64,000 bases of DNA from positions 3,646,501 through 3,710,500 of the forward strand of contig NZ_CP110128.1 of NCBI RefSeq assembly GCF_028471945.1, given 5' to 3'. The translations under genes and the position numbers were made by a program. The notes below the pieces were generated by a model that saw only the letters and a list, made by a program, of their open reading frames with translations, searched no databases and was not told the origin of the DNA. The DNA comes from Pseudomonas sp. WJP1. GTDB taxonomy: Bacteria; Pseudomonadota; Gammaproteobacteria; Pseudomonadales; Pseudomonadaceae. Position 1 is the first letter of the stretch. Each line of letters starts with the position of its first letter. Below, piece by piece: positions 1 through 64,000 of the stretch.

Positions 1-742
1 GGGTCGGGCGCACCCGCAACATGGTGGCAATCGGTTGCAGGCTGGCGGGCCAGCCATTGGTCAGGTCATGGATCAACCGCTCTTCGTCGGCCGTCAGTGC
101 CAGGGTGCTGAGGTTCTGCTTGAAGAAGTCCCGCGTCTCGTCCAGATCGAAAGGCAGTTCGACGGCATCGACCTCGGCTACATGCCCCTGCATGCGCAGC
201 CGCCCCAGGCTCAGGGGCGGCGTGCTTCGCGAGGCGATGGTGACGTGCAGGTTGGCAGGGCAATGGTCGAGCAATTTCTGCATCAAGCGATGCGAGGTCG
301 ATGAATCGACGTGATGAAAATCGTCGAGCAGCAGGTGCAGCTCCCTTTCGATATTTTGTGCGGCATGGGTGACCAGGGCGATCAAGGCATTGATTGACTG
401 CTCGCTGCCGTCACTGTTGAGCCAATCCTGTTCGATGACGATGCCCAGGCGCTGCAAGGCTGCCAGCAGATAAGAAAGGAAGCTGGCGAACTCGCGATCG
501 TCGAGGCTGAACGACACCCAGGCCACATCCAACCCGGCTTTCATCAATTCCAGTCGCCATTGGGCCAGCACAATCGTTTTGCCGAACCCCGCGCCCCCGG
601 TAATCAGGGTGGCACTGCACGGCTGCGACTCGCGCAAGCGCGCCAGCAATTGCGCGCGCGGGATGTGCCGGGCGCTCAAGCGCGGCGGCGAGAACTTGGT
701 GGCGACCAACAGATCGCCGGCGTTGATGACATTTGTCTGCAT
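1..742 (-). CDS. LAL/MalT-type LuxR family ATP-dependent regulator (N-terminal part; runs off window)
   Basis: This is a partial gene, open at the window edge. Reading leftward from an ATG at 742 the frame stays open to base 1. The protein begins MQTNVINAGD and carries a Walker A motif GGAGFGKT at about residues 49-56, a DDFHHV Walker-B-like stretch, and LTNGWPASLQ near the visible end. It is clearly paralogous to the complete LAL regulator starting at 23331, with the same order of motifs (KFSPPR, GKT, LLDDFHHV, LTNGWP). Such regulators have an N-terminal STAND-type ATPase, a long helical repeat domain and a C-terminal LuxR helix-turn-helix. The last two lie outside the window. It is divergent from the crotonase-thiolase-SDR-ligase operon, with 164 bp between starts, and is the obvious candidate activator of that operon. 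Confidence 0.88.
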   Translation of the reverse strand, partial: MQTNVINAGDLLVATKFSPPRLSARHIPRAQLLARLRESQPCSATLITGGAGFGKTIVLAQWRLELMKAGLDVAWVSFSLDDREFASFLSYLLAALQRLGIVIEQDWLNSDGSEQSINALIALVTHAAQNIERELHLLLDDFHHVDSSTSHRLMQKLLDHCPANLHVTIASRSTPPLSLGRLRMQGHVAEVDAVELPFDLDETRDFFKQNLSTLALTADEERLIHDLTNGWPASLQPIATMLRVRPT

Positions 743-906
743 GATTGGATCTCCGCCCTTGGCGTGTTGCCTGGATGTGTGGCGCATCCTGCAACAGACG
801 AGGTGGCGCTCGCCCCGTCCGCAAGGGGGGGGGAGACAGTCCGGGGGTGTCGCGTAATTTCCAATCCAGACAGAAACGTCAATTGCATGTTGATCGAGGA
901 TTGGAG

Positions 907-1680
907 ATGAGCGAGTCCGTTTCTTTTGAACTCAAGGGCCAGGTGGGCTGGATCACCCTGACCCGCCCGAAGGCCATGAATGCCCTTAACCGCGAAATGC
1001 TGGAGGCCATGACCGCCCGGCTGAACGCCTGGGAAAATGACGATCAGGTCCGTGTGGTGGCCCTGACCGCCACCGGCCCGGCGTTCTGCGCCGGCGCCGA
1101 CCTCAAGGCCGGCGGCACGCCGCAGCCTGGCGAGAAAGACCTGCTGGACACCATCGTCACCTTCTTCGACGCGCTGCGGGCTTTTCCCAAGCCAGTGATT
1201 GCCGCCGTCAACGGCATGGCCCTGGCCGGTGGCCTGGAAACCGTGCTGTGCTGCGATCTGGTGATCGCCGCACAAAGCGCTCGTTTCGGTGATGCCCACT
1301 CCAATTTCGGGGTGTTTCCCGGAGGCGGCGGCGCGGCCGTATTGCCACGCAAGATCCCGGAGAACATCGCCAAGTACATGCTGTTCACCGGTGACGCCCT
1401 GCCTGCCCAGGACATGAAGCTTTACGGCCTGGTCAGTGAAGTGGTCGCCGATGCCGAACTGGTCGAACGCGTCCAGGCACTGGGCGACAAACTGGCGCAG
1501 AAAAGCCCGCTGGTGCTGCGCAAGATGAAAAAAGTGGCTGATGAGGCCGGTGACAAGTCCCGCGCCGACGCCCTGCGCCAGGAACTGCTGGAACTGCGTG
1601 ACCACCAGCGCTCCTACGACATGGCCGAAGGCGTGCGCGCCTTCGCCGAGAAGCGCAAACCGGATTTCAAGGGTTATTGA
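907..1680 (+). CDS. Enoyl-CoA hydratase/isomerase (crotonase) family protein
   Basis: A 257-residue crotonase-fold protein, expected to act on an enoyl-CoA or related acyl-CoA in the cytoplasm. The start is the ATG at 907, following GATTGGAG; the longer upstream frame has no support. Oxyanion-hole motifs are visible: FCAGADLKAGG (about 60-70) and AVNGMALAGGLE (about 100-111). Glu111 sits where the first catalytic Glu of hydratases lies. The second one, normally in the P-E-I-x-L-G segment, aligns here with His131 (FGDAHSNFGVFPG), so simple hydratase chemistry is not assured. First gene of a four-gene operon with thiolase, SDR and acyl-CoA ligase; 42 bp precede the thiolase. Confidence 0.88.
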   Translation: MSESVSFELKGQVGWITLTRPKAMNALNREMLEAMTARLNAWENDDQVRVVALTATGPAFCAGADLKAGGTPQPGEKDLLDTIVTFFDALRAFPKPVIAAVNGMALAGGLETVLCCDLVIAAQSARFGDAHSNFGVFPGGGGAAVLPRKIPENIAKYMLFTGDALPAQDMKLYGLVSEVVADAELVERVQALGDKLAQKSPLVLRKMKKVADEAGDKSRADALRQELLELRDHQRSYDMAEGVRAFAEKRKPDFKGY

Positions 1681-1722
1681 GTCAAGCGCCCTGCCCCTTT
1701 TTCTCAACTATTCGAGGCACCG

Positions 1723-2967
1723 ATGGAAAACGTATACATCGTCGGCGTCGGCATGACCGCCTTCGGCCGTCACACCGACAAGACCATCAAGCAGCTCACC
1801 GCCTGGGCGGTGGAAGACGCCCTGAAAGACGCAGAATGCGACCGCAAGTGGATTCAGGTCGGCTTCTTCGGCAACTGCACCCAGGGCCACTTCGATGGCC
1901 AGCACATGATCCGTGGCCAGGTGGCACTGCTGCCGCTGGGCCTGGACAGCATCCCGATCTTCAACATTGAAGGCGCCTGCGCCTCGTCCAGCCATGCTTT
2001 CAACCTGGCAGTGACCCAGTTGCAGGCCGGTGCTGCCGACGTGGCGCTGGCAGTCGGCGCGGAGAAAATGTTCTACAGCGACAAGTCGAAGATGTTCTCG
2101 GCTTTCGAGTCTGCCTGGGACATCGAAACCTTCGAGGAAAACAAGCAATACCTGGCGAACATGGGCCAGGGCATCGTGCCGCCTGCCGGCTCGCAATCGG
2201 AAAAACCCTACAGCCCGTTCATGGACGTCTATGCGGCCCTGGGCCGTGGCGGCCTGATGGAGCGCTATGGCATTACCCAGCGTCAACTGGCCGCCGTGTC
2301 CTCGAAGAACCACGGCCACTCGGTGCACAACGAGCGCTCCCAGTACCGCAATGCCATGAGCATCGAGGAAATCCTCGCCGCTCCGCCCATCACCTACCCG
2401 ATCACCCTGCCGATGTGCTCGCCGATTTCCGATGGCGCCGCGGCCGTGATCCTGTGCACGGAATCGGCATTGAAGAAATACGGGTTCGACAGGAACCGTG
2501 CCGTCAAGGTCCTGGCCAGCGTGGTGCGCTCGGCCTCGGCCCGTGCAGCCGAAGACTACGACAAGGGTTGTACCCACCTGGCCGGCAAGGCGGCCTTCGA
2601 ACAGGCCGGCATCAGCCCGCAAGAGGTCGATGTGGCTGAAGTGCATGACGCCACCGCCATCGGCGAACTGCTGGCGATCGAGGCCCTGGGCCTGTGCGAA
2701 CCGGGCATGAGCGGTGTGATGGCCGAGCGCGGTGACAGCGCCCTGGGCGGTCGGTTGCCGGTCAACCCGTCGGGTGGCCTGGAGTCCAAGGGCCACCCGA
2801 TCGGCGCCACCGGTATCGGCCAGATCTTCGAACTGGTCGAGCAACTGCGCGGCAACTGTGGCCCGCGTCAGGTCGAAGGCGCGCGTATCGCCCTGCAAGG
2901 CAACGGCGGTGGCCTGTGGCGCGTGGAAGAGTCCACTGAACACGTCGGCATTTTCAGCCGGGCCTGA
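1723..2967 (+). CDS. Thiolase (SCP-x-like acetyl-CoA acyltransferase family)
   Basis: A 414-residue thiolase-superfamily enzyme, expected to cleave a 3-ketoacyl-CoA with CoA. The nucleophile Cys86 is present in EGACASSSHA. The C-terminal part has EVHDATAIGELL and NPSGGLESKGHPIGATG, the layout of the SCP-x/lipid-transfer thiolase branch rather than of FadA. The HDCF motif common in that branch reads HDAT, so the second catalytic Cys is not in the usual place. It lies in the crotonase-thiolase-SDR-ligase operon and ends about 86 bp before the SDR. Two further thiolase-family genes (at 47780 and 54612) occur in the window, so several cleavage steps or chain lengths may be served. Confidence 0.88.
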   Translation: MENVYIVGVGMTAFGRHTDKTIKQLTAWAVEDALKDAECDRKWIQVGFFGNCTQGHFDGQHMIRGQVALLPLGLDSIPIFNIEGACASSSHAFNLAVTQLQAGAADVALAVGAEKMFYSDKSKMFSAFESAWDIETFEENKQYLANMGQGIVPPAGSQSEKPYSPFMDVYAALGRGGLMERYGITQRQLAAVSSKNHGHSVHNERSQYRNAMSIEEILAAPPITYPITLPMCSPISDGAAAVILCTESALKKYGFDRNRAVKVLASVVRSASARAAEDYDKGCTHLAGKAAFEQAGISPQEVDVAEVHDATAIGELLAIEALGLCEPGMSGVMAERGDSALGGRLPVNPSGGLESKGHPIGATGIGQIFELVEQLRGNCGPRQVEGARIALQGNGGGLWRVEESTEHVGIFSRA

Positions 2968-3053
2968 TTTTTATGGAGAACGGCGACTCGGGGAAACCAC
3001 GCACTTCCTCCGTCGTTCTCCACCTACTACGCTCTCACTGGAGGAAAACTACC

Positions 3054-3974
3054 ATGACCATTCGTTTCGATGACCGCGTCGCTATCGTCACCGGTGCCGG
3101 CAACGGCCTGGGTCGCGTCCACGCCCTGAATCTTGCCGCCCGCGGCGCCAAGGTTGTGATCAATGATTTCGGCGGCAGCCGTGACGGCTCCGGCAGTTCC
3201 ACCGACGCCGCGCTGGCCGTGGTCGAGGAAATCCGCCAGGCCGGTGGCGTCGCCATTGCCAACGGCGCCAACGTGGCCGACTACGAACAGGTCCAGGCCA
3301 TGGTCAAGCAGGCGGTGGAAGCCTTCGGTCGCGTCGACATCCTGATCAACAACGCCGGGATCCTGCGCGACAAGTCGTTCGCCAAGATGGAAATGGCCGA
3401 CATCCATGCGGTGATCAATGTCCACCTGATGGGCGCGATCCACTGCTCCAAGGCGGTGTGGGAGCTGATGCGCGAGCAAAATTACGGCCGCATCCTGATG
3501 ACCACGTCCGCCGCCGGCCTGTTCGGCAATTTCGGCCAGGCCAACTATGGCGCGGCAAAAATGGCCGTGGTGGGCCTGATGAACATGCTCGCCATCGAAG
3601 GCCGCAAGAACAACATCCTGGTTAACACCCTGGCGCCAATGGCGGCCACCCGCATGACCGAGGACGTGATGCCGGCCGAACTGCTGGCGGCCAGCCGTCC
3701 AGAGCAGGTCACCCCGGGCGCCTTGTTCCTGGTCAGCGACAATGCACCGACCAAGCTGATTCTCGGTGCCGGTGCCGGCGTGTTCTCGGCCATACGCATG
3801 GAAGAAACCACTCCGGTGTACATCGGCAACGAGGATCTGACCCCGGAAGCCGTCGAGGCGCACTTGGCGCAGATCACCGACTGGAGCACTGCGGTCGAAC
3901 GCTTCGACGCCAACCAGCAGGTCAAGGTGTTCATTGACACGGCCATGGCGGCTATCAAGGCTCAACAGGCCTGA
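3054..3974 (+). CDS. Short-chain dehydrogenase, MFE-2-type 3-hydroxyacyl-CoA dehydrogenase family
   Basis: A 306-residue SDR. I chose the ATG at 3054 because a strong GGAGGAAAAC Shine-Dalgarno lies just before it; the longer frame from 2973 overlaps an intergenic stretch. The NAD(P) motif is GAGNGLGRVHA at about 14-24, the NNAG motif follows, and the catalytic Tyr/Lys are in NYGAAKMA (about Tyr165/Lys169). The insertion INDFGGSRDGSGSS after the second beta strand is typical of the dehydrogenase domain of peroxisomal MFE-2. The same type is found fused to a hydratase domain at 55756 in this window. About 60 residues extend past the core SDR fold. Likely oxidises a (3R)-hydroxyacyl-CoA just before the thiolase step. 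Confidence 0.87.
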   Translation: MTIRFDDRVAIVTGAGNGLGRVHALNLAARGAKVVINDFGGSRDGSGSSTDAALAVVEEIRQAGGVAIANGANVADYEQVQAMVKQAVEAFGRVDILINNAGILRDKSFAKMEMADIHAVINVHLMGAIHCSKAVWELMREQNYGRILMTTSAAGLFGNFGQANYGAAKMAVVGLMNMLAIEGRKNNILVNTLAPMAATRMTEDVMPAELLAASRPEQVTPGALFLVSDNAPTKLILGAGAGVFSAIRMEETTPVYIGNEDLTPEAVEAHLAQITDWSTAVERFDANQQVKVFIDTAMAAIKAQQA

Positions 3975-4059
3975 GTATTCCCGGGCGCAGGGCCCGGGTT
4001 AAACTCGCGACGATGATCGCAACGGGCGTGCAGCCACACGCCCGGACGGAGAATGAACA

Positions 4060-5631
4060 ATGACAATAATGAACTTCGCACACACGGTCGGTAACCTGGC
4101 CGTGCGGTTCGGCGATCGGGAAGCCCTGGTCAACATCGAGCGCAATCGCCGCTACAACTTCCGTGAACTCCACTCGCTGACCAACCGCATCGTCAACATG
4201 CTGCGCGCACGGCTCGGACTTCGCCGCGGGGATGTCTACCTGTGCATCCTGGAAAACGACAATATCTCGCTGTTCCACGCCTGGACGGCGCTCAAGGGCG
4301 ACGCCGCCGCTGCCTATACCAACTATCGCGATGCCTTCGAGGAACACCGCTGGCAAATCGAATTCCTGCGTCCCAAAGTGGTGTTCCTTGAGAACGCGTT
4401 GCTCGATCGTTACTTCGACTCGCTGCGCGACCAGGGCATCACCGTGGTCTGCATGGACCCACCAGAGCACCCGCGTGACGGGTTGTTGTATTTCTGGGAC
4501 CTGCTCGAAGACGTGCCGGACCACAATCCGGGGGTCGACAACGACACCCAGAAGGACACCCTGGTCTATCGCTTCACCGGTGGCACCACCGGCCAGAGCA
4601 AGTGTGTTGCCTACACCATCGAAAACTGGATGGCGCTGCGCGACTCCATGTACCTGGAAGCCGAGCAACCCTACCAGCCGGACACCCGCTTCCTGCACAT
4701 GGCACCCATCAGCCACGGCTCCGGCCTGGGCCTGCTGCCGACACTGTTCCGCGGCGGCTGTACCCTGACCCAGAACATCCCGGACCTGGCCCGGCTGTGC
4801 CGCAATATCGAAGCGGAAAAGGTCACCATGACCCTGCTCGTGCCGACCATGATCTATCGCCTGCTGGAATTGCCCGAATCGCGGGACTACGACCTGTCTT
4901 CGCTGCAGACCATGGCCTACGGGGCCGCACCGATGAGCCCGGCCAAACTGCGCCAGGCCCAGGAGCGCTTCGGCAATATTTTCATGCAGATATACGGCGC
5001 CACGGAATGCCTGCATGCCGTGGCTTTGCTGGGCAAGGCCGATCATCTGACCCAGAACGAGAAACAACTGTCCTCGGCCGGGCGCATCGCCGTCGGCGCC
5101 GAGATCCTGATTGTCGATGAGAACGGCCAGGAAGTTCCGCTGGGCACGACCGGCGAGTTGTGGGTCCGTTCCCGGGGCACCATCTCGGGCTACTTCAAGA
5201 ATCCACAAGGCACGGCCGACGAGTTCCATAATGGTTACTGGAAGTCCGGCGACCTGGGTTACATCGATCCTGAGGGCTTCCTGTTCCTGGTCGACCGCAA
5301 GAAAGACATGATCATCACCGGTGGTTTCAACGTCTACGCCATCGAGGTTGAAGCGGCGCTCAATGCCCATCCTGCGGTTCTGAATTCCGCTGTCGTGGGT
5401 ATTCCCCATGAAGAATGGGGCGAGGCGGTGCATGCCGAAGTGATCCTCAAGGACGGCCAGGCCGTATCGGTCGACACCCTGATCGAGCACGTCAAGGGAC
5501 GCCTGGGCCGCTTCAAGGCGCCCAAGTCCATCGTCTTCGTCGAGGCCTTGCCGGTCAGCGTGGTGGGCAAGGTGCTGCGCCGCCAGGTGCGTGAAAAGTA
5601 CTGGAAAGACAAGGCGCGTTGCGTGTCCTGA
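4060..5631 (+). CDS. AMP-dependent acyl-CoA synthetase/ligase
   Basis: A 523-residue ANL-superfamily enzyme that should activate a carboxylic acid to its CoA ester with ATP. Visible motifs: the A3 P-loop TGGTTGQSK (about 174-182), A5 YGATE, GYWKSGDLGY, DRKKDMIITGGFNVY and the C-terminal VGKVLRR with the catalytic Lys. The length is that of medium/long-chain or aromatic acid ligases; the substrate cannot be read from the sequence. Last gene of the plus-strand operon that begins at 907, separated from the SDR by 85 bp and followed by a good rho-independent terminator. It starts at an ATG after CGGAGAATGAAC; a second ATG three codons later is possible. Confidence 0.9.
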   Translation: MTIMNFAHTVGNLAVRFGDREALVNIERNRRYNFRELHSLTNRIVNMLRARLGLRRGDVYLCILENDNISLFHAWTALKGDAAAAYTNYRDAFEEHRWQIEFLRPKVVFLENALLDRYFDSLRDQGITVVCMDPPEHPRDGLLYFWDLLEDVPDHNPGVDNDTQKDTLVYRFTGGTTGQSKCVAYTIENWMALRDSMYLEAEQPYQPDTRFLHMAPISHGSGLGLLPTLFRGGCTLTQNIPDLARLCRNIEAEKVTMTLLVPTMIYRLLELPESRDYDLSSLQTMAYGAAPMSPAKLRQAQERFGNIFMQIYGATECLHAVALLGKADHLTQNEKQLSSAGRIAVGAEILIVDENGQEVPLGTTGELWVRSRGTISGYFKNPQGTADEFHNGYWKSGDLGYIDPEGFLFLVDRKKDMIITGGFNVYAIEVEAALNAHPAVLNSAVVGIPHEEWGEAVHAEVILKDGQAVSVDTLIEHVKGRLGRFKAPKSIVFVEALPVSVVGKVLRRQVREKYWKDKARCVS

Positions 5632-5670
5632 TTCGCTTGTTCTGAACGTTTACCCCTTCGTTTGCGCCCT

Positions 5671-5719
5671 GATGTCCCCTACCGCCCTTGGTCAGGCTGG
5701 GGACATCGGGGCTTTTTTT
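5671..5719 (+). terminator. Rho-independent terminator of the ligase operon
   Basis: A perfect 9-bp stem GATGTCCCC/GGGGACATC (5671-5679 with 5699-5707) is followed by CGGGGCTTTTTTTG. It lies about 40 bp after the ligase stop codon. Confidence 0.82.
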
Positions 5720-5730
5720 GCCGATGATTT

Positions 5731-5829
5731 TGTAGGAGCGAGCCTGCTCGCGAAGAACGTCCGAACAACGCGGGCATTCAGACACCCGCGTCTTCGTTAA
5801 CCTCCATCGCGAGCAGGCTCGCTCCTACA
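5731..5829. repeat. REP pair (inverted, Pseudomonas type)
   Basis: TGTAGGAGCGAGCCTGCTCG at 5731 recurs inverted, ending at 5829. The two copies frame about 55 bp, the usual REPIN-like arrangement of Pseudomonas. It sits between two gene 3' ends, after the terminator. Confidence 0.85.
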
Positions 5830-5846
5830 GGAGGCGCGGGTGACGC

Positions 5847-6884
5847 TCAGGAAGCCGGCTGCGCCTCGGGCAACTTCCAGACGCCGTCCAGGATCGGTTG
5901 TTCCGGCAGATAGAACCGCACCATGTAGTTCCACCCTGGCATGATCGGCAGGCAATTGGTGGTGTTGGCCGAGCAAGCGCCAAACTGCACCGACACCCGC
6001 CCTCCCTCGCCCTTCTTCGCGGTCAGGTTGTTGATGGCGTAAACACCAAGGTCGTTTGGCTGCACGTGGCCATCGGCATCGTAGACACTGATCGACCAGA
6101 AGGCCCGAACCGGAACCTGCTCCACCTCCAACCGATAAGTCGTCAGCCCGTTGTTACGCGCGGGCGTGACGATCTGGTAAAAGGCATCCTTTTGCGGATT
6201 GCCACCCCAGGCTGTAGCGCTGCCGATCAGGTGGCGGACCGGGTCGACGTCACCGGGCTTGCCGAACATATCCCGCGAATCAATCAGTGATTGCCCCAGG
6301 ACAGACAGCGCGTTCCTGATCCTGGCCCGACTCGCCTCATCCCAGTCAGGCACGTCGAAGCGTCCCGGGCCATTGGGCTGGCTGACGGCAATGGCATCCT
6401 GTAAACCGTGAACCTTGTCCAGGTCCTGCGGATCGGCAGGGTCGACCAGGACCCGCACCCCCAGCATGACGTAGCGCGTACCCACCTGCGCCTTGCTGAC
6501 GGTGTAATTACCGGCGTCGTAACGCACATCGACCACGTGGTGATCTTCGTTGATCAGCGCCAATGACATGAAGCGCTTGCCGGCATTGGGCAGGCTCACC
6601 GTGACGGGCCCGGCGTCCAGGTCGAACACAGCGGTGGAATAAAGGGTGTCGCGGTTGGGCCGCACGACAGTCTGGGCGCCGGCGGGTATCAGTTCGCGCC
6701 AATGGAAGAAACCGCCCAGCCCTGCGCGCTTGATGGTCAGGGCGAAATAGCGGTCGGTCTCGGCACGGACAAAATTATCGACGTTCACCGTCACCGGCGT
6801 ACCCGGCAAGGCGTGGCTCGGCACAGAGGACAGGCAGGCGGCAAACACCGTGCAAGAAGCCAGCAGTACTTTCAGTTCGTTCAT
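5847..6884 (-). CDS. DUF1254/DUF1214-type secreted protein
   Basis: A 345-residue protein with a signal peptide (MNELKVLLASCTVFAACLSS, cleavage near SHALPG), so periplasmic or exported. Features of the DUF1254-DUF1214 family are visible: the N-terminal NVDNFVRAETDRYF, VVRPNRDTLYSTAVFDL, and the C-terminal RAFWSISVYDADG and FYLPEQPILDGVWKLP. The molecular function of the family is not established; members are frequent beside lipid and xenobiotic catabolic genes. It is downstream of the alcohol dehydrogenase on the same strand (104 bp gap). A second, more distant DUF1254 protein is at 62019. Confidence 0.85.
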   Translation of the reverse strand: MNELKVLLASCTVFAACLSSVPSHALPGTPVTVNVDNFVRAETDRYFALTIKRAGLGGFFHWRELIPAGAQTVVRPNRDTLYSTAVFDLDAGPVTVSLPNAGKRFMSLALINEDHHVVDVRYDAGNYTVSKAQVGTRYVMLGVRVLVDPADPQDLDKVHGLQDAIAVSQPNGPGRFDVPDWDEASRARIRNALSVLGQSLIDSRDMFGKPGDVDPVRHLIGSATAWGGNPQKDAFYQIVTPARNNGLTTYRLEVEQVPVRAFWSISVYDADGHVQPNDLGVYAINNLTAKKGEGGRVSVQFGACSANTTNCLPIMPGWNYMVRFYLPEQPILDGVWKLPEAQPAS

Positions 6885-6988
6885 GTAGGGGTCCTTTCAG
6901 GTAAAGGACCGTTATGCCTTTGCCAACCCCAAACCGCCCCTCTCGTTTAGGGGGGTCTGGGGAGGCCGGCACTTTGCAACGCCAGACG

Positions 6989-8050
6989 TCAGGCGACCTC
7001 GATATCCTTGAGCGACGCCATGTCGATCACGAAGCGATACTTCACGTCATTGTTCTGCATGCGCGTGAACGCCTGGTTGATGTCCTGGATGTCGATCATT
7101 TCGCAACTTGGCAGCACCTGGTGTTCGGCGCAGAAGTCCAGCAGCTGCTGGGTTTGTTCCAGGCCACCGATCAACGCGCCGGCAATTGAGCGGTTGTTGA
7201 TCGCCAGCAAGGCGCCGTGAATCGGCTCCAGTGGTTCCAGGGCGCCCACCAGCACGAGTTTGCCGTTGCGGGCCAGCAGCATCAGGTAAGGGTTGACGTT
7301 GTGGCCGCGCGGGATGGTGTCGAGTATCAGGTCGAAGCTGCTGGCGGCGGTTTTCATGGCCTGCGGGTCGGTGGATAGCAGTACATGATGCGCGCCGAGC
7401 GCCAGGGCATCATCGGCCTTGCCAGGTGAAGTGGTGATCACGGTGACCTCGGCGCCCAGCGCCACGCCGAGCTTGACCGCCATGTGCCCCAGCCCGCCCA
7501 GCCCGATGACCGCCAGGCGCGTACCGGTCTTGACGTCGTGCTCGCGCATCGGCGCCCAGACGGTGATGCCGGCGCACAGCAACGGACCGGTGAAGCGCGG
7601 GTCCAGCGCCGGCGGCACCCGCAACACGAAACGCTCGCGCACCACGATGTGTTGGGCGTAGCCGCCGCGAGTCACCTCGCCGCTGAGGCGGTCCAGGCCG
7701 TTATAGGTGGGTGTCATGCCTTGGCTGCAGTGCGGCTCCTGATGATGCTCGCAGGCTTCGCATTGCTGGCAGCTGTCGACCATGCACCCGACGGCGACCC
7801 GATCTCCAGCGCGGTAACGCACGACTGCCGACCCCACGGCGCTGACCCGACCGACGATTTCATGGCCCGGTACACAGGGAAAGCGCGTGCTTTTCCAGTC
7901 GTTATGCACGTAATGCAGGTCGGAATGGCAGACGCCGCAGTAGTCGATGTCGATGGCGACATCGTCGGCGCGCAGCTCACGGCGTTCGAAACGCAGGGGT
8001 TCGAGGGGGGCGTTGGCTTCGTGGGCGCCGTAGCCGATGCAGGTGGTCAT
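6989..8050 (-). CDS. Zinc-dependent NAD(P)-alcohol dehydrogenase (YahK/cinnamyl-alcohol type)
   Basis: A 353-residue medium-chain dehydrogenase, probably interconverting an aldehyde and a primary alcohol. Catalytic zinc ligands are in GVCHSDLHYVHND and PGHE. The four structural-zinc cysteines are in CMVDSCQQCEAC and HHQEPHC. The Rossmann motif is VIGLGGLGHMAVK. The start is the ATG at 8050, with GGAG 8 bp upstream; the long upstream frame runs through a REP hairpin and is spurious. It follows the LuxC-type reductase on the same strand, with a REP pair between, so it is a natural partner for aldehyde produced by LuxC or for oxidising an alcohol substrate. The direction of reaction is inferred, not seen. 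Confidence 0.88.
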   Translation of the reverse strand: MTTCIGYGAHEANAPLEPLRFERRELRADDVAIDIDYCGVCHSDLHYVHNDWKSTRFPCVPGHEIVGRVSAVGSAVVRYRAGDRVAVGCMVDSCQQCEACEHHQEPHCSQGMTPTYNGLDRLSGEVTRGGYAQHIVVRERFVLRVPPALDPRFTGPLLCAGITVWAPMREHDVKTGTRLAVIGLGGLGHMAVKLGVALGAEVTVITTSPGKADDALALGAHHVLLSTDPQAMKTAASSFDLILDTIPRGHNVNPYLMLLARNGKLVLVGALEPLEPIHGALLAINNRSIAGALIGGLEQTQQLLDFCAEHQVLPSCEMIDIQDINQAFTRMQNNDVKYRFVIDMASLKDIEVA

Positions 8051-8077
8051 GTTCATTTCTCCAAATATTGGGCAAAC

Positions 8078-8191
8078 ACCACCAAACCCTGTGGGAGCGG
8101 GCTTGCCCGCGATGGCGTCCGAACGGTCAACATCTATGTTGGGCATACGGCCCTCTTCGCGGGCAAGCCCGCTCCCACAGGGTTTGGTGGT
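8078..8191. repeat. REP pair with 35-bp perfect inverted arms
   Basis: Arms at 8078-8112 and 8157-8191 are perfect reverse complements over 35 bp, centred on GGGAGCGGGCTTGCCCGCGA. The match extends beyond the REP core into the flanking ACCACCAAACCCT. It lies between the acyl-CoA reductase stop and the alcohol dehydrogenase start, and could attenuate or stabilise the operon transcript. Confidence 0.88.
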
Positions 8192-8207
8192 GGTTGTTAG
8201 AATCAGG

Positions 8208-9665
8208 TTAGATCGAGGGACGCAACCACGGCGCGGCGCTGGTTTCTGGCGCGGCGATCTGGTTGGAAATCCACTTGCCCATGCGCCGCATCGGCTCGAT
8301 GGAATCCTGGGGCGCGGCAAACTTCATGGCGGCGGCGTAGCCCAGGGAAACGATGCGCTGGGCGCCATACAGCGGCAGCACATCCTTGAGCTGGTCCTTG
8401 ATGCTCTCTGGATACACGCCGACTGTCTGGGTGTAGGCGTCGACCGCAGCCATCATTTCGCTCAAGTCGTCGACCGGCACCAGGTTGGCGGTACGGTCGT
8501 CGAGGCTGGCGGCGAAGGACACCGGCTCCGGCAATTGCGAGCAAATGATCGCGCCCTCGCCTTCCTTGCCGCCGATGACCTGGTACCACTCGTCATCCAG
8601 GCGCAGTGCGTCGACGTGGGCCTTCAAGCCCTGGTCGTAACGCTTGGGCGCGGTGCTCAGGGTATTGGGCAAGCCCAGCATGGCTTCATAGACATACTGG
8701 CCAAAGGTGTTGAGCCTCTGCAGGCCCAGCTCGTCCGTGCCGCTCTGCACATACACCACCCGCGCGCAGACACAGCCCTTCTGATTGATCGCACCGATAT
8801 CGGCCGCCAGGCGCACCGCCGCTTCGCGCATGTTCGCTTCGCTGTAGAAGGCCTCCTGGCCGATGATGCTGGCGCTGCGCTTGGGGTCCAGGGAAATCAG
8901 CTCAAGGCCGGGCTGGATGTACTTGGTCACGTGCTTCATCGAGGCGAAACCGCCCCAGGCGACGATTTTTTCCAGGTTCTGCGGTTGGTACAGGCGCTGC
9001 TCGAACGCCTCGTCGCCGCCCTTCCAGTAAGCCACCGAAAGGTGTTTGGTCAGCGGATGGTCCGGGGCCATGTCGACCATGGTGCGGGCGATGGCCAGCG
9101 CGGTGAACGGGTCGTTGGACGGCGCCTTGATGATCGCGTCGCTGCGCAGCACCATGTTGCGGATGATGGTCCACAACGACAGGGACACCGCGTTGCCGGC
9201 GACGATGTGCAGGGTGCGCGCGCCGAAGCAGCGCACCTCAAGCTCGGTGCCGTCGAGCAGCGTCTGCGGCACCCAGCCTTCCAGGTACTTGATGCCGACC
9301 GTACTTTCCGCCATCTCGGTGATGAGCTCACGTGTCAGCAAGTGCTTGAGGCCCATGTAGGAGCCCTTGACGATGGTCGGGGTGGTCGGCGCCGTCAGGA
9401 ACGACAGTTCACAGGCTTCCTGCAGGTACCGGTTCTTGTCCAGGTCCAGACGCGCGCCGAGTTCGACGGCGTAATCGAGAATGTCGTCGAAACTCAAGCG
9501 GTACAGATCGGCGAGTTTCGCCGGATTGCCCAGGGGCAACTGGTCGATGTACTTGCTGGCGTCGGGGGTCAGGAAACTCAGGTCGCCGCCGCGGCCCCCC
9601 ACTTCGATCAGGTTGTCGGTGATGACCTGACCACGAATGATCATTGGTGCAATGGGATGGGACAT
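8208..9665 (-). CDS. LuxC-type acyl-CoA/acyl-enzyme reductase (fatty aldehyde forming)
   Basis: A 485-residue LuxC-family enzyme related to aldehyde dehydrogenases, expected to reduce an acyl-CoA or enzyme-bound acyl group to the aldehyde with NAD(P)H. Characteristic segments: HIVAGNAVSLSLWTIIRN, IIKAPSNDPFTALAIART, KIVAWGG and the putative nucleophile in NQKGCVCARVVYV (about Cys297). It starts 3 bp after the LuxE-like gene ends, so the two are co-translated. No luciferase genes (luxAB) accompany it, so a role in bioluminescence is excluded here. It may reduce, or in reverse oxidise, an aldehyde linked to the neighbouring alcohol dehydrogenase. Length is similar to authentic LuxC. Confidence 0.87.
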   Translation of the reverse strand: MSHPIAPMIIRGQVITDNLIEVGGRGGDLSFLTPDASKYIDQLPLGNPAKLADLYRLSFDDILDYAVELGARLDLDKNRYLQEACELSFLTAPTTPTIVKGSYMGLKHLLTRELITEMAESTVGIKYLEGWVPQTLLDGTELEVRCFGARTLHIVAGNAVSLSLWTIIRNMVLRSDAIIKAPSNDPFTALAIARTMVDMAPDHPLTKHLSVAYWKGGDEAFEQRLYQPQNLEKIVAWGGFASMKHVTKYIQPGLELISLDPKRSASIIGQEAFYSEANMREAAVRLAADIGAINQKGCVCARVVYVQSGTDELGLQRLNTFGQYVYEAMLGLPNTLSTAPKRYDQGLKAHVDALRLDDEWYQVIGGKEGEGAIICSQLPEPVSFAASLDDRTANLVPVDDLSEMMAAVDAYTQTVGVYPESIKDQLKDVLPLYGAQRIVSLGYAAAMKFAAPQDSIEPMRRMGKWISNQIAAPETSAAPWLRPSI

Positions 9666-9668
9666 GGC

Positions 9669-11099
9669 TCAGCCTTCCAGGGTGTTGAGGAAATCCATCG
9701 CTTCGCGATGGGATTGTTCGGACGCGGCGCAGGTGATCTTGTCGTCCCCACCGTTCTTTTCGCTGTAGCGCTGGATCGCCCCGACCACATAGCGGCTGTG
9801 GCGCCCGCAGGTGCAGGGTTCATCCCATTCGATGGTGACCTCGTCGCCGGTGATGAAGCCGCCCCAGTGGATATCGGCGCCCAGGTCGAAGAACGCCGCA
9901 CGCCCGGTCTGGCGGCCGTGGCGTGGCAGTGGCTTGCTGGTTTCGGGATCGAGCAGGAAGGGAATCGCGGTGTGCGAGAAGTGGTAATTGCCCTGTTCGC
10001 ATTTGAGGTGCGAACCACTGACCACCTCCGACATGGCGTAGGACTCGTTCAGCGTCTTCACCCCCAGGAAGCGCATGACGTCTTCGCGCCAGTTCTCGGG
10101 CGGCACCACACCTTTGGCGCCGCCGGTGGTGATGATGTAGGAGTCGGGATGGAACACCCCTTCAAGACCACGTTCCAGACCGGCAACGGCCATGTTGTGC
10201 AGCAGGTTCCAGGTGCCGCCGATATACACGCGCTTGCCCTTCAGGCGAGTGGCGATGTCATCGAAAAATGCCGCCAGGTGCTGCGGCATCTCGGCTTGTT
10301 GCTGGTCGAAGGCTTTTTTCTTGGCCAGCAGTTCGGGCGCCACCACCAGGCGATCCAGCGTGCCATTGGCATGGGCGGCACGCAGCCGGGCGCCCAGGCG
10401 CAGTACATCGCTGGACAGGGTCGACGGATAGGCCGGGTGGAAGTGCGAGAGATCGGGCAGCAGTACGCGTGTCAGCGATCCCATGCCACGCAGGTGGCTG
10501 AGGTAGCCTTTGCGGTAGTACGGGTAGGCGGTGTGCAAGTCCGGGTCCGGGGTGTCCGCACCGGTCATGTTCCAGGCGTAGAGCTTGCGCACTTCGGAGG
10601 CTTTCTCGAACTCCCGCGCACTGCAGGGCAGAAACGAAAGCGTGCCGGACGTGCCCGAAGTATGGCTCAGGCAAAGCTCGGGAATTTCCCTGTCCATGGT
10701 TTCAAACCAATCGTCCAGGCCTGTGCAGGCACTGACGTCGACAGCGGTGATCTTCTCGGCCAGTTCCGGAACCACCAGTTTGCCCAGCCATTTGTTGATC
10801 GCGGCGAAGTTGTTCTTTTCCAGCAGCGATGGCGGGTAGGACTTGAACATCGTGTGTTCGAACAGCAGCGGCACGACGTCGTCGAGCTGCTCGATACTGT
10901 TGATTCCTTCGGCTTCCGCCAGTTTGTTGAGCACCGCAATCCGGTCGCGCATTTCGGCAAAACGGCGTTTGAGCCCCGCCAATTGCAGCGCATCGATCTG
11001 TTCGCCAGGCAATTGTTTCCAGTTCTGCAAGCTATGATCGACCAGGGCTGCCGGGTCGCTCAGCAGTAGTTCGACCTGTTCTTCTGTTGTTCTTGTCAC
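9669..11099 (-). CDS. LuxE-like acyl-activating (acyl-protein synthetase family) protein
   Basis: A 476-residue member of the LuxE/phenylacetate-CoA-ligase-like branch of adenylating enzymes. The AMP-binding P-loop is SHTSGTSGT (about 148-156), followed by YIGGTWNLLHN, ITTGGAKGV and NESYAMSEV. A cysteine pair in EPCTCGRHSRYVVG near the C-terminus resembles the metal-binding CxC of phenylacetate-CoA ligases. It is about 100 residues longer than LuxE of luminous bacteria. GTG start with GGAG upstream. With the adjacent LuxC-like reductase it would form a two-part carboxylic acid reductase: activation, transfer, reduction. The acyl substrate is unknown. First gene of the minus-strand run reductase - alcohol dehydrogenase - DUF1254. 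Confidence 0.8.
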   Translation of the reverse strand: MTRTTEEQVELLLSDPAALVDHSLQNWKQLPGEQIDALQLAGLKRRFAEMRDRIAVLNKLAEAEGINSIEQLDDVVPLLFEHTMFKSYPPSLLEKNNFAAINKWLGKLVVPELAEKITAVDVSACTGLDDWFETMDREIPELCLSHTSGTSGTLSFLPCSAREFEKASEVRKLYAWNMTGADTPDPDLHTAYPYYRKGYLSHLRGMGSLTRVLLPDLSHFHPAYPSTLSSDVLRLGARLRAAHANGTLDRLVVAPELLAKKKAFDQQQAEMPQHLAAFFDDIATRLKGKRVYIGGTWNLLHNMAVAGLERGLEGVFHPDSYIITTGGAKGVVPPENWREDVMRFLGVKTLNESYAMSEVVSGSHLKCEQGNYHFSHTAIPFLLDPETSKPLPRHGRQTGRAAFFDLGADIHWGGFITGDEVTIEWDEPCTCGRHSRYVVGAIQRYSEKNGGDDKITCAASEQSHREAMDFLNTLEG

Positions 11100-11280
11100 G
11101 GGACAATCTCCGGAAATTCACTCGTTCGCGCCTTGACCGTCGATGCACAACGGCCTTGATGGCGGAACCAGTTTAGGGGCAGCAGAGGCAATATCATTTC
11201 CGGATTCCGGCACCCGAAAACAAATCATATGTCTCTGTTTTATATGGTTATTAGTCTATTTTGTGGGTTCTCGAAACCGA

Positions 11281-11991
11281 TTATTCCGGGTCTGCCGTGG
11301 TCAACAGGGCATGGAGCATGCGCGTCAGCAAACGAACGGTGTCGTCATCAAGCAGGTATTCGGGTTTTTCGATCAACAGCGCACGGGGTAAAGCGGTGAC
11401 CGCCTGATAGGCCAGGAAGCCGGCCTTCTCGCGGTCACGCACCAGAACCTGATCGGAAAAGCGTTGCACCAGCGCCGGAATGACCATGGAAATCCAGAAG
11501 CGCTCCGGCTTGACGATCTCCAGGCGCACCAATTCGCCGTAGTAGGCAGACTTGAGGCTCAGCTCGGAATCGACCTGCAGCCAGCGATGCAAGGCTGAAA
11601 GACCGGTGCGCAGGATCATCTCGATGCCGTCATAGAGGCTGGCCGATGCCGGTAGCGCGTGGATGTTGGCAATCACCTGCTGGCGGACATCGGCGCGGTA
11701 GTCTTCGAAGATCGCGCCGATCAGCGACTCGATGGTGGGAAAATATTCGTAGATGGAACTGATCGCGACTCCCGAGTAATCGGAAAGACGATAAATCGAC
11801 AACGCCTCCCGTCCTTCGCCTTCGAGGATCTCGCGCCCGGCGGTCTTCAGCGCGTCGACGAGGGCGACCGAACGTGCCTGTTTCGGATGTTTGCGGGGTT
11901 TGGCCGGCAATTCCACCACGACATTGTCATGGCTGTTCTGACCACGAGATCCGATCTTCTCGTGACCTTGTACCGTGAGTTGGCGGGCCAT
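11281..11991 (-). CDS. TetR family transcriptional regulator
   Basis: A 236-residue TetR-type repressor. After a polar, basic 35-residue N-terminal tail (KPRKHPKQARS) comes the helix-turn-helix: LKTAGREILEGEG, then LSIYRLSDYSGVAISSIYEYF (the Y-x-Y-F end of the recognition helix) and IESLIGAIFEDY. The variable C-terminal domain would bind the effector. It is the last gene of the DUF1302-YCF48-RND-two dehydrogenases run and is preceded at 12054 by a 19-codon ORF whose stop lies 3 bp before its start. A natural target is its own operon promoter, which carries two palindromes (19927-19972). It may also act on the luxE-like promoter in the 181 bp after its stop. Confidence 0.87.
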   Translation of the reverse strand: MARQLTVQGHEKIGSRGQNSHDNVVVELPAKPRKHPKQARSVALVDALKTAGREILEGEGREALSIYRLSDYSGVAISSIYEYFPTIESLIGAIFEDYRADVRQQVIANIHALPASASLYDGIEMILRTGLSALHRWLQVDSELSLKSAYYGELVRLEIVKPERFWISMVIPALVQRFSDQVLVRDREKAGFLAYQAVTALPRALLIEKPEYLLDDDTVRLLTRMLHALLTTADPE

Positions 11992-11994
11992 GGC

Positions 11995-12054
11995 TCAGGT
12001 CGGGCCGCTGGTCATAACAATGGCGACAGCAAGTGCAACAAGGGAATAGCGCAT
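11995..12054 (-). CDS. Short hydrophobic peptide ORF (19 codons) upstream of tetR
   Basis: An ATG at 12054 preceded by GAGGATTCTGT encodes MRYSLVALAVAIVMTSGPT, ending in TGA; GCC ATG of the TetR gene follows. It resembles the front of a signal peptide or a small membrane peptide. It could be a leader that couples tetR translation, or the remnant of a lost secreted-protein gene. The evidence is only the ribosome binding site, the composition and the spacing. Confidence 0.35.
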   Translation of the reverse strand: MRYSLVALAVAIVMTSGPT

Positions 12055-12089
12055 ACAGAATCCTCAAACGTGGAACGCGTCCACCATGA

Positions 12090-13244
12090 TCAGCCCAGGG
12101 CACTGACGCCCGTGAGCACTTTGGCGATCGACAGCTTTTGCGCGTCGGTCAGCCCGTGCGGAACCGGCAGCACGATAGCCTCGCGTACGAGACGCTCAAG
12201 TTCGAGCGCGGCGCTCAGGCCCTTGCCGCCAGGCAGATGCAAGGCATCCTGGCAAGCCTTGAGTGCCATTTCGCTGGCCAGCCAGCGCGCCATGCACGCC
12301 TGAACCTCGCAAGGCGTGCCGTCGTCGATCAGCGAATAAGCTCGAAAGCAGGTCAGTCTCGCCGCTTCGAGCCTTGTCGCCATTTCCGCAATCCTGAGCG
12401 CCACCCATGGCTGCGATGCAGGCGGTCCGCCAGGCCCGTCAGGGTTTTGCGCGGCGACAATGCATGCCTCCAGCACCGCCCGTGTCAACCCGATGGATAG
12501 TAGGGCCGCCCCGACGTCGATCTTTTCCAGCAACCTGGCCTGTTGCTGCGCGCCATCGTGCTCTTGCCAGATCGCATGGCTGGCAGGCAAGCGCACATTG
12601 CGAAATGACACTCGGGTATTGAATGTCCCGTTCAGGCTGGGCCGGTCGATGATCCGCGAGGCAAATCCATGCTGCTCGCGCTCCACCAGCACATGACGCA
12701 ATGTGCCGTCCCCGGTACGCACCGAGGCGATGAGAAAGTCGCAGTACAGACCGTTGCAAACCCGCTCATGCGTACCGTTGATCACCCAGCCGTCCGCCGT
12801 TGGCCAGGCATTGACGCCACCTTCGAGACCCGTTGCCTGGGCATCGGCCTGGTGCAGATAAAAACCGCCGCAGCTGCGCCCTGCGAGCAAATCCGGCAAA
12901 TACCGTTCGCGCAACCCGTGCCGTGCCGGGGGCAGGTCCGCCAGCACGCTCGCAACCAGCATATTACCGATGACGCAATGGGCGATTTCGCAAGAGACCA
13001 CGCACAGCTCCTCGAGCAGCATGGCCTCGGTGACCACGCACAAACCCATGCCACCAACAGCCTGCGCAATACTCGCGCCGGGCAGGCCGAATTCGGCGAT
13101 GCCCTGCGTGATTTCACGCAGCCTCTCCCGGGGAATGGGCCCGCCCCGGTACGCTCGGACCACGGGCGTTACCTCCGATGCGAGAAAGGTACGGAAGCTG
13201 TCCACTGCCTGTCTCTGCGCATCAGTGGTTTTCTGTAGTTTCAT
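12090..13244 (-). CDS. Acyl-CoA dehydrogenase family protein, divergent active site
   Basis: A 384-residue acyl-CoA dehydrogenase homologue. The start is the ATG at 13244, after AGGGAA. The dehydrogenase scaffold is recognisable (GLPGASIAQAVGGMG, ADGWVINGTHERV, the C-terminal LHLPGGKGLSAALELERLVRE). However, the last-helix motif Y-E-G-T/S, which carries the catalytic Glu in most family members, reads P-H-G-L (VLPVPHGLTDAQ). A Glu in LLEKIDVG could sit at the alternative LCAD/IVD position, but this is uncertain. It directly follows a canonical dehydrogenase (13368-14516), so the two may form a heteromeric enzyme in which only one subunit is catalytic, as is known for steroid-CoA dehydrogenases. 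Confidence 0.8.
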   Translation of the reverse strand: MKLQKTTDAQRQAVDSFRTFLASEVTPVVRAYRGGPIPRERLREITQGIAEFGLPGASIAQAVGGMGLCVVTEAMLLEELCVVSCEIAHCVIGNMLVASVLADLPPARHGLRERYLPDLLAGRSCGGFYLHQADAQATGLEGGVNAWPTADGWVINGTHERVCNGLYCDFLIASVRTGDGTLRHVLVEREQHGFASRIIDRPSLNGTFNTRVSFRNVRLPASHAIWQEHDGAQQQARLLEKIDVGAALLSIGLTRAVLEACIVAAQNPDGPGGPPASQPWVALRIAEMATRLEAARLTCFRAYSLIDDGTPCEVQACMARWLASEMALKACQDALHLPGGKGLSAALELERLVREAIVLPVPHGLTDAQKLSIAKVLTGVSALG

Positions 13245-13367
13245 GGTCTGATTCCCTGCTGCCCATCGTCGCGAACCCACCGGAACATTCGAGCCCGCTC
13301 AAGCAACAGGTTATGCCCAACGGCCGCCAGGTCACCCCCCTCCGTTGGGAGGGGGCAGGCACGCAAA

Positions 13368-14516
13368 TCAGCCCAGGCTGCGAGCGATGATCAGCTTCTG
13401 GATATGGCTGGTGCCCTCGTAGATCCTGGTCACCCGCACATCCCGGCAATAACGCTCAACCGGAAAATCATTCAGGTAGCCGTAGCCACCATGGATCTGC
13501 AGCGCGTCGGAACACACTTTCTCAGCCATTTCGCTGGCGAACAACTTGGCCATGGAAGCTTCCTTGGCACAGGCCACACCAGCCTCGCAAAGCCGCGCGG
13601 CATGCACCATGTAATGGTGCGCGACATCGACTTGCGCCGCCATGTCCGCCAGGTCAAACGCCACCCCTTGCAGGTTGATGATCGGTGCGCCGTAAGCCTC
13701 ACGCTCCCTGGCGTAGCCCACGGCCGCCTGCAGTGCAGCACGAGCGGTACCGGCGGCAACGGCGGCAATGGCCACCCGCCCTTCCGACAACGACCCCATC
13801 ACATTACGATAGCCTGCCCCTTCCTCGCCCAGCAGGTTCGCTACCGGTACCCGGCATTCTTCCAGCTGGATTTGTGCCACATGGGCCGAACGTTGACCCA
13901 TCTTGTGTTCAACGCGCGCCACGACGTATCCGGGGCTTTCCTGCGGGTCGACCATCAGCAGGCTGCTGCCCTTCTTGCCGGCGGCCTTGTCGGTGACCGC
14001 CAGCACCAGGCCCAGGCCTGCTTCGTTGCCGTTGGAGATGAATTGCTTGCTGCCATTGAGTACGTAGTGCTCGCCTTCGCGCCGGGCCTGGGTGCGGAAT
14101 GCAGCCGTGTCGGAGCCGGCGTGAGGCTCGCTGAGCAAAAATGCCCCGATGCGCTTGCCGCTGGCGAGGTCCGGCAGGTACTTGCGCTTCTGTTCTTCGT
14201 TACCCAGGCGCGCCACGGCCAGGCCCACCGAGTTGTGCACGTGGATCAGGGTGGCGAAACCGGTGTCGGCGGCGGCGAACTCCTCGATGGCCAGGCAGTA
14301 CTCGACGAAGCTGGCGCCGGCACCGCCATACTCTTCAGGGATCAGCATGCCGAGAAAGCCTAGCTCGGCAGTCGCTTGAAGTTCATGGCGCGGCCAGGTG
14401 GCGCTGCGGTCGCGCTCGGCGGCGGTGGGTGCAACCACTTCGGCGGCCACTTTGCGCGCCGATTCGCGGATCATGATTTCCTGTTCGCCGAGGAACGCTG
14501 CGGATGTGTCGCTCAT
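13368..14516 (-). CDS. Acyl-CoA dehydrogenase (canonical)
   Basis: A 382-residue FAD-dependent acyl-CoA dehydrogenase introducing an alpha,beta double bond, with electrons passed to ETF. Motifs: LSEPHAGSD, NGSKQFISNG, the QRSAHVAQIQLEECRVP beta-domain segment, QIHGGYGYLNDFPVERYCRD, and RIYEGTSHIQKLIIARSLG with the catalytic Glu in YEGT. It is downstream of the RND transporter gene (23 bp) and upstream of the divergent dehydrogenase at 12090, on one probable transcript with the DUF1302 and YCF48 genes. The substrate is not deducible. Confidence 0.92.
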   Translation of the reverse strand: MSDTSAAFLGEQEIMIRESARKVAAEVVAPTAAERDRSATWPRHELQATAELGFLGMLIPEEYGGAGASFVEYCLAIEEFAAADTGFATLIHVHNSVGLAVARLGNEEQKRKYLPDLASGKRIGAFLLSEPHAGSDTAAFRTQARREGEHYVLNGSKQFISNGNEAGLGLVLAVTDKAAGKKGSSLLMVDPQESPGYVVARVEHKMGQRSAHVAQIQLEECRVPVANLLGEEGAGYRNVMGSLSEGRVAIAAVAAGTARAALQAAVGYAREREAYGAPIINLQGVAFDLADMAAQVDVAHHYMVHAARLCEAGVACAKEASMAKLFASEMAEKVCSDALQIHGGYGYLNDFPVERYCRDVRVTRIYEGTSHIQKLIIARSLG

Positions 14517-14539
14517 GGTAATTCCTTATGAATTCAGGT

Positions 14540-17032
14540 TCAGACAGGGTTCGGATCGGCCTGTACGGATTGCACCGTCCGGGCCTTGGGTTCGATGGCA
14601 ACGGGCGTCTCGGTGGGTTGCGGCATGGCCACTGGTGAACCGTGGACATGCACGTCCCTGAGCAAAAAGTGCGACAGCGCCGGGATCAGGGCCAGGGCGC
14701 CGAGCATGTTCCACAGGAACATGAAGGTCAGCAGGATGCCCATGTCGGCCTGGAACTTGATGGGCGAGAACGCCCAGGTGATCACACCCGCCGCCAGGGT
14801 CACGCCCACCAGCGCGACCACTTTGCCGGTGAAGCGCAAGGCATGGCGGTAGGCTTGGGCCAGGGTGTCCCCGGCCCGCTGGCGGGCCAGCTGGATGCTC
14901 AGCAGATACAGGGCGTAGTCGACGCCGATACCCACGCCCAGCGCGATCACCGGCAGGGTCGCGACCTTGACGCCCATGCCCAGCAGCACCATCAACGCCT
15001 CGCAAAGAATCGAGGTAATCACCAGCGGCACAACGGCGACAACAACCGCGCGCCAGCTGCGGAAAGTGATGAAGCACAGCACGATGACCGCCGCGTACAC
15101 GTACAACAGCATGGTCAGGTTGGCTTTCCTGACCACGATATTGGTCGCCGCTTCGATCCCGGCGCTGCCGGCGGCCAGCAGGAACTGGCGATCCGGCGTG
15201 CTGTGCGCGGTGGCGAAGGCTTGCGCGGCCTGCACCACCTGATCCAGGGTCTGCGCCTTATGATCGCTGAGGTACGCAACCACCGGCATCACCGAGCAAT
15301 CGTTGTTGAACAGCTCGGGGTTGCTGGTGCTTGCGGTGCGCGCCGCATAATTGAGCACGTCCTGGTTGGGCGAGATGGACATCCATTTCGGGCTGCCTTC
15401 GTAAGAGCCCGCGGTAATCTTGCGCACCGCATCGGCCAGCGACACAGTGCTCTGTACGCCCGGCACTTGCTGCAGGACCCAACCCAGGCGGTCGGCATCG
15501 ACCAGGGTCTGGTATTCCAGGCAGCCTTCGGCCCGCGTCTTGACGATGACCGCGAACTGGTCCGAAGACAGCGAGTACTTGCTGTTGATATAGGCGTTGT
15601 CCAGGTTGTAGCGCGAATTGGGCCGCAGCTCCGAAGCCCCGGCATCCAGATCGCCAATCTGCAGCTGAGTACTGACGACGAAGCCCGCCACCGTCAGGAT
15701 CGCCGCCCCCAACAACAGCGCCGTCGCCCAGCGCCGCTGTGTGAAACGCTCGAGCAGGCGCCAGACCCCACCGGCCTCGCGTTGATCCTTGCGCAGGCTG
15801 CGCGCCGCAGCCTTCGGGCTGACGCCGGTGTAGGACAGCATCACCGGCAGCAGGACCAGGTTGGTGATCACCAGCAGGGCCACGCCGATGGACGCTGTGA
15901 CCGCCAGGTCCTGGATGACCGGAATGTCGATCAGCATCAACACGCCAAAGCCCACGGCGTCAGCCACGAGCGCCGTGACCCCGGCCAGGAACAGGCGGCG
16001 GAAGGTGTAGCGGGCAGCGACCAGTCGATGGGTGCCACGGGCCACGTCCTGCATGATGCCGTTCATTTTTTGCGCGCCATGGGACACGCCGATGGCGAAC
16101 ACCAGGAACGGCACCAGGATCGAATAAGGATCCAGCGCGTAACCCAGCCGGGCGATCAGCCCGAGTTGCCACAATACCGCGATGCACGAACAGCCCAGCA
16201 CCAGCACGGTGCTGCGTACACATCGGGTCCAGGCAAAGATGATCAACGCCGCAATGACGGCCGCCACGGCGAAATACAGGATCATCTGCTGCAAACCATC
16301 GAGCAGATCGCCCACCACCTTGGAAAAGCCGACGATCCGGATGTTCAGGTCAGCGCCGCCGTGAGTGCCGGAATACTGGGCGCGTATGCTTTCCAGGCGC
16401 TTGGAAAGCTCCCAGTAGTCCAGCGGTTTTCCAGTGCTGATGTCCTTGTCCAGCAAAGGCAGGAAAATCATGCTGGAGCGGAAATCGGTGCCCACCAGAT
16501 TCCCCAGCAGCTGCGCCCGGCCAATGTTCTGGCGCAAGGCGTCGATGCCGGCTTGGGAGCCCGTGTAATTATCCGGCATCACCGGGCCACCGGCGAAGCC
16601 CTCTTCGGTGACCTCGTTCCAGCGCACCACCGGCATCCATAACGACTTTACGTTGGCCCGGTCGACGCCCGGGGTCAGGAACAGTTCGTCGTTGATCTGC
16701 TTGAGCGCCTGCAGGTAGGCGGGATCGAAAATATCTCCCGTGCGATTCTGCACCACCACACGCACCGCATTTCCCAGCCCCTTGAGCTCGTCGCGATTGT
16801 CCAGAAAGTTGCGGATATAGGGATGGTTCTGCGGGATGGTTTTCTCGAACGCGGCATTGAGCGTCAGCCGCGATGAATCCCAACCGAGGATCAGCGTCAC
16901 GACGCTACACAGGAGAATCACCAGTAGCCGATGGTTGAAGATCAACCGCTCCAGACGACTGCCTGACTGGTGGTTGAATTCGTCAATGTTACTGATCGAT
17001 TGCAGGTTGTCGCTGGCGTTGTGGCTACCCAT
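14540..17032 (-). CDS. RND superfamily (MMPL/HpnN-like) transporter
   Basis: An 830-residue inner-membrane protein with two MMPL halves, each a TM helix, a large periplasmic loop and about five TM helices. The first helix follows about 30 cytoplasmic residues (RLLVILLCSVVTLILGW). TM10 carries the proton-relay-type Asp in GVGIGVDYALYLL. The matching position of the first half reads FAIGVSHGAQ with no Asp, as in hydrophobe transporters of the HpnN/NPC-like group. The ATG at 17032 overlaps the stop codon of the YCF48 gene (TGATG), so the two are translationally coupled. With the DUF1302 protein it probably moves a hydrophobic substrate across the envelope. The direction is unknown. Confidence 0.88.
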   Translation of the reverse strand: MGSHNASDNLQSISNIDEFNHQSGSRLERLIFNHRLLVILLCSVVTLILGWDSSRLTLNAAFEKTIPQNHPYIRNFLDNRDELKGLGNAVRVVVQNRTGDIFDPAYLQALKQINDELFLTPGVDRANVKSLWMPVVRWNEVTEEGFAGGPVMPDNYTGSQAGIDALRQNIGRAQLLGNLVGTDFRSSMIFLPLLDKDISTGKPLDYWELSKRLESIRAQYSGTHGGADLNIRIVGFSKVVGDLLDGLQQMILYFAVAAVIAALIIFAWTRCVRSTVLVLGCSCIAVLWQLGLIARLGYALDPYSILVPFLVFAIGVSHGAQKMNGIMQDVARGTHRLVAARYTFRRLFLAGVTALVADAVGFGVLMLIDIPVIQDLAVTASIGVALLVITNLVLLPVMLSYTGVSPKAAARSLRKDQREAGGVWRLLERFTQRRWATALLLGAAILTVAGFVVSTQLQIGDLDAGASELRPNSRYNLDNAYINSKYSLSSDQFAVIVKTRAEGCLEYQTLVDADRLGWVLQQVPGVQSTVSLADAVRKITAGSYEGSPKWMSISPNQDVLNYAARTASTSNPELFNNDCSVMPVVAYLSDHKAQTLDQVVQAAQAFATAHSTPDRQFLLAAGSAGIEAATNIVVRKANLTMLLYVYAAVIVLCFITFRSWRAVVVAVVPLVITSILCEALMVLLGMGVKVATLPVIALGVGIGVDYALYLLSIQLARQRAGDTLAQAYRHALRFTGKVVALVGVTLAAGVITWAFSPIKFQADMGILLTFMFLWNMLGALALIPALSHFLLRDVHVHGSPVAMPQPTETPVAIEPKARTVQSVQADPNPV

Positions 17033-18117
17033 CACAGCTCTCCGACTTTCTTTTTCTGTTGCAGGTTTTGCACGCGCACGCCGCCCAGGCCGGCCAGGGC
17101 GACGGCCCCGTCGGCAGCGGGTGCGATTGCAAAGTTGGGCGCCACGCGGTCCACCGCGACGCGGCTGAAGGTCGCTCCACGGTCAGTGGAGCGCAGCAAT
17201 TGGCCGGTTTGGCTGGCCAGCACGATCGAGCCGTCATCGGCCATCAAGCCGCTGGTGATGCCTTCCTTGATGCCGGTATCGACCTTGTCCCAGGTGGCCC
17301 CACCATCGAGGCTGCGCAGGGCGTTGCCGCGCAAGCCATAGACCAGCACCAGGCGTTCATCGCCGAGCAAGCCGAACAAGGTCCCCTCGTAAGGCAATTC
17401 GACTTTCACGAAACGCTGGCTGGCGGCATCCAGTTTCAGCACCAGTCCCTGTTCGGCGACCATGAACAGCGTGCCGGCTGCCGGGCGCATGCCATAGAGG
17501 TGCATGCTGCGCGGGTTGTCGACTCGATCCTGCCAGGAGGTCCAGGTCTGGCCGCCGTCCTCGGTGCGCAAGATCAGATTGAAGGCACCCGTGACAAAAC
17601 CCGTGCGCTCATCGGCGAACCACACATCCAGCAGCGGCTTGTCGGCGCCTTGGGCGGCGAACAATTCGGCGTCCTGCTTCAGGCGCTGAGCTTCGAGGTC
17701 CTCCGGGTTGGTGGGATGGCCGTATTGCTTGAGCAAAATTGTGGCGATCTGTCGACCATCGAGCTGCCTGGCCCAGGTCTTGCCCGCATCACTGCTGTGC
17801 AACACGACGCCTTCGTGGCCCACGGCCCAGCCTTCGGTGGCGCTGGGGAACGCCAGCGCGGTCAGGTCAGAACTGACCGGCACCTGGGCCTGGACCCAGG
17901 TCGTGGCGTTGTCGCTATAGAGAACATGGCCGCGCTGGCCGGCAGCAATCAGCCGCCCACCGGCCTTGGCCAATGCGTTGAGTGGCGCGTGGATCGCCCG
18001 GGTGCTTTGCAACGAGGGTGTGTCCAGGGGCGAGACAAAGACCGGTTGCGAGAATGCGTGCCCCGCCAGAAGCGCAGTCAGGATCACCAGGGGCCGTCGT
18101 AATAATGGTTTGAACAC
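17032..18117 (-). CDS. YCF48/BNR-repeat beta-propeller protein, exported
   Basis: A 361-residue protein with a signal peptide (cleavage near HAFSQPVF) and repeated photosystem-assembly YCF48/BNR-like blades: SDNATTWVQ, SSDAGKTWARQL, TEDGGQTWTSW, SLDGGATWDKV and STDRGATFSRV. The blades suggest a periplasmic beta-propeller. A GTG start follows GAGGTGAC. In several Gammaproteobacteria such genes sit between DUF1302 outer-membrane-type genes and RND transporter genes, exactly as here. It is probably an accessory or scaffold of that export/import module. No enzymatic motif was seen. Confidence 0.85.
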   Translation of the reverse strand: MFKPLLRRPLVILTALLAGHAFSQPVFVSPLDTPSLQSTRAIHAPLNALAKAGGRLIAAGQRGHVLYSDNATTWVQAQVPVSSDLTALAFPSATEGWAVGHEGVVLHSSDAGKTWARQLDGRQIATILLKQYGHPTNPEDLEAQRLKQDAELFAAQGADKPLLDVWFADERTGFVTGAFNLILRTEDGGQTWTSWQDRVDNPRSMHLYGMRPAAGTLFMVAEQGLVLKLDAASQRFVKVELPYEGTLFGLLGDERLVLVYGLRGNALRSLDGGATWDKVDTGIKEGITSGLMADDGSIVLASQTGQLLRSTDRGATFSRVAVDRVAPNFAIAPAADGAVALAGLGGVRVQNLQQKKKVGEL

Positions 18118-18207
18118 CTTGTCACCTCACATCAGTTGCGCGTGAACGCGCAGTGCACCCGGGGTGGCTCGCAACGGGGCCACCCCGGGTCGGCTTGCAG
18201 CAGCGGC

Positions 18208-19902
18208 TTAAAGCGTGGTCTTGAAGGTGAAGAACACCGCGCCGCGATCTTCCAGCAATGCCTGGCTGCCACTCGGGGTCAGGGCCGCGCCGGTAACGGG
18301 GTTGGTCGAGTAGTCACCGAAATAGTCCACGTACTTCAGATCGAAGCGGTAGCGGCTGTAGAGGTCGAGAGCCAGGCCCACCGCGTAGCTGCCGGCATCC
18401 TTGTTGCCGCCAGAGGCGACCGCCGAGTTGCCCGAAAGACCTTGGGAGTAACTGATTGGCATCGACAGGTCGCCCCCGGGGAACACCTGATACCAGTTCG
18501 GCGTGAAGTTGACGGCAATGCCATAGGCATCACGGGACACTTCGTCGATGTTGGTCGATACCGCCTTGTAGGCAGACGAGCCCTTGAACAGGTTCAGCGG
18601 GTCGTCGTTGACCGAGATCCAGCGGCTCCAGGTCAGCTCGGTGGACCAACTGGCGCTGTCGAACAGCGGGGTCGGGCTGACCGTGCCGATCGCGTTGAGC
18701 ACACCGTGCAGGGTGTCGCCACGGGCGCCAAGAATGTCGCCGTCGTCCGGCAGTTGTGCGACCGAGGTGACCCGCGCCGCCGAGCTCACCAGCGGCATGT
18801 TGTGGCGGTAGTCGAGGTCGGCACCGACGCTGATGCCGCCGATTTCCTTCGACAGGCTGATGCCGTACATGTCGATTTTGTCGGCGTAGTTGAGGTAATA
18901 CTGCGGGCGGGCATTGGCCAACAAAATCACCTGCGGCAGGGTGTCGGAGAACTGGCGCACGTAGAACCCCAGGGTGCCGTCCAGCCACTCCGGGCTCCAG
19001 CGCGTCATCACGCCCCAGTCCCCGGAATTGCGCGGTTCGATGTCATCGCCGTGAATGGCACGCAATGTGGGGCTTAGGATGAACGACTCGCCACCTTGCT
19101 GGTAGATATCGGCAAAACCCAGGTAGCTGCCGGCTTCAGGCACTCGCGATGGCCGCCATTCGAAGAAGTACTGCGCAGCGAAAGACCACTCGGGGTTGAC
19201 CTGCAATTGCGCGGAAATCTGGTTGCGCGGCAAATACAGCTCCTTGGCCTCGATTCCTGGCAGGGCCAGCGCCTTGCCCTGGTCCAGTGGTGCCTGGCCG
19301 TAGGAGATGCCATGGATGGCGCCGGCGCCCAGCAACGACTCACCCCAGTTCACCGTATGGCGGCCCAGGCGGGCCTTGAGCGGCATATCACCCAGCTCGT
19401 ACTCGCCGAAAACGAAGGCATCCATCCATTCGCCGGACGGGCCTTCGTAGTAGCGGTCGGTGTAGCGGCTAAGGCCTGTGGCCGGGCGACCACTGGAATT
19501 GAGGTGGTTGGAGGTGGCGACACTGTCGTTGTCCAGGTCACCGGCGTAGGCGGCGTCGTACCAGAGCGCGGCACTGACACGCGCGCCGTACTTGCCCTTG
19601 TAGATGAGGTCCGACTCGGTGAGGACGTCCAGGCGATTGTTGACCAGCCGGTGCTTGTCGAAGTTGCGGTCGCCGTCGTCATTGTTCGGGTTGGCCAGGA
19701 TCGCCTTATCCTGCCCTTCGGTACGCATCCCCAGGTTGTAACGCAGGGTGTTGTCCCAACGCAGCTGGATGTCTTCGTTGCCGGTGTCGATCTCGACCGC
19801 GCCGGCGCTGCCGCAGGCTATCGCGCACATGGCCACGACCGTTGCCTTCAATGCATGAGAACTGGTGGGATGACTTTGACTGGATTTGTTCTTGTTATTC
19901 AT
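18208..19902 (-). CDS. DUF1302 family outer-membrane-type protein
   Basis: A 564-residue exported protein with signal peptide (LKATVVAMCAIACGSAGAVE) and the DUF1302 pattern of alternating aromatic beta strands: RWDNTLRYNLGMR, GRHTVNWGESLLGAG and the terminal RGAVFFTFKTTL ending in a beta-signal-like strand. This suggests a beta-barrel, possibly a channel or adhesin for hydrophobic substrates. The start has an excellent Shine-Dalgarno (GGAGGAGG). First gene of the operon leading to YCF48, RND, two dehydrogenases and tetR. Two palindromes lie 25-70 bp upstream of the start codon. A second DUF1302 gene at 49234 is paired with DUF1329. Confidence 0.87.
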   Translation of the reverse strand: MNNKNKSSQSHPTSSHALKATVVAMCAIACGSAGAVEIDTGNEDIQLRWDNTLRYNLGMRTEGQDKAILANPNNDDGDRNFDKHRLVNNRLDVLTESDLIYKGKYGARVSAALWYDAAYAGDLDNDSVATSNHLNSSGRPATGLSRYTDRYYEGPSGEWMDAFVFGEYELGDMPLKARLGRHTVNWGESLLGAGAIHGISYGQAPLDQGKALALPGIEAKELYLPRNQISAQLQVNPEWSFAAQYFFEWRPSRVPEAGSYLGFADIYQQGGESFILSPTLRAIHGDDIEPRNSGDWGVMTRWSPEWLDGTLGFYVRQFSDTLPQVILLANARPQYYLNYADKIDMYGISLSKEIGGISVGADLDYRHNMPLVSSAARVTSVAQLPDDGDILGARGDTLHGVLNAIGTVSPTPLFDSASWSTELTWSRWISVNDDPLNLFKGSSAYKAVSTNIDEVSRDAYGIAVNFTPNWYQVFPGGDLSMPISYSQGLSGNSAVASGGNKDAGSYAVGLALDLYSRYRFDLKYVDYFGDYSTNPVTGAALTPSGSQALLEDRGAVFFTFKTTL

Positions 19903-19926
19903 CTGGGTGCCTCCTCCCCTGGGTTG

Positions 19927-19972
19927 AACCTGGACCTCCAGGTTCGCAAGCCACTCGATCAGTGATCGAGTG
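19927..19972. promoter_or_regulatory. Two palindromes upstream of the DUF1302-YCF48-RND operon (candidate operators)
   Basis: Seen directly: AACCTGGA-CC-TCCAGGTT (19927-19944) and the 21-bp perfect palindrome CACTCGATCA-G-TGATCGAGTG (19952-19972). They are 25 and 50 bp from the DUF1302 start codon. Their size and symmetry suit a dimeric repressor; the TetR gene that ends this operon is the nearest candidate (inference). Confidence 0.55.
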
Positions 19973-20143
19973 CTGCGCAGGGTGCCAGCGTCAGCCCGCC
20001 GTCCTCCCCCCCCTTTCTGAAAGGGGGTGTCCCCCTACCCCCCGGCCTGGCGTGCTGTTCACTTAAGCGTGGGGTTGTATCCAAGAACTGGATTGGGTGT
20101 ATATCCGTTGCTGCGGTAACGGCGACTTATGGTTTCGCTCTTA

Positions 20144-20398
20144 TGTATGGACTCGCCCCCACTGGCCACCTGTTTTTCAAACACTGCTACCCGGTTGCAT
20201 CTATGTATAAGGCCTGTTCGAGGAAGCCCTGTCTGCGGCTTCTGGCCGACATTGGTTGAGCTCGCGGTATGCCGATTACATGCAGGCCTCGAAGGCCGGT
20301 AAGAGCGCAGGCATCGATCCGCGACGGTCTGACCTGGGGTCAATGTTTTCTAGCAGGGGCTGAAGCGCCGTGGCGCCCCGGTGGCAGAACGCTTTTGT
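20144..20398 (-). ncRNA. Candidate bridge RNA region of the IS1111-type element
   Basis: IS110-family elements encode a structured bridge RNA in the longer non-coding end. Here the 255-bp 3' flank of the transposase is the only room for one. On the minus strand it contains CGCTCTTA (plus-strand TAAGAGCG, 20300-20307), identical to the eight bases of target immediately left of the insertion point, as expected for a target guide. The RNA boundaries and folding were not computed. Confidence 0.4.
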
Positions 20399-21502
20399 TC
20401 AGTGACTTGGCGCAGCTGGCCGGCCATGGGCCGGTTGGCTGCGGTAAGTCTGCTCATTTTGTAGCAGCACCCAAACGATTCGCAGGTTGCGGTTCGCCAA
20501 GCGTATCGCCGCTTCCTTGCGCCCCAGCCGGGCCTGCCACCGTTGCAAGCGACGATCGTCGGGCAGCTCCGAATCCGCGCGCAAATGCCTCAATACCGCG
20601 TGAGCACCTTGAACCATCAGGCTGCGCACATAGCTGTCGCCGCGTTTGCTTATCCGGCCCAGGCGAATTTTCTGCCCACTGCTTTTCTGCTCAGGCACCA
20701 TGCCGAAGTAGGCGGCGAACTGGCGTGCATTGGCGAAGCGCTCAGGGTCGGTCTGCTTGGCCAAAAGCGCAGTGGCGATGATCGGGCCGATCCCGCGCAC
20801 GGTCATCAGCCGTCGGGCCGTTTTGTCCTCGTTCGCGGCCTTCTCCAGGCGACCGGTCAGGACGTTGACCCGTTCGCCCAGTTGGCGCCACTCACCCAGC
20901 AGCTCGTCGATCAGTTCACGCAACATCTCCGGCAACGGTTGAGTGGCATCTTCCAGCACCCGAGGCAGGGTCTGGTTGATCGCCGCATCACCCTGTGCCA
21001 GGACAACGCCATGCTCCATCAGCAAACCGCGCATCTGGTTACTCATGGCTGTGCGCCGACGGACATAACCCTGGCGGGCCCGGTGCAAGGCCTGCATGGC
21101 CAGTGCGGTGGCGCTTTTGATGGGGACCGCGGCAATTTTGCTGTCGCGCCCGGCACGCAATATGGCCAGTGCATCATTTCGATCATTTTTGGCGCCGCTG
21201 CGGTGCTGGGCCACAAGCTGTGCCGGAAGAATCCGCGCCAGATTGCCCTGAGCCTGTAGTTGGCGCGCCCATGCTTGAGCGCCTGGACCTGTTTCCACGA
21301 GCACTACTATCCTTGGCGGCAGTTGGCGCAGAAAGGCATGAAAGGCTTCACGCGACTTGATGCGTTCTTCGTAAAGCACTTGGCCAAGAGCGTCTTCGCC
21401 TGCCACCTGAAAGACCTGCTTGGCCAAATCGACCGCCACTGTCGTGCAGGCCGACAGATCGCTGGAAGACAAAGACTGTTTAACCGTCGTATGCTTTTTC
21501 AT
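20399..21502 (-). CDS. IS110/IS1111-family transposase (DEDD)
   Basis: A 367-residue transposase. The N-terminal DEDD RuvC-like domain shows VAVDLAKQVF (Asp25), VLVETGPGA and the KNDRNDALA pair. The C-terminal Transposase_20 domain has VRGIGPIIATALLA, FAAYFGMVPEQKSSGQK and LGRISKRGDSYVRSLMVQGAHAVL, including the conserved Ser region. It is intact and of normal length. It lies inside the element defined by subterminal inverted repeats, reading away from its 5' end at 21581. Confidence 0.93.
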   Translation of the reverse strand: MKKHTTVKQSLSSSDLSACTTVAVDLAKQVFQVAGEDALGQVLYEERIKSREAFHAFLRQLPPRIVVLVETGPGAQAWARQLQAQGNLARILPAQLVAQHRSGAKNDRNDALAILRAGRDSKIAAVPIKSATALAMQALHRARQGYVRRRTAMSNQMRGLLMEHGVVLAQGDAAINQTLPRVLEDATQPLPEMLRELIDELLGEWRQLGERVNVLTGRLEKAANEDKTARRLMTVRGIGPIIATALLAKQTDPERFANARQFAAYFGMVPEQKSSGQKIRLGRISKRGDSYVRSLMVQGAHAVLRHLRADSELPDDRRLQRWQARLGRKEAAIRLANRNLRIVWVLLQNEQTYRSQPAHGRPAAPSH

Positions 21503-21858
21503 GGATTCGCCCTCGCTGTCGGTGGCTTCTTAGACTGCCCCCGTGGCGCATTGACGCCTCGGCGCGGGCGAGTCCATCCAATTACAGCGACTCCCTTTTT
21601 CAAACGCCAAAAAGGAAGCAAAAGGCTTTGCCCCACCACTCGGTGCCTCGCTAGGGCTCGGCATGCCCTCTCTCCGGCATTGCTCCGTGGGTCGCCGCGA
21701 TGGGCCATCCCTGGCCCAGCGCGGCTAAACCGGCGTCCTGCCGGTTTACCCACTGCGCAATGCCTGCGTTCGGCCATCGTGGTTAACGGGGCGCCCAGAT
21801 CAAAAACAAAAGCGAGGCGGCCTTATAGCCGACCTGACTTTTACGGCTGCACCTGATT

Positions 21859-21964
21859 CCCTGTGGGAGCCAGCCTGCTGGCGATGGACGTCAACGATAA
21901 CCCGCCCTGTCTGGATGAATGCGCCGCCTGGAAGTCCATCGCCAGCAGGCTGGCTCCCACAGGG
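21859..21964. repeat. REP pair inside composite repeat copy 1
   Basis: Perfect 31-bp inverted arms (21859-21889 and 21934-21964) with core GGGAGCCAGCCTGCTGGCGA. This is a REP subtype different from the GAGCGAGCCTGCTCGCGA type elsewhere in the window. Confidence 0.85.
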
Positions 21965-22148
21965 GAATGTGGACAGACCTGCAATCAGGTTGGCTATAAG
22001 GCCGCCTCGCTTTGGCTTTTGCTCTGCTTTGGCTTTTGATTTTCTTGCCTATATCGAGAGGCTTCGTTCCGGTTCTGCGCAGTGGCTAAACCGGCATGGA
22101 TGCCGGTTTAGCCACGCTGGGCCATGGATGGCCCAGCGCGGCGGGGTT

Positions 22149-22248
22149 TGTAGGAGCGAGCATGCTCGCGAAAAAACTGAGCGCACCGCGGGGTGCCAGG
22201 CTCCCCGCGTCATCGTTGACCTCCATCGCGAGCAGGCTCGCTCCTACA
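22149..22248. repeat. REP pair inside composite repeat copy 1
   Basis: TGTAGGAGCGAGCATGCTCG (from 22149) and the inverted CGAGCAGGCTCGCTCCTACA (ending at 22248) flank about 55 bp. One arm has a C-to-A change relative to the consensus. Confidence 0.82.
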
Positions 22249-22372
22249 GGCTCTTCCAAGTGACTCGCCGTAAGGGCGAAACCATAGGTGGCCGTTACCG
22301 CAGCAACGGATATACACCCAATGTAAATATGCACCCGCAGCCCCAACCTGACCCTATAGGATCACGTTCAGA

Positions 22373-23116
22373 TCAACGAGTGCCGCACTGGATATCCAGG
22401 GTCAACGCGTTGAGGTAGGCGTTTTCCACCACATGTCGCACCAGCGCGGCGAACTCCTCCGGCAGGCCCATGCGCCGGGGAAACAACAAGCCGTTGACGA
22501 TGGTCTCCGAGACTTTCGCCGGCATGCCCGCGGACATGCCGGACTCGAACAGCCCCGGCGCCAGGCTCACCACGCGGATCCCGTGTTCGGCCAGGTCGCG
22601 GGCGATCGGCAGGGTCATGCCAATGATCCCGGCCTTGCTCGCACTGTAGGCCGCTTGCCCCATCTGCCCCTCACGCGCAGCACCCGACGCCGTGTTGATG
22701 ATCACCCCGCGCTCGCCACTGTCCCCGGGCGTGTTCGTCGACATGGCCAGGGCGGCGTGCCGGATCATGTTGAAGGTACCGGTGAGGTTGACCCCCAGCA
22801 CCCGGTTCCACAGCTCGGTTGGAAACAACTGGCCCTTGGAGAGGGTCTTGCACGGCCCCAGTATCCCCGCGCAGTTCACCGCCACATGCACCGCGCCAAA
22901 GCGTTGCACCACCGCGTCGATAGCCGCCTTGACGCTGGCCTCGTCGGATACGTCGACCGCGATACCGACAATGCCTTCGAGCGCTGCATCAAGCCGTTGC
23001 TGATCCAGGTCGAACCCCACCACGCTGGCCCCGGCTGCCGCCAGTGCCTTGCAAGTGGCCAGGCCAAGCCCCGATGCCGCGCCCGTGACGACGGCTACTT
23101 TGTTATCCAGTTTCAT
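22373..23116 (-). CDS. HSD10-like short-chain dehydrogenase (3-hydroxyacyl-CoA dehydrogenase type)
   Basis: A 247-residue SDR. The ATG at 23116 is preceded by AAAGGAATCACG; a longer frame from 23224 has only a GTG and no support. Motifs: VVTGAASGLGLATCK (NAD site; Asp in VGFDLDQ favours NAD), NCAGI, INTASGAAREGQMGQ, YSASKAGIIGM (catalytic Tyr/Lys) and LAPGLFESGM. The last two and GLPEEFAALVRHVVENAYLN are close to mitochondrial HSD10 and bacterial 3-hydroxy-2-methylacyl-CoA dehydrogenases. It is divergent from the LAL regulator starting at 23331 (214 bp between starts) and is probably controlled by it. The gene's 3' end adjoins the composite repeat. Confidence 0.88.
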   Translation of the reverse strand: MKLDNKVAVVTGAASGLGLATCKALAAAGASVVGFDLDQQRLDAALEGIVGIAVDVSDEASVKAAIDAVVQRFGAVHVAVNCAGILGPCKTLSKGQLFPTELWNRVLGVNLTGTFNMIRHAALAMSTNTPGDSGERGVIINTASGAAREGQMGQAAYSASKAGIIGMTLPIARDLAEHGIRVVSLAPGLFESGMSAGMPAKVSETIVNGLLFPRRMGLPEEFAALVRHVVENAYLNALTLDIQCGTR

Positions 23117-23330
23117 CGTGATTCCTTTGTTGGCACCCGGATTGGGGACCTGGCAGATCTTAAGAAACAAAACCACCCTCCCGTCCCTCCCATTGCGGAT
23201 GCACAACACTGCGTTGAGCAACACCCCTGGGGCTTGAATGGAGCTATCGTAAAATCTTGACCTGCATCGACAGGTTGGCTAGTTTCGCCCGGCGCGTAAG
23301 TCGCCGTGACCGTGGCGCGAGGATAAGAAG

Positions 23331-26027
23331 TTGCCAGACACCCCAGCCAGACACCTGGTCTCGACCCGGTTTTCGCCACCGCGCATCGGTACTCGCCATG
23401 TGCCCCGCACGGCCCTGCTCGCTCAGCTCAAACGCATGCACCACTGCAAGCTGGCGCTGGTCACCGGTGCGGCGGGTTACGGCAAGACGACCTTGATGGC
23501 GCAGTGGCGCCAGGACCGGCTCATGGCCGGCGCGGAAGTTGCCTGGGTTTCGCTGATGGCCGAAGACAAGGGTTACACCGCCTTCTGCACAGCGCTGTTC
23601 GAAGGGTTGCGCCGGCTGGGCATCGAAGTGGACAGCGACCTGTTGCGCGAAGACAACACGCTGCCGGCGATGCAAACCTGTGTCGCCATCATCGTCGAAG
23701 CGGCGGCCATGCTGAGCAAGGAGCTGTACCTGATCGTCGACGACTACCACCATGTGGAAGTCCCACATGCCCACAAGCTGATTCAAAAATTGCTCGACCA
23801 GAGCCCGGGCAACCTGCATCTGGTGCTGGCCTCGCGGGTCAACCCGCCACTGAGCCTGTCGCGCCTGCGGGTCATGGACCAGGTGGTGGAAATCGAAAGC
23901 GCCGAGCTGCCGTTCGACCTGGCCGAGACCCGCACCTTCGTCGAAGAGAACCTGGGCACCGACAAGATCAATGCCGATGAGCTGAGCCTGATCCATGACC
24001 TGACCAACGGCTGGCCGTCGTGCCTGCAACTGATCGTCATCATGCTCAAGAACCGCCCCTCTAGCCGCTCGCTGCTCAATGACCTGGTCTGGCGCTCCAG
24101 CGACCTGCAAAGCTATCTGAGCGAAGAAGTGGTGGCGCACCTGCCGGACGAACTGGTCGAAGTGGCCGAAACGTTGTCGATCTTCCGTCGATTCAACGCC
24201 GCCATGGCCGTGACGGTGACTGGCCATGTCGACGCCGGTGAACTGCTGCAGCGCATGGAAGACGAGAACCTGCTGATCCAGCGGGTCGACTCCGAAGACC
24301 GCATGACCTGGTATCGCTTCCAGCCGTTGTTCGGTGAGTTCCTCAGCGCGCGCCTGGAGCGTCGGGGCCGGGACATCCGCGCTTTGCACCGCCTCGGTGC
24401 CCAATGGTTCGCCGGTCACAACTGCCTGACCGAAGCGGTTCGCCACGCCAGCCTGGGCGATGACATCGATTTTGCGATACGGGTGATCGAACAGGCAGCG
24501 CCAGCCACCTGGAGCCTGGAGTACCTGGCCCCGACCCTGCGCCTGCTGGAGCGCATGCCCGAGGATGTGCTGTTTTCCCATCAACGCCTGCTGTTCCTGG
24601 CCTGCGTCACGGTTTCGCTGACTTCGCGCCCGGGCAGGGCGAAATCCTGGCTCGAGCGTCTGCAGGCCAGCGACCTCAGCGCGCACCCCGAACTGGTCAG
24701 CGGCCTGCCGGTGATCCACGCGGCCATCGCCATTCAGGAAGACGACAGCGAGCGTACCATCGACCTGCTCGAGCACGTGCGCGATGCACCTATGGAAAAC
24801 CCCTTCCTGCGCTACATGCTGCTGGCGGCGTTGAGCGTCGCCTATTACACGGCGGGACGTTATGCCGATGCCCGGCGCCTGTTCGACATCCATCCGATAC
24901 CACCGCAGGATCGCGGCAACGACATGGCACTGGTCGCGGAATCGGCGCGCTTGACCACCTATATGATGAGCGGCGAGATCGGCGTGGCCGAACCGCTGGT
25001 ATCCGAATTGCTCGAGCGTTCCACCCGCGAAGGCGGACACCGTTCGATTTGTGCCAACCTCTGTGCCAGCCTGTTGGCCGATGCATTCTACGAGCTCGAC
25101 CGGATCGATGACGCGCGCGAACTGATCGCCAACCGCTTTGGCTTGCTGCACTCCTCCGTTCCCGATGTCATCGTACGCACCAATATCAGCCGCAGCCGTC
25201 TGGACCTGCTGCAGAAAGGTCCGGATGCCGCACTGGCCTTTCTGCGCCAGCAAATCGCCCACCTGCGCAGCCTGGGGCAGATTCGCCCGGTGGCCCAGTT
25301 ACTGGGCGAACAGGTGCGCGTGAGCCTGATCAAGGGCCAGCGCAATCAAGCGGTGGAATTACTGCAAACGCTTGAAGAGTTTGTCCGCAACCACGGCAGC
25401 GAGCGCGGTGGTCGGGCGGAACTGCCAGCGATCGCCGCATTGGCCCGCGCACGGGTACTCATCAGCGAGGACTCCCAGGCAGCCCTGCAGGCATTGAAAA
25501 CAGTGGGAGACTACGCCGAACGCTTCCAGCGCAATCGCCTGGCCGTACTGGTCGACCTGCTGTCGGCCGGCGTACTGCAAGACCTCGATTGTCCCGAGCA
25601 ATCCCTCGAATGCTTGCGTCGGGCCGTGGAAGCCGGACAGCGCCTTGGGCTGATTCGCACCTTGCTGGACGAAGGCGCATTGAGCGAAAAACTGCTTGGC
25701 CGTCTTGCCCAAACCCCGCTTGAAGACCCCGTGCGCCATTACGTGGACCAACTGATCGATAAGTTGACCGGCCCCTGCGCGCAGGCGCAGGCAACAACTC
25801 CGGCGCGGCGCAAGGCAGCCACGGGGCAAGAGCCACAATTGACACCCCGCGAGCGCGAGATTCTCAGCCTTGTGGCCCAGGCCATGTCCAGCAAGCGCAT
25901 CGCCCATACGCTGGACATCACCCTGGACACCGTGAAGTGGAACCTGCGTAACATCTACGCCAAGCTCGGGGTCTCGAGCCGCTACGATGCCATGGTCTGG
26001 GCGCGCAACCACAAACTGATCGACTGA
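23331..26027 (+). CDS. LAL/MalT-type LuxR family ATP-dependent transcriptional regulator
   Basis: An 898-residue STAND-type regulator. Walker A GAAGYGKT is at about 46-53 and LIVDDYHHV resembles Walker B; LASRVNPPLSLSRLR and LTNGWPSCLQL follow. A long helical TPR-like middle comes next, and a C-terminal LuxR helix-turn-helix (LTPREREILSLVAQ, IAHTLDITLDTVKWNLRNIY, KLGVSSRYDAMVWAR). The probable start is TTG at 23331 after GAGGATAAGAAG; MPDTPARHLVSTRFSPP matches the family N-terminus. A paralogue lies at the left edge of the window. It probably activates the divergent SDR and other genes of the island on binding an unknown metabolite. Confidence 0.92.
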   Translation: MPDTPARHLVSTRFSPPRIGTRHVPRTALLAQLKRMHHCKLALVTGAAGYGKTTLMAQWRQDRLMAGAEVAWVSLMAEDKGYTAFCTALFEGLRRLGIEVDSDLLREDNTLPAMQTCVAIIVEAAAMLSKELYLIVDDYHHVEVPHAHKLIQKLLDQSPGNLHLVLASRVNPPLSLSRLRVMDQVVEIESAELPFDLAETRTFVEENLGTDKINADELSLIHDLTNGWPSCLQLIVIMLKNRPSSRSLLNDLVWRSSDLQSYLSEEVVAHLPDELVEVAETLSIFRRFNAAMAVTVTGHVDAGELLQRMEDENLLIQRVDSEDRMTWYRFQPLFGEFLSARLERRGRDIRALHRLGAQWFAGHNCLTEAVRHASLGDDIDFAIRVIEQAAPATWSLEYLAPTLRLLERMPEDVLFSHQRLLFLACVTVSLTSRPGRAKSWLERLQASDLSAHPELVSGLPVIHAAIAIQEDDSERTIDLLEHVRDAPMENPFLRYMLLAALSVAYYTAGRYADARRLFDIHPIPPQDRGNDMALVAESARLTTYMMSGEIGVAEPLVSELLERSTREGGHRSICANLCASLLADAFYELDRIDDARELIANRFGLLHSSVPDVIVRTNISRSRLDLLQKGPDAALAFLRQQIAHLRSLGQIRPVAQLLGEQVRVSLIKGQRNQAVELLQTLEEFVRNHGSERGGRAELPAIAALARARVLISEDSQAALQALKTVGDYAERFQRNRLAVLVDLLSAGVLQDLDCPEQSLECLRRAVEAGQRLGLIRTLLDEGALSEKLLGRLAQTPLEDPVRHYVDQLIDKLTGPCAQAQATTPARRKAATGQEPQLTPREREILSLVAQAMSSKRIAHTLDITLDTVKWNLRNIYAKLGVSSRYDAMVWARNHKLID

Positions 26028-26034
26028 CCCCTAG

Positions 26035-26064
26035 CGACTCCCCTCCCGTCGAGAGGGGAAGTCG
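26035..26064. terminator. Convergent hairpin between LAL regulator and FadE-type gene
   Basis: CGACTCCCCTC pairs with GAGGGGAAGTCG (one-base bulge) around an 8-base loop. It lies between the 3' ends of two converging genes. There is no strong T-run, so termination may be weak. Confidence 0.45.
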
Positions 26065-26078
26065 TACCCTGTGATGAT

Positions 26079-27869
26079 TCAGAACGCGAAGTGGCTCTCC
26101 GGCATGGCCATCAGGCAACCGGCACCTGCGAGCAATGCCTCGCGATGGGCACCGGCCCGTGGCAACACTCGGCGCAGGTAGAAGTCGGCCGATTGCAGCT
26201 TGGCCTGATAGAACGCCGCTTCCCCGCTGCCAGCCTGCAGGGCCTCACTGGCACGCACAGCCGCCTGCAGCCACAAGGCCGCCAACATCACGTAGGCCGA
26301 ATAGGCCAGGAAGTCCACCGACACCGCGCCAATCTCTTCGGGGTCGCGGCGGCATGCTTGCAGCACCGAGTCGGCCAGCGCCCGCCACTCCTGGAGGCGT
26401 TGTGCGACCCGCTCGGCCATGTCGGCCATCTGCGGATGAGCCGTGGCCAATGCTGCCTGGGTAGCCAGTTCGTCAATCAATGCATTGAGTTCGCTGCCGC
26501 CGTCGCCGAGCAACTTGCGGCGGATCAGGTCCAGCGCCTGGATGCCATTGGTACCTTCATAAAGCTGGGTGATGCGGCTGTCGCGCATCAGTTGCTCCAT
26601 GCCCCATTCGCGGATGAACCCGTGACCGCCGTACAACTGCACGCCGAGGCTGGCCACTTCCTGCCCGCAGTCGGTGAAGAACGCCTTGATCATGGGGATG
26701 AGCAACGCGGCGCGACGGCTGGCGGCATCCCGTTGAACCGGGTCGGTGGCGCCGTGTTCGAGGTCCAGTTGTCGGGCAGCGTAGGCGGCCAGCATGCGAC
26801 AACCTTCGCTGAGGGTCTTCTGGGTGAGCAACATGCGCCGCACATCCGGGTGCACGATGATCGGGTCGGCAGGTTTTTCCGGCGCCACGGGGCCTGTGAT
26901 CGCCCGCGACTGCAAGCGCTCGCGGGCATAGGCCAGGCCGCCCTGGAATGCCGCTTCGGCGATACCCAGGCCCTGCAGCCCGACCTGGAAACGTGCATCG
27001 TTCATCATGGTGAACATGCAGGCCAGGCCCAGGTTCGGTTGACCCACCAGCCAGCCGGTGGCGTCGTCGAAATTCATCACACAGGTGGAGGCGCCCTTGA
27101 TGCCCATCTTGTGTTCCAGCGCGCCACAACCCAGCGAGTTGCGTTCGCCAAGCGAGCCATCGGCGTTGACCAGCCGCTTGGGCACAAGGAACAGGCTGAT
27201 GCCCTTGACGCCCGGTGGTGCGTCGGGCAAACGGGCGAGCACCAGGTGAATGATGTTGTCAGTGAAGTCCTGCTCGCCGCCGCTGATGAAGATCTTGCTG
27301 CCACTGAGCCGGTAGCTGCCGTCGGCCTGGGGCTGGGCGCGGGTACGCAACAGCGCCAGGTCGGTCCCGGCCTGGGGTTCGGTGAGGCACATGGTGCCGG
27401 TCCACTCGCCGCTGACCAATGGCCCCAGATAGCGCTGCTTGAGCGCCTCGCTGCCGTGGCGATGCAGGGCCAGCACCGTGCCTTCGGTCAGCCCGGAATA
27501 GACGCGGAACGACAGCGAGGCGCTCATCAGCATCTCGTGGAAGCTCGCCGAAACCATTTGCGGAAAGCCCTGGCCATCAAAGTCCAGCGGCCCGGTCATG
27601 CTGGCCCAGCCTTGCTCGACAAAGAGCTTGTAGGCCTGGGCAAAGCCATCCGGCGTGGTGACTTCTCCGTTCTCCAGGCGACAGCCCTGCTCGTCACTGT
27701 TGCGATTGAGCGGCGCCACCACCTCGGCGGTGAACCGCGCGGCCTCTTCGAGCACGCCGTCGATGGTCTCGCGGTCCAGGCCATTGCCCAGTTGCTGGCA
27801 ATGCCCGGTGACGTCAAACAGTTCGTGCAGGACAAAACGCATATCGCGCAGCGGTGCTTGATAGCTCAT
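26079..27869 (-). CDS. Acyl-CoA dehydrogenase, long FadE/DmdC-like type
   Basis: A 596-residue dehydrogenase with the C-terminal extension typical of the DmdC/PA0506-like FadE group. Motifs: MCLTEPQAGTDLALLRT, LSGSKIFISGGEQD, GIKGASTCVMNFD, YGGHGFIREWGMEQLMRDSRI and QLYEGTNGIQALDLIRRKL, with the catalytic Glu in YEGT. The extra helical domain of about 150 residues ends at MPESHFAF. It oxidises an acyl-CoA and passes electrons to ETF. It is divergent from a LysR regulator (178 bp between starts), which is the likely local control. Confidence 0.91.
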   Translation of the reverse strand: MSYQAPLRDMRFVLHELFDVTGHCQQLGNGLDRETIDGVLEEAARFTAEVVAPLNRNSDEQGCRLENGEVTTPDGFAQAYKLFVEQGWASMTGPLDFDGQGFPQMVSASFHEMLMSASLSFRVYSGLTEGTVLALHRHGSEALKQRYLGPLVSGEWTGTMCLTEPQAGTDLALLRTRAQPQADGSYRLSGSKIFISGGEQDFTDNIIHLVLARLPDAPPGVKGISLFLVPKRLVNADGSLGERNSLGCGALEHKMGIKGASTCVMNFDDATGWLVGQPNLGLACMFTMMNDARFQVGLQGLGIAEAAFQGGLAYARERLQSRAITGPVAPEKPADPIIVHPDVRRMLLTQKTLSEGCRMLAAYAARQLDLEHGATDPVQRDAASRRAALLIPMIKAFFTDCGQEVASLGVQLYGGHGFIREWGMEQLMRDSRITQLYEGTNGIQALDLIRRKLLGDGGSELNALIDELATQAALATAHPQMADMAERVAQRLQEWRALADSVLQACRRDPEEIGAVSVDFLAYSAYVMLAALWLQAAVRASEALQAGSGEAAFYQAKLQSADFYLRRVLPRAGAHREALLAGAGCLMAMPESHFAF

Positions 27870-28047
27870 GCCCGCCCCTCCCCATCGACCCGACCCATTG
27901 TGCCGACCACTAAAAACGTCGCCCGCTGTACGTCAAATCTTTTGCTCACACCGACACTCCCCAAAGCTGAAAAGAAGGATTGCCGACACCCTAAGCAGCT
28001 GCCTACTATTTGAGAAATTTCATTTTCATATGCGTGATATTTGCAGA

Positions 28048-28956
28048 ATGAATACAACCAACTTCGACCTAAACCTGCTGCGTATCCTCGACGTGCTGCT
28101 GCGCGAACAGAACGTCTCCCGCGCCGCCGAGCGCCTGGCCCTCAGCCAGCCGACGGTGAGTAATGCCCTGGCACGCCTGCGCGAACAGCTCGATGATCCG
28201 TTGCTGGTGCGTATCGGCCGGCGCATGCAACCGACGCCCAAGGCCCTGGCGCTTGAAGGCCCGATTCGCGCGGCGTTGCAGCAGATCGAGCAGACCCTCA
28301 ACGTCGACGAAAGCTTCGACCCACTGTCCAGCCGGCAGACCTTTCGCATTGCCATGACCGACTTTGTCGAACAGGTGTGCATGCCAAGCCTGCTGCGGCA
28401 TTTGCAGGACAGCGCGCCCAACCTGCGCCTGGACATCGCCCCACTGGCGCCCAGCCTGCCGATCGATGCCCTGGATCGCGGACAACTCGACATGGTGCTG
28501 GGCCGCTTTGACGAAATCCCGGCACGCTTCGCCCGTCACCACTGGCGCAGCGAAACGCTTCAGGTCGCGTTGCGCCAGGACCATCCGCTGGTCAATGGCG
28601 CGCTGGACCTGCAGACCTTTCTGCGCTTGCGCCACCTCTGGGTACATGGCGGCCAGACCCGTGGCATGGTCGATCAATGGCTGGGGGAACAGGGGCTGTC
28701 ACGGCAAATCGTCTACACCACCCCCAACTACCTGCAGGCGGCGCATCTGGTCGCGGCCTCGGACCTGTGCGTCGTGCTGCCGACCCAACTGGCGCGCAAC
28801 TTCGCGACGTTGCTGCCTTTGCAGCTGCATGATTTGCCGTTTGCACTGGACGCTTTCGAGCTGGACCTGGTGTACCTGGCACAACGTGGACAGGATCGAG
28901 CGATGAGTTGGTTGGTGGGGGAAATTCTGCAGGTTGGCAAAGCTCCAGGGACATGA
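28048..28956 (+). CDS. LysR family transcriptional regulator
   Basis: A 302-residue LysR protein. The winged helix-turn-helix is at the N-terminus (FDLNLLRILDVLLREQNVSR, then LALSQPTVSNALARLREQLDD), followed by the substrate-binding domain beginning FRIAMTDFVEQV. ATG 28048 was chosen because FDLNLLR normally follows within ten residues; an in-frame ATG at 28030 is possible. It is divergent from the FadE-type dehydrogenase, the classical LysR layout. A dehydratase remnant begins just after its stop, suggesting that the gene downstream was once longer and has been replaced by the phenol hydroxylase block. Confidence 0.9.
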   Translation: MNTTNFDLNLLRILDVLLREQNVSRAAERLALSQPTVSNALARLREQLDDPLLVRIGRRMQPTPKALALEGPIRAALQQIEQTLNVDESFDPLSSRQTFRIAMTDFVEQVCMPSLLRHLQDSAPNLRLDIAPLAPSLPIDALDRGQLDMVLGRFDEIPARFARHHWRSETLQVALRQDHPLVNGALDLQTFLRLRHLWVHGGQTRGMVDQWLGEQGLSRQIVYTTPNYLQAAHLVAASDLCVVLPTQLARNFATLLPLQLHDLPFALDAFELDLVYLAQRGQDRAMSWLVGEILQVGKAPGT

Positions 28957-28968
28957 TTGCGGTGGCGC

Positions 28969-29098
28969 CCCTGGCTGTTCAACCTGCACCATCATGCACC
29001 TGGCGTGGAAAACAGCTTCGAAGCGCGGGCGATCGTGCTCGAAGGACCGGAGGATCATCACGCCCGGATCGACGCATTTCACCTTGGCTACACGTCAT
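28969..29098 (+). pseudogene. Remnant of an IlvD/Edd-family dehydratase (C-terminal fragment)
   Basis: The frame through 28957-29178 encodes FEARAIVLEGPEDHHARID with preceding FNLHHHAPGVENS. This resembles the C-terminal R-A-V-V-F/L-E-x-x-E-D-Y-x-x-R-I-D segment of IlvD/Edd-type dihydroxyacid and sugar-acid dehydratases. It has no start, no FeS cysteines and no conserved end: similarity stops at about 29090, right where the outer-membrane channel gene ends. It therefore looks like a leftover cut by insertion of the neighbouring block. The identification rests on one short motif. Confidence 0.5.
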
Positions 29099-30010
29099 TT
29101 AGAAAGGTACGGTCAGTTTCACCCAATAAGCGTCCCCCTCTGCCCTGTTCCGTACCTGGGACTCCTGCTGCCATTTAGCGGTCAAAAACCATCCCTTATC
29201 ACTCGTGTATTTCACCGAAGGCCCGATAGCGAATACCTTGCCTTTATTGTTTTTTATCGTCTCGCCATCTTGTCGGTCATCCGTGGTCTGGTGGTAAATG
29301 TAACCCCCTACCCCTACGACCCAGCCATTACCCAACCCCCAACCGACGGCGTAATCCATATGCAGCTCCTGACCCGAGCGGTAGTCAGTATCTTTATTGC
29401 GCAGGTTGAAGTCGTACATGGTTTTGGCATCTATGTTCAGTCCCTCCGGATCGATATAGGACACCGCGAGAACAGGCTCGATCACCCAGTAGTTACGTCC
29501 GAGATTGGCCAGGTCATTTTTGTCGTACTCGCCTGTGGGGGCGATAAAATCCAGGGCGAGAATACTGTGAAGTTTCTCGCTGTGATGAAAACCCAGTGCC
29601 GGACCAAAAATCATATCGCCCAGGCCCTGTTTGCTTTGCGATTGCCCGTTGAGCTCGACTTTCAAATCCACCAGTGGAGCGATGGCATGAAAAGCCAGGC
29701 TCCCCCCGAACACTTGCTGCTCAGTTACCCAGATCAACCGCGGTGCAATGGCGTTGGCCCGCACGCGAAAATCCACCGGCACCTTGTCGCCGCTGTTGTC
29801 ACGTAGTGAATCGGCTTCGTAGTGATTGACGAAGAACTGCGAATACAAGCCCGGTGGAGGCATTGCGCCGGACATATAGTTTTCGGAACCCATGGGATAT
29901 GAGGAACCGCCGTTCTCGGTGGCCTGAACCCCAATACTGGTGGCGGCTAGAATACTTAAACCGGTGTGGCACAGTTGACGCGCGCAAGTCTTCTTTGGTG
30001 CTGCTTTCAT
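29099..30010 (-). CDS. Outer-membrane channel, meta-pathway phenol degradation (SphA/MetA-like) family
   Basis: A 303-residue exported protein with a signal peptide (ILAATSIGVQA) followed by repeated amphipathic beta strands, such as GDMIFGPALGFHH, YWVIEPVLAVSYI, HMDYAVGWGLGNGWVVGVGG and the terminal DAYWVKLTVPF. This is the pattern of the Phenol_MetA_deg outer-membrane family, members of which are linked to uptake of aromatic compounds. ATG 30010 follows AAAGGTCATC. It is the last gene of the phenol hydroxylase run, 91 bp after dmpP, so it is probably co-transcribed and helps phenol entry. Confidence 0.85.
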   Translation of the reverse strand: MKAAPKKTCARQLCHTGLSILAATSIGVQATENGGSSYPMGSENYMSGAMPPPGLYSQFFVNHYEADSLRDNSGDKVPVDFRVRANAIAPRLIWVTEQQVFGGSLAFHAIAPLVDLKVELNGQSQSKQGLGDMIFGPALGFHHSEKLHSILALDFIAPTGEYDKNDLANLGRNYWVIEPVLAVSYIDPEGLNIDAKTMYDFNLRNKDTDYRSGQELHMDYAVGWGLGNGWVVGVGGYIYHQTTDDRQDGETIKNNKGKVFAIGPSVKYTSDKGWFLTAKWQQESQVRNRAEGDAYWVKLTVPF

Positions 30011-30101
30011 GGTTGATGACCTTTTGTTGTTTTTATAGTCAGCCGCAACCCTGCTGACCGTCGGGAAACCAGCAGGATTGGCGGTTATGTTTGCGGTGAA
30101 A

Positions 30102-31163
30102 TCAGATTCTTTTGAACAGTGCCGATCTGGTGCTTTCGGATGCGCCATCGGCAGCGCTATAGAAACGCTCCATGAAAATGTCACGCTCGAACAACCGCCC
30201 CTGCATCAAGCAGGTGATGGCTGAATCAATCATCACAGGCGGCCCGCACAGGTACGCCTTGCGGTTGCTGAATCGTCCTTCGAAGTGCTGTTTCGCAGCG
30301 TCATGCACGTAGCCCTTGAATCCTGTCCATTCTTCGTCGTCTGCCGCCTGGCTGAGCGCAGGTACGTAAGTGAAGTTGGTAAACTCGCGCTCCAGTTCTT
30401 CAAATAACCCGCGGTTGTAGAGTTCAGCTCGATTGCGTGCACCTTGGAACAGCACAATCTGGCGGGTATCGCCGGTCTCCAATAGATCGAGAATCATCGA
30501 TTGAGGACTCGACAAACCCGAGCCACCGGCAATGAAAATCAAGTCGCCGCTTTGCGACGTACGCACGAAAAACTGCCCGTAAGGTCCGGAAAGTTCTACC
30601 GCATCACCGACGTTAAGTTCATCGTGGATCATGCTCGTAGCCAGTCCGCCGTCTACACGACGCACATGCAATTCGACTTCATCCGCCTGCCTCGGGGTAT
30701 TGGCGAGCGAGAACGCCCTCGTCCCTTCAATCCCCGGCAATTGCAGGTTGATGTACTGGCCTGCCTGGAACGCCATTGACCGGTCGAGTTTCAGGTGGAC
30801 GCCCTTGATGGTGGGCGACAGATCCACAAGCCTGGTGACAACCGCTTGATAGTCCTCGACAGGGTGTCCGAGGAAGTCCGGGGCGGCGTCGATATCCGCT
30901 TCGATCACCATGTCGCTTTGAGGAATGGCACAACAGGCGAGCACCTTGCCTTCATCCCGCTCCATGTCCATCAAGGCGAATGATGATGCCGCACCCAGGT
31001 CTGCCTCACCTTCGAGCACCTGAACCTTGCAGGTGGCGCAGGTACCGTGGCCACAGGCGAATGGCAGCCAGACACCCTGGCGCAAGGCTGCCTGCAGGAT
31101 GGTCTGGCCCTCCTCCACCTCGATTTGCTCGCCAGTGGGTTCGATGGTTACTTGGTAGCTCAT
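30102..31163 (-). CDS. dmpP: Phenol hydroxylase P5 component, NADH:FAD/[2Fe-2S] reductase
   Basis: A 353-residue electron-transfer component. The plant-type [2Fe-2S] ferredoxin domain has Cys37, Cys42, Cys45 and Cys77 (FACGHGTCATC and LACCAIP). The FAD site RAFSLANTP and NAD site FIAGGSGLSSPQSMI follow, and the C-terminal segment is CGPPVMIDSAITCLMQGRL. It takes electrons from NADH to the diiron oxygenase DmpN. ATG 31163 is 10 bp after the dmpO stop. Length and domain order match DmpP/PhP of multicomponent phenol hydroxylases. Confidence 0.94.
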   Translation of the reverse strand: MSYQVTIEPTGEQIEVEEGQTILQAALRQGVWLPFACGHGTCATCKVQVLEGEADLGAASSFALMDMERDEGKVLACCAIPQSDMVIEADIDAAPDFLGHPVEDYQAVVTRLVDLSPTIKGVHLKLDRSMAFQAGQYINLQLPGIEGTRAFSLANTPRQADEVELHVRRVDGGLATSMIHDELNVGDAVELSGPYGQFFVRTSQSGDLIFIAGGSGLSSPQSMILDLLETGDTRQIVLFQGARNRAELYNRGLFEELEREFTNFTYVPALSQAADDEEWTGFKGYVHDAAKQHFEGRFSNRKAYLCGPPVMIDSAITCLMQGRLFERDIFMERFYSAADGASESTRSALFKRI

Positions 31164-31173
31164 GGCCGGTTCC

Positions 31174-31533
31174 TCAGTTGAAAGTGCCGGCAATGCCGTT
31201 CAAGCCTGGCGTATTCATATGCAGCAGGCTTTTATGGTTTATGCCGTTATCGATCAGGCTGGCCGCGTAGTCCGGGGTGAAAGGCTGATCGTTCAATCGC
31301 CACAGCGCACGGCTAAAGTCGACGCGAGGGGCATCCGGGTGTTGCGCAATGGACGATTTCACCACTTGCTCGATGAACGCCCCGAACGGCATGCTCGGTG
31401 GCAATGGAAAGGTGAACGGCGCGCAGAACATCAGGTGTTTTTCCCAGCACAGGTACACCAGCTGCAGGCCTTTGAAGTTGTCCTGGCTATCCAGGGGGTG
31501 GGCGCTGTAGGCACCAATAGCAGTCACGGGCAT
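31174..31533 (-). CDS. dmpO: Phenol hydroxylase P4 (gamma) subunit
   Basis: A 119-residue protein with the family N-terminus MPVTAIGAYSAHPLDSQDNF and the segment LVYLCWEKHLMFCAPFTFPL. It is the small subunit of the hydroxylase dodecamer (alpha-beta-gamma)2, without a cofactor of its own. It is placed between the large subunit and the reductase, as in all dmp-type operons. Confidence 0.92.
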   Translation of the reverse strand: MPVTAIGAYSAHPLDSQDNFKGLQLVYLCWEKHLMFCAPFTFPLPPSMPFGAFIEQVVKSSIAQHPDAPRVDFSRALWRLNDQPFTPDYAASLIDNGINHKSLLHMNTPGLNGIAGTFN

Positions 31534-31606
31534 GATGTTGTCCTTTTTCTTGTCAGGTCATTTGGAAGCGGGCGCGGACACCCGCTTCATCGCTCAGCGC
31601 CAAGCC

Positions 31607-33163
31607 TCAAGCGGTCTTGAGCAGATCCGGGTCGACGGGGGTAGCCGGCGCGCTGTTTCGATCATTCGGGTGCCAGTCCTGCCAGCGTCGATGCTCAGCG
31701 GAGCCCAGGTACTCGAAGTTGTCTTCGCCGGAATTGATGTTGTAGTAATCGCGTACAACCCCTTCGACATCGCCAGCCCCACAGTTGCCCTGGAGGATCT
31801 GGTGCACCGGCAACCAGGCCTGGATGTACTTGGTGGGTTCGTACTCGAAAATGTCGCAGCAACCCTGGGAGCAGAAGTGATAACGCTCGCCCTCATGCGT
31901 GGCGCTGCGATGACTCAAGGTCGTGAGCTCATCAGGCTCGGTAAACGACAGCGGGATCTGGCAGATCTGGCAGAGCATCGGCAGCGTCGGGTTGTAGAAG
32001 CGCTCGCCCTTCTCTTGCAGCGCACGCCAGTGTTCGAAGCGTGGGCGGTAGATCTTGTCGAAGGTGTCTGGATATTTGGAAGACAGCCAATCCAACTCCT
32101 CGTCGGTCGGCATCCAGGTGTGGAAGTTGGTCGCCTGGCTGTACTGATAGAAGATCGACCAGGCCTGGTGGCTGATGTGATCCTTGCCGATGTTGGCTTC
32201 TTCGACATGCTTTGGAGGACGGATGCCATAGCGCTCCAGGTCCTTGAACAGTGCGCCACCGGCCTCTTCGAAGTACACACCCCAGGCTTCGGACCAGGAC
32301 ATGACTTTGTTCGGCAGCATGTAGTCCATCATCATGCCGACCAGCGTCAGCAGGCGGTACCCGCGCCAGAACCACTTGTCGATCCAGCGCTGGATGATTG
32401 GCACGTTGTCCTCGTGCTGCTCCAGCAGGAACTTGATCACTTCAAGGCCCAGGGTCATGTGCCGGGCTTCGTCGGACTGTGCGGAGAACCCGAAGGTGAC
32501 CGTGGCCATGTCGCCGTTGAACGCAGCACCGGACATGAACGGTACGAACAGCAGGTTGGTCAGCACGTACTCGAAGGAGAACGAGATCGCAGTCAGGAAC
32601 TCGAACGGGCCAGCTGTGCGTGCGTCTTCGAAGAACGATTTGGGCACCGAGAGGAACCACACGCGGTCATGCATATGGGCAAAATCATGCAGGCCATTGA
32701 AGTGCTTATTGTAGTGACTCATGGCGTGAATCTGAGTCTGTACATGACGCAGTTCGTCGATAGCCTGCATCTGGCAGGCGATGCGCGCACCGGCACCGCT
32801 GAACTGCCGACCGACCCGTGCGAACCCTTGGTAGGCCTGGTATTCCAGCGGCGTAACGCCCGACAGGAACAATTTCAGCGCATTGACATAACGTGCGTCT
32901 GACAGCGTGGTATGGCCGTTGTTTTGCGAGAACGCATCGAAGATCGCGTAGAGCTTTTTCTCTTTTTCGGCCTGGTATTTCCAGTAGGTGTCCATGGTCA
33001 GGCGGAACGGGTCTTCCCACTTGTCCCAATCGGTAATCTTGATCCCTTCGAAACGCTCGTGTGGATAGATGTCTTCATGGGTCTGGTAGCTGGGTTCCCA
33101 GTCGAGGTCACGAGTCATGCAGCGATATTTTTCTTTGGCATTGAGGCGTTTTTTCACGGCCAT
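31607..33163 (-). CDS. dmpN: Phenol hydroxylase P3, diiron oxygenase large (alpha) subunit
   Basis: A 518-residue catalytic subunit that ortho-hydroxylates phenol to catechol with O2. The two diiron ligand motifs are AIDELRHVQ (about 135-142) and SDEARHMTL (about 230-238), the DE-x-R-H pair of bacterial multicomponent monooxygenases. A C-terminal zinc-site cluster CQICQIP ... FCSQGCC is also present. A strong GGGAGAG precedes the ATG. Size and motifs match DmpN. The operon provides all six subunits K-L-M-N-O-P in order. Confidence 0.95.
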   Translation of the reverse strand: MAVKKRLNAKEKYRCMTRDLDWEPSYQTHEDIYPHERFEGIKITDWDKWEDPFRLTMDTYWKYQAEKEKKLYAIFDAFSQNNGHTTLSDARYVNALKLFLSGVTPLEYQAYQGFARVGRQFSGAGARIACQMQAIDELRHVQTQIHAMSHYNKHFNGLHDFAHMHDRVWFLSVPKSFFEDARTAGPFEFLTAISFSFEYVLTNLLFVPFMSGAAFNGDMATVTFGFSAQSDEARHMTLGLEVIKFLLEQHEDNVPIIQRWIDKWFWRGYRLLTLVGMMMDYMLPNKVMSWSEAWGVYFEEAGGALFKDLERYGIRPPKHVEEANIGKDHISHQAWSIFYQYSQATNFHTWMPTDEELDWLSSKYPDTFDKIYRPRFEHWRALQEKGERFYNPTLPMLCQICQIPLSFTEPDELTTLSHRSATHEGERYHFCSQGCCDIFEYEPTKYIQAWLPVHQILQGNCGAGDVEGVVRDYYNINSGEDNFEYLGSAEHRRWQDWHPNDRNSAPATPVDPDLLKTA

Positions 33164-33219
33164 GATGGCTCTCCCAAATTCTTGTTATCGAACAAACGCT
33201 AACGGCGCGATGGCAGCAC

Positions 33220-33492
33220 TCAGCTGTTCCAGTGCAGGGAAAAACTGTCGTCCTCTTCCTCGACGTTGCCGCCCAGGGTGATCACGTACATCAGCATTTC
33301 CTGGATATCCCATGGGGTACCTGTGATCTGCTCTATGGTTTCGCGACGAATTTCCAGGCGATTACCGGCCTCAATGCGGATCATCGATGGCTGATGCTGG
33401 ACAACCGCGTGGGGGTTGTCGGCCCTGATGGCTTCGACGATCGAGCGTGCGTAATCCGTGTCTTGCAGGTTGATGTAGACGAGGGAAGTCAT
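33220..33492 (-). CDS. dmpM: Phenol hydroxylase P2, cofactor-less effector protein
   Basis: A 90-residue regulatory component (MTSLVYINLQDTDYARSIVE, ITGTPWDIQEMLMYVITLGG) that binds the hydroxylase and is needed for O2 activation. Its start overlaps the dmpL stop by ATGA, so the two are translationally coupled. Confidence 0.93.
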   Translation of the reverse strand: MTSLVYINLQDTDYARSIVEAIRADNPHAVVQHQPSMIRIEAGNRLEIRRETIEQITGTPWDIQEMLMYVITLGGNVEEEDDSFSLHWNS

Positions 33493-34484
33493 GCGCCGGC
33501 TCCTGTCAGGCCAATTTTTTTCAGGCGCGCGGTGAACTCCGCCTGTACAGATTCGAGCGCGGCAGCACCCAGGCTTTTGGCGGCCAATGGGGCCAAGGCT
33601 TCAAGCGAGCGCCGGCTCCAGCGATCGACCCAGCCTTGCACCATCGATTTGTTTTCAGGGCTTTCGTTGATGACCGTCTTGAGTAGAGCGTCTACCCAAC
33701 GTTGACTGTCGGCGAACCACAGGCGCATGAACTCGGTCAGCATGCCGACCTGGCCGGCACCATTAGCCGACAAATGCTCGTCGAGCTTGTGGAACATCAG
33801 GGGGTAAACCAGACCATCGCTGACGACGTTCTGCGCTACGGTCAATTCGAACCAGTCACGTATGACCAGGGTGTCTTCGACGTAGCGGCGCATGCCTTGC
33901 CAGGCTGCATCGTTCAGCCACAGCTGCTTGGCTTGCGCGAGAAGCAGGACATCGCCGTCATCGAGCATCAAGCCGATGCGCGAAAGGTATTGGGCAATGC
34001 CCAGTCGATCCATGGCCTGGAACATATGCATCTGCGTGACGCTGGTGCCGAAGCCATCGGCGGCGATGTTGCTGTTGTTCATGTTGGCGCCCAGCTCCGC
34101 ATGGCGCAGAGGCAGCAACAGCGTACTGATCAGCTGGATATTCTCTGCTGACAAACCGCCGAGCATGTCGCGCTTTTCACAGAAGGCGTAATCGTGCTCG
34201 GCGTTTTCCTGCATCTTGGCCCGGGCCTGGACATAGGCACCGTAGTAGTACTGGCGCGGATCGCTGACGGCATACCAGTCGGCCATGACCACGGCAGTAC
34301 GCGTGGCATCGTTGAGCAGCTTGTCGGGCTGCCACAGCGGCCGGTAATGAAAGTTGGTCGCCGACTCCAGGTCGAAACTGGCTTCCTGATAACGGCTGGC
34401 AACCTTGTCGCCAAAACGGCGCCGCGTATGGCTGAAGGTGTTGCGGATCGTCTCGACAGTCGTCGTCTTGATCTCGACACTCAT
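33489..34484 (-). CDS. dmpL: Phenol hydroxylase P1, beta subunit
   Basis: A 331-residue beta subunit of the diiron hydroxylase. It shares the ferritin-like helical fold of DmpN but lacks the iron ligands. Recognisable parts are RPLWQPDKLLNDATRTAVVMADW, DPRQYYYGAYVQARAKMQE and ELGANMNNSNIAADGFGTSV (shown here only as landmarks of the family pattern). It follows dmpK after 41 bp and overlaps dmpM by four bases. Confidence 0.93.
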   Translation of the reverse strand: MSVEIKTTTVETIRNTFSHTRRRFGDKVASRYQEASFDLESATNFHYRPLWQPDKLLNDATRTAVVMADWYAVSDPRQYYYGAYVQARAKMQENAEHDYAFCEKRDMLGGLSAENIQLISTLLLPLRHAELGANMNNSNIAADGFGTSVTQMHMFQAMDRLGIAQYLSRIGLMLDDGDVLLLAQAKQLWLNDAAWQGMRRYVEDTLVIRDWFELTVAQNVVSDGLVYPLMFHKLDEHLSANGAGQVGMLTEFMRLWFADSQRWVDALLKTVINESPENKSMVQGWVDRWSRRSLEALAPLAAKSLGAAALESVQAEFTARLKKIGLTGAGA

Positions 34485-34525
34485 GGAGTGGTCTCCTGTA
34501 GTTGTTGTTTTAGGTGGTGGGCGGC

Positions 34526-34780
34526 TTATTCAACGTCGCGGGTTTCGCCGTAACGCCACTTGCGTGCATCGGCGTCCAGGGCGTCTGACATTCGCGCGTC
34601 CATGTGTTGCACATGGTTGTTCTCGCAAAACTGCTTGAACGCTTGATGCGGCAGCACCAGCTCGACAAACAGCTCCGGGTAGCCGATTGCGAAATCGAAT
34701 TCGACAAAGGCATCTTCTGGCTTGCTGCGAACGCGGATGTAGCGCGGCATTTGATCGAAGGTGCTGCCAGGTGGGTTCAT
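34526..34780 (-). CDS. dmpK: Phenol hydroxylase P0, assembly protein
   Basis: An 84-residue protein (PRYIRVRSKPEDAFVEFDFA, YPELFVELVLPHQAF) of the phenol hydroxylase assembly/regulatory subunit family. It is thought to help iron insertion or assembly of the oxygenase. First gene of the operon: ATG 34780 follows AGGGGAG and lies about 25 bp after the predicted sigma-54 transcription start. Confidence 0.92.
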   Translation of the reverse strand: MNPPGSTFDQMPRYIRVRSKPEDAFVEFDFAIGYPELFVELVLPHQAFKQFCENNHVQHMDARMSDALDADARKWRYGETRDVE

Positions 34781-34816
34781 GCTCGGGTGCTCCCCTGTTG
34801 TTATGGAGAGGGACAG

Positions 34817-34832
34817 AGCAACAACGGTGCCA
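34817..34832 (-). promoter_or_regulatory. Sigma-54 (-24/-12) promoter of dmpKLMNOP
   Basis: On the minus strand it reads TGGCAC-CGTTG-TTGCT, a full match to the TGGCAC-N5-TTGCW consensus. It points at dmpK, whose ATG is 37 bp downstream of the -12 box. This agrees with control by the divergent DmpR-type activator. Confidence 0.9.
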
Positions 34833-34954
34833 GCCCAACCTGCGAGAAATGAACAGATGAGAAAAAACGTTATAAAACATCAGGTTAAGATGTTTTTTGG
34901 CGTTCCACTGCTTAGGCTTGAGGTTATTTTTGAGGGACTGGCGATTTCCACGAT

Positions 34955-35001
34955 TTGATCATTTGATCACTCCGCCCCCTGCGATTTGAGCAAATAACCA
35001 A
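34955..35001. promoter_or_regulatory. Two DmpR/XylR-type upstream activating sequences
   Basis: TTGATCATTTGATCA (34955-34969) and TTGAGCAAATAACCAA (34986-35001) resemble the TTGANCAA-type inverted half-sites bound by DmpR/XylR. They lie about 120-185 bp upstream of the sigma-54 promoter core, the usual enhancer distance, and 31 bp apart centre to centre (three helical turns). Confidence 0.75.
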
Positions 35002-35029
35002 TCAGCGCCAGTCATGTCCAACCAGTGGA

Positions 35030-35100
35030 GGGTTATCCTTAACCCTGTGATCAAGCGCTCTGGAGGTGACTTCCAGGCAAGTTCCAGGACGCTCTGGAAC
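35030..35100. promoter_or_regulatory. Cluster of palindromes upstream of the dmpR-type gene
   Basis: Three inverted repeats: GGGTTA-TCCT-TAACCC (35030-35045), CTGGAGG-TGA-CTTCCAG (imperfect, about 35060-35076) and GTTCCAG-GACGCT-CTGGAAC (35081-35100, perfect). They lie between the UAS sites and the activator's start, where its own promoter must be. The proteins that bind them are unknown. The rest of the 34781-35219 intergenic region holds only the sigma-54 promoter and UAS sites described separately. Confidence 0.5.
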
Positions 35101-35219
35101 TGAATTTTTTTGCGGAACGCAAGTTGCAAGAGTTCTGCTTCTGGCCCCCCCTACGCCCCAGCCAAGGCAAAGGGGCCGAATAATCCCCACCAACAAAAAA
35201 GACTTAGGGGTGCGTGTGC

Positions 35220-36905
35220 ATGACCATGAAATACCGAGCCTCGGAGCACTCAGTGCTGCTCAAGGATCTGACCGATCGCATTCACTTTCTCGGCAGTGAA
35301 GGGAAAATCTGGCTTGATGAACAGCGGATGCTGCTGATGCAGGCTTCATCGATGGCGTCGTTTCGTCGAGAGCTGATCGAGATGATTGGCGAAGAGCGTG
35401 CGAAGGGTTTTTTCCTTCGACTGGGCTACCAGTCCGGGCTGAAAGATGCTGAATTGGCCCGCAAATTACGCCCCAACGGCAGTGATATCGACATGTTCCT
35501 GATAGGCCCTCAGCTGCATTCGCTCAAGGGTATGGTCAAGGTGCGTCCGATCGTCATGGACATTGATATCGAGGCAGGAACCTTCTACGCCGATATCGAA
35601 TGGATCGACTCGTTCGAGGTCGAGAACCACCAGAGCGAGCAACTGCATTCCGAACAACCCATCTGCTGGACCTTGCTCGGGTACGCGATCAGCTATTCGT
35701 CATTTTTCATCGGCCGCCAGATCATCTACAAGGAAGTCAGCTGCCGCGGCTGTGGCGACAGCGTGTGTCGCATCATCGGCAAGCCCGCTGAAGAGTGGGA
35801 GGATGCCGATACATTCATGCGCTACTTCCAGAGTGATCCAATCATCGATGAGTTGCGCACCCTGCAGCTTCAAGTCGACAACATGAATCAACGCCTTCAG
35901 CTGCGTGCCGGTCAGTTTTATGGGATTGGTCAATCGGCCAATTACCGAAAGACCTGTGATCTGATCGACAAGGTCGCACCCGGAAAAGCATCCGTATTGC
36001 TTCTGGGTGAAACGGGCGTCGGCAAGGAAGTCATCGCCCGTAGCCTGCATTTGCGCAGCGAGCGTGCGGGAGGTCCTTTCATTGCCCTGAACTGCGCAGC
36101 CATCAGCCCGGACCTGATAGAAGCCGAGCTGTTTGGCGTTGAAAGAGGTGCGTATACCGGTGCCCAACAATCGCGTATGGGCCGTTTCGAGCGGGCACAT
36201 GGGGGTACGCTGTTTCTTGATGAAATTATCGAGCTCACGCCACGCGCCCAGGCGAGTTTGTTGCGGGTGCTGCAGGAGGGTGAGCTCGAACGGGTGGGCG
36301 ATAGCCAGACTCGACGTGTCGACGTGCGTGTGATCGGAGCGACACACGAAGACCTTGGCCAGGCGGTAAAGGATGGAAGATTCCGAGCCGACCTCTACTA
36401 CCGCCTGAATGTTTATCCGGTTCGAATCCCGGCACTGCGCGATCGTCGCGAAGACATCCCGCTCTTGATCGAGCACTTCCTGGAAAAGCTGCACCTGAGC
36501 TACGGAAAAAAGACCCTTGGTCTATCCGATCGTGCCAACGAGGCGTGCCTGCGCTATGACTGGCCGGGCAATATTCGTGAGCTGGAAAACCTGATAGAGC
36601 GTGGTGTGATCATCACTGACAACAACAAAACCATCTCGGTGGAGGCGCTCTTTCCGCACATGTCGGTAGAAGCACTCAGCATCGGGCTGTCGAGCGATGG
36701 CAATCTGGTCAGCCAGAAGCTTGAGCCTGCGGATGAGTGGGTGGACAGGCTACTCGACCTGGGGGTGAGCCTGGATGATGTGGAACAACAACTGCTACAG
36801 GGTGCCATGGATCGAGCGAATCAGAACGTATCGGAAGCCGCCCGGCTTCTTGGCATAACGCGACCGGCGCTGGCCTATCGATTGAAGAAGCTGACCGAGG
36901 GTTAA
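35220..36905 (+). CDS. dmpR: DmpR/XylR-type sigma-54-dependent activator of phenol hydroxylase
   Basis: About 561 residues. The N-terminal sensor domain ends in a V4R module with zinc-type cysteines (SCRGCGDSVCRI, about 174-186). The AAA+ domain has Walker A GETGVGKE (about 262-269), the sigma-54-contacting loop GAYTGA (about 310-315; Y in place of the commoner F, as in DmpR/XylR relatives) and LFLDEI. The C-terminal Fis-type helix-turn-helix is NVSEAARLLGITRPALAYRL. I prefer ATG 35220, 9 bp after AGGGG; an in-frame GTG at 35214 and ATG at 35226 are alternatives. Phenols bind the sensor and relieve its inhibition of the ATPase, activating the divergent dmpK promoter. Confidence 0.93.
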   Translation: MTMKYRASEHSVLLKDLTDRIHFLGSEGKIWLDEQRMLLMQASSMASFRRELIEMIGEERAKGFFLRLGYQSGLKDAELARKLRPNGSDIDMFLIGPQLHSLKGMVKVRPIVMDIDIEAGTFYADIEWIDSFEVENHQSEQLHSEQPICWTLLGYAISYSSFFIGRQIIYKEVSCRGCGDSVCRIIGKPAEEWEDADTFMRYFQSDPIIDELRTLQLQVDNMNQRLQLRAGQFYGIGQSANYRKTCDLIDKVAPGKASVLLLGETGVGKEVIARSLHLRSERAGGPFIALNCAAISPDLIEAELFGVERGAYTGAQQSRMGRFERAHGGTLFLDEIIELTPRAQASLLRVLQEGELERVGDSQTRRVDVRVIGATHEDLGQAVKDGRFRADLYYRLNVYPVRIPALRDRREDIPLLIEHFLEKLHLSYGKKTLGLSDRANEACLRYDWPGNIRELENLIERGVIITDNNKTISVEALFPHMSVEALSIGLSSDGNLVSQKLEPADEWVDRLLDLGVSLDDVEQQLLQGAMDRANQNVSEAARLLGITRPALAYRLKKLTEG

Positions 36906-37032
36906 GCATCAAGCTGAGGTTCGTACTTCGAAACGGAGCACTGCGAGTACGATACCTCAGCCCTTTCCATAGGTTCGTGGATCAGCCCTTCACGGCTATT
37001 CATCTACCGATGTTGCGCGGTTTTTTTCGCGC

Positions 37033-37677
37033 TCACTTGAATACCTGCTCTTTCGCCCACTTGCGAGCCACGTCCGACAATTGGATACGGGCTCTTTGCA
37101 ACGCTTTTTCACGTTCTTCGGTTGCTGCAAATTGCGTAGGTTGTGCATTGACGAATTCAGGGTTTTGAATACCTATGAAGCCGAATGCTGCCTTGAGCGA
37201 TGGAGTCAGTGCATCCATGTGCGACAGCGGCATTCCCGCGCGCATGTCGGTGCCTCGTGTCGTGATGAACAGGGTTTTCTGTCGGGTCAATAGACCGATG
37301 TATTGGCCTGAACTGCCGACGACGTAGGTCAATTCGGCTCGAACGATGTTGTCTATGAACGCTTTGAAAACCGAAGGGTAAGAGAAGTTATGCATGGGCA
37401 TGGCGAACAGGAAGGCATCGGCATCCAGCACGCGTTGACATAAGGCTGTGGACGCAGCCAGAGCCTGTTCCATCGCGGCGGTGCGCTGCACAGCAGGCGT
37501 GTACGCGGCAATGGTGAACGATTCGTCGATGTGCGCTGGGGGATTTTGCGCCACATCCAGGTAATCGATATCGAGCGCTACATTTTGCTCGCGCAGGCAC
37601 GCTATAAAGTGGCGGGCTAAAGCTCGAGAATTGGAGCGCTCACTTTTTGGACTGGCATCGACGTGCAGCAACTTCAT
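37033..37677 (-). CDS. azoR: FMN-dependent NADH-azoreductase (flavodoxin-2 fold)
   Basis: A 214-residue AzoR-family quinone/azo reductase. Motifs: MKLLHVDASPKSERSNSRAL at the N-terminus (FMN phosphate loop), FLFAMPMHNFSYPSVFKAFID around the flavin, and LFITTRGTDM. Cytoplasmic two-electron reduction of quinones is the likely physiological role and would protect against quinones formed from catechols of the neighbouring phenol hydroxylase. Convergent with the DmpR-type gene; 263 bp of AT-rich DNA separates its start from the next gene. Confidence 0.9.
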   Translation of the reverse strand: MKLLHVDASPKSERSNSRALARHFIACLREQNVALDIDYLDVAQNPPAHIDESFTIAAYTPAVQRTAAMEQALAASTALCQRVLDADAFLFAMPMHNFSYPSVFKAFIDNIVRAELTYVVGSSGQYIGLLTRQKTLFITTRGTDMRAGMPLSHMDALTPSLKAAFGFIGIQNPEFVNAQPTQFAATEEREKALQRARIQLSDVARKWAKEQVFK

Positions 37678-37940
37678 TGACGCACTCCTCTGGTTATCAG
37701 TATTTTTTAGCGTCGGCTTATGAAGTATTCTATTATGTTCACGCCGCTACGATAGATTATTGTATACCTGCGTGAAACATCCAATTCCCCGTAAAATCGC
37801 TATACCGGTTTTCACCGTGCGCTACCAATACAAAATTGGTCAGCAGTTTTTCTTGAGTATTGGATATTCAACGGTAGTTTTCATTCGAATAGCCTGAAAC
37901 CTCAAGCCACATGCCGTGGCACTACTCGGAAGGCGTTCTC

Positions 37941-38138
37941 ATGAAGAAGCTTATCGTTGCATGTACTTTGTTCTTGTCCGCATTGAGTTCCATGGCATTC
38001 GCTGAGGATGGCGCCGATAGAGTATTGAAGAGAAATGAAACTCGCGTACAAGAAGCGCTTGCTGCGCAAGAAAAAACAAAAAACGACAACCAGAATACAG
38101 CTAAGTCTGATGTAGAACCCAATTCCAAAAGCAGCTAG
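37941..38138 (+). CDS. Small exported hypothetical protein
   Basis: 65 residues: a clear signal peptide (MKKLIVACTLFLSALSSMAF, cleavage at AFA-ED) and a short, highly charged mature part of about 42 residues (RVLKRNETRVQEAL, then AQEKTKNDNQN) with no cysteine. GGAAGG lies at good distance before ATG 37941. It resembles small periplasmic Pseudomonas proteins of unknown role. A weak hairpin (GCAGCTCTC/GAGAGCTGC) follows at about 38176-38202 without a T-run. Confidence 0.6.
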   Translation: MKKLIVACTLFLSALSSMAFAEDGADRVLKRNETRVQEALAAQEKTKNDNQNTAKSDVEPNSKSS

Positions 38139-38287
38139 CTGAAATGACTCTAATGGCTCCAGGCTGTGGTGCGCAGCTCTCGCAGGGTATCGAGAGAGCT
38201 GCGGCATTTCATGTGTCTAGTGCGCCATGTATCCACGAGTCACTTCATGGCCGTGCATCGCAATTATTATGCGTGGAGGAATAAACC

Positions 38288-38581
38288 ATGTTTATAGCAG
38301 CATCCAACACGGTAACCATTCATGCTGCCCCCGGGCAGGTAGATACTGTCGGCGTCATGCTGCGCGACATGATAGGTTCCTTGCGCGATTCCTCAGGCTG
38401 TCTCTCATACACAGCGGTACAAAGCCATTGCAACTCCCACCTCTGGATTGTTACAGGGCATTGGCTGACCCAGTCGGATATGGAGAGTCACTTCCATCAT
38501 CCAGTGCAGGAAAAGTATGCTGTTTTATTGAACTGTGAATCCGTTCGAAGTATTGAGTTCAACTGTCAGTTGTTTGCCTGA
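38288..38581 (+). CDS. ABM-domain (antibiotic biosynthesis monooxygenase-like) protein
   Basis: A 97-residue dimeric alpha+beta barrel protein. The pattern VTIHAAPGQVDTVGVMLRDM, then GCLSYTAVQS, WIVTGHWLTQSDMESHF and VQEKYAVLL is typical of ABM/quinol monooxygenase-like domains. A strong GGAGGAATAAACC precedes the ATG. Single gene between the small exported protein and the convergent Fe-alcohol dehydrogenase. It may act on quinols or simply be a small-molecule-binding protein; the substrate is unknown. Confidence 0.8.
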   Translation: MFIAASNTVTIHAAPGQVDTVGVMLRDMIGSLRDSSGCLSYTAVQSHCNSHLWIVTGHWLTQSDMESHFHHPVQEKYAVLLNCESVRSIEFNCQLFA

Positions 38582-38609
38582 TAGACAAGCCCACACCGGC
38601 ATAAAGCCG

Positions 38610-38628
38610 CCCCCTCCTGTCGAGGGGG
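38610..38628. terminator. GC-rich hairpin between ABM and Fe-ADH genes
   Basis: CCCCCTC-CTGTC-GAGGGGG between converging 3' ends. It has no T-run; a possible weak bidirectional terminator. Confidence 0.35.
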
Positions 38629-38684
38629 ATCGACCCTGTAGAAGCGCCGCAGATCTACACGTCAGGCACGCTGGGCCTCGCTGC

Positions 38685-39836
38685 TCACAGCACCTCCCGA
38701 TAAATGGCCAGGACGTCGGCCAGGCTCACCGGGCGCGGGTTATTGCCGAGCAGGCGCGCTTGCTTCATCGCATCTTCGGCCAAGGCCTGGATATCGCCCT
38801 CGCCGATACCCACGTCGCGCAAACGGGTTGGCAATTGCAGCTCACCGGCCAGGCCCCCCAGATGATCGGCCAGGGCGCGTGCTCTCTGGCGTTCGCTTCC
38901 CGTCACGTTCGGCAGCACGATCTCGGCCAGCTGCGCGTAGAGCGGCGCTGCCACTTCCAGGTTGAAACGCATCACCGCACCCAGCACCAGCGCGTTGGAC
39001 ACCCCGTGCGGCACATGAAAACGTGCGCCAATCGGGTAGGCCAAGGCGTGCACCGCAGCCACCGGTGAATTGGCAAAGGCCATGCCGGCCAGGCACGCAC
39101 CCAGCAACATGTTTTCCCGAGCGACCAGGTCCGCCCCCTCGTGGCAGGCTTGATGCAGGCTACCGCAGAGCAGGCGCAAGGCATCTTTGGCCAGGCAGTC
39201 GGAGAGCGGGTTCTTCAGGTGGCGACTGGTGTAGGCCTCGACCGCATGGACCATCGCATCAATACCGGTCGCGGCAGTGATAGGCGCGGGTAACCCCAGC
39301 GTCAGCTCGGCATCCAGCACCGCCAGATCCGGCAATAGGGTTGGCGAGATCACCACGTTCTTCTCGCCGGCACCGGTGGTGACCACCGAGACGGCGGTCA
39401 CCTCGGAACCGGTGCCGGCAGTGGTGGGCACCAGGATCAGCGGCAGGCGTGCGCCCTTGCTCTGGTTGATGCCATAGATCTGCGCCAGCTGCTCGCCACC
39501 GCGCAACAGCAACGCCGCCAGCTTGGCGGCATCCAGCGAACTACCGCCGCCAAATCCCACCACGCAATCGGCGCCACACGCCCTGCCCGCTTCGACTGCC
39601 GCGAGGATCACCGACTCCGGCGGGTCGGCCAGTACCTCGGCAAATACCCGCACCGGCACGCCCGCTGCAGCAAAACCGCTCAGCACCGGATCGAGCAACC
39701 CGGCGGCCATGACGCCCGCGTCGGTCACCAGCAGCACGGAACTGGCCCCCAGGTTAAGCACCTGGGGGGCAAGACGGGTGGCGGCACCGCGCTCGATGAT
39801 GATCGAGCGGGTGGTATTGAAGGCCATCGATAGCAT
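38685..39836 (-). CDS. Iron-containing alcohol dehydrogenase
   Basis: A 383-residue group III Fe-ADH. NAD-binding GFGGGSSLDAAKL, PTTAGTGSEVTAVSV and the metal-ligand region GIDAMVHAVEAY ... VHALAYPIGARFHVPHG are all visible. ATG 39836 follows GGAG with 10 bp spacing; a second ATG is three codons on. Such enzymes act on small alcohols, lactaldehyde, maleylacetate-like or hydroxy acids; the exact substrate is not predictable. It is divergent from an MFS transporter, suggesting uptake and oxidation of one compound. Confidence 0.9.
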   Translation of the reverse strand: MLSMAFNTTRSIIIERGAATRLAPQVLNLGASSVLLVTDAGVMAAGLLDPVLSGFAAAGVPVRVFAEVLADPPESVILAAVEAGRACGADCVVGFGGGSSLDAAKLAALLLRGGEQLAQIYGINQSKGARLPLILVPTTAGTGSEVTAVSVVTTGAGEKNVVISPTLLPDLAVLDAELTLGLPAPITAATGIDAMVHAVEAYTSRHLKNPLSDCLAKDALRLLCGSLHQACHEGADLVARENMLLGACLAGMAFANSPVAAVHALAYPIGARFHVPHGVSNALVLGAVMRFNLEVAAPLYAQLAEIVLPNVTGSERQRARALADHLGGLAGELQLPTRLRDVGIGEGDIQALAEDAMKQARLLGNNPRPVSLADVLAIYREVL

Positions 39837-40130
39837 CGCAAGGGTTCTCCAGTATTGGTTTTGACGACCTTCGCTTTTCAAGCGTGAGGCTCCAGGCCAA
39901 TACCGTAGAGGTTCGTCTTGATCCCTCACCCCCCTCCTTCGGAGTGGGGGCCAGGTTATCCGGAGGCGTCGCTGATCCGCTTTCCGAAATAACCAAATAA
40001 ATCACGTGTTTTCAGAGGGTTAGACGCGCTTCATCGACCGCTGGAATCCGGAACGAACGCGCCCGCCCGATCCCTATACTCGCCCTAAGAACGACCTCGC
40101 CTACAACAACAAGTCCAAGAGGAAAACACG
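39837..40130. promoter_or_regulatory. Divergent promoter region between Fe-ADH and MFS genes
   Basis: About 300 bp without a gene. It must contain both promoters. I see an imperfect C/G-rich hairpin (CCCCCCTCC ... GGAGTGGGGG, about 39930-39951) and an AT-rich stretch around 39985-40015, but no clear operator or recognisable sigma-54 site. Confidence 0.4.
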
Positions 40131-40148
40131 ATGAGCAACGACACATGA
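40131..40148 (+). CDS. Five-codon leader ORF overlapping the MFS start
   Basis: ATG 40131 has the better ribosome binding site (AAGAGGAAAACACG) and encodes MSNDT, then TGA. That TGA overlaps the MFS ATG at 40145 (ATGA). Translation of the transporter may thus depend on re-initiation. Confidence 0.3.
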   Translation: MSNDT

Positions 40149-41473
40149 ATGACACCCTTTCGCAGTTTCCGGATATCGCTTGCGCGCCCCCTGCCACCAG
40201 ACGCGTCTACGCCAAGGTGCTGTGGCGGTTGATGCCCTTCCTGGTGCTGGCCTTCATCGTCAATGCCATCGACCGGATCAACCTGTCGTTCGCCAAGCTG
40301 CGCATGGCCGAGGACATTTTGCTGAGCGACGCCGCCTACGGCATCGGCGCGGGGATCTTCTACCTCGGCTATATCCTCTTCGAGATCCCCAGCAACCTGT
40401 ACATGCAACGGGTCGGCGCGCGCCGCACCATCACCCGCATCATGCTGCTGTGGGGCATGGTCACCGTGGCGACGGCCTTCGTCACCACGGCCAACCAATT
40501 GATCGCCGCGCGATTCCTGCTGGGCGTGGCCGAGGCCGGGTTCTTTCCCGGGATAATCCTGTACATGACTTACTGGCTGCCGGCGTCCTTGCGCGGGCGG
40601 GTCACGGCCGGGTTGTTGATGGCGGGCATGGTGGCCGGGATCATCTGCGGGCCTCTGTCCGGCGTGATCATGGCCCACCTCGATGGCTGGCTGGGCTTCA
40701 AGGACTGGCAAATGCTGTTCATCCTGACCGGTGCACCCACCCTGCTGCTGGGCCTCTTCGGCTGGTTCTGGCTGACGGATCGTCCCGAGCAGTCCAACTG
40801 GCTGACCGATGAAGAAAAGCGCCAGATCGCCCAGGACATTTGTACGGAGCCGAGCGCCACAAGCAGTCACTTCGGCGGCGTGCTGCGCGAGCCTCGAATG
40901 TACATCGCCGGACTCGTCTACTTCTGCATCTACAGTGGCTCAAACACCGTGACCTACTGGATTCCGACGCTGATCCGTGGCTTCGGCCTGGAAGACCTGA
41001 AACTGATCGGCATGCTGGCCGCCCTGCCCTTTATCGTCGCGGTGTGTGCCATGTACCTGCTGGGGCGCAGTTCCGACCGGCATATGGAACGCCGCTGGCA
41101 TCTAGGGCTGACCATGCTGGTGGGTGCGGGCAGCTTTGCCCTGCTCGGCCTGGTGCACGGCAATGTGGTGCTGTCGATCTTTCTCATGAGCCTGGGCTCC
41201 GCCGCGGCGCTGTCGGCCATCCCGTTGTTCTGGACGATCCCGCCGGCGTTGCTGACCAAGGCCGGCGCGGCAGGTGGCATTGCGATCATCAGCAGCCTGG
41301 GCAACCTTGCGGGCGTGCTGAGCCAGGCCGCTGTCGGGGCGATCAAGTCCGCCACCGGCAGCCTGTACCTGGCGTTCGATGTGATGGCGATCGTGATGGT
41401 GCTTGGGGCGCTGGTGTTGCTGATCGGGATACCGGCTCACTGCCTGAAGGATCGACGAGACTCTCGGGCATAA
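40145..41473 (+). CDS. MFS transporter, anion:cation symporter (ACS/phthalate-tartrate) type
   Basis: A 442-residue inner-membrane transporter with 12 predicted helices. ACS-family landmarks: the start of TM1 (MPFLVLAFIVNAIDRINLSF), FEIPSNLYMQRVGARRTI, RFLLGVAEAGFFPGIILYMT, and the cytoplasmic loop after TM6 (WLTDRPEQSNWLTDEE). It is expected to import an organic acid with protons. It is divergent from the Fe-alcohol dehydrogenase, so a hydroxylated acid is a reasonable guess. The start ATG overlaps the stop of a five-codon leader. Confidence 0.9.
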   Translation: MNDTLSQFPDIACAPPATRRVYAKVLWRLMPFLVLAFIVNAIDRINLSFAKLRMAEDILLSDAAYGIGAGIFYLGYILFEIPSNLYMQRVGARRTITRIMLLWGMVTVATAFVTTANQLIAARFLLGVAEAGFFPGIILYMTYWLPASLRGRVTAGLLMAGMVAGIICGPLSGVIMAHLDGWLGFKDWQMLFILTGAPTLLLGLFGWFWLTDRPEQSNWLTDEEKRQIAQDICTEPSATSSHFGGVLREPRMYIAGLVYFCIYSGSNTVTYWIPTLIRGFGLEDLKLIGMLAALPFIVAVCAMYLLGRSSDRHMERRWHLGLTMLVGAGSFALLGLVHGNVVLSIFLMSLGSAAALSAIPLFWTIPPALLTKAGAAGGIAIISSLGNLAGVLSQAAVGAIKSATGSLYLAFDVMAIVMVLGALVLLIGIPAHCLKDRRDSRA

Positions 41474-41480
41474 CCCAATC

Positions 41481-41583
41481 CCCTGTGGGAGCGAGCCTGC
41501 TCGCGATGGACTCAAGAACACCGCGGGGAATCAGATTCCCCGCGTTATCGTTAACGACCATCGCGAGCAGGCTCGCTCCTACA
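41481..41583. repeat. REP pair with central palindrome
   Basis: Outer arms are GGGAGCGAGCCTGCTCGCGA and the inverse CGCGAGCAGGCTCGCTCCTA. Between them is the perfect palindrome CGCGGGGAATC-A-GATTCCCCGCG (41522-41544). The right arm provides the stop codon of the hydrolase gene that begins at 42742. Confidence 0.85.
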
Positions 41584-42742
41584 AAGAGCCAGCGTATCGA
41601 TCCATCAACTGGCCCATGCGTGCCAGGTACTCACCCCGCCCCAGGTGCAGGACATGATTGCCCGCAAACCAGTGCAGCTCGCTGCCCGGCCAGTGCCGGT
41701 GCAGCAGGCGCACGTGGCGTGGCAGGGTGACCCGGTCTCCCGCGCCACCGATGATCAGCATGCGCTCGCCGTCCAGATGTGGGGTGTAAGTCAGCGGGTT
41801 ATGCACGGCCAATAGTCCACGCATTTCGGCCACGCCAATGCCTTGGCTGCGCATCAACCGCGAGAGCAGTAGCCCAGTGGGTTGCCACTCGAGGAACGCA
41901 TCGACCGGGCTGACCGCGGGCACGATGGGGACGCACCAGGCCAGGCGCTCGTCAACCGCCGCCAGCGTCGCTGCGGTGTAACCGCCGAGGGAGATGCCCG
42001 TCACACCGATCTGCTCTACACCACGCCCCTGTAGATAGTCGATGAATACCCGCAGGTCGTGGATCGCATGCAGCGGAGCCTCGTTGAAAGCCGCCAACCC
42101 ACTGCCGAACAGCCCCTGGCCGCTGAACCAGTTGCCGCGTTCGGCGCGCAGGCCGTGGTGCGGATAGGTGAACAGCAGGATGTCGTAGCCGCGCCGGTAG
42201 AAACCGGCCAGCGACAGCGCGTGGGCATTGAGCCAGTGCGAGTCGGCGGCGAAACCATGGATGACGATCAGCGTCGGTCGCGGCCGGTCGCCATGGCACC
42301 AGTACTGGGCATGGGCGCAGGCGTTGCGCTGCATGGCTTCGAACTGCGGGCGGGCGAACGGATTGAGCGGTTTGAACGGGCTTGCGAAACGCAACTGCAG
42401 GCGGCGGATATCCTTGCCGGGCAATTTGCGCTCGTTAACGACGATGTCCTTCGGCGGCGGCAGGAATACGCGCGAGGCGTCTGCGGCGCGCGCCAGCGGT
42501 TCGTAGAAGCGCAGTGCCTCGAATTCGCGCTGCAAACGGCCAGCCTTGGATAACGTCGCCAAAGCACTCGCCGCGACCGTAGTCGACAAGGCGGTGCGCA
42601 TCACTCGCTCGACGGCGGCGGTGCCGTGGATCTTCAACGGGTGCCGGACATCCAGTTCCGTGCCATCAGCCTGCCGCCAGAAGTCTTCGGACAAACGTTC
42701 CCACCAGGGACCGTGTGAATCGCCTGGCCCTTGCTCACTCAT
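41579..42742 (-). CDS. Alpha/beta hydrolase (esterase/lipase-like)
   Basis: A 387-residue serine hydrolase. An N-terminal region of about 150 residues precedes the fold. The oxyanion segment is VIHGFAADSHW, the nucleophile Ser is in GVTGISLGGYTA, a probable Asp is in GGAGDRVTLP and the His in AGNHVLHLGRGEY. ATG 42742 was chosen over the upstream GTG. There is no signal peptide. It is divergent from the wax ester synthase/DGAT, so it could hydrolyse the neutral lipid made by that enzyme (inference). The TAG stop lies inside a REP arm, so the present C-terminus (AGSL) was set by the repeat. Confidence 0.85.
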   Translation of the reverse strand: MSEQGPGDSHGPWWERLSEDFWRQADGTELDVRHPLKIHGTAAVERVMRTALSTTVAASALATLSKAGRLQREFEALRFYEPLARAADASRVFLPPPKDIVVNERKLPGKDIRRLQLRFASPFKPLNPFARPQFEAMQRNACAHAQYWCHGDRPRPTLIVIHGFAADSHWLNAHALSLAGFYRRGYDILLFTYPHHGLRAERGNWFSGQGLFGSGLAAFNEAPLHAIHDLRVFIDYLQGRGVEQIGVTGISLGGYTAATLAAVDERLAWCVPIVPAVSPVDAFLEWQPTGLLLSRLMRSQGIGVAEMRGLLAVHNPLTYTPHLDGERMLIIGGAGDRVTLPRHVRLLHRHWPGSELHWFAGNHVLHLGRGEYLARMGQLMDRYAGSL

Positions 42743-43006
42743 GCAGCGCTCTTGACTCGACACACAAAACTCCTCTGCGACCGAGGGTCAGCTTGCGCAT
42801 CCCGGCGACGCGCACAGGACCCTGCGACAGCCTCCAGAATAAAGACCGCGCCAGCCACGTGCTCCCCCCCATTTGCAGGGGGACGGGTCAACGGCAGATC
42901 GACGAATCTGCTCGCCATCGACCTTCGTCGTATTGACCAGGCCCGGGCGAGCTCGCTGGACAGCTCTCGGGCACTCCCCATCCACCACCCAGCGAGAGCC
43001 TCAACG

Positions 43007-44515
43007 ATGAGCAAACTGAGCGGGCAAGACGCCCTGTTCCTGAAAGTCGATCGTCCACATGCCGCGTCGCACTGCACCATGATCTACATCTACGATCAGT
43101 CTACGGTAGAGGGGCAACGCCTCGGCTTTCGGCAGATCGTCGAGCATATCAACGAGCGCCTCGATGTCTCACCGGTGTTCAAGCGCAAGATCGTCCAGGT
43201 GCCCTTTGGTCTCGGCTATCCCTATTGGGTGGAAGACGACCTGTTCGACATCGACTTCCACGTTCGCCATTTCGCGCTGCCCAAACCGGGCGACTGGCGT
43301 CAGTTCTGCATCATGGTGTCGCGCATCCATGCCCGCTCCGTGGATCTTTCCCGGGCACCCTGGGAGATGTACGTGATCGAGGGCCTCGACAACATCGAGG
43401 GCATCCCCAAGGGCAGCTTCGCCATCCTCACCAAGACCCACCATGCCGCGATGGATGGCGCTGCCGCCGCGGAACTGACCTGGGCCTTGCACGACCTGGC
43501 CGGCACGCAGGGCAAGCCCGTCGCCGTTGTGGATAAAGCGCCCCCGGCGGCGAGTTTGCCGCTGCGATGGGGCCCGCTGGACACGGTCAGCCGCATGCTC
43601 ACCGACAACGTCATGGCCTCCGCCCGCATGGCCCTGCCCCTGGCACGCGTGCTACCCAAGCTCACCGTAGCCAGCCTGCGCAAAATGGCGCGTTCGGTAC
43701 TGAGTTCCGAAGGCGGCGCGCCGCGTACCCGCTTCAACAGCAACGTGACGTCCACTCGGGTCTGGGACTCGGTCACCCTCGATCTGGGTGTAGTCAAACA
43801 GATCAAGAACCTGGTACCCGGGGCCACGGTCAACGATGCGGTACTGGCCATGGTCGGCGGCGCGATGCGGCGCTACCTGATCGCCAAGGATGAACTGCCG
43901 GAGAAGTCGTTGGTGACCCTGGCACCGGTCAACACCCGCCAGGGCAATGAAAGCGTCGCCGCCGGCAACACCGTGTCGATGCTGACCTTCCCCCTGCGCA
44001 CGGACATCGAGGATCCGGTCGCCCGCCTGGAGGCGTTGCAGGCTGCTACTTCGCAATCCAAGGCGATCCAGAATGCAGTGGGTGCGAGTGACCTGACCAA
44101 CCTGCAGAAATTCGCGCCCCCCGCCACCCTGGGCCTCGCCGGCCGCCTCGCGACGCTGATGGGCATGGGCGGCAAGGGTCCGGTGGTGCTGCACAATTGC
44201 ATGGTGACCAACGTCCCCGGCCCCAATGTGCCGCTCTACATGCTCGGCGCCAAGCTGGTGTATTGGTGCGGTGTCGGCCCACTGGTCGATGGCCTGTCGT
44301 TGATCTGGAACCCCACCAGCTACTGCGGAAAAATGTTCATCTCACTGACCAGTTCACCGAACGTGGTTCCCGACCCGGAATTCCTCGCGCAGTGCCTTGT
44401 GGATTCGTATGAGGAAATGAAGGGCTTGGCGGCCCGGGCACCGAAGGTTGCGAAAGGCCGACGTGTTGGCCGAACACCGCTTGCACAGAAGGTTGATGAC
44501 AAACAAACGCTCTGA
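43007..44515 (+). CDS. Wax ester synthase/diacylglycerol acyltransferase (WS/DGAT)
   Basis: A 502-residue bifunctional acyltransferase family member that esterifies acyl-CoA with fatty alcohols or diacylglycerol. The catalytic motif HHAAMDG is intact at 145-151. Other family blocks: MSKLSGQDALFLKVDRP at the start, ATVNDAVLAMVGGAMRRYL and the C-terminal VTNVPGPNVPLYMLGAKL. ATG 43007 is the family start; the longer frame upstream is unsupported. WS/DGAT genes are not universal in Pseudomonas. In this window a LuxC-type acyl-CoA reductase and alcohol dehydrogenases could supply the alcohol. Divergent from an alpha/beta hydrolase. Confidence 0.92.
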   Translation: MSKLSGQDALFLKVDRPHAASHCTMIYIYDQSTVEGQRLGFRQIVEHINERLDVSPVFKRKIVQVPFGLGYPYWVEDDLFDIDFHVRHFALPKPGDWRQFCIMVSRIHARSVDLSRAPWEMYVIEGLDNIEGIPKGSFAILTKTHHAAMDGAAAAELTWALHDLAGTQGKPVAVVDKAPPAASLPLRWGPLDTVSRMLTDNVMASARMALPLARVLPKLTVASLRKMARSVLSSEGGAPRTRFNSNVTSTRVWDSVTLDLGVVKQIKNLVPGATVNDAVLAMVGGAMRRYLIAKDELPEKSLVTLAPVNTRQGNESVAAGNTVSMLTFPLRTDIEDPVARLEALQAATSQSKAIQNAVGASDLTNLQKFAPPATLGLAGRLATLMGMGGKGPVVLHNCMVTNVPGPNVPLYMLGAKLVYWCGVGPLVDGLSLIWNPTSYCGKMFISLTSSPNVVPDPEFLAQCLVDSYEEMKGLAARAPKVAKGRRVGRTPLAQKVDDKQTL

Positions 44516-44537
44516 TTGCCGGCCTGATTTCTCTACA

Positions 44538-44672
44538 TGATCGTTCCCACGCGCAGCAAAGGAATGCATCTCGTGACGCTCCGCGTCACATGCGCAAGAC
44601 TCAAGCCCTACGTCGAGAGCGGAACGCAGAGCGTCCCTGGCGGCATTCCCACGCAGAGCGTAGGAACGATCA
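44538..44672. repeat. Pseudomonas intergenic inverted repeat (GATCGTTCCCACGC type)
   Basis: TGATCGTTCCCACGC (44538-44552) recurs inverted with one change as GCGTAGGAACGATCA (44658-44672). Internal copies of ACGCAGAGCGT-like sequence are visible. It is non-coding and lies directly after the WS/DGAT stop. The 44516-45364 interval holds only this and the two repeats listed next. Confidence 0.7.
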
Positions 44673-44705
44673 ATCAAGAAACCAGGTCGGCTGTCAGGCC
44701 GCCTC

Positions 44706-44746
44706 GCTTTGGCTTTGGCTTTGGCTTTGGCTTTGGCTTTGGCTTT
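44706..44746. repeat. Hexanucleotide tandem repeat (GCTTTG)n
   Basis: Six perfect GCTTTG units followed by GCTTT. The matching place in the composite repeat copy 1 (about 21998-22035) has only interrupted GCTTTTG-like units, so the array has expanded here. Confidence 0.85.
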
Positions 44747-44860
44747 TCTTGCCCCATCACGCCCTGAGCCTGTCCGTCAACTTGTGATGACCTCCATCGG
44801 AGCCTCTACCAACGTTGATCCATGCCGCGTCAAAGCTTGTTGTGGGAGATTGTTTTCTGA

Positions 44861-45355
44861 GTACATATCCGTTGCTGCGGTAACGGCCACCTATGGTTCC
44901 GCTTTTACAGCGGGTCACTTTCGAAAAGCGCGAAAGTAACCAAAGCGCTCTTGCCCCACCACTCGGTGCCTCGCTAGGGCTCGGCATGCCCTCACTCCGA
45001 CATTGCTCCGTGGGTCGCCGCGATGGGCCATCCTTGGCCCAGCGCGGCTAAACCGGCGTCCTGCCGGTTTCCCCACTGCGCAATGCCTGCGTTCGGCCAT
45101 CGTGGTTAACGGGGCGCCCAAATCCAAAGCAAAGCGAGGCGGCCTTAAAGCCGACCTGATCGGGAGCCGTACTCGTTCACCCTGTAGGAGCCAGGCTTGC
45201 CGGCGAACCAGACGCTGCGGTGTGTCTGTTACTCCGCGTTATCGTTTTTCGCCGGCAAGTCGGATCGTCGCACCGCTGGCTCTACAGGCTCTTCCAGGTG
45301 ACTCGCCGTAAGAGCGAAACCCTAAGTCGCCGTTACCGCAGGAATGGATATGTAC
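44861..45355. repeat. Composite intergenic repeat with inverted ends, copy 2 (uninterrupted)
   Basis: Left end GTACATATCCGTTGCTGCGG and right end inverted (CCGCAGGAATGGATATGTAC), with about 55 bp of inverted similarity. The core at 44949-45160 is nearly identical to 21634-21842 and in the same orientation. A diverged REP pair (about 45180-45292) fills the right part. This copy shows what copy 1 looked like before IS insertion. Confidence 0.8.
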
Positions 45356-45364
45356 ACCACCCTC

Positions 45365-45937
45365 CTAGTTAATGTCGCCGGGGCGCCAATTATTGACACG
45401 CCGCGCCGCATCGCCATCGGGGTGGTAGGCATGGCAGGTGCCGATCACCCAGTGGTCCGGCATCTTGAATTCAGGATCAGCAGCGGCGCGCTGGCGCAGG
45501 CGTTTTTGCATCACCGGGGCCAGGGTCTGGATGGCAGTGGTTGCCATCGGGCCCAGCATTTCGGTGAGGTGGGTACAGCCCTTCAATCCGCCGACGCGCT
45601 CGGCAACCCGCTTCTTGAAACCGGTGCCGATGCGCAGTCCAACCAGGGCCGCGTAGGCCCGGTTGACATGGCCGCACACAGGCGTCGGCGCCTGCTCGGA
45701 AACGGCTAGGAGCTGGCGGATGACCATATTCTGGTCGATGGTCATGGTAATGCGCATGTCATGCAGCACCCCATTGGCGGGAATCGTGCCGTAGGCGAAT
45801 TCGGTGTCGACGCCCTTGGTATCGAGCAGGCATCCTTCGATATCGAAAAGGCCGTCGTCGCGCTCATAGCCGGTGCAAACCACCTTGCGGGTGTGCAGCA
45901 GGCGTCGCTTGGGGTTGGCGGAAACTGGCACTGTCAT
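45365..45937 (-). CDS. DUF2889 family protein
   Basis: A 190-residue protein of the DUF2889 family (RRLLHTRKVVCTGYERDDGL, FDIEGCLLDTKG, LHDMRITMTIDQNMVI, CTHLTEMLGPMATTAIQ). The family has no proven function but recurs in operons for CoA-ester catabolism, as here. A conserved Cys-His pair in GLKGCTHLTEM could bind a metal. Last gene of the thiolase - MaoC - MaoC - SDR operon, and its stop adjoins the composite repeat. GGAG precedes the ATG. Confidence 0.8.
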   Translation of the reverse strand: MTVPVSANPKRRLLHTRKVVCTGYERDDGLFDIEGCLLDTKGVDTEFAYGTIPANGVLHDMRITMTIDQNMVIRQLLAVSEQAPTPVCGHVNRAYAALVGLRIGTGFKKRVAERVGGLKGCTHLTEMLGPMATTAIQTLAPVMQKRLRQRAAADPEFKMPDHWVIGTCHAYHPDGDAARRVNNWRPGDIN

Positions 45938-45985
45938 GGCCCTGCACTCCTGGAGGGCGGAGCGCCGAAACGCCCCGCCCGGTTC

Positions 45986-46813
45986 TCAGACGTTACCCAG
46001 ACCGCCGCCGCAGACAAGTACCTGGCCGCTGACGTAATCCGATTCCGGGATGCAGAACAGGTACACGGCGCCGGCTGCCTCTTCGGTATTGCCCGGACGA
46101 CCCAGCGGAATCATGTTCTTCGACTGCTCGACAATCGCAGGACTGATGCCCACCTTGATCTCCCGGCCTTCGATGTTGATGAAGTGCGGATCGCCTTCCA
46201 CCGGCTGGGTCTGGCGGGTTTCGATATGGCCGAAGGCAACGGCGTTGACATTGACCTTCATGCGTCCCCATTCCTTGGCCAGGCACTTGGTCATGCCCAA
46301 CACGCCGGCCTTGGCCGTGGAGTAGTTGACCTGCCCCGGGTTGCCGCCAGCGGACGTCGACGCGATATTGACCACCTTGCGATTGACCACGCGACCTTCG
46401 GCGGCCTCTTTCTTGGCCATGGCGCTGATGATCGGTTGGGCCGCGCGCAGGATGCGGAACGGCGCGGTGATGTGGCAGTCGATGATCGCGTACCACTGCT
46501 CATCGCTCATCTTCTGGATCACGTTGTCCCAGGTGTAGCCGGCGTTGTTGACGATGATGTCGATGGCGCCATAGTTGTCGACCGCGGTCTTGACGAAGCG
46601 CTCGGCGAAATCGGCCGCGGTGACGCTGCCGACACACGCAACGGCTTCACCGCCCAGGGCGCGGATTTGCGCAACCACTTCTTCAGCGGGGCCGGCGTCC
46701 AGGTCGTTGACCACGACGCGCGCGCCGTCGCTGGCCAGTTTCAGGGCGACACTGCGCCCGATGCCACGACCGGAACCGGTGACCAGGGCGACTTTGCCTT
46801 CGAGTTTTTTCAT
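45986..46813 (-). CDS. Short-chain dehydrogenase/reductase (FabG/hydroxyacyl-CoA type)
   Basis: A 275-residue SDR: VALVTGSGRGIGRSVAL at the N-terminus, Asp-rich VVNDLDAG, NNAGYTWDN, IASTSAGGNPGQVNYSTAKAG (catalytic Ser, Tyr, Lys) and a C-terminal CGGGLGNV. It belongs to the thiolase - MaoC - MaoC - SDR operon and would oxidise the (3R)-hydroxyacyl-CoA made by the MaoC hydratases before thiolysis. The short insertion NRKVVNIAS before the Ser is slightly unusual. Confidence 0.88.
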   Translation of the reverse strand: MKKLEGKVALVTGSGRGIGRSVALKLASDGARVVVNDLDAGPAEEVVAQIRALGGEAVACVGSVTAADFAERFVKTAVDNYGAIDIIVNNAGYTWDNVIQKMSDEQWYAIIDCHITAPFRILRAAQPIISAMAKKEAAEGRVVNRKVVNIASTSAGGNPGQVNYSTAKAGVLGMTKCLAKEWGRMKVNVNAVAFGHIETRQTQPVEGDPHFINIEGREIKVGISPAIVEQSKNMIPLGRPGNTEEAAGAVYLFCIPESDYVSGQVLVCGGGLGNV

Positions 46814-46840
46814 GGGGATGTTCCTTGTTCTTGTGGGATT

Positions 46841-47260
46841 TCAGATGAGTGCAACGGTGGCTTCGCCGAGCAGTTTTTCGTCGCCGTATTGATTGACGCA
46901 GCGAAGCGCCAGGCGCGCGCGTCGTTCGCCATCGACCTCGAACAGGTCAATGACCTTGCCGTGGCACGTGGGGATGTGACCTAGTTGGGTGATGCCGGTG
47001 AATCGCACCGCCAGGCTGCGGATCTGCTGCTGCGGTACCCAGGCGGTGAGCAGGCGGCCGAGGTAGGCCACCGAGAGCATGCCGTGGGCGAAGACATCGG
47101 GCTGGCGGGACTGACGGGCGAAGTCCAGGTCAATGTGCACCTGGTTGTGATCACCCGAGGCCCCCGCGTACAGCGCCAGTGTCGTGCGATTGATTGCAGG
47201 CAGTACCAGCGGCGGCAGCTCGAAGCCGACCCGCACGTCATGCAACTGAGATGAATTCAT
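46841..47260 (-). CDS. MaoC-like (R)-enoyl-CoA hydratase, catalytic half
   Basis: A 139-residue hot-dog protein. The hydratase-2 motif is present as YAGASGDHNQVHID (Asp and His catalytic), followed by VFAHGMLSVAYLGRLL. It forms a pair with the MaoC-like protein encoded immediately upstream (10 bp apart). Such pairs usually build a heterodimeric hydratase in which only this type of subunit carries the active Asp/His. Confidence 0.88.
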   Translation of the reverse strand: MNSSQLHDVRVGFELPPLVLPAINRTTLALYAGASGDHNQVHIDLDFARQSRQPDVFAHGMLSVAYLGRLLTAWVPQQQIRSLAVRFTGITQLGHIPTCHGKVIDLFEVDGERRARLALRCVNQYGDEKLLGEATVALI

Positions 47261-47270
47261 GGCGGGCTCC

Positions 47271-47711
47271 TCAGCGCTGCACGAGTGACGAGCGGATATC
47301 AGCGATGTGCTGACCTTCCTGGTTGGTGACGCGGGTCTGTTGCACCACGAAAGTCAGCGCCCCGCCCTTCTTCTCGTAGACGTCCACCACCCGGGTATCA
47401 AAAGTGAGCACGTCGCCGGCGTAGGCCAGGCCGTGATAATCGAAACCCTGTTCGGCATGCAGGATGCGCCCCAGGTCGAAGCCGAAAATGTCCTGGACGA
47501 TATGGTCGCTGTCACGCCCTTCGGCTTCCAGGCACATCAGGAAACTGGGCGGTACCGGCAATGAGCGGTGCCCGGCTTGGCGGGCGGCGTCTTCATCGGT
47601 GTACACCGGGTCGGTTTCGCCGATGGCCTTGGCGAAAAAGCGCAGGCGGCCCTTTTCCACTTCGCAAGTGGTCACGCCCAATGAGCGCCCGATCAGACTC
47701 TTGTCTGGCAT
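47271..47711 (-). CDS. MaoC-like hydratase, N-terminal/FAS1-type partner subunit
   Basis: A 146-residue hot-dog protein (SLGVTTCEVEKGRLRFFAKA, IGETDPVYTDEDAARQAG, then VPPSFLMCLEAEG) of the MaoC_dehydrat_N type. The Asp-x-x-x-x-His hydratase motif reads GETDPVYTDED, without the His. This suggests a structural, substrate-binding partner for the next gene's product. ATG 47711; the much longer frame upstream runs antisense to the thiolase region and is spurious. Confidence 0.86.
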   Translation of the reverse strand: MPDKSLIGRSLGVTTCEVEKGRLRFFAKAIGETDPVYTDEDAARQAGHRSLPVPPSFLMCLEAEGRDSDHIVQDIFGFDLGRILHAEQGFDYHGLAYAGDVLTFDTRVVDVYEKKGGALTFVVQQTRVTNQEGQHIADIRSSLVQR

Positions 47712-47779
47712 GTCACGCAGTCCTCCGTGTGTCTTTTCAGTCAAAAAAAGGGCGCGTCCGCAACAGGCGCGCCGTGTCG

Positions 47780-48967
47780 TCAACCGCGGCCGAACAGCGT
47801 CACGATGCCCGCGCCGCCAAGGCCCAGGTTGTGCTGCAAGGCGTGCTGGATATTGTCCACCTGGCGCTTGTCGGCGGTGCCGCGCAGCTGATGGGTCAGC
47901 TCGTAGCATTGGGCCAGTCCGGTGGCGCCCAGCGGGTGACCTTTGGACAGCAGGCCGCCCGACGGGTTGATCACCACTTGCCCGCCGTAGGTGTTGTCGC
48001 CGTCCATGACGAATTTTTCGGCGCCGCCTTCCGGACAGAAACCCAGGCCTTCGTAGGTCAGCAGCTCGTTGTGGGCGAAGCAGTCGTGCAGCTCGCAGAT
48101 GCGGATGTCTTCCGGGCCGACACCGGCCTTCTCGTACACCTCGGTCGACGCCTGACGGGTCATGCCGACGCCGACGATGCTGATCAGCGACGGCGGCTCG
48201 AAGGCTTGCGGCTGGTCGGTGACCAGGGACTGGGCCAGGATGCACACATCGGTACGCAAGCCGTGTTGCCGGGCGAAGCGCTCAGACACGAGGATGGTTG
48301 CCGCACCGCCGCAGGTCGGCGGGCATGCCATCAGGCGGGTCATGACACCCGGGAAAATCACCTGGTCGGCCATGACTTCTTCGGTTGTCACTACCTTCTT
48401 GAACACCGACAACGGGTTGTTCGCGCCATGGCGGCTGGCCTTGGCGCGGATGGCGGCGAAGGTCTCCATCTTCGTGCCGTATTTCTCCATGTGCTCTTTG
48501 CCCGCACCACCGAAGAATTTCAGGGCGTCCGGCATTTCACGGCCTTCAGGGAAGATCGCGTCGGCCACTTCATGGCCCTTGCCGTAGGTGATCGGACGGT
48601 CAAGCCAATGGGATTTCAGGGCGCCGGGCTGCATCTGCTCAAAACCAAACGCCAGGGCGCAATCCACGGCGCCGCTTTCCACGGCCTGGCGCGCCAGGTA
48701 GAGCGCCGAAGATCCGCTGCCGCAGTTGTTGTTGACGTTGATTACCGGAATACCGGTCAGGCCCACCTCGTAGAGCGCCGACTGGCCGCTGGTGGAGTCG
48801 CCGTACACATAACCGGCGTAAGCCTGCTGCACCTTGCGGTAGTCCAGGCCGGCATCCTGCAGTGCCTGGCGAATGGCTTGCGCGCCCATTTCGATGTAGG
48901 TACCGCTCTGGCCGGGCTTGGCAAACGGGATCATGCCGACACCGGCAACAATTACTTTCTGGGACAT
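47780..48967 (-). CDS. Thiolase (SCP-x/SCP2-thiolase type)
   Basis: A 395-residue thiolase. The nucleophile Cys lies in NVNNNCGSGSSAL, the second catalytic segment is ELHDCFAHNELL (HDCF motif intact) and the third is NPSGGLLSKGHPLGATGLAQ. This is the complete active site of SCP2-type thiolases, which accept branched and steroid-like 3-ketoacyl-CoAs in known cases. ATG 48967 follows GGAGAAAGTG. First gene of its operon; divergent from DUF1302-DUF1329 with 266 bp between starts. Confidence 0.91.
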   Translation of the reverse strand: MSQKVIVAGVGMIPFAKPGQSGTYIEMGAQAIRQALQDAGLDYRKVQQAYAGYVYGDSTSGQSALYEVGLTGIPVINVNNNCGSGSSALYLARQAVESGAVDCALAFGFEQMQPGALKSHWLDRPITYGKGHEVADAIFPEGREMPDALKFFGGAGKEHMEKYGTKMETFAAIRAKASRHGANNPLSVFKKVVTTEEVMADQVIFPGVMTRLMACPPTCGGAATILVSERFARQHGLRTDVCILAQSLVTDQPQAFEPPSLISIVGVGMTRQASTEVYEKAGVGPEDIRICELHDCFAHNELLTYEGLGFCPEGGAEKFVMDGDNTYGGQVVINPSGGLLSKGHPLGATGLAQCYELTHQLRGTADKRQVDNIQHALQHNLGLGGAGIVTLFGRG

Positions 48968-49070
48968 CACTTTCTCCAAGGTCAGTTATCAGGCCTGTGC
49001 CGCACGCCCCAGCCTGGAGCGAGCGCAGCAAACCGTCGACCGATGGTCACGTACACCGCACGCCCCCATA

Positions 49071-49145
49071 CCCCCTCCGGTGGAGGGGGCTTCGCAGCCA
49101 TGCGCAAGGCCATCGGGGGGCGCGACCAATGGAGGGGGATCCCCC
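49071..49145. promoter_or_regulatory. G/C-tract hairpins in the thiolase/DUF1302 divergent promoter region
   Basis: CCCCCTCC-GGT-GGAGGGGG (49071-49089) and the palindrome GGGGGATCCCCC (49134-49145) lie in the 266 bp between two divergent operons. They may affect transcript leaders; no binding protein can be named. Confidence 0.4.
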
Positions 49146-49233
49146 CCCACTCGAGGGGGAGGCGCAAAGGGCGGCGAGGTTAGCGTTGCGTGGCGGTACA
49201 CCAGAACAACAAGATCAGAGGGGTAACCAACAC

Positions 49234-51159
49234 GTGACTTTCGCAAGACATAAGAGCGCCCGACGCCAGTGGTCCAGCACCACGCTTCCCATCGAGTTTC
49301 GCCCTCACCTGCTGGCCCTGGCCGTGGGCCTCGGGTCGTGCGCCGGTGCCAACGCCGTCGACTTCCAGATCGGCGAAATCGAAGGTCAGTTCGATTCATC
49401 CCTTTCCATCGGTTCCAGCTGGGCCGTACGCGGGCCGGACCCCAAGTTCATCAACGCCGCCAACACCCTTGGCCTGCGCGGTGAATCGGCCACTCGCACG
49501 GCGGATGACAACCGGCAGAACTTCAAGAAGGGTGAAACCTTCTCGAAGATCTTCAAGGGTGTGCATGACCTTGAATTGAAGTACGGCGACAGCGGCGTCT
49601 TCGTGCGCGGCAAGTATTGGTATGACTTCGAACTGAAGGACGAGCACCGCCGGTTCTACGACATCGACGACAGCGGCCGCGATGACCTGGCCAAGTCTTC
49701 CGGGGCCGAGTTCCTCGACGCCTTCATCTACCACAACTACAACCTGGGCGACCTGCCGGGCAACGTGCGCCTGGGTAAACAGGTGGTGAGCTGGGGCGAG
49801 AGCACCTTCATCGGCAACTCGATCAACAGCATCAACCCGGTCGACGTCGCCGCCCTGCGCCGCCCCGGTGCCGAAGTGAAGGAAGGCCTGATCCCGGTCA
49901 ACATGCTCTACCTGTCCCAGGGCCTGGCGGAGAACCTCACCGTCGAGGGTTTCTACCAGATCCAGTGGGCCAATTCGGTGGTCGATAACTGCGGCACCTT
50001 CTTCGGCTCCGATCCACTGCCCCAGGGCTGCAACGATCGCCTGGTGTTCGCCGGTCCCGACCTCGCCCCGGGTGTGGCCCGCAACACCGCGAGCGCCGCG
50101 CAGATTCTCAGTGGGCGTGTGGTAGACGACGTTTACATGCCTCGCCTCAAGGACAACGACCCGCGCGACAGTGGCCAGTACGGTATCGCCTTGCGCTGGT
50201 TCGCCCCCGACCTGCACGACACCGAATTCGGCTTCTATGCCATGAACTACCACAGCCGCAACCCTTACCTGAGCTTCAAGCAAACCACCGTGGCGCCGAT
50301 CACGGCGGCCCAGGTGGGCGCCCTGCCCCCTGCCGCACGGGCGCTTGGTGTGGCCCAGAACCAGTTCGACCGGGTACGCGCCGCGCGCTACTTCGTCGAT
50401 TATCCGGAGGACATCCGCCTGTACGGGCTGAGCTTCCAGACCACCCTGGGCGAGACCTCCGTCGGTGGCGAACTGAGCTACCGCCCCAACATGCCCCTGC
50501 AAATCAACACCGCCGACCTGAACCTGGCGGCCATTCAATCCACCGATACCAATTTCACCACCCAGACCTCACCGGTCTTCACCTCCGGTGAAACCGCCCA
50601 GGCATTGGGCGGTGACTTGCCTGGCTACAAACGGATGCCGGTGATGCAGGCGCAAGTGACGGCCACGCAGTTCTTCGACCAAGTGCTGGGGGCCAGCCGC
50701 CTGACCCTGGTCGGTGAAGTCGGCTACAACCGCATCAATGGCCTGGGCTCGGCCGATGGCACCGATGTCCGGTTTGGCCGCAGCCCCGTGTATGGCGCCG
50801 GTGAATTCCCCGGTACCCAGAACGCGAGTGTCTGCGCCACCGCGACCAACCCGCAGAAGGAGTGCAACAGCCACGGTTTCTACACCACCGATTCCTGGGG
50901 TTACCGGATGCGCGCCAAGCTGGACTACACCAACGTCATCGCCGGCATCAACCTCTCGCCGAACCTGGCCTGGTCCCATGACGTGGACGGCTGGGGCCCG
51001 AACTTCGAGGAAGGCGCCAAGGCTGTAAGCGTCGGCGTGGATGCCGACTACCTCTCCACCTACACCGCAAGCCTGAGCTACACGGACTTCTTTGGCGGCC
51101 AATTCAACACCACCACCGACCGGGACTTCGTCTCGCTCAGCTTCGGCGTCAACTTCTGA
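49234..51159 (+). CDS. DUF1302 family outer-membrane-type protein
   Basis: A 641-residue exported protein. A GTG start follows AGAGGGG. The signal region LLALAVGLGSCAGANAVDF is followed by the DUF1302 core: IGEIEGQFDSSLSIGSSWAV, VRLGKQVVSWGESTFIG and GQYGIALRWFAP, with terminal beta strands ending RDFVSLSFGVNF (C-terminal Phe, barrel-like). It is paired with DUF1329 25 bp downstream, an arrangement common near hydrophobic-compound catabolic genes. Divergent from the thiolase operon. It is a paralogue of the 18208 gene, but longer by about 75 residues. Confidence 0.87.
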   Translation: MTFARHKSARRQWSSTTLPIEFRPHLLALAVGLGSCAGANAVDFQIGEIEGQFDSSLSIGSSWAVRGPDPKFINAANTLGLRGESATRTADDNRQNFKKGETFSKIFKGVHDLELKYGDSGVFVRGKYWYDFELKDEHRRFYDIDDSGRDDLAKSSGAEFLDAFIYHNYNLGDLPGNVRLGKQVVSWGESTFIGNSINSINPVDVAALRRPGAEVKEGLIPVNMLYLSQGLAENLTVEGFYQIQWANSVVDNCGTFFGSDPLPQGCNDRLVFAGPDLAPGVARNTASAAQILSGRVVDDVYMPRLKDNDPRDSGQYGIALRWFAPDLHDTEFGFYAMNYHSRNPYLSFKQTTVAPITAAQVGALPPAARALGVAQNQFDRVRAARYFVDYPEDIRLYGLSFQTTLGETSVGGELSYRPNMPLQINTADLNLAAIQSTDTNFTTQTSPVFTSGETAQALGGDLPGYKRMPVMQAQVTATQFFDQVLGASRLTLVGEVGYNRINGLGSADGTDVRFGRSPVYGAGEFPGTQNASVCATATNPQKECNSHGFYTTDSWGYRMRAKLDYTNVIAGINLSPNLAWSHDVDGWGPNFEEGAKAVSVGVDADYLSTYTASLSYTDFFGGQFNTTTDRDFVSLSFGVNF

Positions 51160-51184
51160 GCCGCAACAGACAGAGGGTACATCC

Positions 51185-52555
51185 ATGAAAGCAAGCAAGA
51201 TCATCACCTGCGCAGGCCTGGCGCTCTCCCTGCTGGCCAGCGGCGTCATGGCCGCCGTCAGCGAACAGGAAGCGGCAAAACTGGGCACGACCCTGACGCC
51301 ACTGGGCGCGCAAAAGGAAGGCAACGCCGACAAGAGCATTCCCGCCTGGGATGGCGGTCTCAAGCCCGGCGCGGCACCGGTGGACGCCAAGGGATTCCTG
51401 GGCGACCCGTTCAAGAACGAGAAGCCGCTGTTCACCATCACCGCGGCCAATGCCCAGCAGTACAAGGACAAGCTGACACCCGGCCAGCTCGCCATGTTCC
51501 AGCGCTACCCGGACACTTACAAAATTCCGGTCTATCCCACTCACCGTACCGCGGCGGCGCCTGTGGGCATTTACGCTGCCGCGAAGAAAAGCGCGGTCAA
51601 TGTGCAGTTGGTCAATGAAGGCACTGGCCTGGGCAACTTCGCCGATTCGCGTTACTACGCCTTCCCGATCCCCAAGAGTGGCGTCGAGGTCTACTGGAAC
51701 TTCGTAACGCGTTTTCGTGGCGAGAACGTCGAGCGCTGGTCGGTCCAGGCGGTGCCGCAGGTCAACGGTGACTACACCGTCGTCGAGACGCACGACCAGA
51801 ACAGCTTCCCGCAATACATGGATGGCGTGGATCTGCAGGCCGAGAAGAACATCCTCTATTACTACATTTTCGCGGTAGATGCGCCAGCGCGCCTGGCCGG
51901 CACGGTGTCCATGGCCCATGAAACCATCGACCAGGTCACCGAGCCGCGCAAGGCCTGGACCTACAACGCCGGGCAACGCCGTGTACGCCGCGCGCCACAA
52001 CTAGCCTACGATGCGCCGGGCCTGGCCTCGGACGGCATGCGCACTTCCGACAACGCCGACATGATGAACGGCTCGCCGGACCGCTATGACTGGAAACTGA
52101 TCGGCAAGAAGGAGATGTACATTCCCTACAACAACTACAAGCTGCAGTCGCCAAGCCTCAAGTACGCGGACATCATCAAGCCTGGCCACATCAACCAGGA
52201 CCTGACCCGCTACGAGCTGCATCGGGTGTGGCACGTGCAGGCGACATTGAAGGCTGGCGAACGGCATATCTACGCCAAGCGCGACATGTATTTCGATGAA
52301 GACACCTGGGTATTGTCCGAGGTGGACCATTACGACGGCCGCGGCCAACTGTGGCGCGTGGGTGAAAACTACACCTACAACAACTACGAAAAAGGCTTGA
52401 ATGCACCGGCCGCCCAGGGGTTCTACGACCTGCTTGTCGGCCGCTACATCGTGGCAACCATGAGCAACGAGGCGAAATCGGCACCGCAATACGGCGCCCG
52501 CACCAAACTGGCGGACTTCACACCGGCGGCGTTGCGTAACGCGGGTATTCGCTGA
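51185..52555 (+). CDS. DUF1329 family exported protein
   Basis: A 456-residue protein with a signal peptide (ITCAGLALSLLASGVMAAV) and DUF1329 landmarks: LTPLGAQKEGNADKSIPAWD, FPIPKSGVEVYWNFVTRFRG, NAGQRRVRRAPQLAYD and RYELHRVWHVQATLK. The fold of the family resembles LolA/LolB-type lipoprotein carriers, so a periplasmic lipid-carrier role is plausible (inference). It is co-transcribed with the DUF1302 gene and followed by a terminator. Confidence 0.88.
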   Translation: MKASKIITCAGLALSLLASGVMAAVSEQEAAKLGTTLTPLGAQKEGNADKSIPAWDGGLKPGAAPVDAKGFLGDPFKNEKPLFTITAANAQQYKDKLTPGQLAMFQRYPDTYKIPVYPTHRTAAAPVGIYAAAKKSAVNVQLVNEGTGLGNFADSRYYAFPIPKSGVEVYWNFVTRFRGENVERWSVQAVPQVNGDYTVVETHDQNSFPQYMDGVDLQAEKNILYYYIFAVDAPARLAGTVSMAHETIDQVTEPRKAWTYNAGQRRVRRAPQLAYDAPGLASDGMRTSDNADMMNGSPDRYDWKLIGKKEMYIPYNNYKLQSPSLKYADIIKPGHINQDLTRYELHRVWHVQATLKAGERHIYAKRDMYFDEDTWVLSEVDHYDGRGQLWRVGENYTYNNYEKGLNAPAAQGFYDLLVGRYIVATMSNEAKSAPQYGARTKLADFTPAALRNAGIR

Positions 52556-52579
52556 CCTCTAGCAACAGTGGATGAACAG

Positions 52580-52604
52580 ACGCCCCGCTTGCGGGGCGTT
52601 TTGC
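52580..52604 (+). terminator. Rho-independent terminator after DUF1329
   Basis: ACGCCCCGC-TT-GCGGGGCGTTTTGCG lies 25 bp after the stop codon: a 7-8 bp GC stem with a short T-run. Confidence 0.82.
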
Positions 52605-52638
52605 GTTTGGCACAACATCATTGGCGACTGACACGCCG

Positions 52639-52734
52639 CCATCGCGAGCAGGCTCGCTCCTACAGGGGATTTGTGGCCGTACACAGATGTTGTATCCGCT
52701 GCAGACTCACTGTGGGAGCGAGCCTGCTCGCGAT
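52639..52734. repeat. REP pair (inverted)
   Basis: ATCGCGAGCAGGCTCGCTCC and, about 70 bp on, its inverse GGGAGCGAGCCTGCTCGCGA. The pair lies between two convergent terminators. Confidence 0.85.
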
Positions 52735-52792
52735 GAGGCCGGCACATTCAACATCGCTGGCCACTGACGCACTGCCCCCATACTCGCCAGTT

Positions 52793-52821
52793 AAAAAAAA
52801 GCCGACCCAAAGGCCGGCTTT
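52793..52821 (-). terminator. Rho-independent terminator of the ligase operon on the minus strand
   Basis: On the minus strand, AAAGCCG pairs with CGGCTTT and is followed directly by a run of eight T. It is 20 bp past the ligase stop codon. Confidence 0.85.
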
Positions 52822-52840
52822 CTCACATCGCAACGAGACT

Positions 52841-54538
52841 CTACTCGAAAACAACCTTGCAGCGGCTCGCACCCCACCCTTCGATCTGCCCCTGATACCG
52901 CTCCTCGATCAGGCTGCGGCGGATCTTCAGGGTCGGTGTCAGCAGCGCATTGGTGACGGTCCAGGGTTCAGCCACCACCACCAGGCACCCCAGTTGTTCA
53001 TGCGACTCGAACTGGGCATTGACTTCGGCCAGGAAAACCTCGAGCTCAGTGGCCGCCTTGTCACGACCCTCGGCCGTGGCGAGCGCGGCGCGGGTATCGG
53101 GGGAAACGTTAAGCAAGGCCAGCGGTTGCGCCAGGCCAACCCCGGTGACGCAGGATGCCTCGACACGCGGATGATTGCCCAGTTTGGCTTCGATCGGCAC
53201 AGGCGCGACGTACTTGCCCTTGGCGGTCTTGAACAATTCCTTGACCCTTCCTGTGATCCGCAGGCGCCCTTGCTCATCCAGTTCGCCACGGTCACCGGTG
53301 CAGAACAGTCCGTCGGCGGTGTAGCTCTCAGCGGTCAGGTCAGGTTGCTTGTAATAGCCCAGCATCTGCGCCGGGCTCTTCACCAGGATTTCGTTGTTGT
53401 CACCGATACGGCATTCGACCCCCGGGATCGCCGCACCCACGTAGCCGACCCGCACCTGGCCCGGCAGGCTGAAGTGCGAGGTGCCGAAGTTCTCCGACAT
53501 GCCATAGCCTTCCAGCAGCTCAAGGCCCAGCTCGCGGTACCACTCCATCACCTTGACCGGCAACGGCGCAGAACCGGACAGCCCGGTATGCACCTGGTCA
53601 AGCCCAAGGGCCGAGAGGATCTGCGCCTTCATCAGCTTTCCTTCCACCGGATCGGCGAAGACGGTAGCCTGGCGGGCAGGATCGATCCGTTCGTTGATGC
53701 CCTGGTAGAACTTGCCCCACAGCCGCGGCATGGACAGGAAGATCGTCGGGCGCGCGCGGCGCAGGTCGTCGCTGAAGGTTTCCAGCCCCAGGTTGAAGAA
53801 CACCCGGCAACCGCTGTACAGCGACACCGCTTCCACAACCGCCCGTTCGGCGGTATGGGCCAGGGGCAGGTAGGACAGCAGCCGATCGCTGGTGCTCGTG
53901 CCCTTGCCATTGTCGTACATGCAACCGGTCACCGCCGGTGCGGCGTACATGGCGCCGAAGCTGTGCATCACGCCCTTGGGGTCGCCGGTGCTGCCCGAGG
54001 TATAGATGATGGTGGCGAGTTCGCCTGGCACCGCTTCGACCACCGCTTGCAGTGGCGCGGTACGGGCGATGACCTGATCCCAGGATTCACCCTGGCCGCA
54101 GCCGGACATGGGCAAATCGATCAGCGGCAAATCGGCGGGAATCGAGGCACACACTGCGTTCCAACCCGCCGCGTCACCTTCAAGACGACCGACAAACAGC
54201 AGGCGTATCTGCGCATGCTCCAGCACGTAGCGCACCGTGTCGCTGTTGGCGGTGGTGTACAGCGGGACGCTGACGTGCCCGGCCATCCAGATCGCCAGGT
54301 CGGCGATGATCCAGTGGGCGGTGTTCTTGCCGTAGATACCAATCGAAGACTTCGCCGGCAAGCCCAGGCTTTGCAGGTGAGCGGCCATGCGCCGCGCCTG
54401 GTCGCCCACTTCACGCCAGCTGTAGTCTTGAACGCTGCCATCGGGCAAGGGCTGGGTCAGGTAGATGGCATCTGGCGTGCTGTGCTCCCAGTGAAGGAAG
54501 CGATGCAACAGTGTCGGGTGCTTATTGTTGTTGTTCAT
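52841..54538 (-). CDS. Long-chain/steroid-type acyl-CoA synthetase (AMP-forming)
   Basis: A 565-residue ligase. The P-loop is IIYTSGSTGDPKGVMHSF, followed by LSYLPLAHTAERAV, LEGYGMSENFGTSH, GLFCTGDRGELDEQGRL and ITGRVKELFKTAKGKYV with the catalytic Lys region near the C-terminus. The pattern TGDRGELDEQG and FKTAKGKYVAPVPIE is that of the long-chain/ACSBG/FadD15-like branch. ATG 54538 follows AGGATC. Last gene of the operon of two dehydrogenases, MFE-2-like fusion and thiolase-like protein. It probably activates the acid degraded by that operon. Confidence 0.9.
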   Translation of the reverse strand: MNNNNKHPTLLHRFLHWEHSTPDAIYLTQPLPDGSVQDYSWREVGDQARRMAAHLQSLGLPAKSSIGIYGKNTAHWIIADLAIWMAGHVSVPLYTTANSDTVRYVLEHAQIRLLFVGRLEGDAAGWNAVCASIPADLPLIDLPMSGCGQGESWDQVIARTAPLQAVVEAVPGELATIIYTSGSTGDPKGVMHSFGAMYAAPAVTGCMYDNGKGTSTSDRLLSYLPLAHTAERAVVEAVSLYSGCRVFFNLGLETFSDDLRRARPTIFLSMPRLWGKFYQGINERIDPARQATVFADPVEGKLMKAQILSALGLDQVHTGLSGSAPLPVKVMEWYRELGLELLEGYGMSENFGTSHFSLPGQVRVGYVGAAIPGVECRIGDNNEILVKSPAQMLGYYKQPDLTAESYTADGLFCTGDRGELDEQGRLRITGRVKELFKTAKGKYVAPVPIEAKLGNHPRVEASCVTGVGLAQPLALLNVSPDTRAALATAEGRDKAATELEVFLAEVNAQFESHEQLGCLVVVAEPWTVTNALLTPTLKIRRSLIEERYQGQIEGWGASRCKVVFE

Positions 54539-54611
54539 GACAGATCCTGCATTTTTGAAGGAAGGTGTTCCACCCATTGAAATTGTTCTGTTCGTGGCCG
54601 GTTTCGGCGCT

Positions 54612-55691
54612 TCACCCGCGCTGGAAAAGGGTCGTGGTCACCGTGCCGTCGTCACCCACCTGATGCTGCAGGGCCAGTTGCACATCGGCCACCTGGCGTC
54701 GCCCAGCGCTGCCACGCAGCTGCTGCACCAGCTCTATGCATTGCGCCAGAGCGCTTGCTGCCGAGGCATGACCCAATGTCAGCAAGCCCCCGCAAGGATT
54801 GATCACCAGATTGCCGCCGTAGGTATTATCGCCGTCTTCGACCAGTTTCTCACCGTCGCCTTCGGCGCAGAAACCCAGCGCTTCATAGAGTAACAACTCG
54901 CTGACGGTGCTGAGGTCGTGCAGTTCGCAGACGGCAATGTCCTGCGGTCCCCTGCCCGCTTGCTCATACAGCTCCCGGGCGGCGGCGACGTTGACCTCAT
55001 AGTTGACGCCGGCGAAGGTTGCCCCCAGATCCAGTCCGTTCAATTGCTGCGGGGATACACAGGCCTGGGCGGCGACTTGAACCAGCGCGTCGTGGCCGTG
55101 GCGCCTGGCAAACTCACCGGAACACAGCAACACCGCTGCCACGCCTGAGCTGGCCCAGGCTACCTGCGGATGGGTGAGTGGATCGGCGATCATCTGCGCC
55201 TGCAACACCTGGTCCAGCGTCAGCATGCTATCGAGCGCCGCATGCTGGCGCGCCTTGACGGCGATCATGGCAAAGGTTTCTCGTCGAGTCTGGTAGCGCG
55301 CCATGTACGCCTGCGCCGTGGCGCCCAGATGCTCATAGCCGAGAGTAGCCGCAGGCGCCCCCTCGATACCCAGCACCAGAATGCTTTCCGCGTGCCCAAG
55401 CAGGATGGCCTGGCAAGCGCGTGCGAACAACGCACTGCCATCAGCGCCACCCGGCGCAAAGTGGCGGAGCGGCACCTGCGCAAGCCCCACCGCTTGCAGA
55501 GCACGCTGCAAGGCCGCGCCATCCATCGCGCCCGTCACGGCATGGACCTCCGCGATATCGCGCGCGCACAAACTAGCGTCGGTGAGCGCCTGTCTTATCG
55601 TAGCGCCGATCAGCAAGGGCGGATCGGGGCCCAGCGCGGCCGGGCTGAAGGGCGACATACCTACGCCAATCACATTGACGCAACGTTGCAT
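54612..55691 (-). CDS. Thiolase-like protein lacking the nucleophilic Cys (possible aldolase/Ltp2-like)
   Basis: A 359-residue thiolase-fold protein. ATG 55691 follows CAGGAGAGCACG. Aligned with the intact thiolase at 47780 (NNNCGSGSSAL), the nucleophile segment reads FAPGGADGSAL, so Cys is replaced by Gly. HDCF reads HDLS, and GHPLGATG reads GHASAASA. The C-terminal half is otherwise very similar, including EDGDNTYGGNLVINPCGG. It is therefore unlikely to be a thiolase. Ltp2-type steroid side-chain aldolases are a known Cys-less branch, but no DUF35 partner gene is nearby. It lies between the MFE-2-like fusion and the ligase. A structural partner role is the other option. Confidence 0.8.
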   Translation of the reverse strand: MQRCVNVIGVGMSPFSPAALGPDPPLLIGATIRQALTDASLCARDIAEVHAVTGAMDGAALQRALQAVGLAQVPLRHFAPGGADGSALFARACQAILLGHAESILVLGIEGAPAATLGYEHLGATAQAYMARYQTRRETFAMIAVKARQHAALDSMLTLDQVLQAQMIADPLTHPQVAWASSGVAAVLLCSGEFARRHGHDALVQVAAQACVSPQQLNGLDLGATFAGVNYEVNVAAARELYEQAGRGPQDIAVCELHDLSTVSELLLYEALGFCAEGDGEKLVEDGDNTYGGNLVINPCGGLLTLGHASAASALAQCIELVQQLRGSAGRRQVADVQLALQHQVGDDGTVTTTLFQRG

Positions 55692-55755
55692 CGTGCTCTC
55701 CTGAAATAGAAAAACTGCCGCCTCCCGTTCATGGAAGCGGCAGGTGGCCCGGCAA

Positions 55756-57573
55756 TCAGGCCGGTACGGATTCGAACAATTCGACCGCACCATTTTTCAA
55801 TACGACAACGTCACGCTCGACCGCACGCATCTCGACGATGATGCGCGTCGGCGACTCACGCCACATGCGGGTTTCCAGGGTATCGCCCGGCATCACAATG
55901 GAAGCGAAGCGCGCGCGCACGCTCTTGAACAGACGCGAATCGTTGCCGCAGAACGCCTTGATCACGTGGCGACCGAGGTAGCCGAAAGTGCACAGGCCAT
56001 GCAGGAACGGTTTCTCGTAGCCGGCCTTGGCGGCGTAGTCCGGATCGATGTGCATCGGGTTCCAGTCGCCGCACAAGCGATACAGCAGCGCCTGGTTGAC
56101 TTCGGTCTGGTCCGCCAGCACCGCATCGGGTTCACGTTCCGGCGCCACGTTGATCTCTTCGCTGGGCACACGTTGCAGGCCTGCACCCGGTACGCCAGGG
56201 TAGAAGCCCGTCACTTCGTTGTAGAACAGCGGCGTGCCGTGCTCGTCGGTGGTCTCGATGGCCAGGATGGTCACGGTACTCTTGCCTTTGTCGATCGCCG
56301 ACTTCAAGCGCATGCTGTGCTTGAGCTTGGCCTTGGGCGGCAATGGGCGATACATCACGGTGTATTGCTCGCCATGCAGGCCCTTGGCGAAGGGCACGTT
56401 CAGGCCTTCCAGCTGTGGCTCGCCGGACTTGGCGGCACGCAGGAACACTTCGGTCGCCGGCAGCACGGCCATGGTCGGCAGTACGCGGAACTCGTCGCCG
56501 AGGAACTCGTTGACGTACTTCAATTCATCGCGGTCCAACGGGTCCTTGGCGGCGCCAACGGCCAGGGCGTAGAGCGCGGCATCATTCTGGTCGTATTCTG
56601 TTTCCAGGTGGGAGACCGCGTTGGCGGCCACTTCCATGTCAACGAACGCATTGCCACCTTTTGCGGGGGACTCCATGCGGGTGAACAGCTCCTTGAGGCC
56701 GTCGGCGCCATCGGTGTGATGAACGCTGCGCTCATCGAACCGGGTGATGCGCGACCAGTTATCGCGCACCAGTTCCGGGCTCAGGGTATTGGTGTGCAGG
56801 AACCGGCCGTGGGAGCGCTCCCAACGGTATTTCGCATGGAAGCCACCGCCGACCTCGAACAGGCCACCGGTGTCTGTGCAGTCCTCGCTGCACAGCCAAC
56901 CCACCAGCGGCGCGCAGTCTTCGACCTTGACCTTGTCGTGCAACTCCTGGGGGAACAACCCGCTGGCGATCACCATGCGCGAAGCGGCGACCGGGGCAAT
57001 GGTGTTGACCCGGATGTTCTTGCTCGCGCCTTCGATGGCCAGCGAGTTGGCGAAGCCGATCAGGCCCGACTTGGCGGTGGAATAGTTGCACTGGCCAAAG
57101 TTGCCGAAAATGCCAGCGCCGGAGGCGGTCATGATGATGCGGCCATAGCCTTTTTCACGCATGATCGGCCACACGGCGTGGGTCAGGCGGAAGGCGCCCT
57201 TGACGTGAACTTCCTGGATCAGGTCCCACTGTTCTTCGGTCATCTTGTGGAACGAACTGTCGCGCAACACGCCGGCGTTGTTGATCAGGATGTCGACCGT
57301 GCCGAACACCTCGAGCGCGGTGGCGACGATTTTCTCGCCTTCGGTCACCGAGTTGTAGTCGGCGACAGCCTCGCCACCCATGGCGCGGATTTGCGCAACC
57401 ACTTCATCGGCCGCAGCGCTTGAACTGCCCAGGCCTTCGGTGCTCACGCCCAGGTCATTGACCACCACCCTGGCCCCGCGGGAACCCAGCAGCAAGGCGT
57501 GGGCGCGTCCCAGGCCGTTGCCGGCGCCGGTGACAATGGCAACTTTGCCGTCAAAGCGAATTTCTTGAGACAC
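55756..57573 (-). CDS. MFE-2-like fusion: (3R)-hydroxyacyl-CoA dehydrogenase + 2-enoyl-CoA hydratase 2
   Basis: A 605-residue protein. The N-terminal SDR (about 1-300) has VAIVTGAGNGLGRAHALLL, VNDLGVSTEGLGSSS, INNAGVLRDSSF and NYSTAKSGLIG. The C-terminal part (about 320-600) is a double hot-dog hydratase 2 with the catalytic GDWNPMHIDPDYAA and KPFLHGLCTFGYLGRH. This is the domain order of eukaryotic peroxisomal MFE-2 without its SCP2 tail. In most bacteria the two activities are separate proteins. GTG start after GGAGAGCAAAC. It follows two acyl-CoA dehydrogenases (22 bp), so it would perform hydration and (3R)-oxidation on their product. Confidence 0.92.
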   Translation of the reverse strand: MSQEIRFDGKVAIVTGAGNGLGRAHALLLGSRGARVVVNDLGVSTEGLGSSSAAADEVVAQIRAMGGEAVADYNSVTEGEKIVATALEVFGTVDILINNAGVLRDSSFHKMTEEQWDLIQEVHVKGAFRLTHAVWPIMREKGYGRIIMTASGAGIFGNFGQCNYSTAKSGLIGFANSLAIEGASKNIRVNTIAPVAASRMVIASGLFPQELHDKVKVEDCAPLVGWLCSEDCTDTGGLFEVGGGFHAKYRWERSHGRFLHTNTLSPELVRDNWSRITRFDERSVHHTDGADGLKELFTRMESPAKGGNAFVDMEVAANAVSHLETEYDQNDAALYALAVGAAKDPLDRDELKYVNEFLGDEFRVLPTMAVLPATEVFLRAAKSGEPQLEGLNVPFAKGLHGEQYTVMYRPLPPKAKLKHSMRLKSAIDKGKSTVTILAIETTDEHGTPLFYNEVTGFYPGVPGAGLQRVPSEEINVAPEREPDAVLADQTEVNQALLYRLCGDWNPMHIDPDYAAKAGYEKPFLHGLCTFGYLGRHVIKAFCGNDSRLFKSVRARFASIVMPGDTLETRMWRESPTRIIVEMRAVERDVVVLKNGAVELFESVPA

Positions 57574-57595
57574 GTTTGCTCTCCTATGATCGCGC

Positions 57596-58753
57596 TCACA
57601 ACGTGCGAGCGATGATTTCTTTCATGATTTCGTTGGTACCGCCCCAGATCCGGTTGCCACGGGTATCGAGGTACAACCGGGCAATCGGGTATTCGGTCAT
57701 GTAGCCATTGCCGCCATGCAGTTGCAGGCACGCATCGACCACGCGGCTGCTGAGCTCCGCGGTCCAGTACTTGGCCACCGCGGCCGCTTCGGCGGTCAGT
57801 TCGCCGCGCAGCAGCAAGGCCATGCAGCTGTCGATCCATGAACGGCCGATCTGTATTTCGGTCTTGAGTTGCGCCAGGGTGAAACGCGAGTTCTGGAAGT
57901 CCAGCACCGGCTTGCCGAAAACCATGCGCGTACGGGTGTACTCGATGGTGTGATCCAGCGCCGCTTCCGCCTGGCACTGAAACCCGACGGCGCCGATGAT
58001 CCGTTCCCACGCCAGGTCATGCATGAGCTGGTAGAAGCCCTGCCCCTGCACGCCGCCGAGCACGTTTTCGGCCGGTACGCGGCAATCGTCGAAGAACAGC
58101 ATGCTGGTGTCCTGGGCGTGCAGGCCGATCTTTTCCAGCGGCTGCGAGCGACTGAAGCCTTCGCGTTCTTTCTCGACGATGACCAGCGAGATGTCCTGGG
58201 CGCCCTTGCCGCTGTCACCGGTCTTGCAGACCACCAGCGCCAGGTCGCAGGACGCACCATTGGAGATGAACGTCTTGGAACCGTTGATGACGAGCTCGTC
58301 ACCTTCGGCCCTGGCGCGGGTGCGCACCGCCTGCAGGTCCGAACCGGTGTTGGGTTCGGTCATGGCGATGGCGCCCACGGCGGTACCTGCAATCATTTTC
58401 GGCAACCAGGCCTGCTTCTGCGCCTCGGTGCCGTAGTTGAGGATGTAGTTGGCCACCAGGCCGTGCACGCCGAAGCCGATCAGGCCCGAGGCGCCGGCAT
58501 GCATGAATTCTTCTGCAAACACCATGTCGAACAGGCGATCGGCACCGGGCCCGCCATATTCCTCCGGCATCGACGGCAGCAGCATTCCCATCTCGCCGGC
58601 CATGCGCCAGACCTCACGGGGCACGCATTTGTCTTTCTCCCACTGGGCATGGAACGGGTTGACTTGCTGCTCCAGGAAGCGCCGGCAGGCGCGTCGAAAT
58701 TCATCGTGCTCAGTGCTGAACAAGGTACGGGGTATCAGGTATTCCATGGGCAT
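57596..58753 (-). CDS. Acyl-CoA dehydrogenase (long-chain/LCAD-like type)
   Basis: A 385-residue dehydrogenase: MTEPNTGSDLQAVRTRA, NGSKTFISNGASCD, GLHAQDTSMLFFDDCRVP and HGGNGYMTEYPIARLY, then IWGGTNEIMKEIIARTL. As in LCAD and isovaleryl-CoA dehydrogenase, the last-helix Glu is replaced by Gly (GGTNEIM), and the catalytic base is probably the Glu in LAWERII. It is second in its operon and about half identical by eye to the preceding gene at 58783, so the two may form a heteromer or act on successive rounds. Confidence 0.91.
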   Translation of the reverse strand: MPMEYLIPRTLFSTEHDEFRRACRRFLEQQVNPFHAQWEKDKCVPREVWRMAGEMGMLLPSMPEEYGGPGADRLFDMVFAEEFMHAGASGLIGFGVHGLVANYILNYGTEAQKQAWLPKMIAGTAVGAIAMTEPNTGSDLQAVRTRARAEGDELVINGSKTFISNGASCDLALVVCKTGDSGKGAQDISLVIVEKEREGFSRSQPLEKIGLHAQDTSMLFFDDCRVPAENVLGGVQGQGFYQLMHDLAWERIIGAVGFQCQAEAALDHTIEYTRTRMVFGKPVLDFQNSRFTLAQLKTEIQIGRSWIDSCMALLLRGELTAEAAAVAKYWTAELSSRVVDACLQLHGGNGYMTEYPIARLYLDTRGNRIWGGTNEIMKEIIARTL

Positions 58754-58782
58754 TTCTCTTTATCCTGAGTCTGCAACCTGGA

Positions 58783-59928
58783 TCAGAGCGTGCGCCCGAC
58801 CAGATCTTTCATGATGTCGTTGGCGCCGCCGGCAATACGCAGGACGCGGTGATCGAGGTAGTGCCGCGCAACCGGGTACTCGAGCATGTAGCCGTTGCCG
58901 CCATGCAGCTGGACGCATTCGTCCACGACCTTGGTGTAGAGGTCCGAGCACCACAATTTGGCCGAGGCTGCCGCTTCAGGGCTGAGGGTGCGGGCCAGGC
59001 ATTGCTCCATGCAGCGGTCGACGTAGTTCTGCGACACCGCCAATTGCATCTTCAGGTCGGCCAACTTGAAGCGGGTGTTCTGGAAGGCGAAGATCGGCTT
59101 GCCGAATACGTTGCGGCCCTTGGTGTACTCGAGCGTGCTGTCGAGCACCGCCTCGGCGCCGGCGACGCTGCTGATGGCGATGGACAGCCGTTCCCAGGCC
59201 AACTCCTTCATCAACTGGATGAAGCCCTGCCCCGCCACGTCGCCCAGCAGGTTTTCCCTGGGCACCCGGACGTTGTCGAAGAACAGCATGGTGGTGTCCT
59301 GGGCGTGCAGGCCGACCTTGCGCAATGGCTGGGATCGGCTGAAGCCCGCACGGTCGGCTTCGACCAGGATCAGCGAGATGTCCTGGGCGCCCTTGCCGGT
59401 GTTGCCGGTCTTGGCGACGACCACCACCAGGTCGCAGTTGGTGCCGTTGGAGATGAACGTCTTGGCGCCATTGATGACGTACTCATCACCGTCCAGCACG
59501 GCGCGGGTCTTGACCGCTTGCAGGTCCGAGCCGGTATCGGGCTCGGTCATCGCCACCGCGCCGATGGCCTGGCCTGCCGCCATCTTCGGCAGCCAGGTGT
59601 GCTTTTGCTGTTCGCTGCCGAAATTCACCAGGTAGCCGGCGACGATGTCATGCACGCCGAAACCGATCAGTCCCGATGCCTGGCCCGCGCGGTAGATTTC
59701 CTCGGTGGCGATCATCGAGAAACGCCGATCCAGCCCCAGCCCGCCATAGGCTTCGGGCGTGGTGGCATTGAGCATGCCCAGCGCCCCGGCCCGCTCCCAG
59801 ATGGACCGCGGGACCCGATGGTCTGTTTCCCACTGTTCGAGGCAGGGAGCACATTCCTGAGCCAGGAAGCGCCGCACGCTGCTGCGAAACGCCTCGTGCT
59901 CATGGTCAAACAGGCTGCGCGGTATCAT
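58783..59928 (-). CDS. Acyl-CoA dehydrogenase (long-chain/LCAD-like type)
   Basis: A 381-residue dehydrogenase: MTEPDTGSDLQAVKTRA, NGAKTFISNGTNCD, GLHAQDTTMLFFDNVRVP, QLHGGNGYMLEYPVARHYLD and RIAGGANDIMKDLVGRTL. The likely catalytic Glu is in KELAWERLSIA. ATG 59928 follows GGAGAGAATC; the frame extending to 59988 is unsupported. First gene of the five-gene operon ending in the acyl-CoA ligase. The promoter must lie in the 150 bp before it, next to the RES toxin gene's 3' end. Confidence 0.91.
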   Translation of the reverse strand: MIPRSLFDHEHEAFRSSVRRFLAQECAPCLEQWETDHRVPRSIWERAGALGMLNATTPEAYGGLGLDRRFSMIATEEIYRAGQASGLIGFGVHDIVAGYLVNFGSEQQKHTWLPKMAAGQAIGAVAMTEPDTGSDLQAVKTRAVLDGDEYVINGAKTFISNGTNCDLVVVVAKTGNTGKGAQDISLILVEADRAGFSRSQPLRKVGLHAQDTTMLFFDNVRVPRENLLGDVAGQGFIQLMKELAWERLSIAISSVAGAEAVLDSTLEYTKGRNVFGKPIFAFQNTRFKLADLKMQLAVSQNYVDRCMEQCLARTLSPEAAASAKLWCSDLYTKVVDECVQLHGGNGYMLEYPVARHYLDHRVLRIAGGANDIMKDLVGRTL

Positions 59929-60077
59929 CGGTGATTCTCTCCTTCGGTCGTCGGTCGGCCACCTTTGAAGGGGCTCTGGATCGATCATAGGAGCAGGTAT
60001 CGCCGATACGCCCCCTCGGGGAGGGGGGGATTGAGAGCAACGCTAGCTGAACTCAGGGAGAGTGGGCAGAACCGTTT

Positions 60078-60575
60078 TCAGGGCAACGGCTTGTTAAGGC
60101 GCCCATCAAGGGCGAAAGGTTCCTGCAACACCAACTCGTACAACCCGAGAGCGCGTTGCGGGTTCATCAGCAAATTCCAGCTATGCGGCGAAACACTGGA
60201 AGGGACCAGCACGAATGGATGCTGGCGCAACAAGTCAGCACCGAATTGTTGCTGGCTGCGGCTTGGGGTACCCGGTACCAGCCAATTGGCATTGGCAATG
60301 CTTTGAGGCTGCACCACAAAGATCTTCGACCGGTCGAGCACGAGGACCTGCGTCAGACAATGGGGCTTGCAATCCAGCGCCTCGAAACCCTTATGCACCG
60401 CCACTTCAAGGATGGCCGTAGAAGCATCCAGGGCTGCATAAACGGTGGCCATGCCTTTGGGGTTCCAGCGCCCCCCCACCTTTTCCGCCCCCACGCCCGA
60501 ATTCCAGGTGGCGGCATGTTCAGCAGGATCAAGGCGCCAGAAATGAATCTCACCGCTCAACGGGTCTTTCGCCAT
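60078..60575 (-). CDS. RES-domain toxin of a type II toxin-antitoxin system
   Basis: A 165-residue RES-domain protein. Conserved parts: WRLDPAEHAATWNSG, GGRWNPKGMATVYAALDAST (Arg and Tyr of the active site) and AILEVAVHKGF. Characterised RES toxins degrade NAD+. ATG 60575 overlaps the antitoxin stop (TGATG), so the pair is translationally coupled with the antitoxin made first. Full length, no frameshift. Confidence 0.9.
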   Translation of the reverse strand: MAKDPLSGEIHFWRLDPAEHAATWNSGVGAEKVGGRWNPKGMATVYAALDASTAILEVAVHKGFEALDCKPHCLTQVLVLDRSKIFVVQPQSIANANWLVPGTPSRSQQQFGADLLRQHPFVLVPSSVSPHSWNLLMNPQRALGLYELVLQEPFALDGRLNKPLP

Positions 60576-61180
60576 CAATAGACCCCATACTCGATACGCG
60601 TCAGAAAGTCAGTCACCAACTCATACCCGACTGAATTTGAAATCAGGTCGATAGGTGTCTCACCATCCAGGCCCCGCGCAGGCTTGACCATCCACTGCTC
60701 GGCAAGCTCACGCGAACCCAGCACATCCGTGGCCTTTTCCAGGACCTCGGCATAATTGAGCGCGCGCGTGCTTTGCTCCGGGGTCAACGCTTCATTGGGC
60801 GTTTTCAACCGCCGCGCAAGCGTACGGTCAGAGGTGCCAACGATCTTCGACAACACACCGCTTTGTTTATACACCGCGCTGTTTTCGATCATGTCCAGCA
60901 CCAACTGCAGCGGGAAACCGTGTTTAACGGCCCTGTAGATGTCCATGCGATCATCGCTGGCTTTTCCAGAAAGCAAGACCGCAACCATAGGGGGCACGCG
61001 GCTCGAGCGCGCCATTGCCACCCCCGCCGTATGCTCGCCATAAGTCAGGACATTGGCACTAACCTTAGGGGGGCGTGGCTTGACCTTTCTTTCTCGGCTG
61101 GCATCTTTGGCAACCTCATCGACTACAACATCTTTCGTCCTGGCGCTCATGGCAACCTCCGTCACTCTGACATCTGGCAT
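60575..61180 (-). CDS. Xre/MbcA/ParS-type antitoxin (DUF2384) of the RES toxin
   Basis: A 201-residue antitoxin. A basic, flexible N-terminal region of about 60 residues precedes a helical Xre-like domain (GVLSKIVGTSDRTLARRL) and the C-terminal MbcA/ParS toxin-binding domain (ALNYAEVLEKATDVLGS, LDGETPIDLISNSVGYELVTDFLTRIEYG as family landmarks). It is longer than the usual 140-160 residues because of the N-terminal extension; an internal start is possible. The ATG lies within a 28-bp inverted repeat, implying autorepression. Confidence 0.88.
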   Translation of the reverse strand: MPDVRVTEVAMSARTKDVVVDEVAKDASRERKVKPRPPKVSANVLTYGEHTAGVAMARSSRVPPMVAVLLSGKASDDRMDIYRAVKHGFPLQLVLDMIENSAVYKQSGVLSKIVGTSDRTLARRLKTPNEALTPEQSTRALNYAEVLEKATDVLGSRELAEQWMVKPARGLDGETPIDLISNSVGYELVTDFLTRIEYGVY

Positions 61181-61198
61181 TAACTATAGTGCCAGATG
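61171..61198. promoter_or_regulatory. Operator palindrome of the RES/Xre module
   Basis: CATCTGGCA (61171-61179) and TGCCAGATG (61190-61198) are perfect 9-bp inverted arms with a 10-bp TTAACTATAG spacer. The left arm overlaps the antitoxin start codon and the spacer resembles a -10 box. This is typical of antitoxin autoregulation. Confidence 0.75.
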
Positions 61199-61299
61199 GC
61201 AGAAACACCTAATCCAACACAGAGGAACACTTCGAATGGCGCGCTATTCTTTATCTGGGGGCATTCATCTGGGGGCAGCCTGTTAAAGGAGGAGCCAGC

Positions 61300-61878
61300 A
61301 TGGCCACCTTGAAACTTCACCCTGCACTGGACAACGGTATCCAACCCGCCGCCGCGAACTTCACCGGTGGCACCTTGCAATGCCTGTGCGCGAGCGACAA
61401 GGTCGAGGTCCGGATCGACGCACAAACCCTGCATAACCACGCCTGCGGCTGCAGCAAATGCTGGAAACCGCAAGGCGCGATATTCGCCGTCATCGCCGTG
61501 GTTCCCCGGGATAAAGTCAGCGTGACTGCACACGGGGAAAAGCTGGCGATTGTCGACGAAGCCGCCACCATCCAGCGTCACGCCTGCAAGCAGTGCCACG
61601 CCCATCTCTTCGGGCGCATCGAGAACAAGGATCATCCGTTCTACGGCCTGGACTTCGTCCACACCGAGCTCTCTCCCCAGAGCGGATGGGCTGCGCCGGG
61701 CTTCGCCGCGTTCGTGTCTTCCATCATCGAAACCGGCACACCGCCCGCGCAGATGCCGGCTATCCGTGAGCGCCTGCGTTCGCTCGGCCTTGAGCCCTAC
61801 GACTGCCTGTCCCCGGACCTGATGGATGCAATGGCCACGCATGTGGCGAAAAAGAAAGGGCTGCTTCGCGAGGCCTGA
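61300..61878 (+). CDS. gfa: S-(hydroxymethyl)glutathione synthase (Gfa)
   Basis: A 192-residue zinc protein of the GFA family, proposed to speed formation of S-hydroxymethylglutathione from formaldehyde and glutathione. Zinc cysteines are visible in [19 protein letters not shown] and [28 protein letters not shown] gives an exceptionally strong ribosome binding site. It is not adjacent to a formaldehyde dehydrogenase gene within the window. An 11-bp direct duplication ATCTGGGGGCA lies just upstream (about 61253-61276). Confidence 0.9.
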
Positions 61879-62018
61879 TCGGTCGGCCGTGGCGGTTTCT
61901 TGACCGGACCGCAGCCCGGATGACCACCACTCCAAAAGAGGGGGGGCGCAATAAGTCGGATGCAGGCTAACTGGCCATGACCCTGAGGTCATTTCGACTG
62001 CATTCGACGGAGAACTTC

Positions 62019-63350
62019 ATGTCCTTGCGTTTACCTTTCACACGGGCCGCGACCGCTGCCTGGCTGATGACGGCCTGTTTACAAGTGCCGGTCGCGCTTG
62101 CGCAAACCACCCCCGTTATCACCGACCAGGCTATCAGTGACGCCTATATCTACCTGTACAGCCGTTTGCTGGTGGCTCGTCAGCAGCAGTTGGACTTCAA
62201 GGCTGGCATGCAGTGGAACACCTTGAGCCATCACCAGCCCGGCGCGGTGGATTGGCCCAACCCCAACGTGGACGTGGCTTACTCCGAAGCCTGGGTGGCG
62301 GTGGACGAGAACAGCTGTACGCTGATTTCGGTGCCCGAGATCCGTGGCCGCTACTACACCGTGCAATTTTTAAACGGTTGGGGCGAAACGCTGGCCAACA
62401 TCAACGAACGTGTGTTCCCCGAGCATCCGCATGGCGAGTTCGCGGCCTGCCTGCAAGGTTCCAAGGTCAAGTTGCCTGCCAACACCCAGCGAGTCGACCT
62501 TGCGGCACGTACAGCACGGGTGCTGACGCGCGTGGAGCTGGGCAGCGACTGGAGCGAGGCCGAGCGCTTGCAGCACGCCTTCAAGATGCGCCCGACCGGC
62601 TCGCCACAACTGCCGAACATTGCGCAGACCCTGGTTTTCCCGGGGCAGCAATTGCCGGGGGTGGAAGCGTTCGATTCTGCCACCGAGGCGCTGCAGGAGC
62701 CTGACCTGAACCCCGGGATGGAACCGTTGCAAGCCAAGGTCCGCGCCATCGCCGCCGCCGTCGCCGAGCCTTTGGAACGGGCGCGCATCGACCAGTCGAT
62801 CCGCACCCATACCTTCGCCGATCTTGCCAAGGCTTCACCCTTGATGGGCCACGGTATTGCCCAAAATGGCTGGGGTCGCCCCGCCACCTCCGGCACCTAC
62901 GGCAGTGACTACCTGACCCGCACCCTGGTGAACTTTGGCGGTATCTGGGCCAACACCCAGCAGGAAGTGGTCTATTACCGGGGCTGGCTGGACGAGAACA
63001 GCAAACCGCTGGAGAGCGCGCAAAGCTATTCGGTGACCTTCCCCGCCTCCCAACTGCCAGCGTCGATGGTGAATTACTACTGGTCGATTACTGCAACGGA
63101 TTCCCGGAACTTCCGCGTCCTGCCCAATGCGCAGAACCGCTTTGCGATCAACAGTCACTCGCCGCTGACGTACAACAAGGACGGCTCCCTGACCCTGCAC
63201 TTCGCCCCCACAAAACCGCAGGACGTCGCCGACGGCAACTGGCTGCCCACCTCGCCGGGGCAGAACTATCGCCTGATCTTCCGCTTCTATGGGGCCAAGG
63301 GTGGGGCGACCACCGGCGAATACTTCCCGCCGGTGATCAAGCATTCCTGA
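62019..63350 (+). CDS. DUF1254/DUF1214 family secreted protein
   Basis: A 443-residue exported protein. ATG 62019 follows GGAGAACTTC; the signal peptide ends near ALAQTTP. The DUF1254 region (DAYIYLYSRLLVARQQQLDF, DWPNPNVDVAYSEAWVAVDE) and the DUF1214 region (YYWSITATDSRNF, SPLTYNKDGSLTLHFA, LIFRFYGA) are in the usual order. It is a paralogue of the 5847 gene but about 100 residues longer. Function unknown. It may lie on one transcript with gfa (140 bp gap). Confidence 0.87.
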   Translation: MSLRLPFTRAATAAWLMTACLQVPVALAQTTPVITDQAISDAYIYLYSRLLVARQQQLDFKAGMQWNTLSHHQPGAVDWPNPNVDVAYSEAWVAVDENSCTLISVPEIRGRYYTVQFLNGWGETLANINERVFPEHPHGEFAACLQGSKVKLPANTQRVDLAARTARVLTRVELGSDWSEAERLQHAFKMRPTGSPQLPNIAQTLVFPGQQLPGVEAFDSATEALQEPDLNPGMEPLQAKVRAIAAAVAEPLERARIDQSIRTHTFADLAKASPLMGHGIAQNGWGRPATSGTYGSDYLTRTLVNFGGIWANTQQEVVYYRGWLDENSKPLESAQSYSVTFPASQLPASMVNYYWSITATDSRNFRVLPNAQNRFAINSHSPLTYNKDGSLTLHFAPTKPQDVADGNWLPTSPGQNYRLIFRFYGAKGGATTGEYFPPVIKHS

Positions 63351-63546
63351 TCACCCTACGGACGGCCACTCCGGACTTCAGGGTGGCTTGCCCATCCCCC
63401 CCTACAAGGGTTGGTTACCAAATTGAAACCGGGGATAGACTGACCCGGCGAAACCCCAGCGGGTGAAGTGAATGGCGCGTCCACGCAATGCTCCCTTTCT
63501 TCGCTGCGCTGGTGGTTCGCGCTTAGGATCCAGCAACACTGAGCAA

Positions 63547-63575
63547 TTTGTGGCGAGGGGATTTATCCCCGTAGT
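63547..63575. repeat. Single Pseudomonas repeat (TGTGGCGAGGGGATTTATCC type)
   Basis: GTGGCGAGGGGATTTATCCC is a sequence seen in many Pseudomonas intergenic regions. Only one arm is present here, next to the antitoxin stop. The 63351-63581 interval shows nothing else that I can name. Confidence 0.6.
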
Positions 63576-63581
63576 GATCGT

Positions 63582-63863
63582 CTACCTGAGGTGTGCCTCC
63601 ATGTCCTCCAGGCTCGCAGTGTTTTGTTCATCCAAGGTGAGCAGCCGCTCAATGGCCAAAAGGTCGGCACGAAGGTCGTTCAGTTCATCCTGCAGGGCTT
63701 GATAAGCGCTGGCACCTATCAGCACGGCCGCCGGCTCGTTGTCCTTCAAAATCACCAAATGTGTTACATCGCCGCTAGTGACCTCTTTCAACTTCGCGCT
63801 GAAGTCTTGGGCCATTTGCGCAGCGCACACTGCCTGCTCAGCCCGGCCTTGGGGTGCACTCAT
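63582..63863 (-). CDS. Phd/YefM-family antitoxin, apparently without toxin
   Basis: 93 residues from ATG 63863. The N-terminal Phd/YefM DNA-binding fold is AAQMAQDFSAKLKEVTSGD, THLVILKDNEPAAVLIGASA. The C-terminal helix would wrap a RelE/Doc-type toxin. The frame extends to 63932, but the sequence before MSAPQ is not family-like. No RelE/ParE-type gene follows its stop: the next 230 bp hold a repeat. It is therefore either an orphan antitoxin or a regulator. Confidence 0.72.
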   Translation of the reverse strand: MSAPQGRAEQAVCAAQMAQDFSAKLKEVTSGDVTHLVILKDNEPAAVLIGASAYQALQDELNDLRADLLAIERLLTLDEQNTASLEDMEAHLR

Positions 63864-64000
63864 ACGCTCAATGCCTCGATGATTAATGAATATTGGAGGT
63901 TTGATTTCAGTAGGTGTCAGTGCCCCCCCCACCCAGCTGAGTGAGGGGACGTTGGATTAACCCAGGCGGGCCTCCAGTACGACGACGATAAAGACCGTAA

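Follow-up and report, generated by a model that had tools for sequence, protein, structure and literature searches.

A question raised by this locus is whether an eight-base match between an insertion sequence and the DNA beside it is an accident, or the mark of an RNA by which the element chooses where it inserts. The window (the whole stretch of 64,000 nucleotides that we analysed, from Pseudomonas sp. WJP1) contains such an element, and a sequence-only reading had proposed that its non-coding end encodes a bridge RNA with this octamer as the target guide. The match itself is confirmed: the element carries TAAGAGCG at 20300–20307, and CGCTCTTA lies at 20136–20143, directly left of the element's boundary at 20144 (Table 1). 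The window contains the octamer 4 times, against 0.96 expected; in the non-coding end, 0.0065 occurrences of this particular octamer would be expected on either strand. Some match of at least eight bases between the non-coding end and 12 nt of either flank, on either strand, arose in 195 of 3,000 shuffles. The warning that an 8-mer may match by chance was thus justified; a single match is modest evidence, and other copies and relatives have to decide. From their sequences we conclude that this is, very probably, an IS1111-type element of the IS110 family, the 3′ non-coding region of which encodes a bridge or seeker RNA with the octamer as its target guide.

Table 1 Features of the element, its predicted RNA and its target (positions in the window)
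Feature	Position	Strand	Description
Insertion sequence	20144–21584 (1,441 bp)	transposase on −	Bounded by comparing 12 copies with unoccupied repeat ends
Left subterminal inverted repeat	21566–21577	−	ATGGACTCGCCC, preceded by the 7-nt extension TAATTGG (21578–21584)
Transposase gene	20399–21502	−	ORF of 367 codons; IS110 family RNA-guided transposase
3′ non-coding region with predicted bridge/seeker RNA	20144–20398 (255 nt)	−	Downstream of the transposase gene; consensus fold, 18 relatives
Target-loop module	20263–20323	−	Helices 20319–20323/20263–20267 and 20310–20314/20269–20273; apical hairpin 20285–20297
Right target guide	20300–20307	−	RNA CGCUCUUA, pairs with top strand TA-AGAGCG
Candidate left target arm	20275–20280	−	RNA UGUAAU, the letters of the left junction TG-TAAT; 3′ arm of the guide's loop
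Candidate donor segment	20251–20255	−	RNA CCAAU, complementary to left-end ATTGG; overlaps the helix with 20341–20347
Candidate donor segment	20202–20208	−	RNA AUACAUA, the letters of right end plus core (AT-ACA-TA)
Right subterminal inverted repeat	20147–20158	−	GGGCGAGTCCAT, followed by the 3-nt extension ACA (20144–20146)
Right half of target	20136–20143	+	CGCTCTTA on the plus strand, TAAGAGCG in element orientation
Opposite end of the occupied repeat, itself unoccupied	22269–22282	+	CGTAAGGGCGAAAC, a type used by 0 of 12 copies

The open reading frame confirms that the 255 bp between its stop codon and the right end of the element are non-coding, as had been read from the letters. Its product matches the Pfam domains PF01548 (N-terminal DEDD, 52.5 bits) and PF02371 (Transposase_20, 91.9 bits), both over cut-off, and NF033542, the NCBI model of IS110 family RNA-guided transposases (295 bits against a cut-off of 140); the solved relatives found by transposase sequence are the IS621 and ISCro4 chains. 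The C-terminal IS110 motif G--P----SG is present as GMVPEQKSSG, with G267, P270, S275 and G276 invariant in 18 sequences, and D25, E70, D107 and D110, invariant in the sequence comparison, are the candidate DEDD catalytic residues. In transposase orientation the element starts with TAATTGG-ATGGACTCGCCC and finishes with GGGCGAGTCCAT-ACA. The subterminal inverted repeats are perfect over 12 bp, within the 7–17 bp of the IS1111 criterion, and the extensions outside them (7 nt left, 3 nt right) are those of the group, of which a 3-nt right extension is a feature. Non-coding DNA is likewise distributed as in IS1111 elements, with 255 nt downstream of the transposase gene versus 82 nt upstream of the ORF start. 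The element shows every IS1111 feature that is open to clear testing, and by sequence it belongs to the IS1111 group of the IS110 family. A 7-nt left extension is given for ISEc11, and 330–350 amino acids for IS1111 transposases in general (PMC11187229). The ORF here encodes 367; because residue 21 is where the family model starts, and the annotated length of some relatives is 343–352 amino acids, the true transposase start may lie later.

The genome (7.0 Mb, one contig) carries 12 copies of the element, and we read the flanks of all of them. Target sites of the other copies had been proposed as a check, and they agree with the guide: in element orientation the right flank matches the octamer exactly (TAAGAGCG) in 11 of the 12 copies and is one base off (TAAAAGCG) in the remaining copy, L009. 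All 12 left flanks terminate in CGCTG. In the window, the insertion has gone into one end of a repeat whose inverted arms are 52 bp long (20092–20143 and 22271–22322) and 94% complementary. Elsewhere the target is found uninterrupted as a repeat end, YGTAARRGCGRAAC, at 138 unoccupied sites: 114 are CGTAAGGGCG, 10 are TGTAAGAGCG and 11 are TGTAAAAGCG, and the remaining three comprise one CGTAAGAGCG, one CGTAAAGGCG and a third; the 35 GTAAGAGCG sites are all accounted for, so this third site is not one of them. None of the 12 copies lies in the commonest end type (the 114 sites), whose octamer has a G in place of one A. An exact match to the guide octamer is thus seen in 11 of 12 occupied versus 11 of 138 unoccupied ends (P = 5 × 10−10, one-sided Fisher test in which each copy counts as independent). 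The 12 copies show four left-arm types, which indicates at least about four insertion events. Specificity for the composite repeat's inverted end, as claimed by the sequence-only reading, holds for minor end subtypes (TGTAAGAGCG, once TGTAAAAGCG) and does not hold for repeat ends generally.

L009 is inserted in the variant CCGCTGTAAAAGCGGAAC and has the right flank TAAAAGCGGAAC, and CGCTGTAAAAGCGGAAC is present empty at 4 sites; these flank bases therefore belong to the target. The target sequences CGCTGTAAGAGCGAAAC and CGCCGTAAGGGCGAAAC are set apart by a T and an A. Outside the repeat end the genome has 12 GTAAGAGCG sites, none occupied, two of which lie in REP-like sequence (CTGTAAGAGCGAGCCTGCTCGC; L215 and L222). 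The guide DNA of all 12 copies also reads GTAAGAGCG (the octamer with the G before the core), and no copy has inserted there. Either nine bases are insufficient, the left arm and context adding specificity, or such insertions are lost or rare.

Relatives of the element provide natural variation in both guide and flank. Matches turned up in 66 of the 397 genomes of the genus that were searched, several of them at 72–82% identity; we added stretches from nine further genomes, and a contig scan gave 64 more loci. Plasmids yielded 47 records, every one below 60% identity. The analysed set comprises 49 insertions with 29 distinct non-coding regions and transposase identities of 64–100%, our 12 copies included. 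Left out were L029, L139 and L141, in which the right inverted repeat was not found, the frame-broken L030 (7 of 8 by inspection), loci matching short of residue 330, duplicates of one insertion and, for the guide analysis, the more distant relatives L033–L048 and L150 onward. In 46 of the 49 insertions, the octamer that the RNA carries at the aligned guide position has its exact reverse complement in the right-flank octamer; seven of eight bases agree in L009 and L142, and four of eight in the second copy in L053. When every alignment column was scanned, the guide column had 28 exact matches among 31 distinct pairs (mean of 7.8 of 8), and the next best column had none, with means of 4.2 for the reverse complement and 4.7 for the flank itself. 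When the flanks were shuffled among the 29 non-coding regions, none of 100,000 trials attained 28 exact pairs (the mean was 5.3 and the maximum 15). This shuffle keeps shared ancestry in; the eight guide types require at least seven changes, each mirrored in the flank.

Guide by guide, CGCTCTTA is accompanied by the flank TAAGAGCG 11 times and TAAAAGCG once, GGCTCCTA by TAGGAGCC 8 times and TAGGCCTG once, AGCTCCTA by TAGGAGCT 11 times, CGCTCCTA by TAGGAGCG 7 times and TAGGAGTG once, and AGCTGCTA by TAGCAGCT 6 times; CCACCCTA, CCAGCCTA and CCAACCTA occur once each, with TAGGGTGG, TAGGCTGG and TAGGTTGG, respectively. For a later set, from 398 genomes of the family with matches in 10, the guide position was fixed beforehand by conserved anchors. 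Seven of its 29 new loci were removed (those from this genome and from G098, the elements of which had already been used), leaving 22, of which L192 was without an anchor. Exact matches were found at 19 of the 21 anchored loci, or 18 of 20 given that L187 is the same insertion as L127. Two guide types had not been met before, CGGTCCTA with TAGGACCG (4 of 4) and CCATCCTA with TAGGATGG (2 of 4), and both misses belong to the latter guide (L191, 5 of 8; L212, 7 of 8). Across both sets, ten guide types have matching targets.

These counts bear directly on other explanations of the octamer. If the match were due to chance and the transposase itself recognised the repeat end or hairpin, one would expect a palindromic target and unused GTAAGAGCG sites outside it, as are found, and shuffling does produce some eight-base match. 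However, the flank varies in step with the RNA octamer over ten guide types, and the commonest repeat-end type is unused despite its equally palindromic layout, and we consider this explanation extremely improbable. The octamer could instead be part of the element's right end, the match being an internal inverted repeat that is carried through each transposition, which would fit its near constancy within each element. We give this almost no credence, as the identical bases run uninterrupted in unoccupied repeat ends, REP targets are uninterrupted in the genomes of relatives, and both the flank of L009 and the empty CGCTGTAAAAGCGGAAC sites place the variable bases outside the element. It is also very unlikely that the 12 copies were merely carried along with the composite repeat, in which case their common flank would say nothing about target choice. 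Element and repeat are both multicopy and several copies have similar left arms, but four left-arm types are occupied, two of these arms are also found at unoccupied sites with the identical target, and the relatives would be left unexplained; were it true, the within-genome test would have a smaller effective number of copies.

Folding is consistent with an RNA guide. In the RNAalifold consensus of 18 distinct non-coding regions the octamer is unpaired in an internal loop; the sequence-only reading had named a position in a closed stem as what would refute it. The helices that close this loop correspond to alignment columns 79–83/136–140, in which three pairs are changed on both sides, and 88–92/130–134, and the apical hairpin to columns 105–108/114–117. 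Over 30 named pairs, 98.9% of cells pair, and 7 pairs are changed on both sides, a number reached by 1 of 500 shuffles. Pairing falls to 27–44% when partners are slid by 1–3 columns, a comparison in which derivation of the fold from these same sequences in itself favours it over slid versions. For the closing helix, the alternative CAGUGUU pairs in 98.1% of cells versus 98.9% for CAAUGUC, and we make no choice between such near-equal alternatives. In single-sequence folding the consensus fold is not the minimum, and z-scores of 0.24 and −0.66 are no more stable than shuffles. An Rfam scan of 19900–22500 with E values up to 0.5 found no family over the guide region; the matches were to TwoAYGGAY, in the repeat, and weak ones elsewhere. 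The copies in this genome, the complementary sites of relatives and the position in an internal loop together support the octamer as the target guide of a bridge RNA.

The other parts of the predicted RNA are less evenly constrained. The C after the guide CGCUCUUA is constant in the 18-sequence alignment and could form a pair with the G that precedes the TA core; this G ends the left flank in 49 of 49 insertions, and nothing else is common to the left flanks. Nearly all detectable specificity lies in the right arm. The candidate left arm shows almost no covariation, and we rejected a long left guide, as the left octamer is matched exactly by no column (best mean of 3.9 of 8).

A donor loop is only partly supported by the sequence variation. 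The AUACAUA segment is identical to right end and core in 48 of 49 insertions; in the two relatives with ATATATA ends, the RNA reads AUAUAUA in L138, a matching change, and AUAUAAA in L137. The CCAAU segment is complementary to ATTGG at five bases in 35 of the 49, at four in 6 and at three in 8. Its three core-side bases match the left end throughout (49 of 49), also where it has become ATC, as it has in four insertions from three lineages; by inspection, G666 and G668 of the later set also have ATC with GAU, and L187 repeats L127. The outer two bases often mismatch (L049–L053, L129, L133, L123, L065, L066, L136, L137 and L138). The segment lies in helix 1, in which helix covariation is inseparable from donor pairing. 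The upstream AACAUUG strand forms this helix with it and resembles the element's left end. The ATT-to-ATC change of the left end is accompanied by a matching change of the RNA segment in L067/L068, L136 and L127, and the upstream strand changed in step in L068 and L136, with L127 retaining a wobble. A speculative and rather doubtful reading is that one RNA strand serves two partners, an internal mimic of the donor end masking the donor guide, which would stay hidden until released by the binding of donor DNA.

We propose that the RNA from the 3′ non-coding region would pair through its guide with the right half of the target and through the invariant C with the G before the core; the loop's 3′ arm would contribute no more than the short match UGUA to the other target strand. 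A complex of transposase and RNA would then swap strands at the TA core of the target (G-TA-AGAGCG) and of the joined element ends (ACA-TA-ATTGG), the latter in a circular intermediate with the junction GTCCATACATAATTGGATGG, to give ..G-TAATTGG...ACA-TAAGAGCG.. as the product. Guide, target, loop and element ends are supported by sequence and natural variation; RNA production, the circular intermediate, strand exchange and TA as the exact core we infer from published relatives.

The target belongs to a composite repeat that extends from 20092 to 22322 in the window, and many of its ends in the genome occur as inverted pairs. At least 33 such pairs, chosen by eye among the matches listed, span 414–796 bp (median 680), and the window copy has 714 bp between its ends once the element is subtracted. 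It holds two TwoAYGGAY RNA matches, one above (22086–22146, +) and one below (21689–21751, −) the gathering score. Two more repeat ends in the window, TGTAAAAGCGGAAC (44896–44909, −) and CGTAAGAGCGAAAC (45307–45320, +), are inverted and 411 bp apart; the second matches the guide octamer exactly and is unoccupied.

Repeat classes were counted in ten genomes. TGTAGCAGCTGGC occurs 85 times in G129 and is absent from the other nine, and all 6 examined insertions of the G129 element (guide AGCTGCTA) are in the rare, guide-matching TAGCAGCT class, the commoner classes there being TGTAGGAGCTGSC (783) and TGTAGGAGCSNGC (883). Genomes whose elements carry the guide AGCTCCTA have 1,010 (G230), 78 (G098) and 348 (G274) copies of TGTAGGAGCTGSC, and apart from G129 the counts are 0–4 in five genomes and 58 in the window genome; in G274, TGTAGGAGCTGSC is not the commonest class, as TGTAGGAGCSNGC reaches 907. 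Guides thus go with the host repeats on offer, as spread requires, in what is a correlation only. Within the clade, guides vary mostly among REP-like targets, and many relatives insert in TGTAGGAGC-type repeats. The window lineage is one guide base off some REP-targeting relatives (CGCUCCUA versus CGCUCUUA), and its insertions go into a single subtype of a composite repeat that is longer.

The description of the bridge RNA as otherwise undescribed does not hold for the RNA class, as both IS1111 seekRNAs and bridge RNAs have been in the literature since 2024 (PMC11187229, PMC11208160); on this element or its target we found nothing in the titles and abstract openings of open-licence PMC papers. 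The closest systems are the IS1111 seekRNA elements ISEc11, ISPa11, ISKpn4 and ISPst6 (Siddiquee et al. 2024, PMC11187229), which share the DEDD transposase, subterminal inverted repeats, 3′ non-coding region and target matches in the RNA, with the top-strand match 5′. The window element differs from them in its target and its very short bottom-strand match, and its RNA and movement are predicted. The same source reports that ISPa11 also targets a Pseudomonas REP, describes natural reprogramming for ISEc11 and ISXne4, and finds a short RNA sufficient for ISEc11, leaving the role of the long RNA open. The IS621 bridge RNA (Durrant et al. 2024, PMC11208160; structures in PMC11208158) serves the same protein family and has an internal loop with two arms that match the target strands around a core dinucleotide; in the window element, by contrast, the long non-coding end is 3′ rather than 5′, the arm order is reversed and the donor loop is a candidate. 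Relatives of the window element resemble the REP-targeting insertion sequences of Pseudomonas (ISPa11, ISPpu9, ISPpu10 and ISPsy8; Tobes and Pareja 2006, PMC1525189), many lying in TGTAGGAGC-type repeats, whereas the window lineage uses the longer composite repeat; the RNAs of ISPpu9 are treated in PMC8450116.

The RNA-guide mechanism is already known, and what is added here is the element, with strong sequence evidence for its RNA guide, its target and a natural retargeting series. Ten natural guide types on a similar scaffold show which guide bases vary and how strict the natural match is, and the series is consistent with RNA-guided elements shifting between host repeat classes by very few guide changes. 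The end variants in the clade make the donor-guide question of IS1111 elements testable.

Two minor observations concern individual copies. Genome G255 has two nearby copies, and behind the right end of the second (L053:3591–3677) 73 bp of the element's own tail are repeated; this duplicated tail opens with TAGGCCTG, where the target TAGGAGCC is expected, and is possibly an off-target product or the result of slippage at TAGG. Among the 12 copies of the window genome, 1 of 252 sites varies in the non-coding region versus 28 of 1,104 in the gene (P = 0.03), a difference that we set aside as evidence because the changes are linked. L009, L010, L011 and L012 (minus-strand copy) have in common a large number of linked changes that lie in the first two thirds of the gene, and the non-coding end is identical in all 12 copies except at one site near the stop codon; recombination between element copies is likely.
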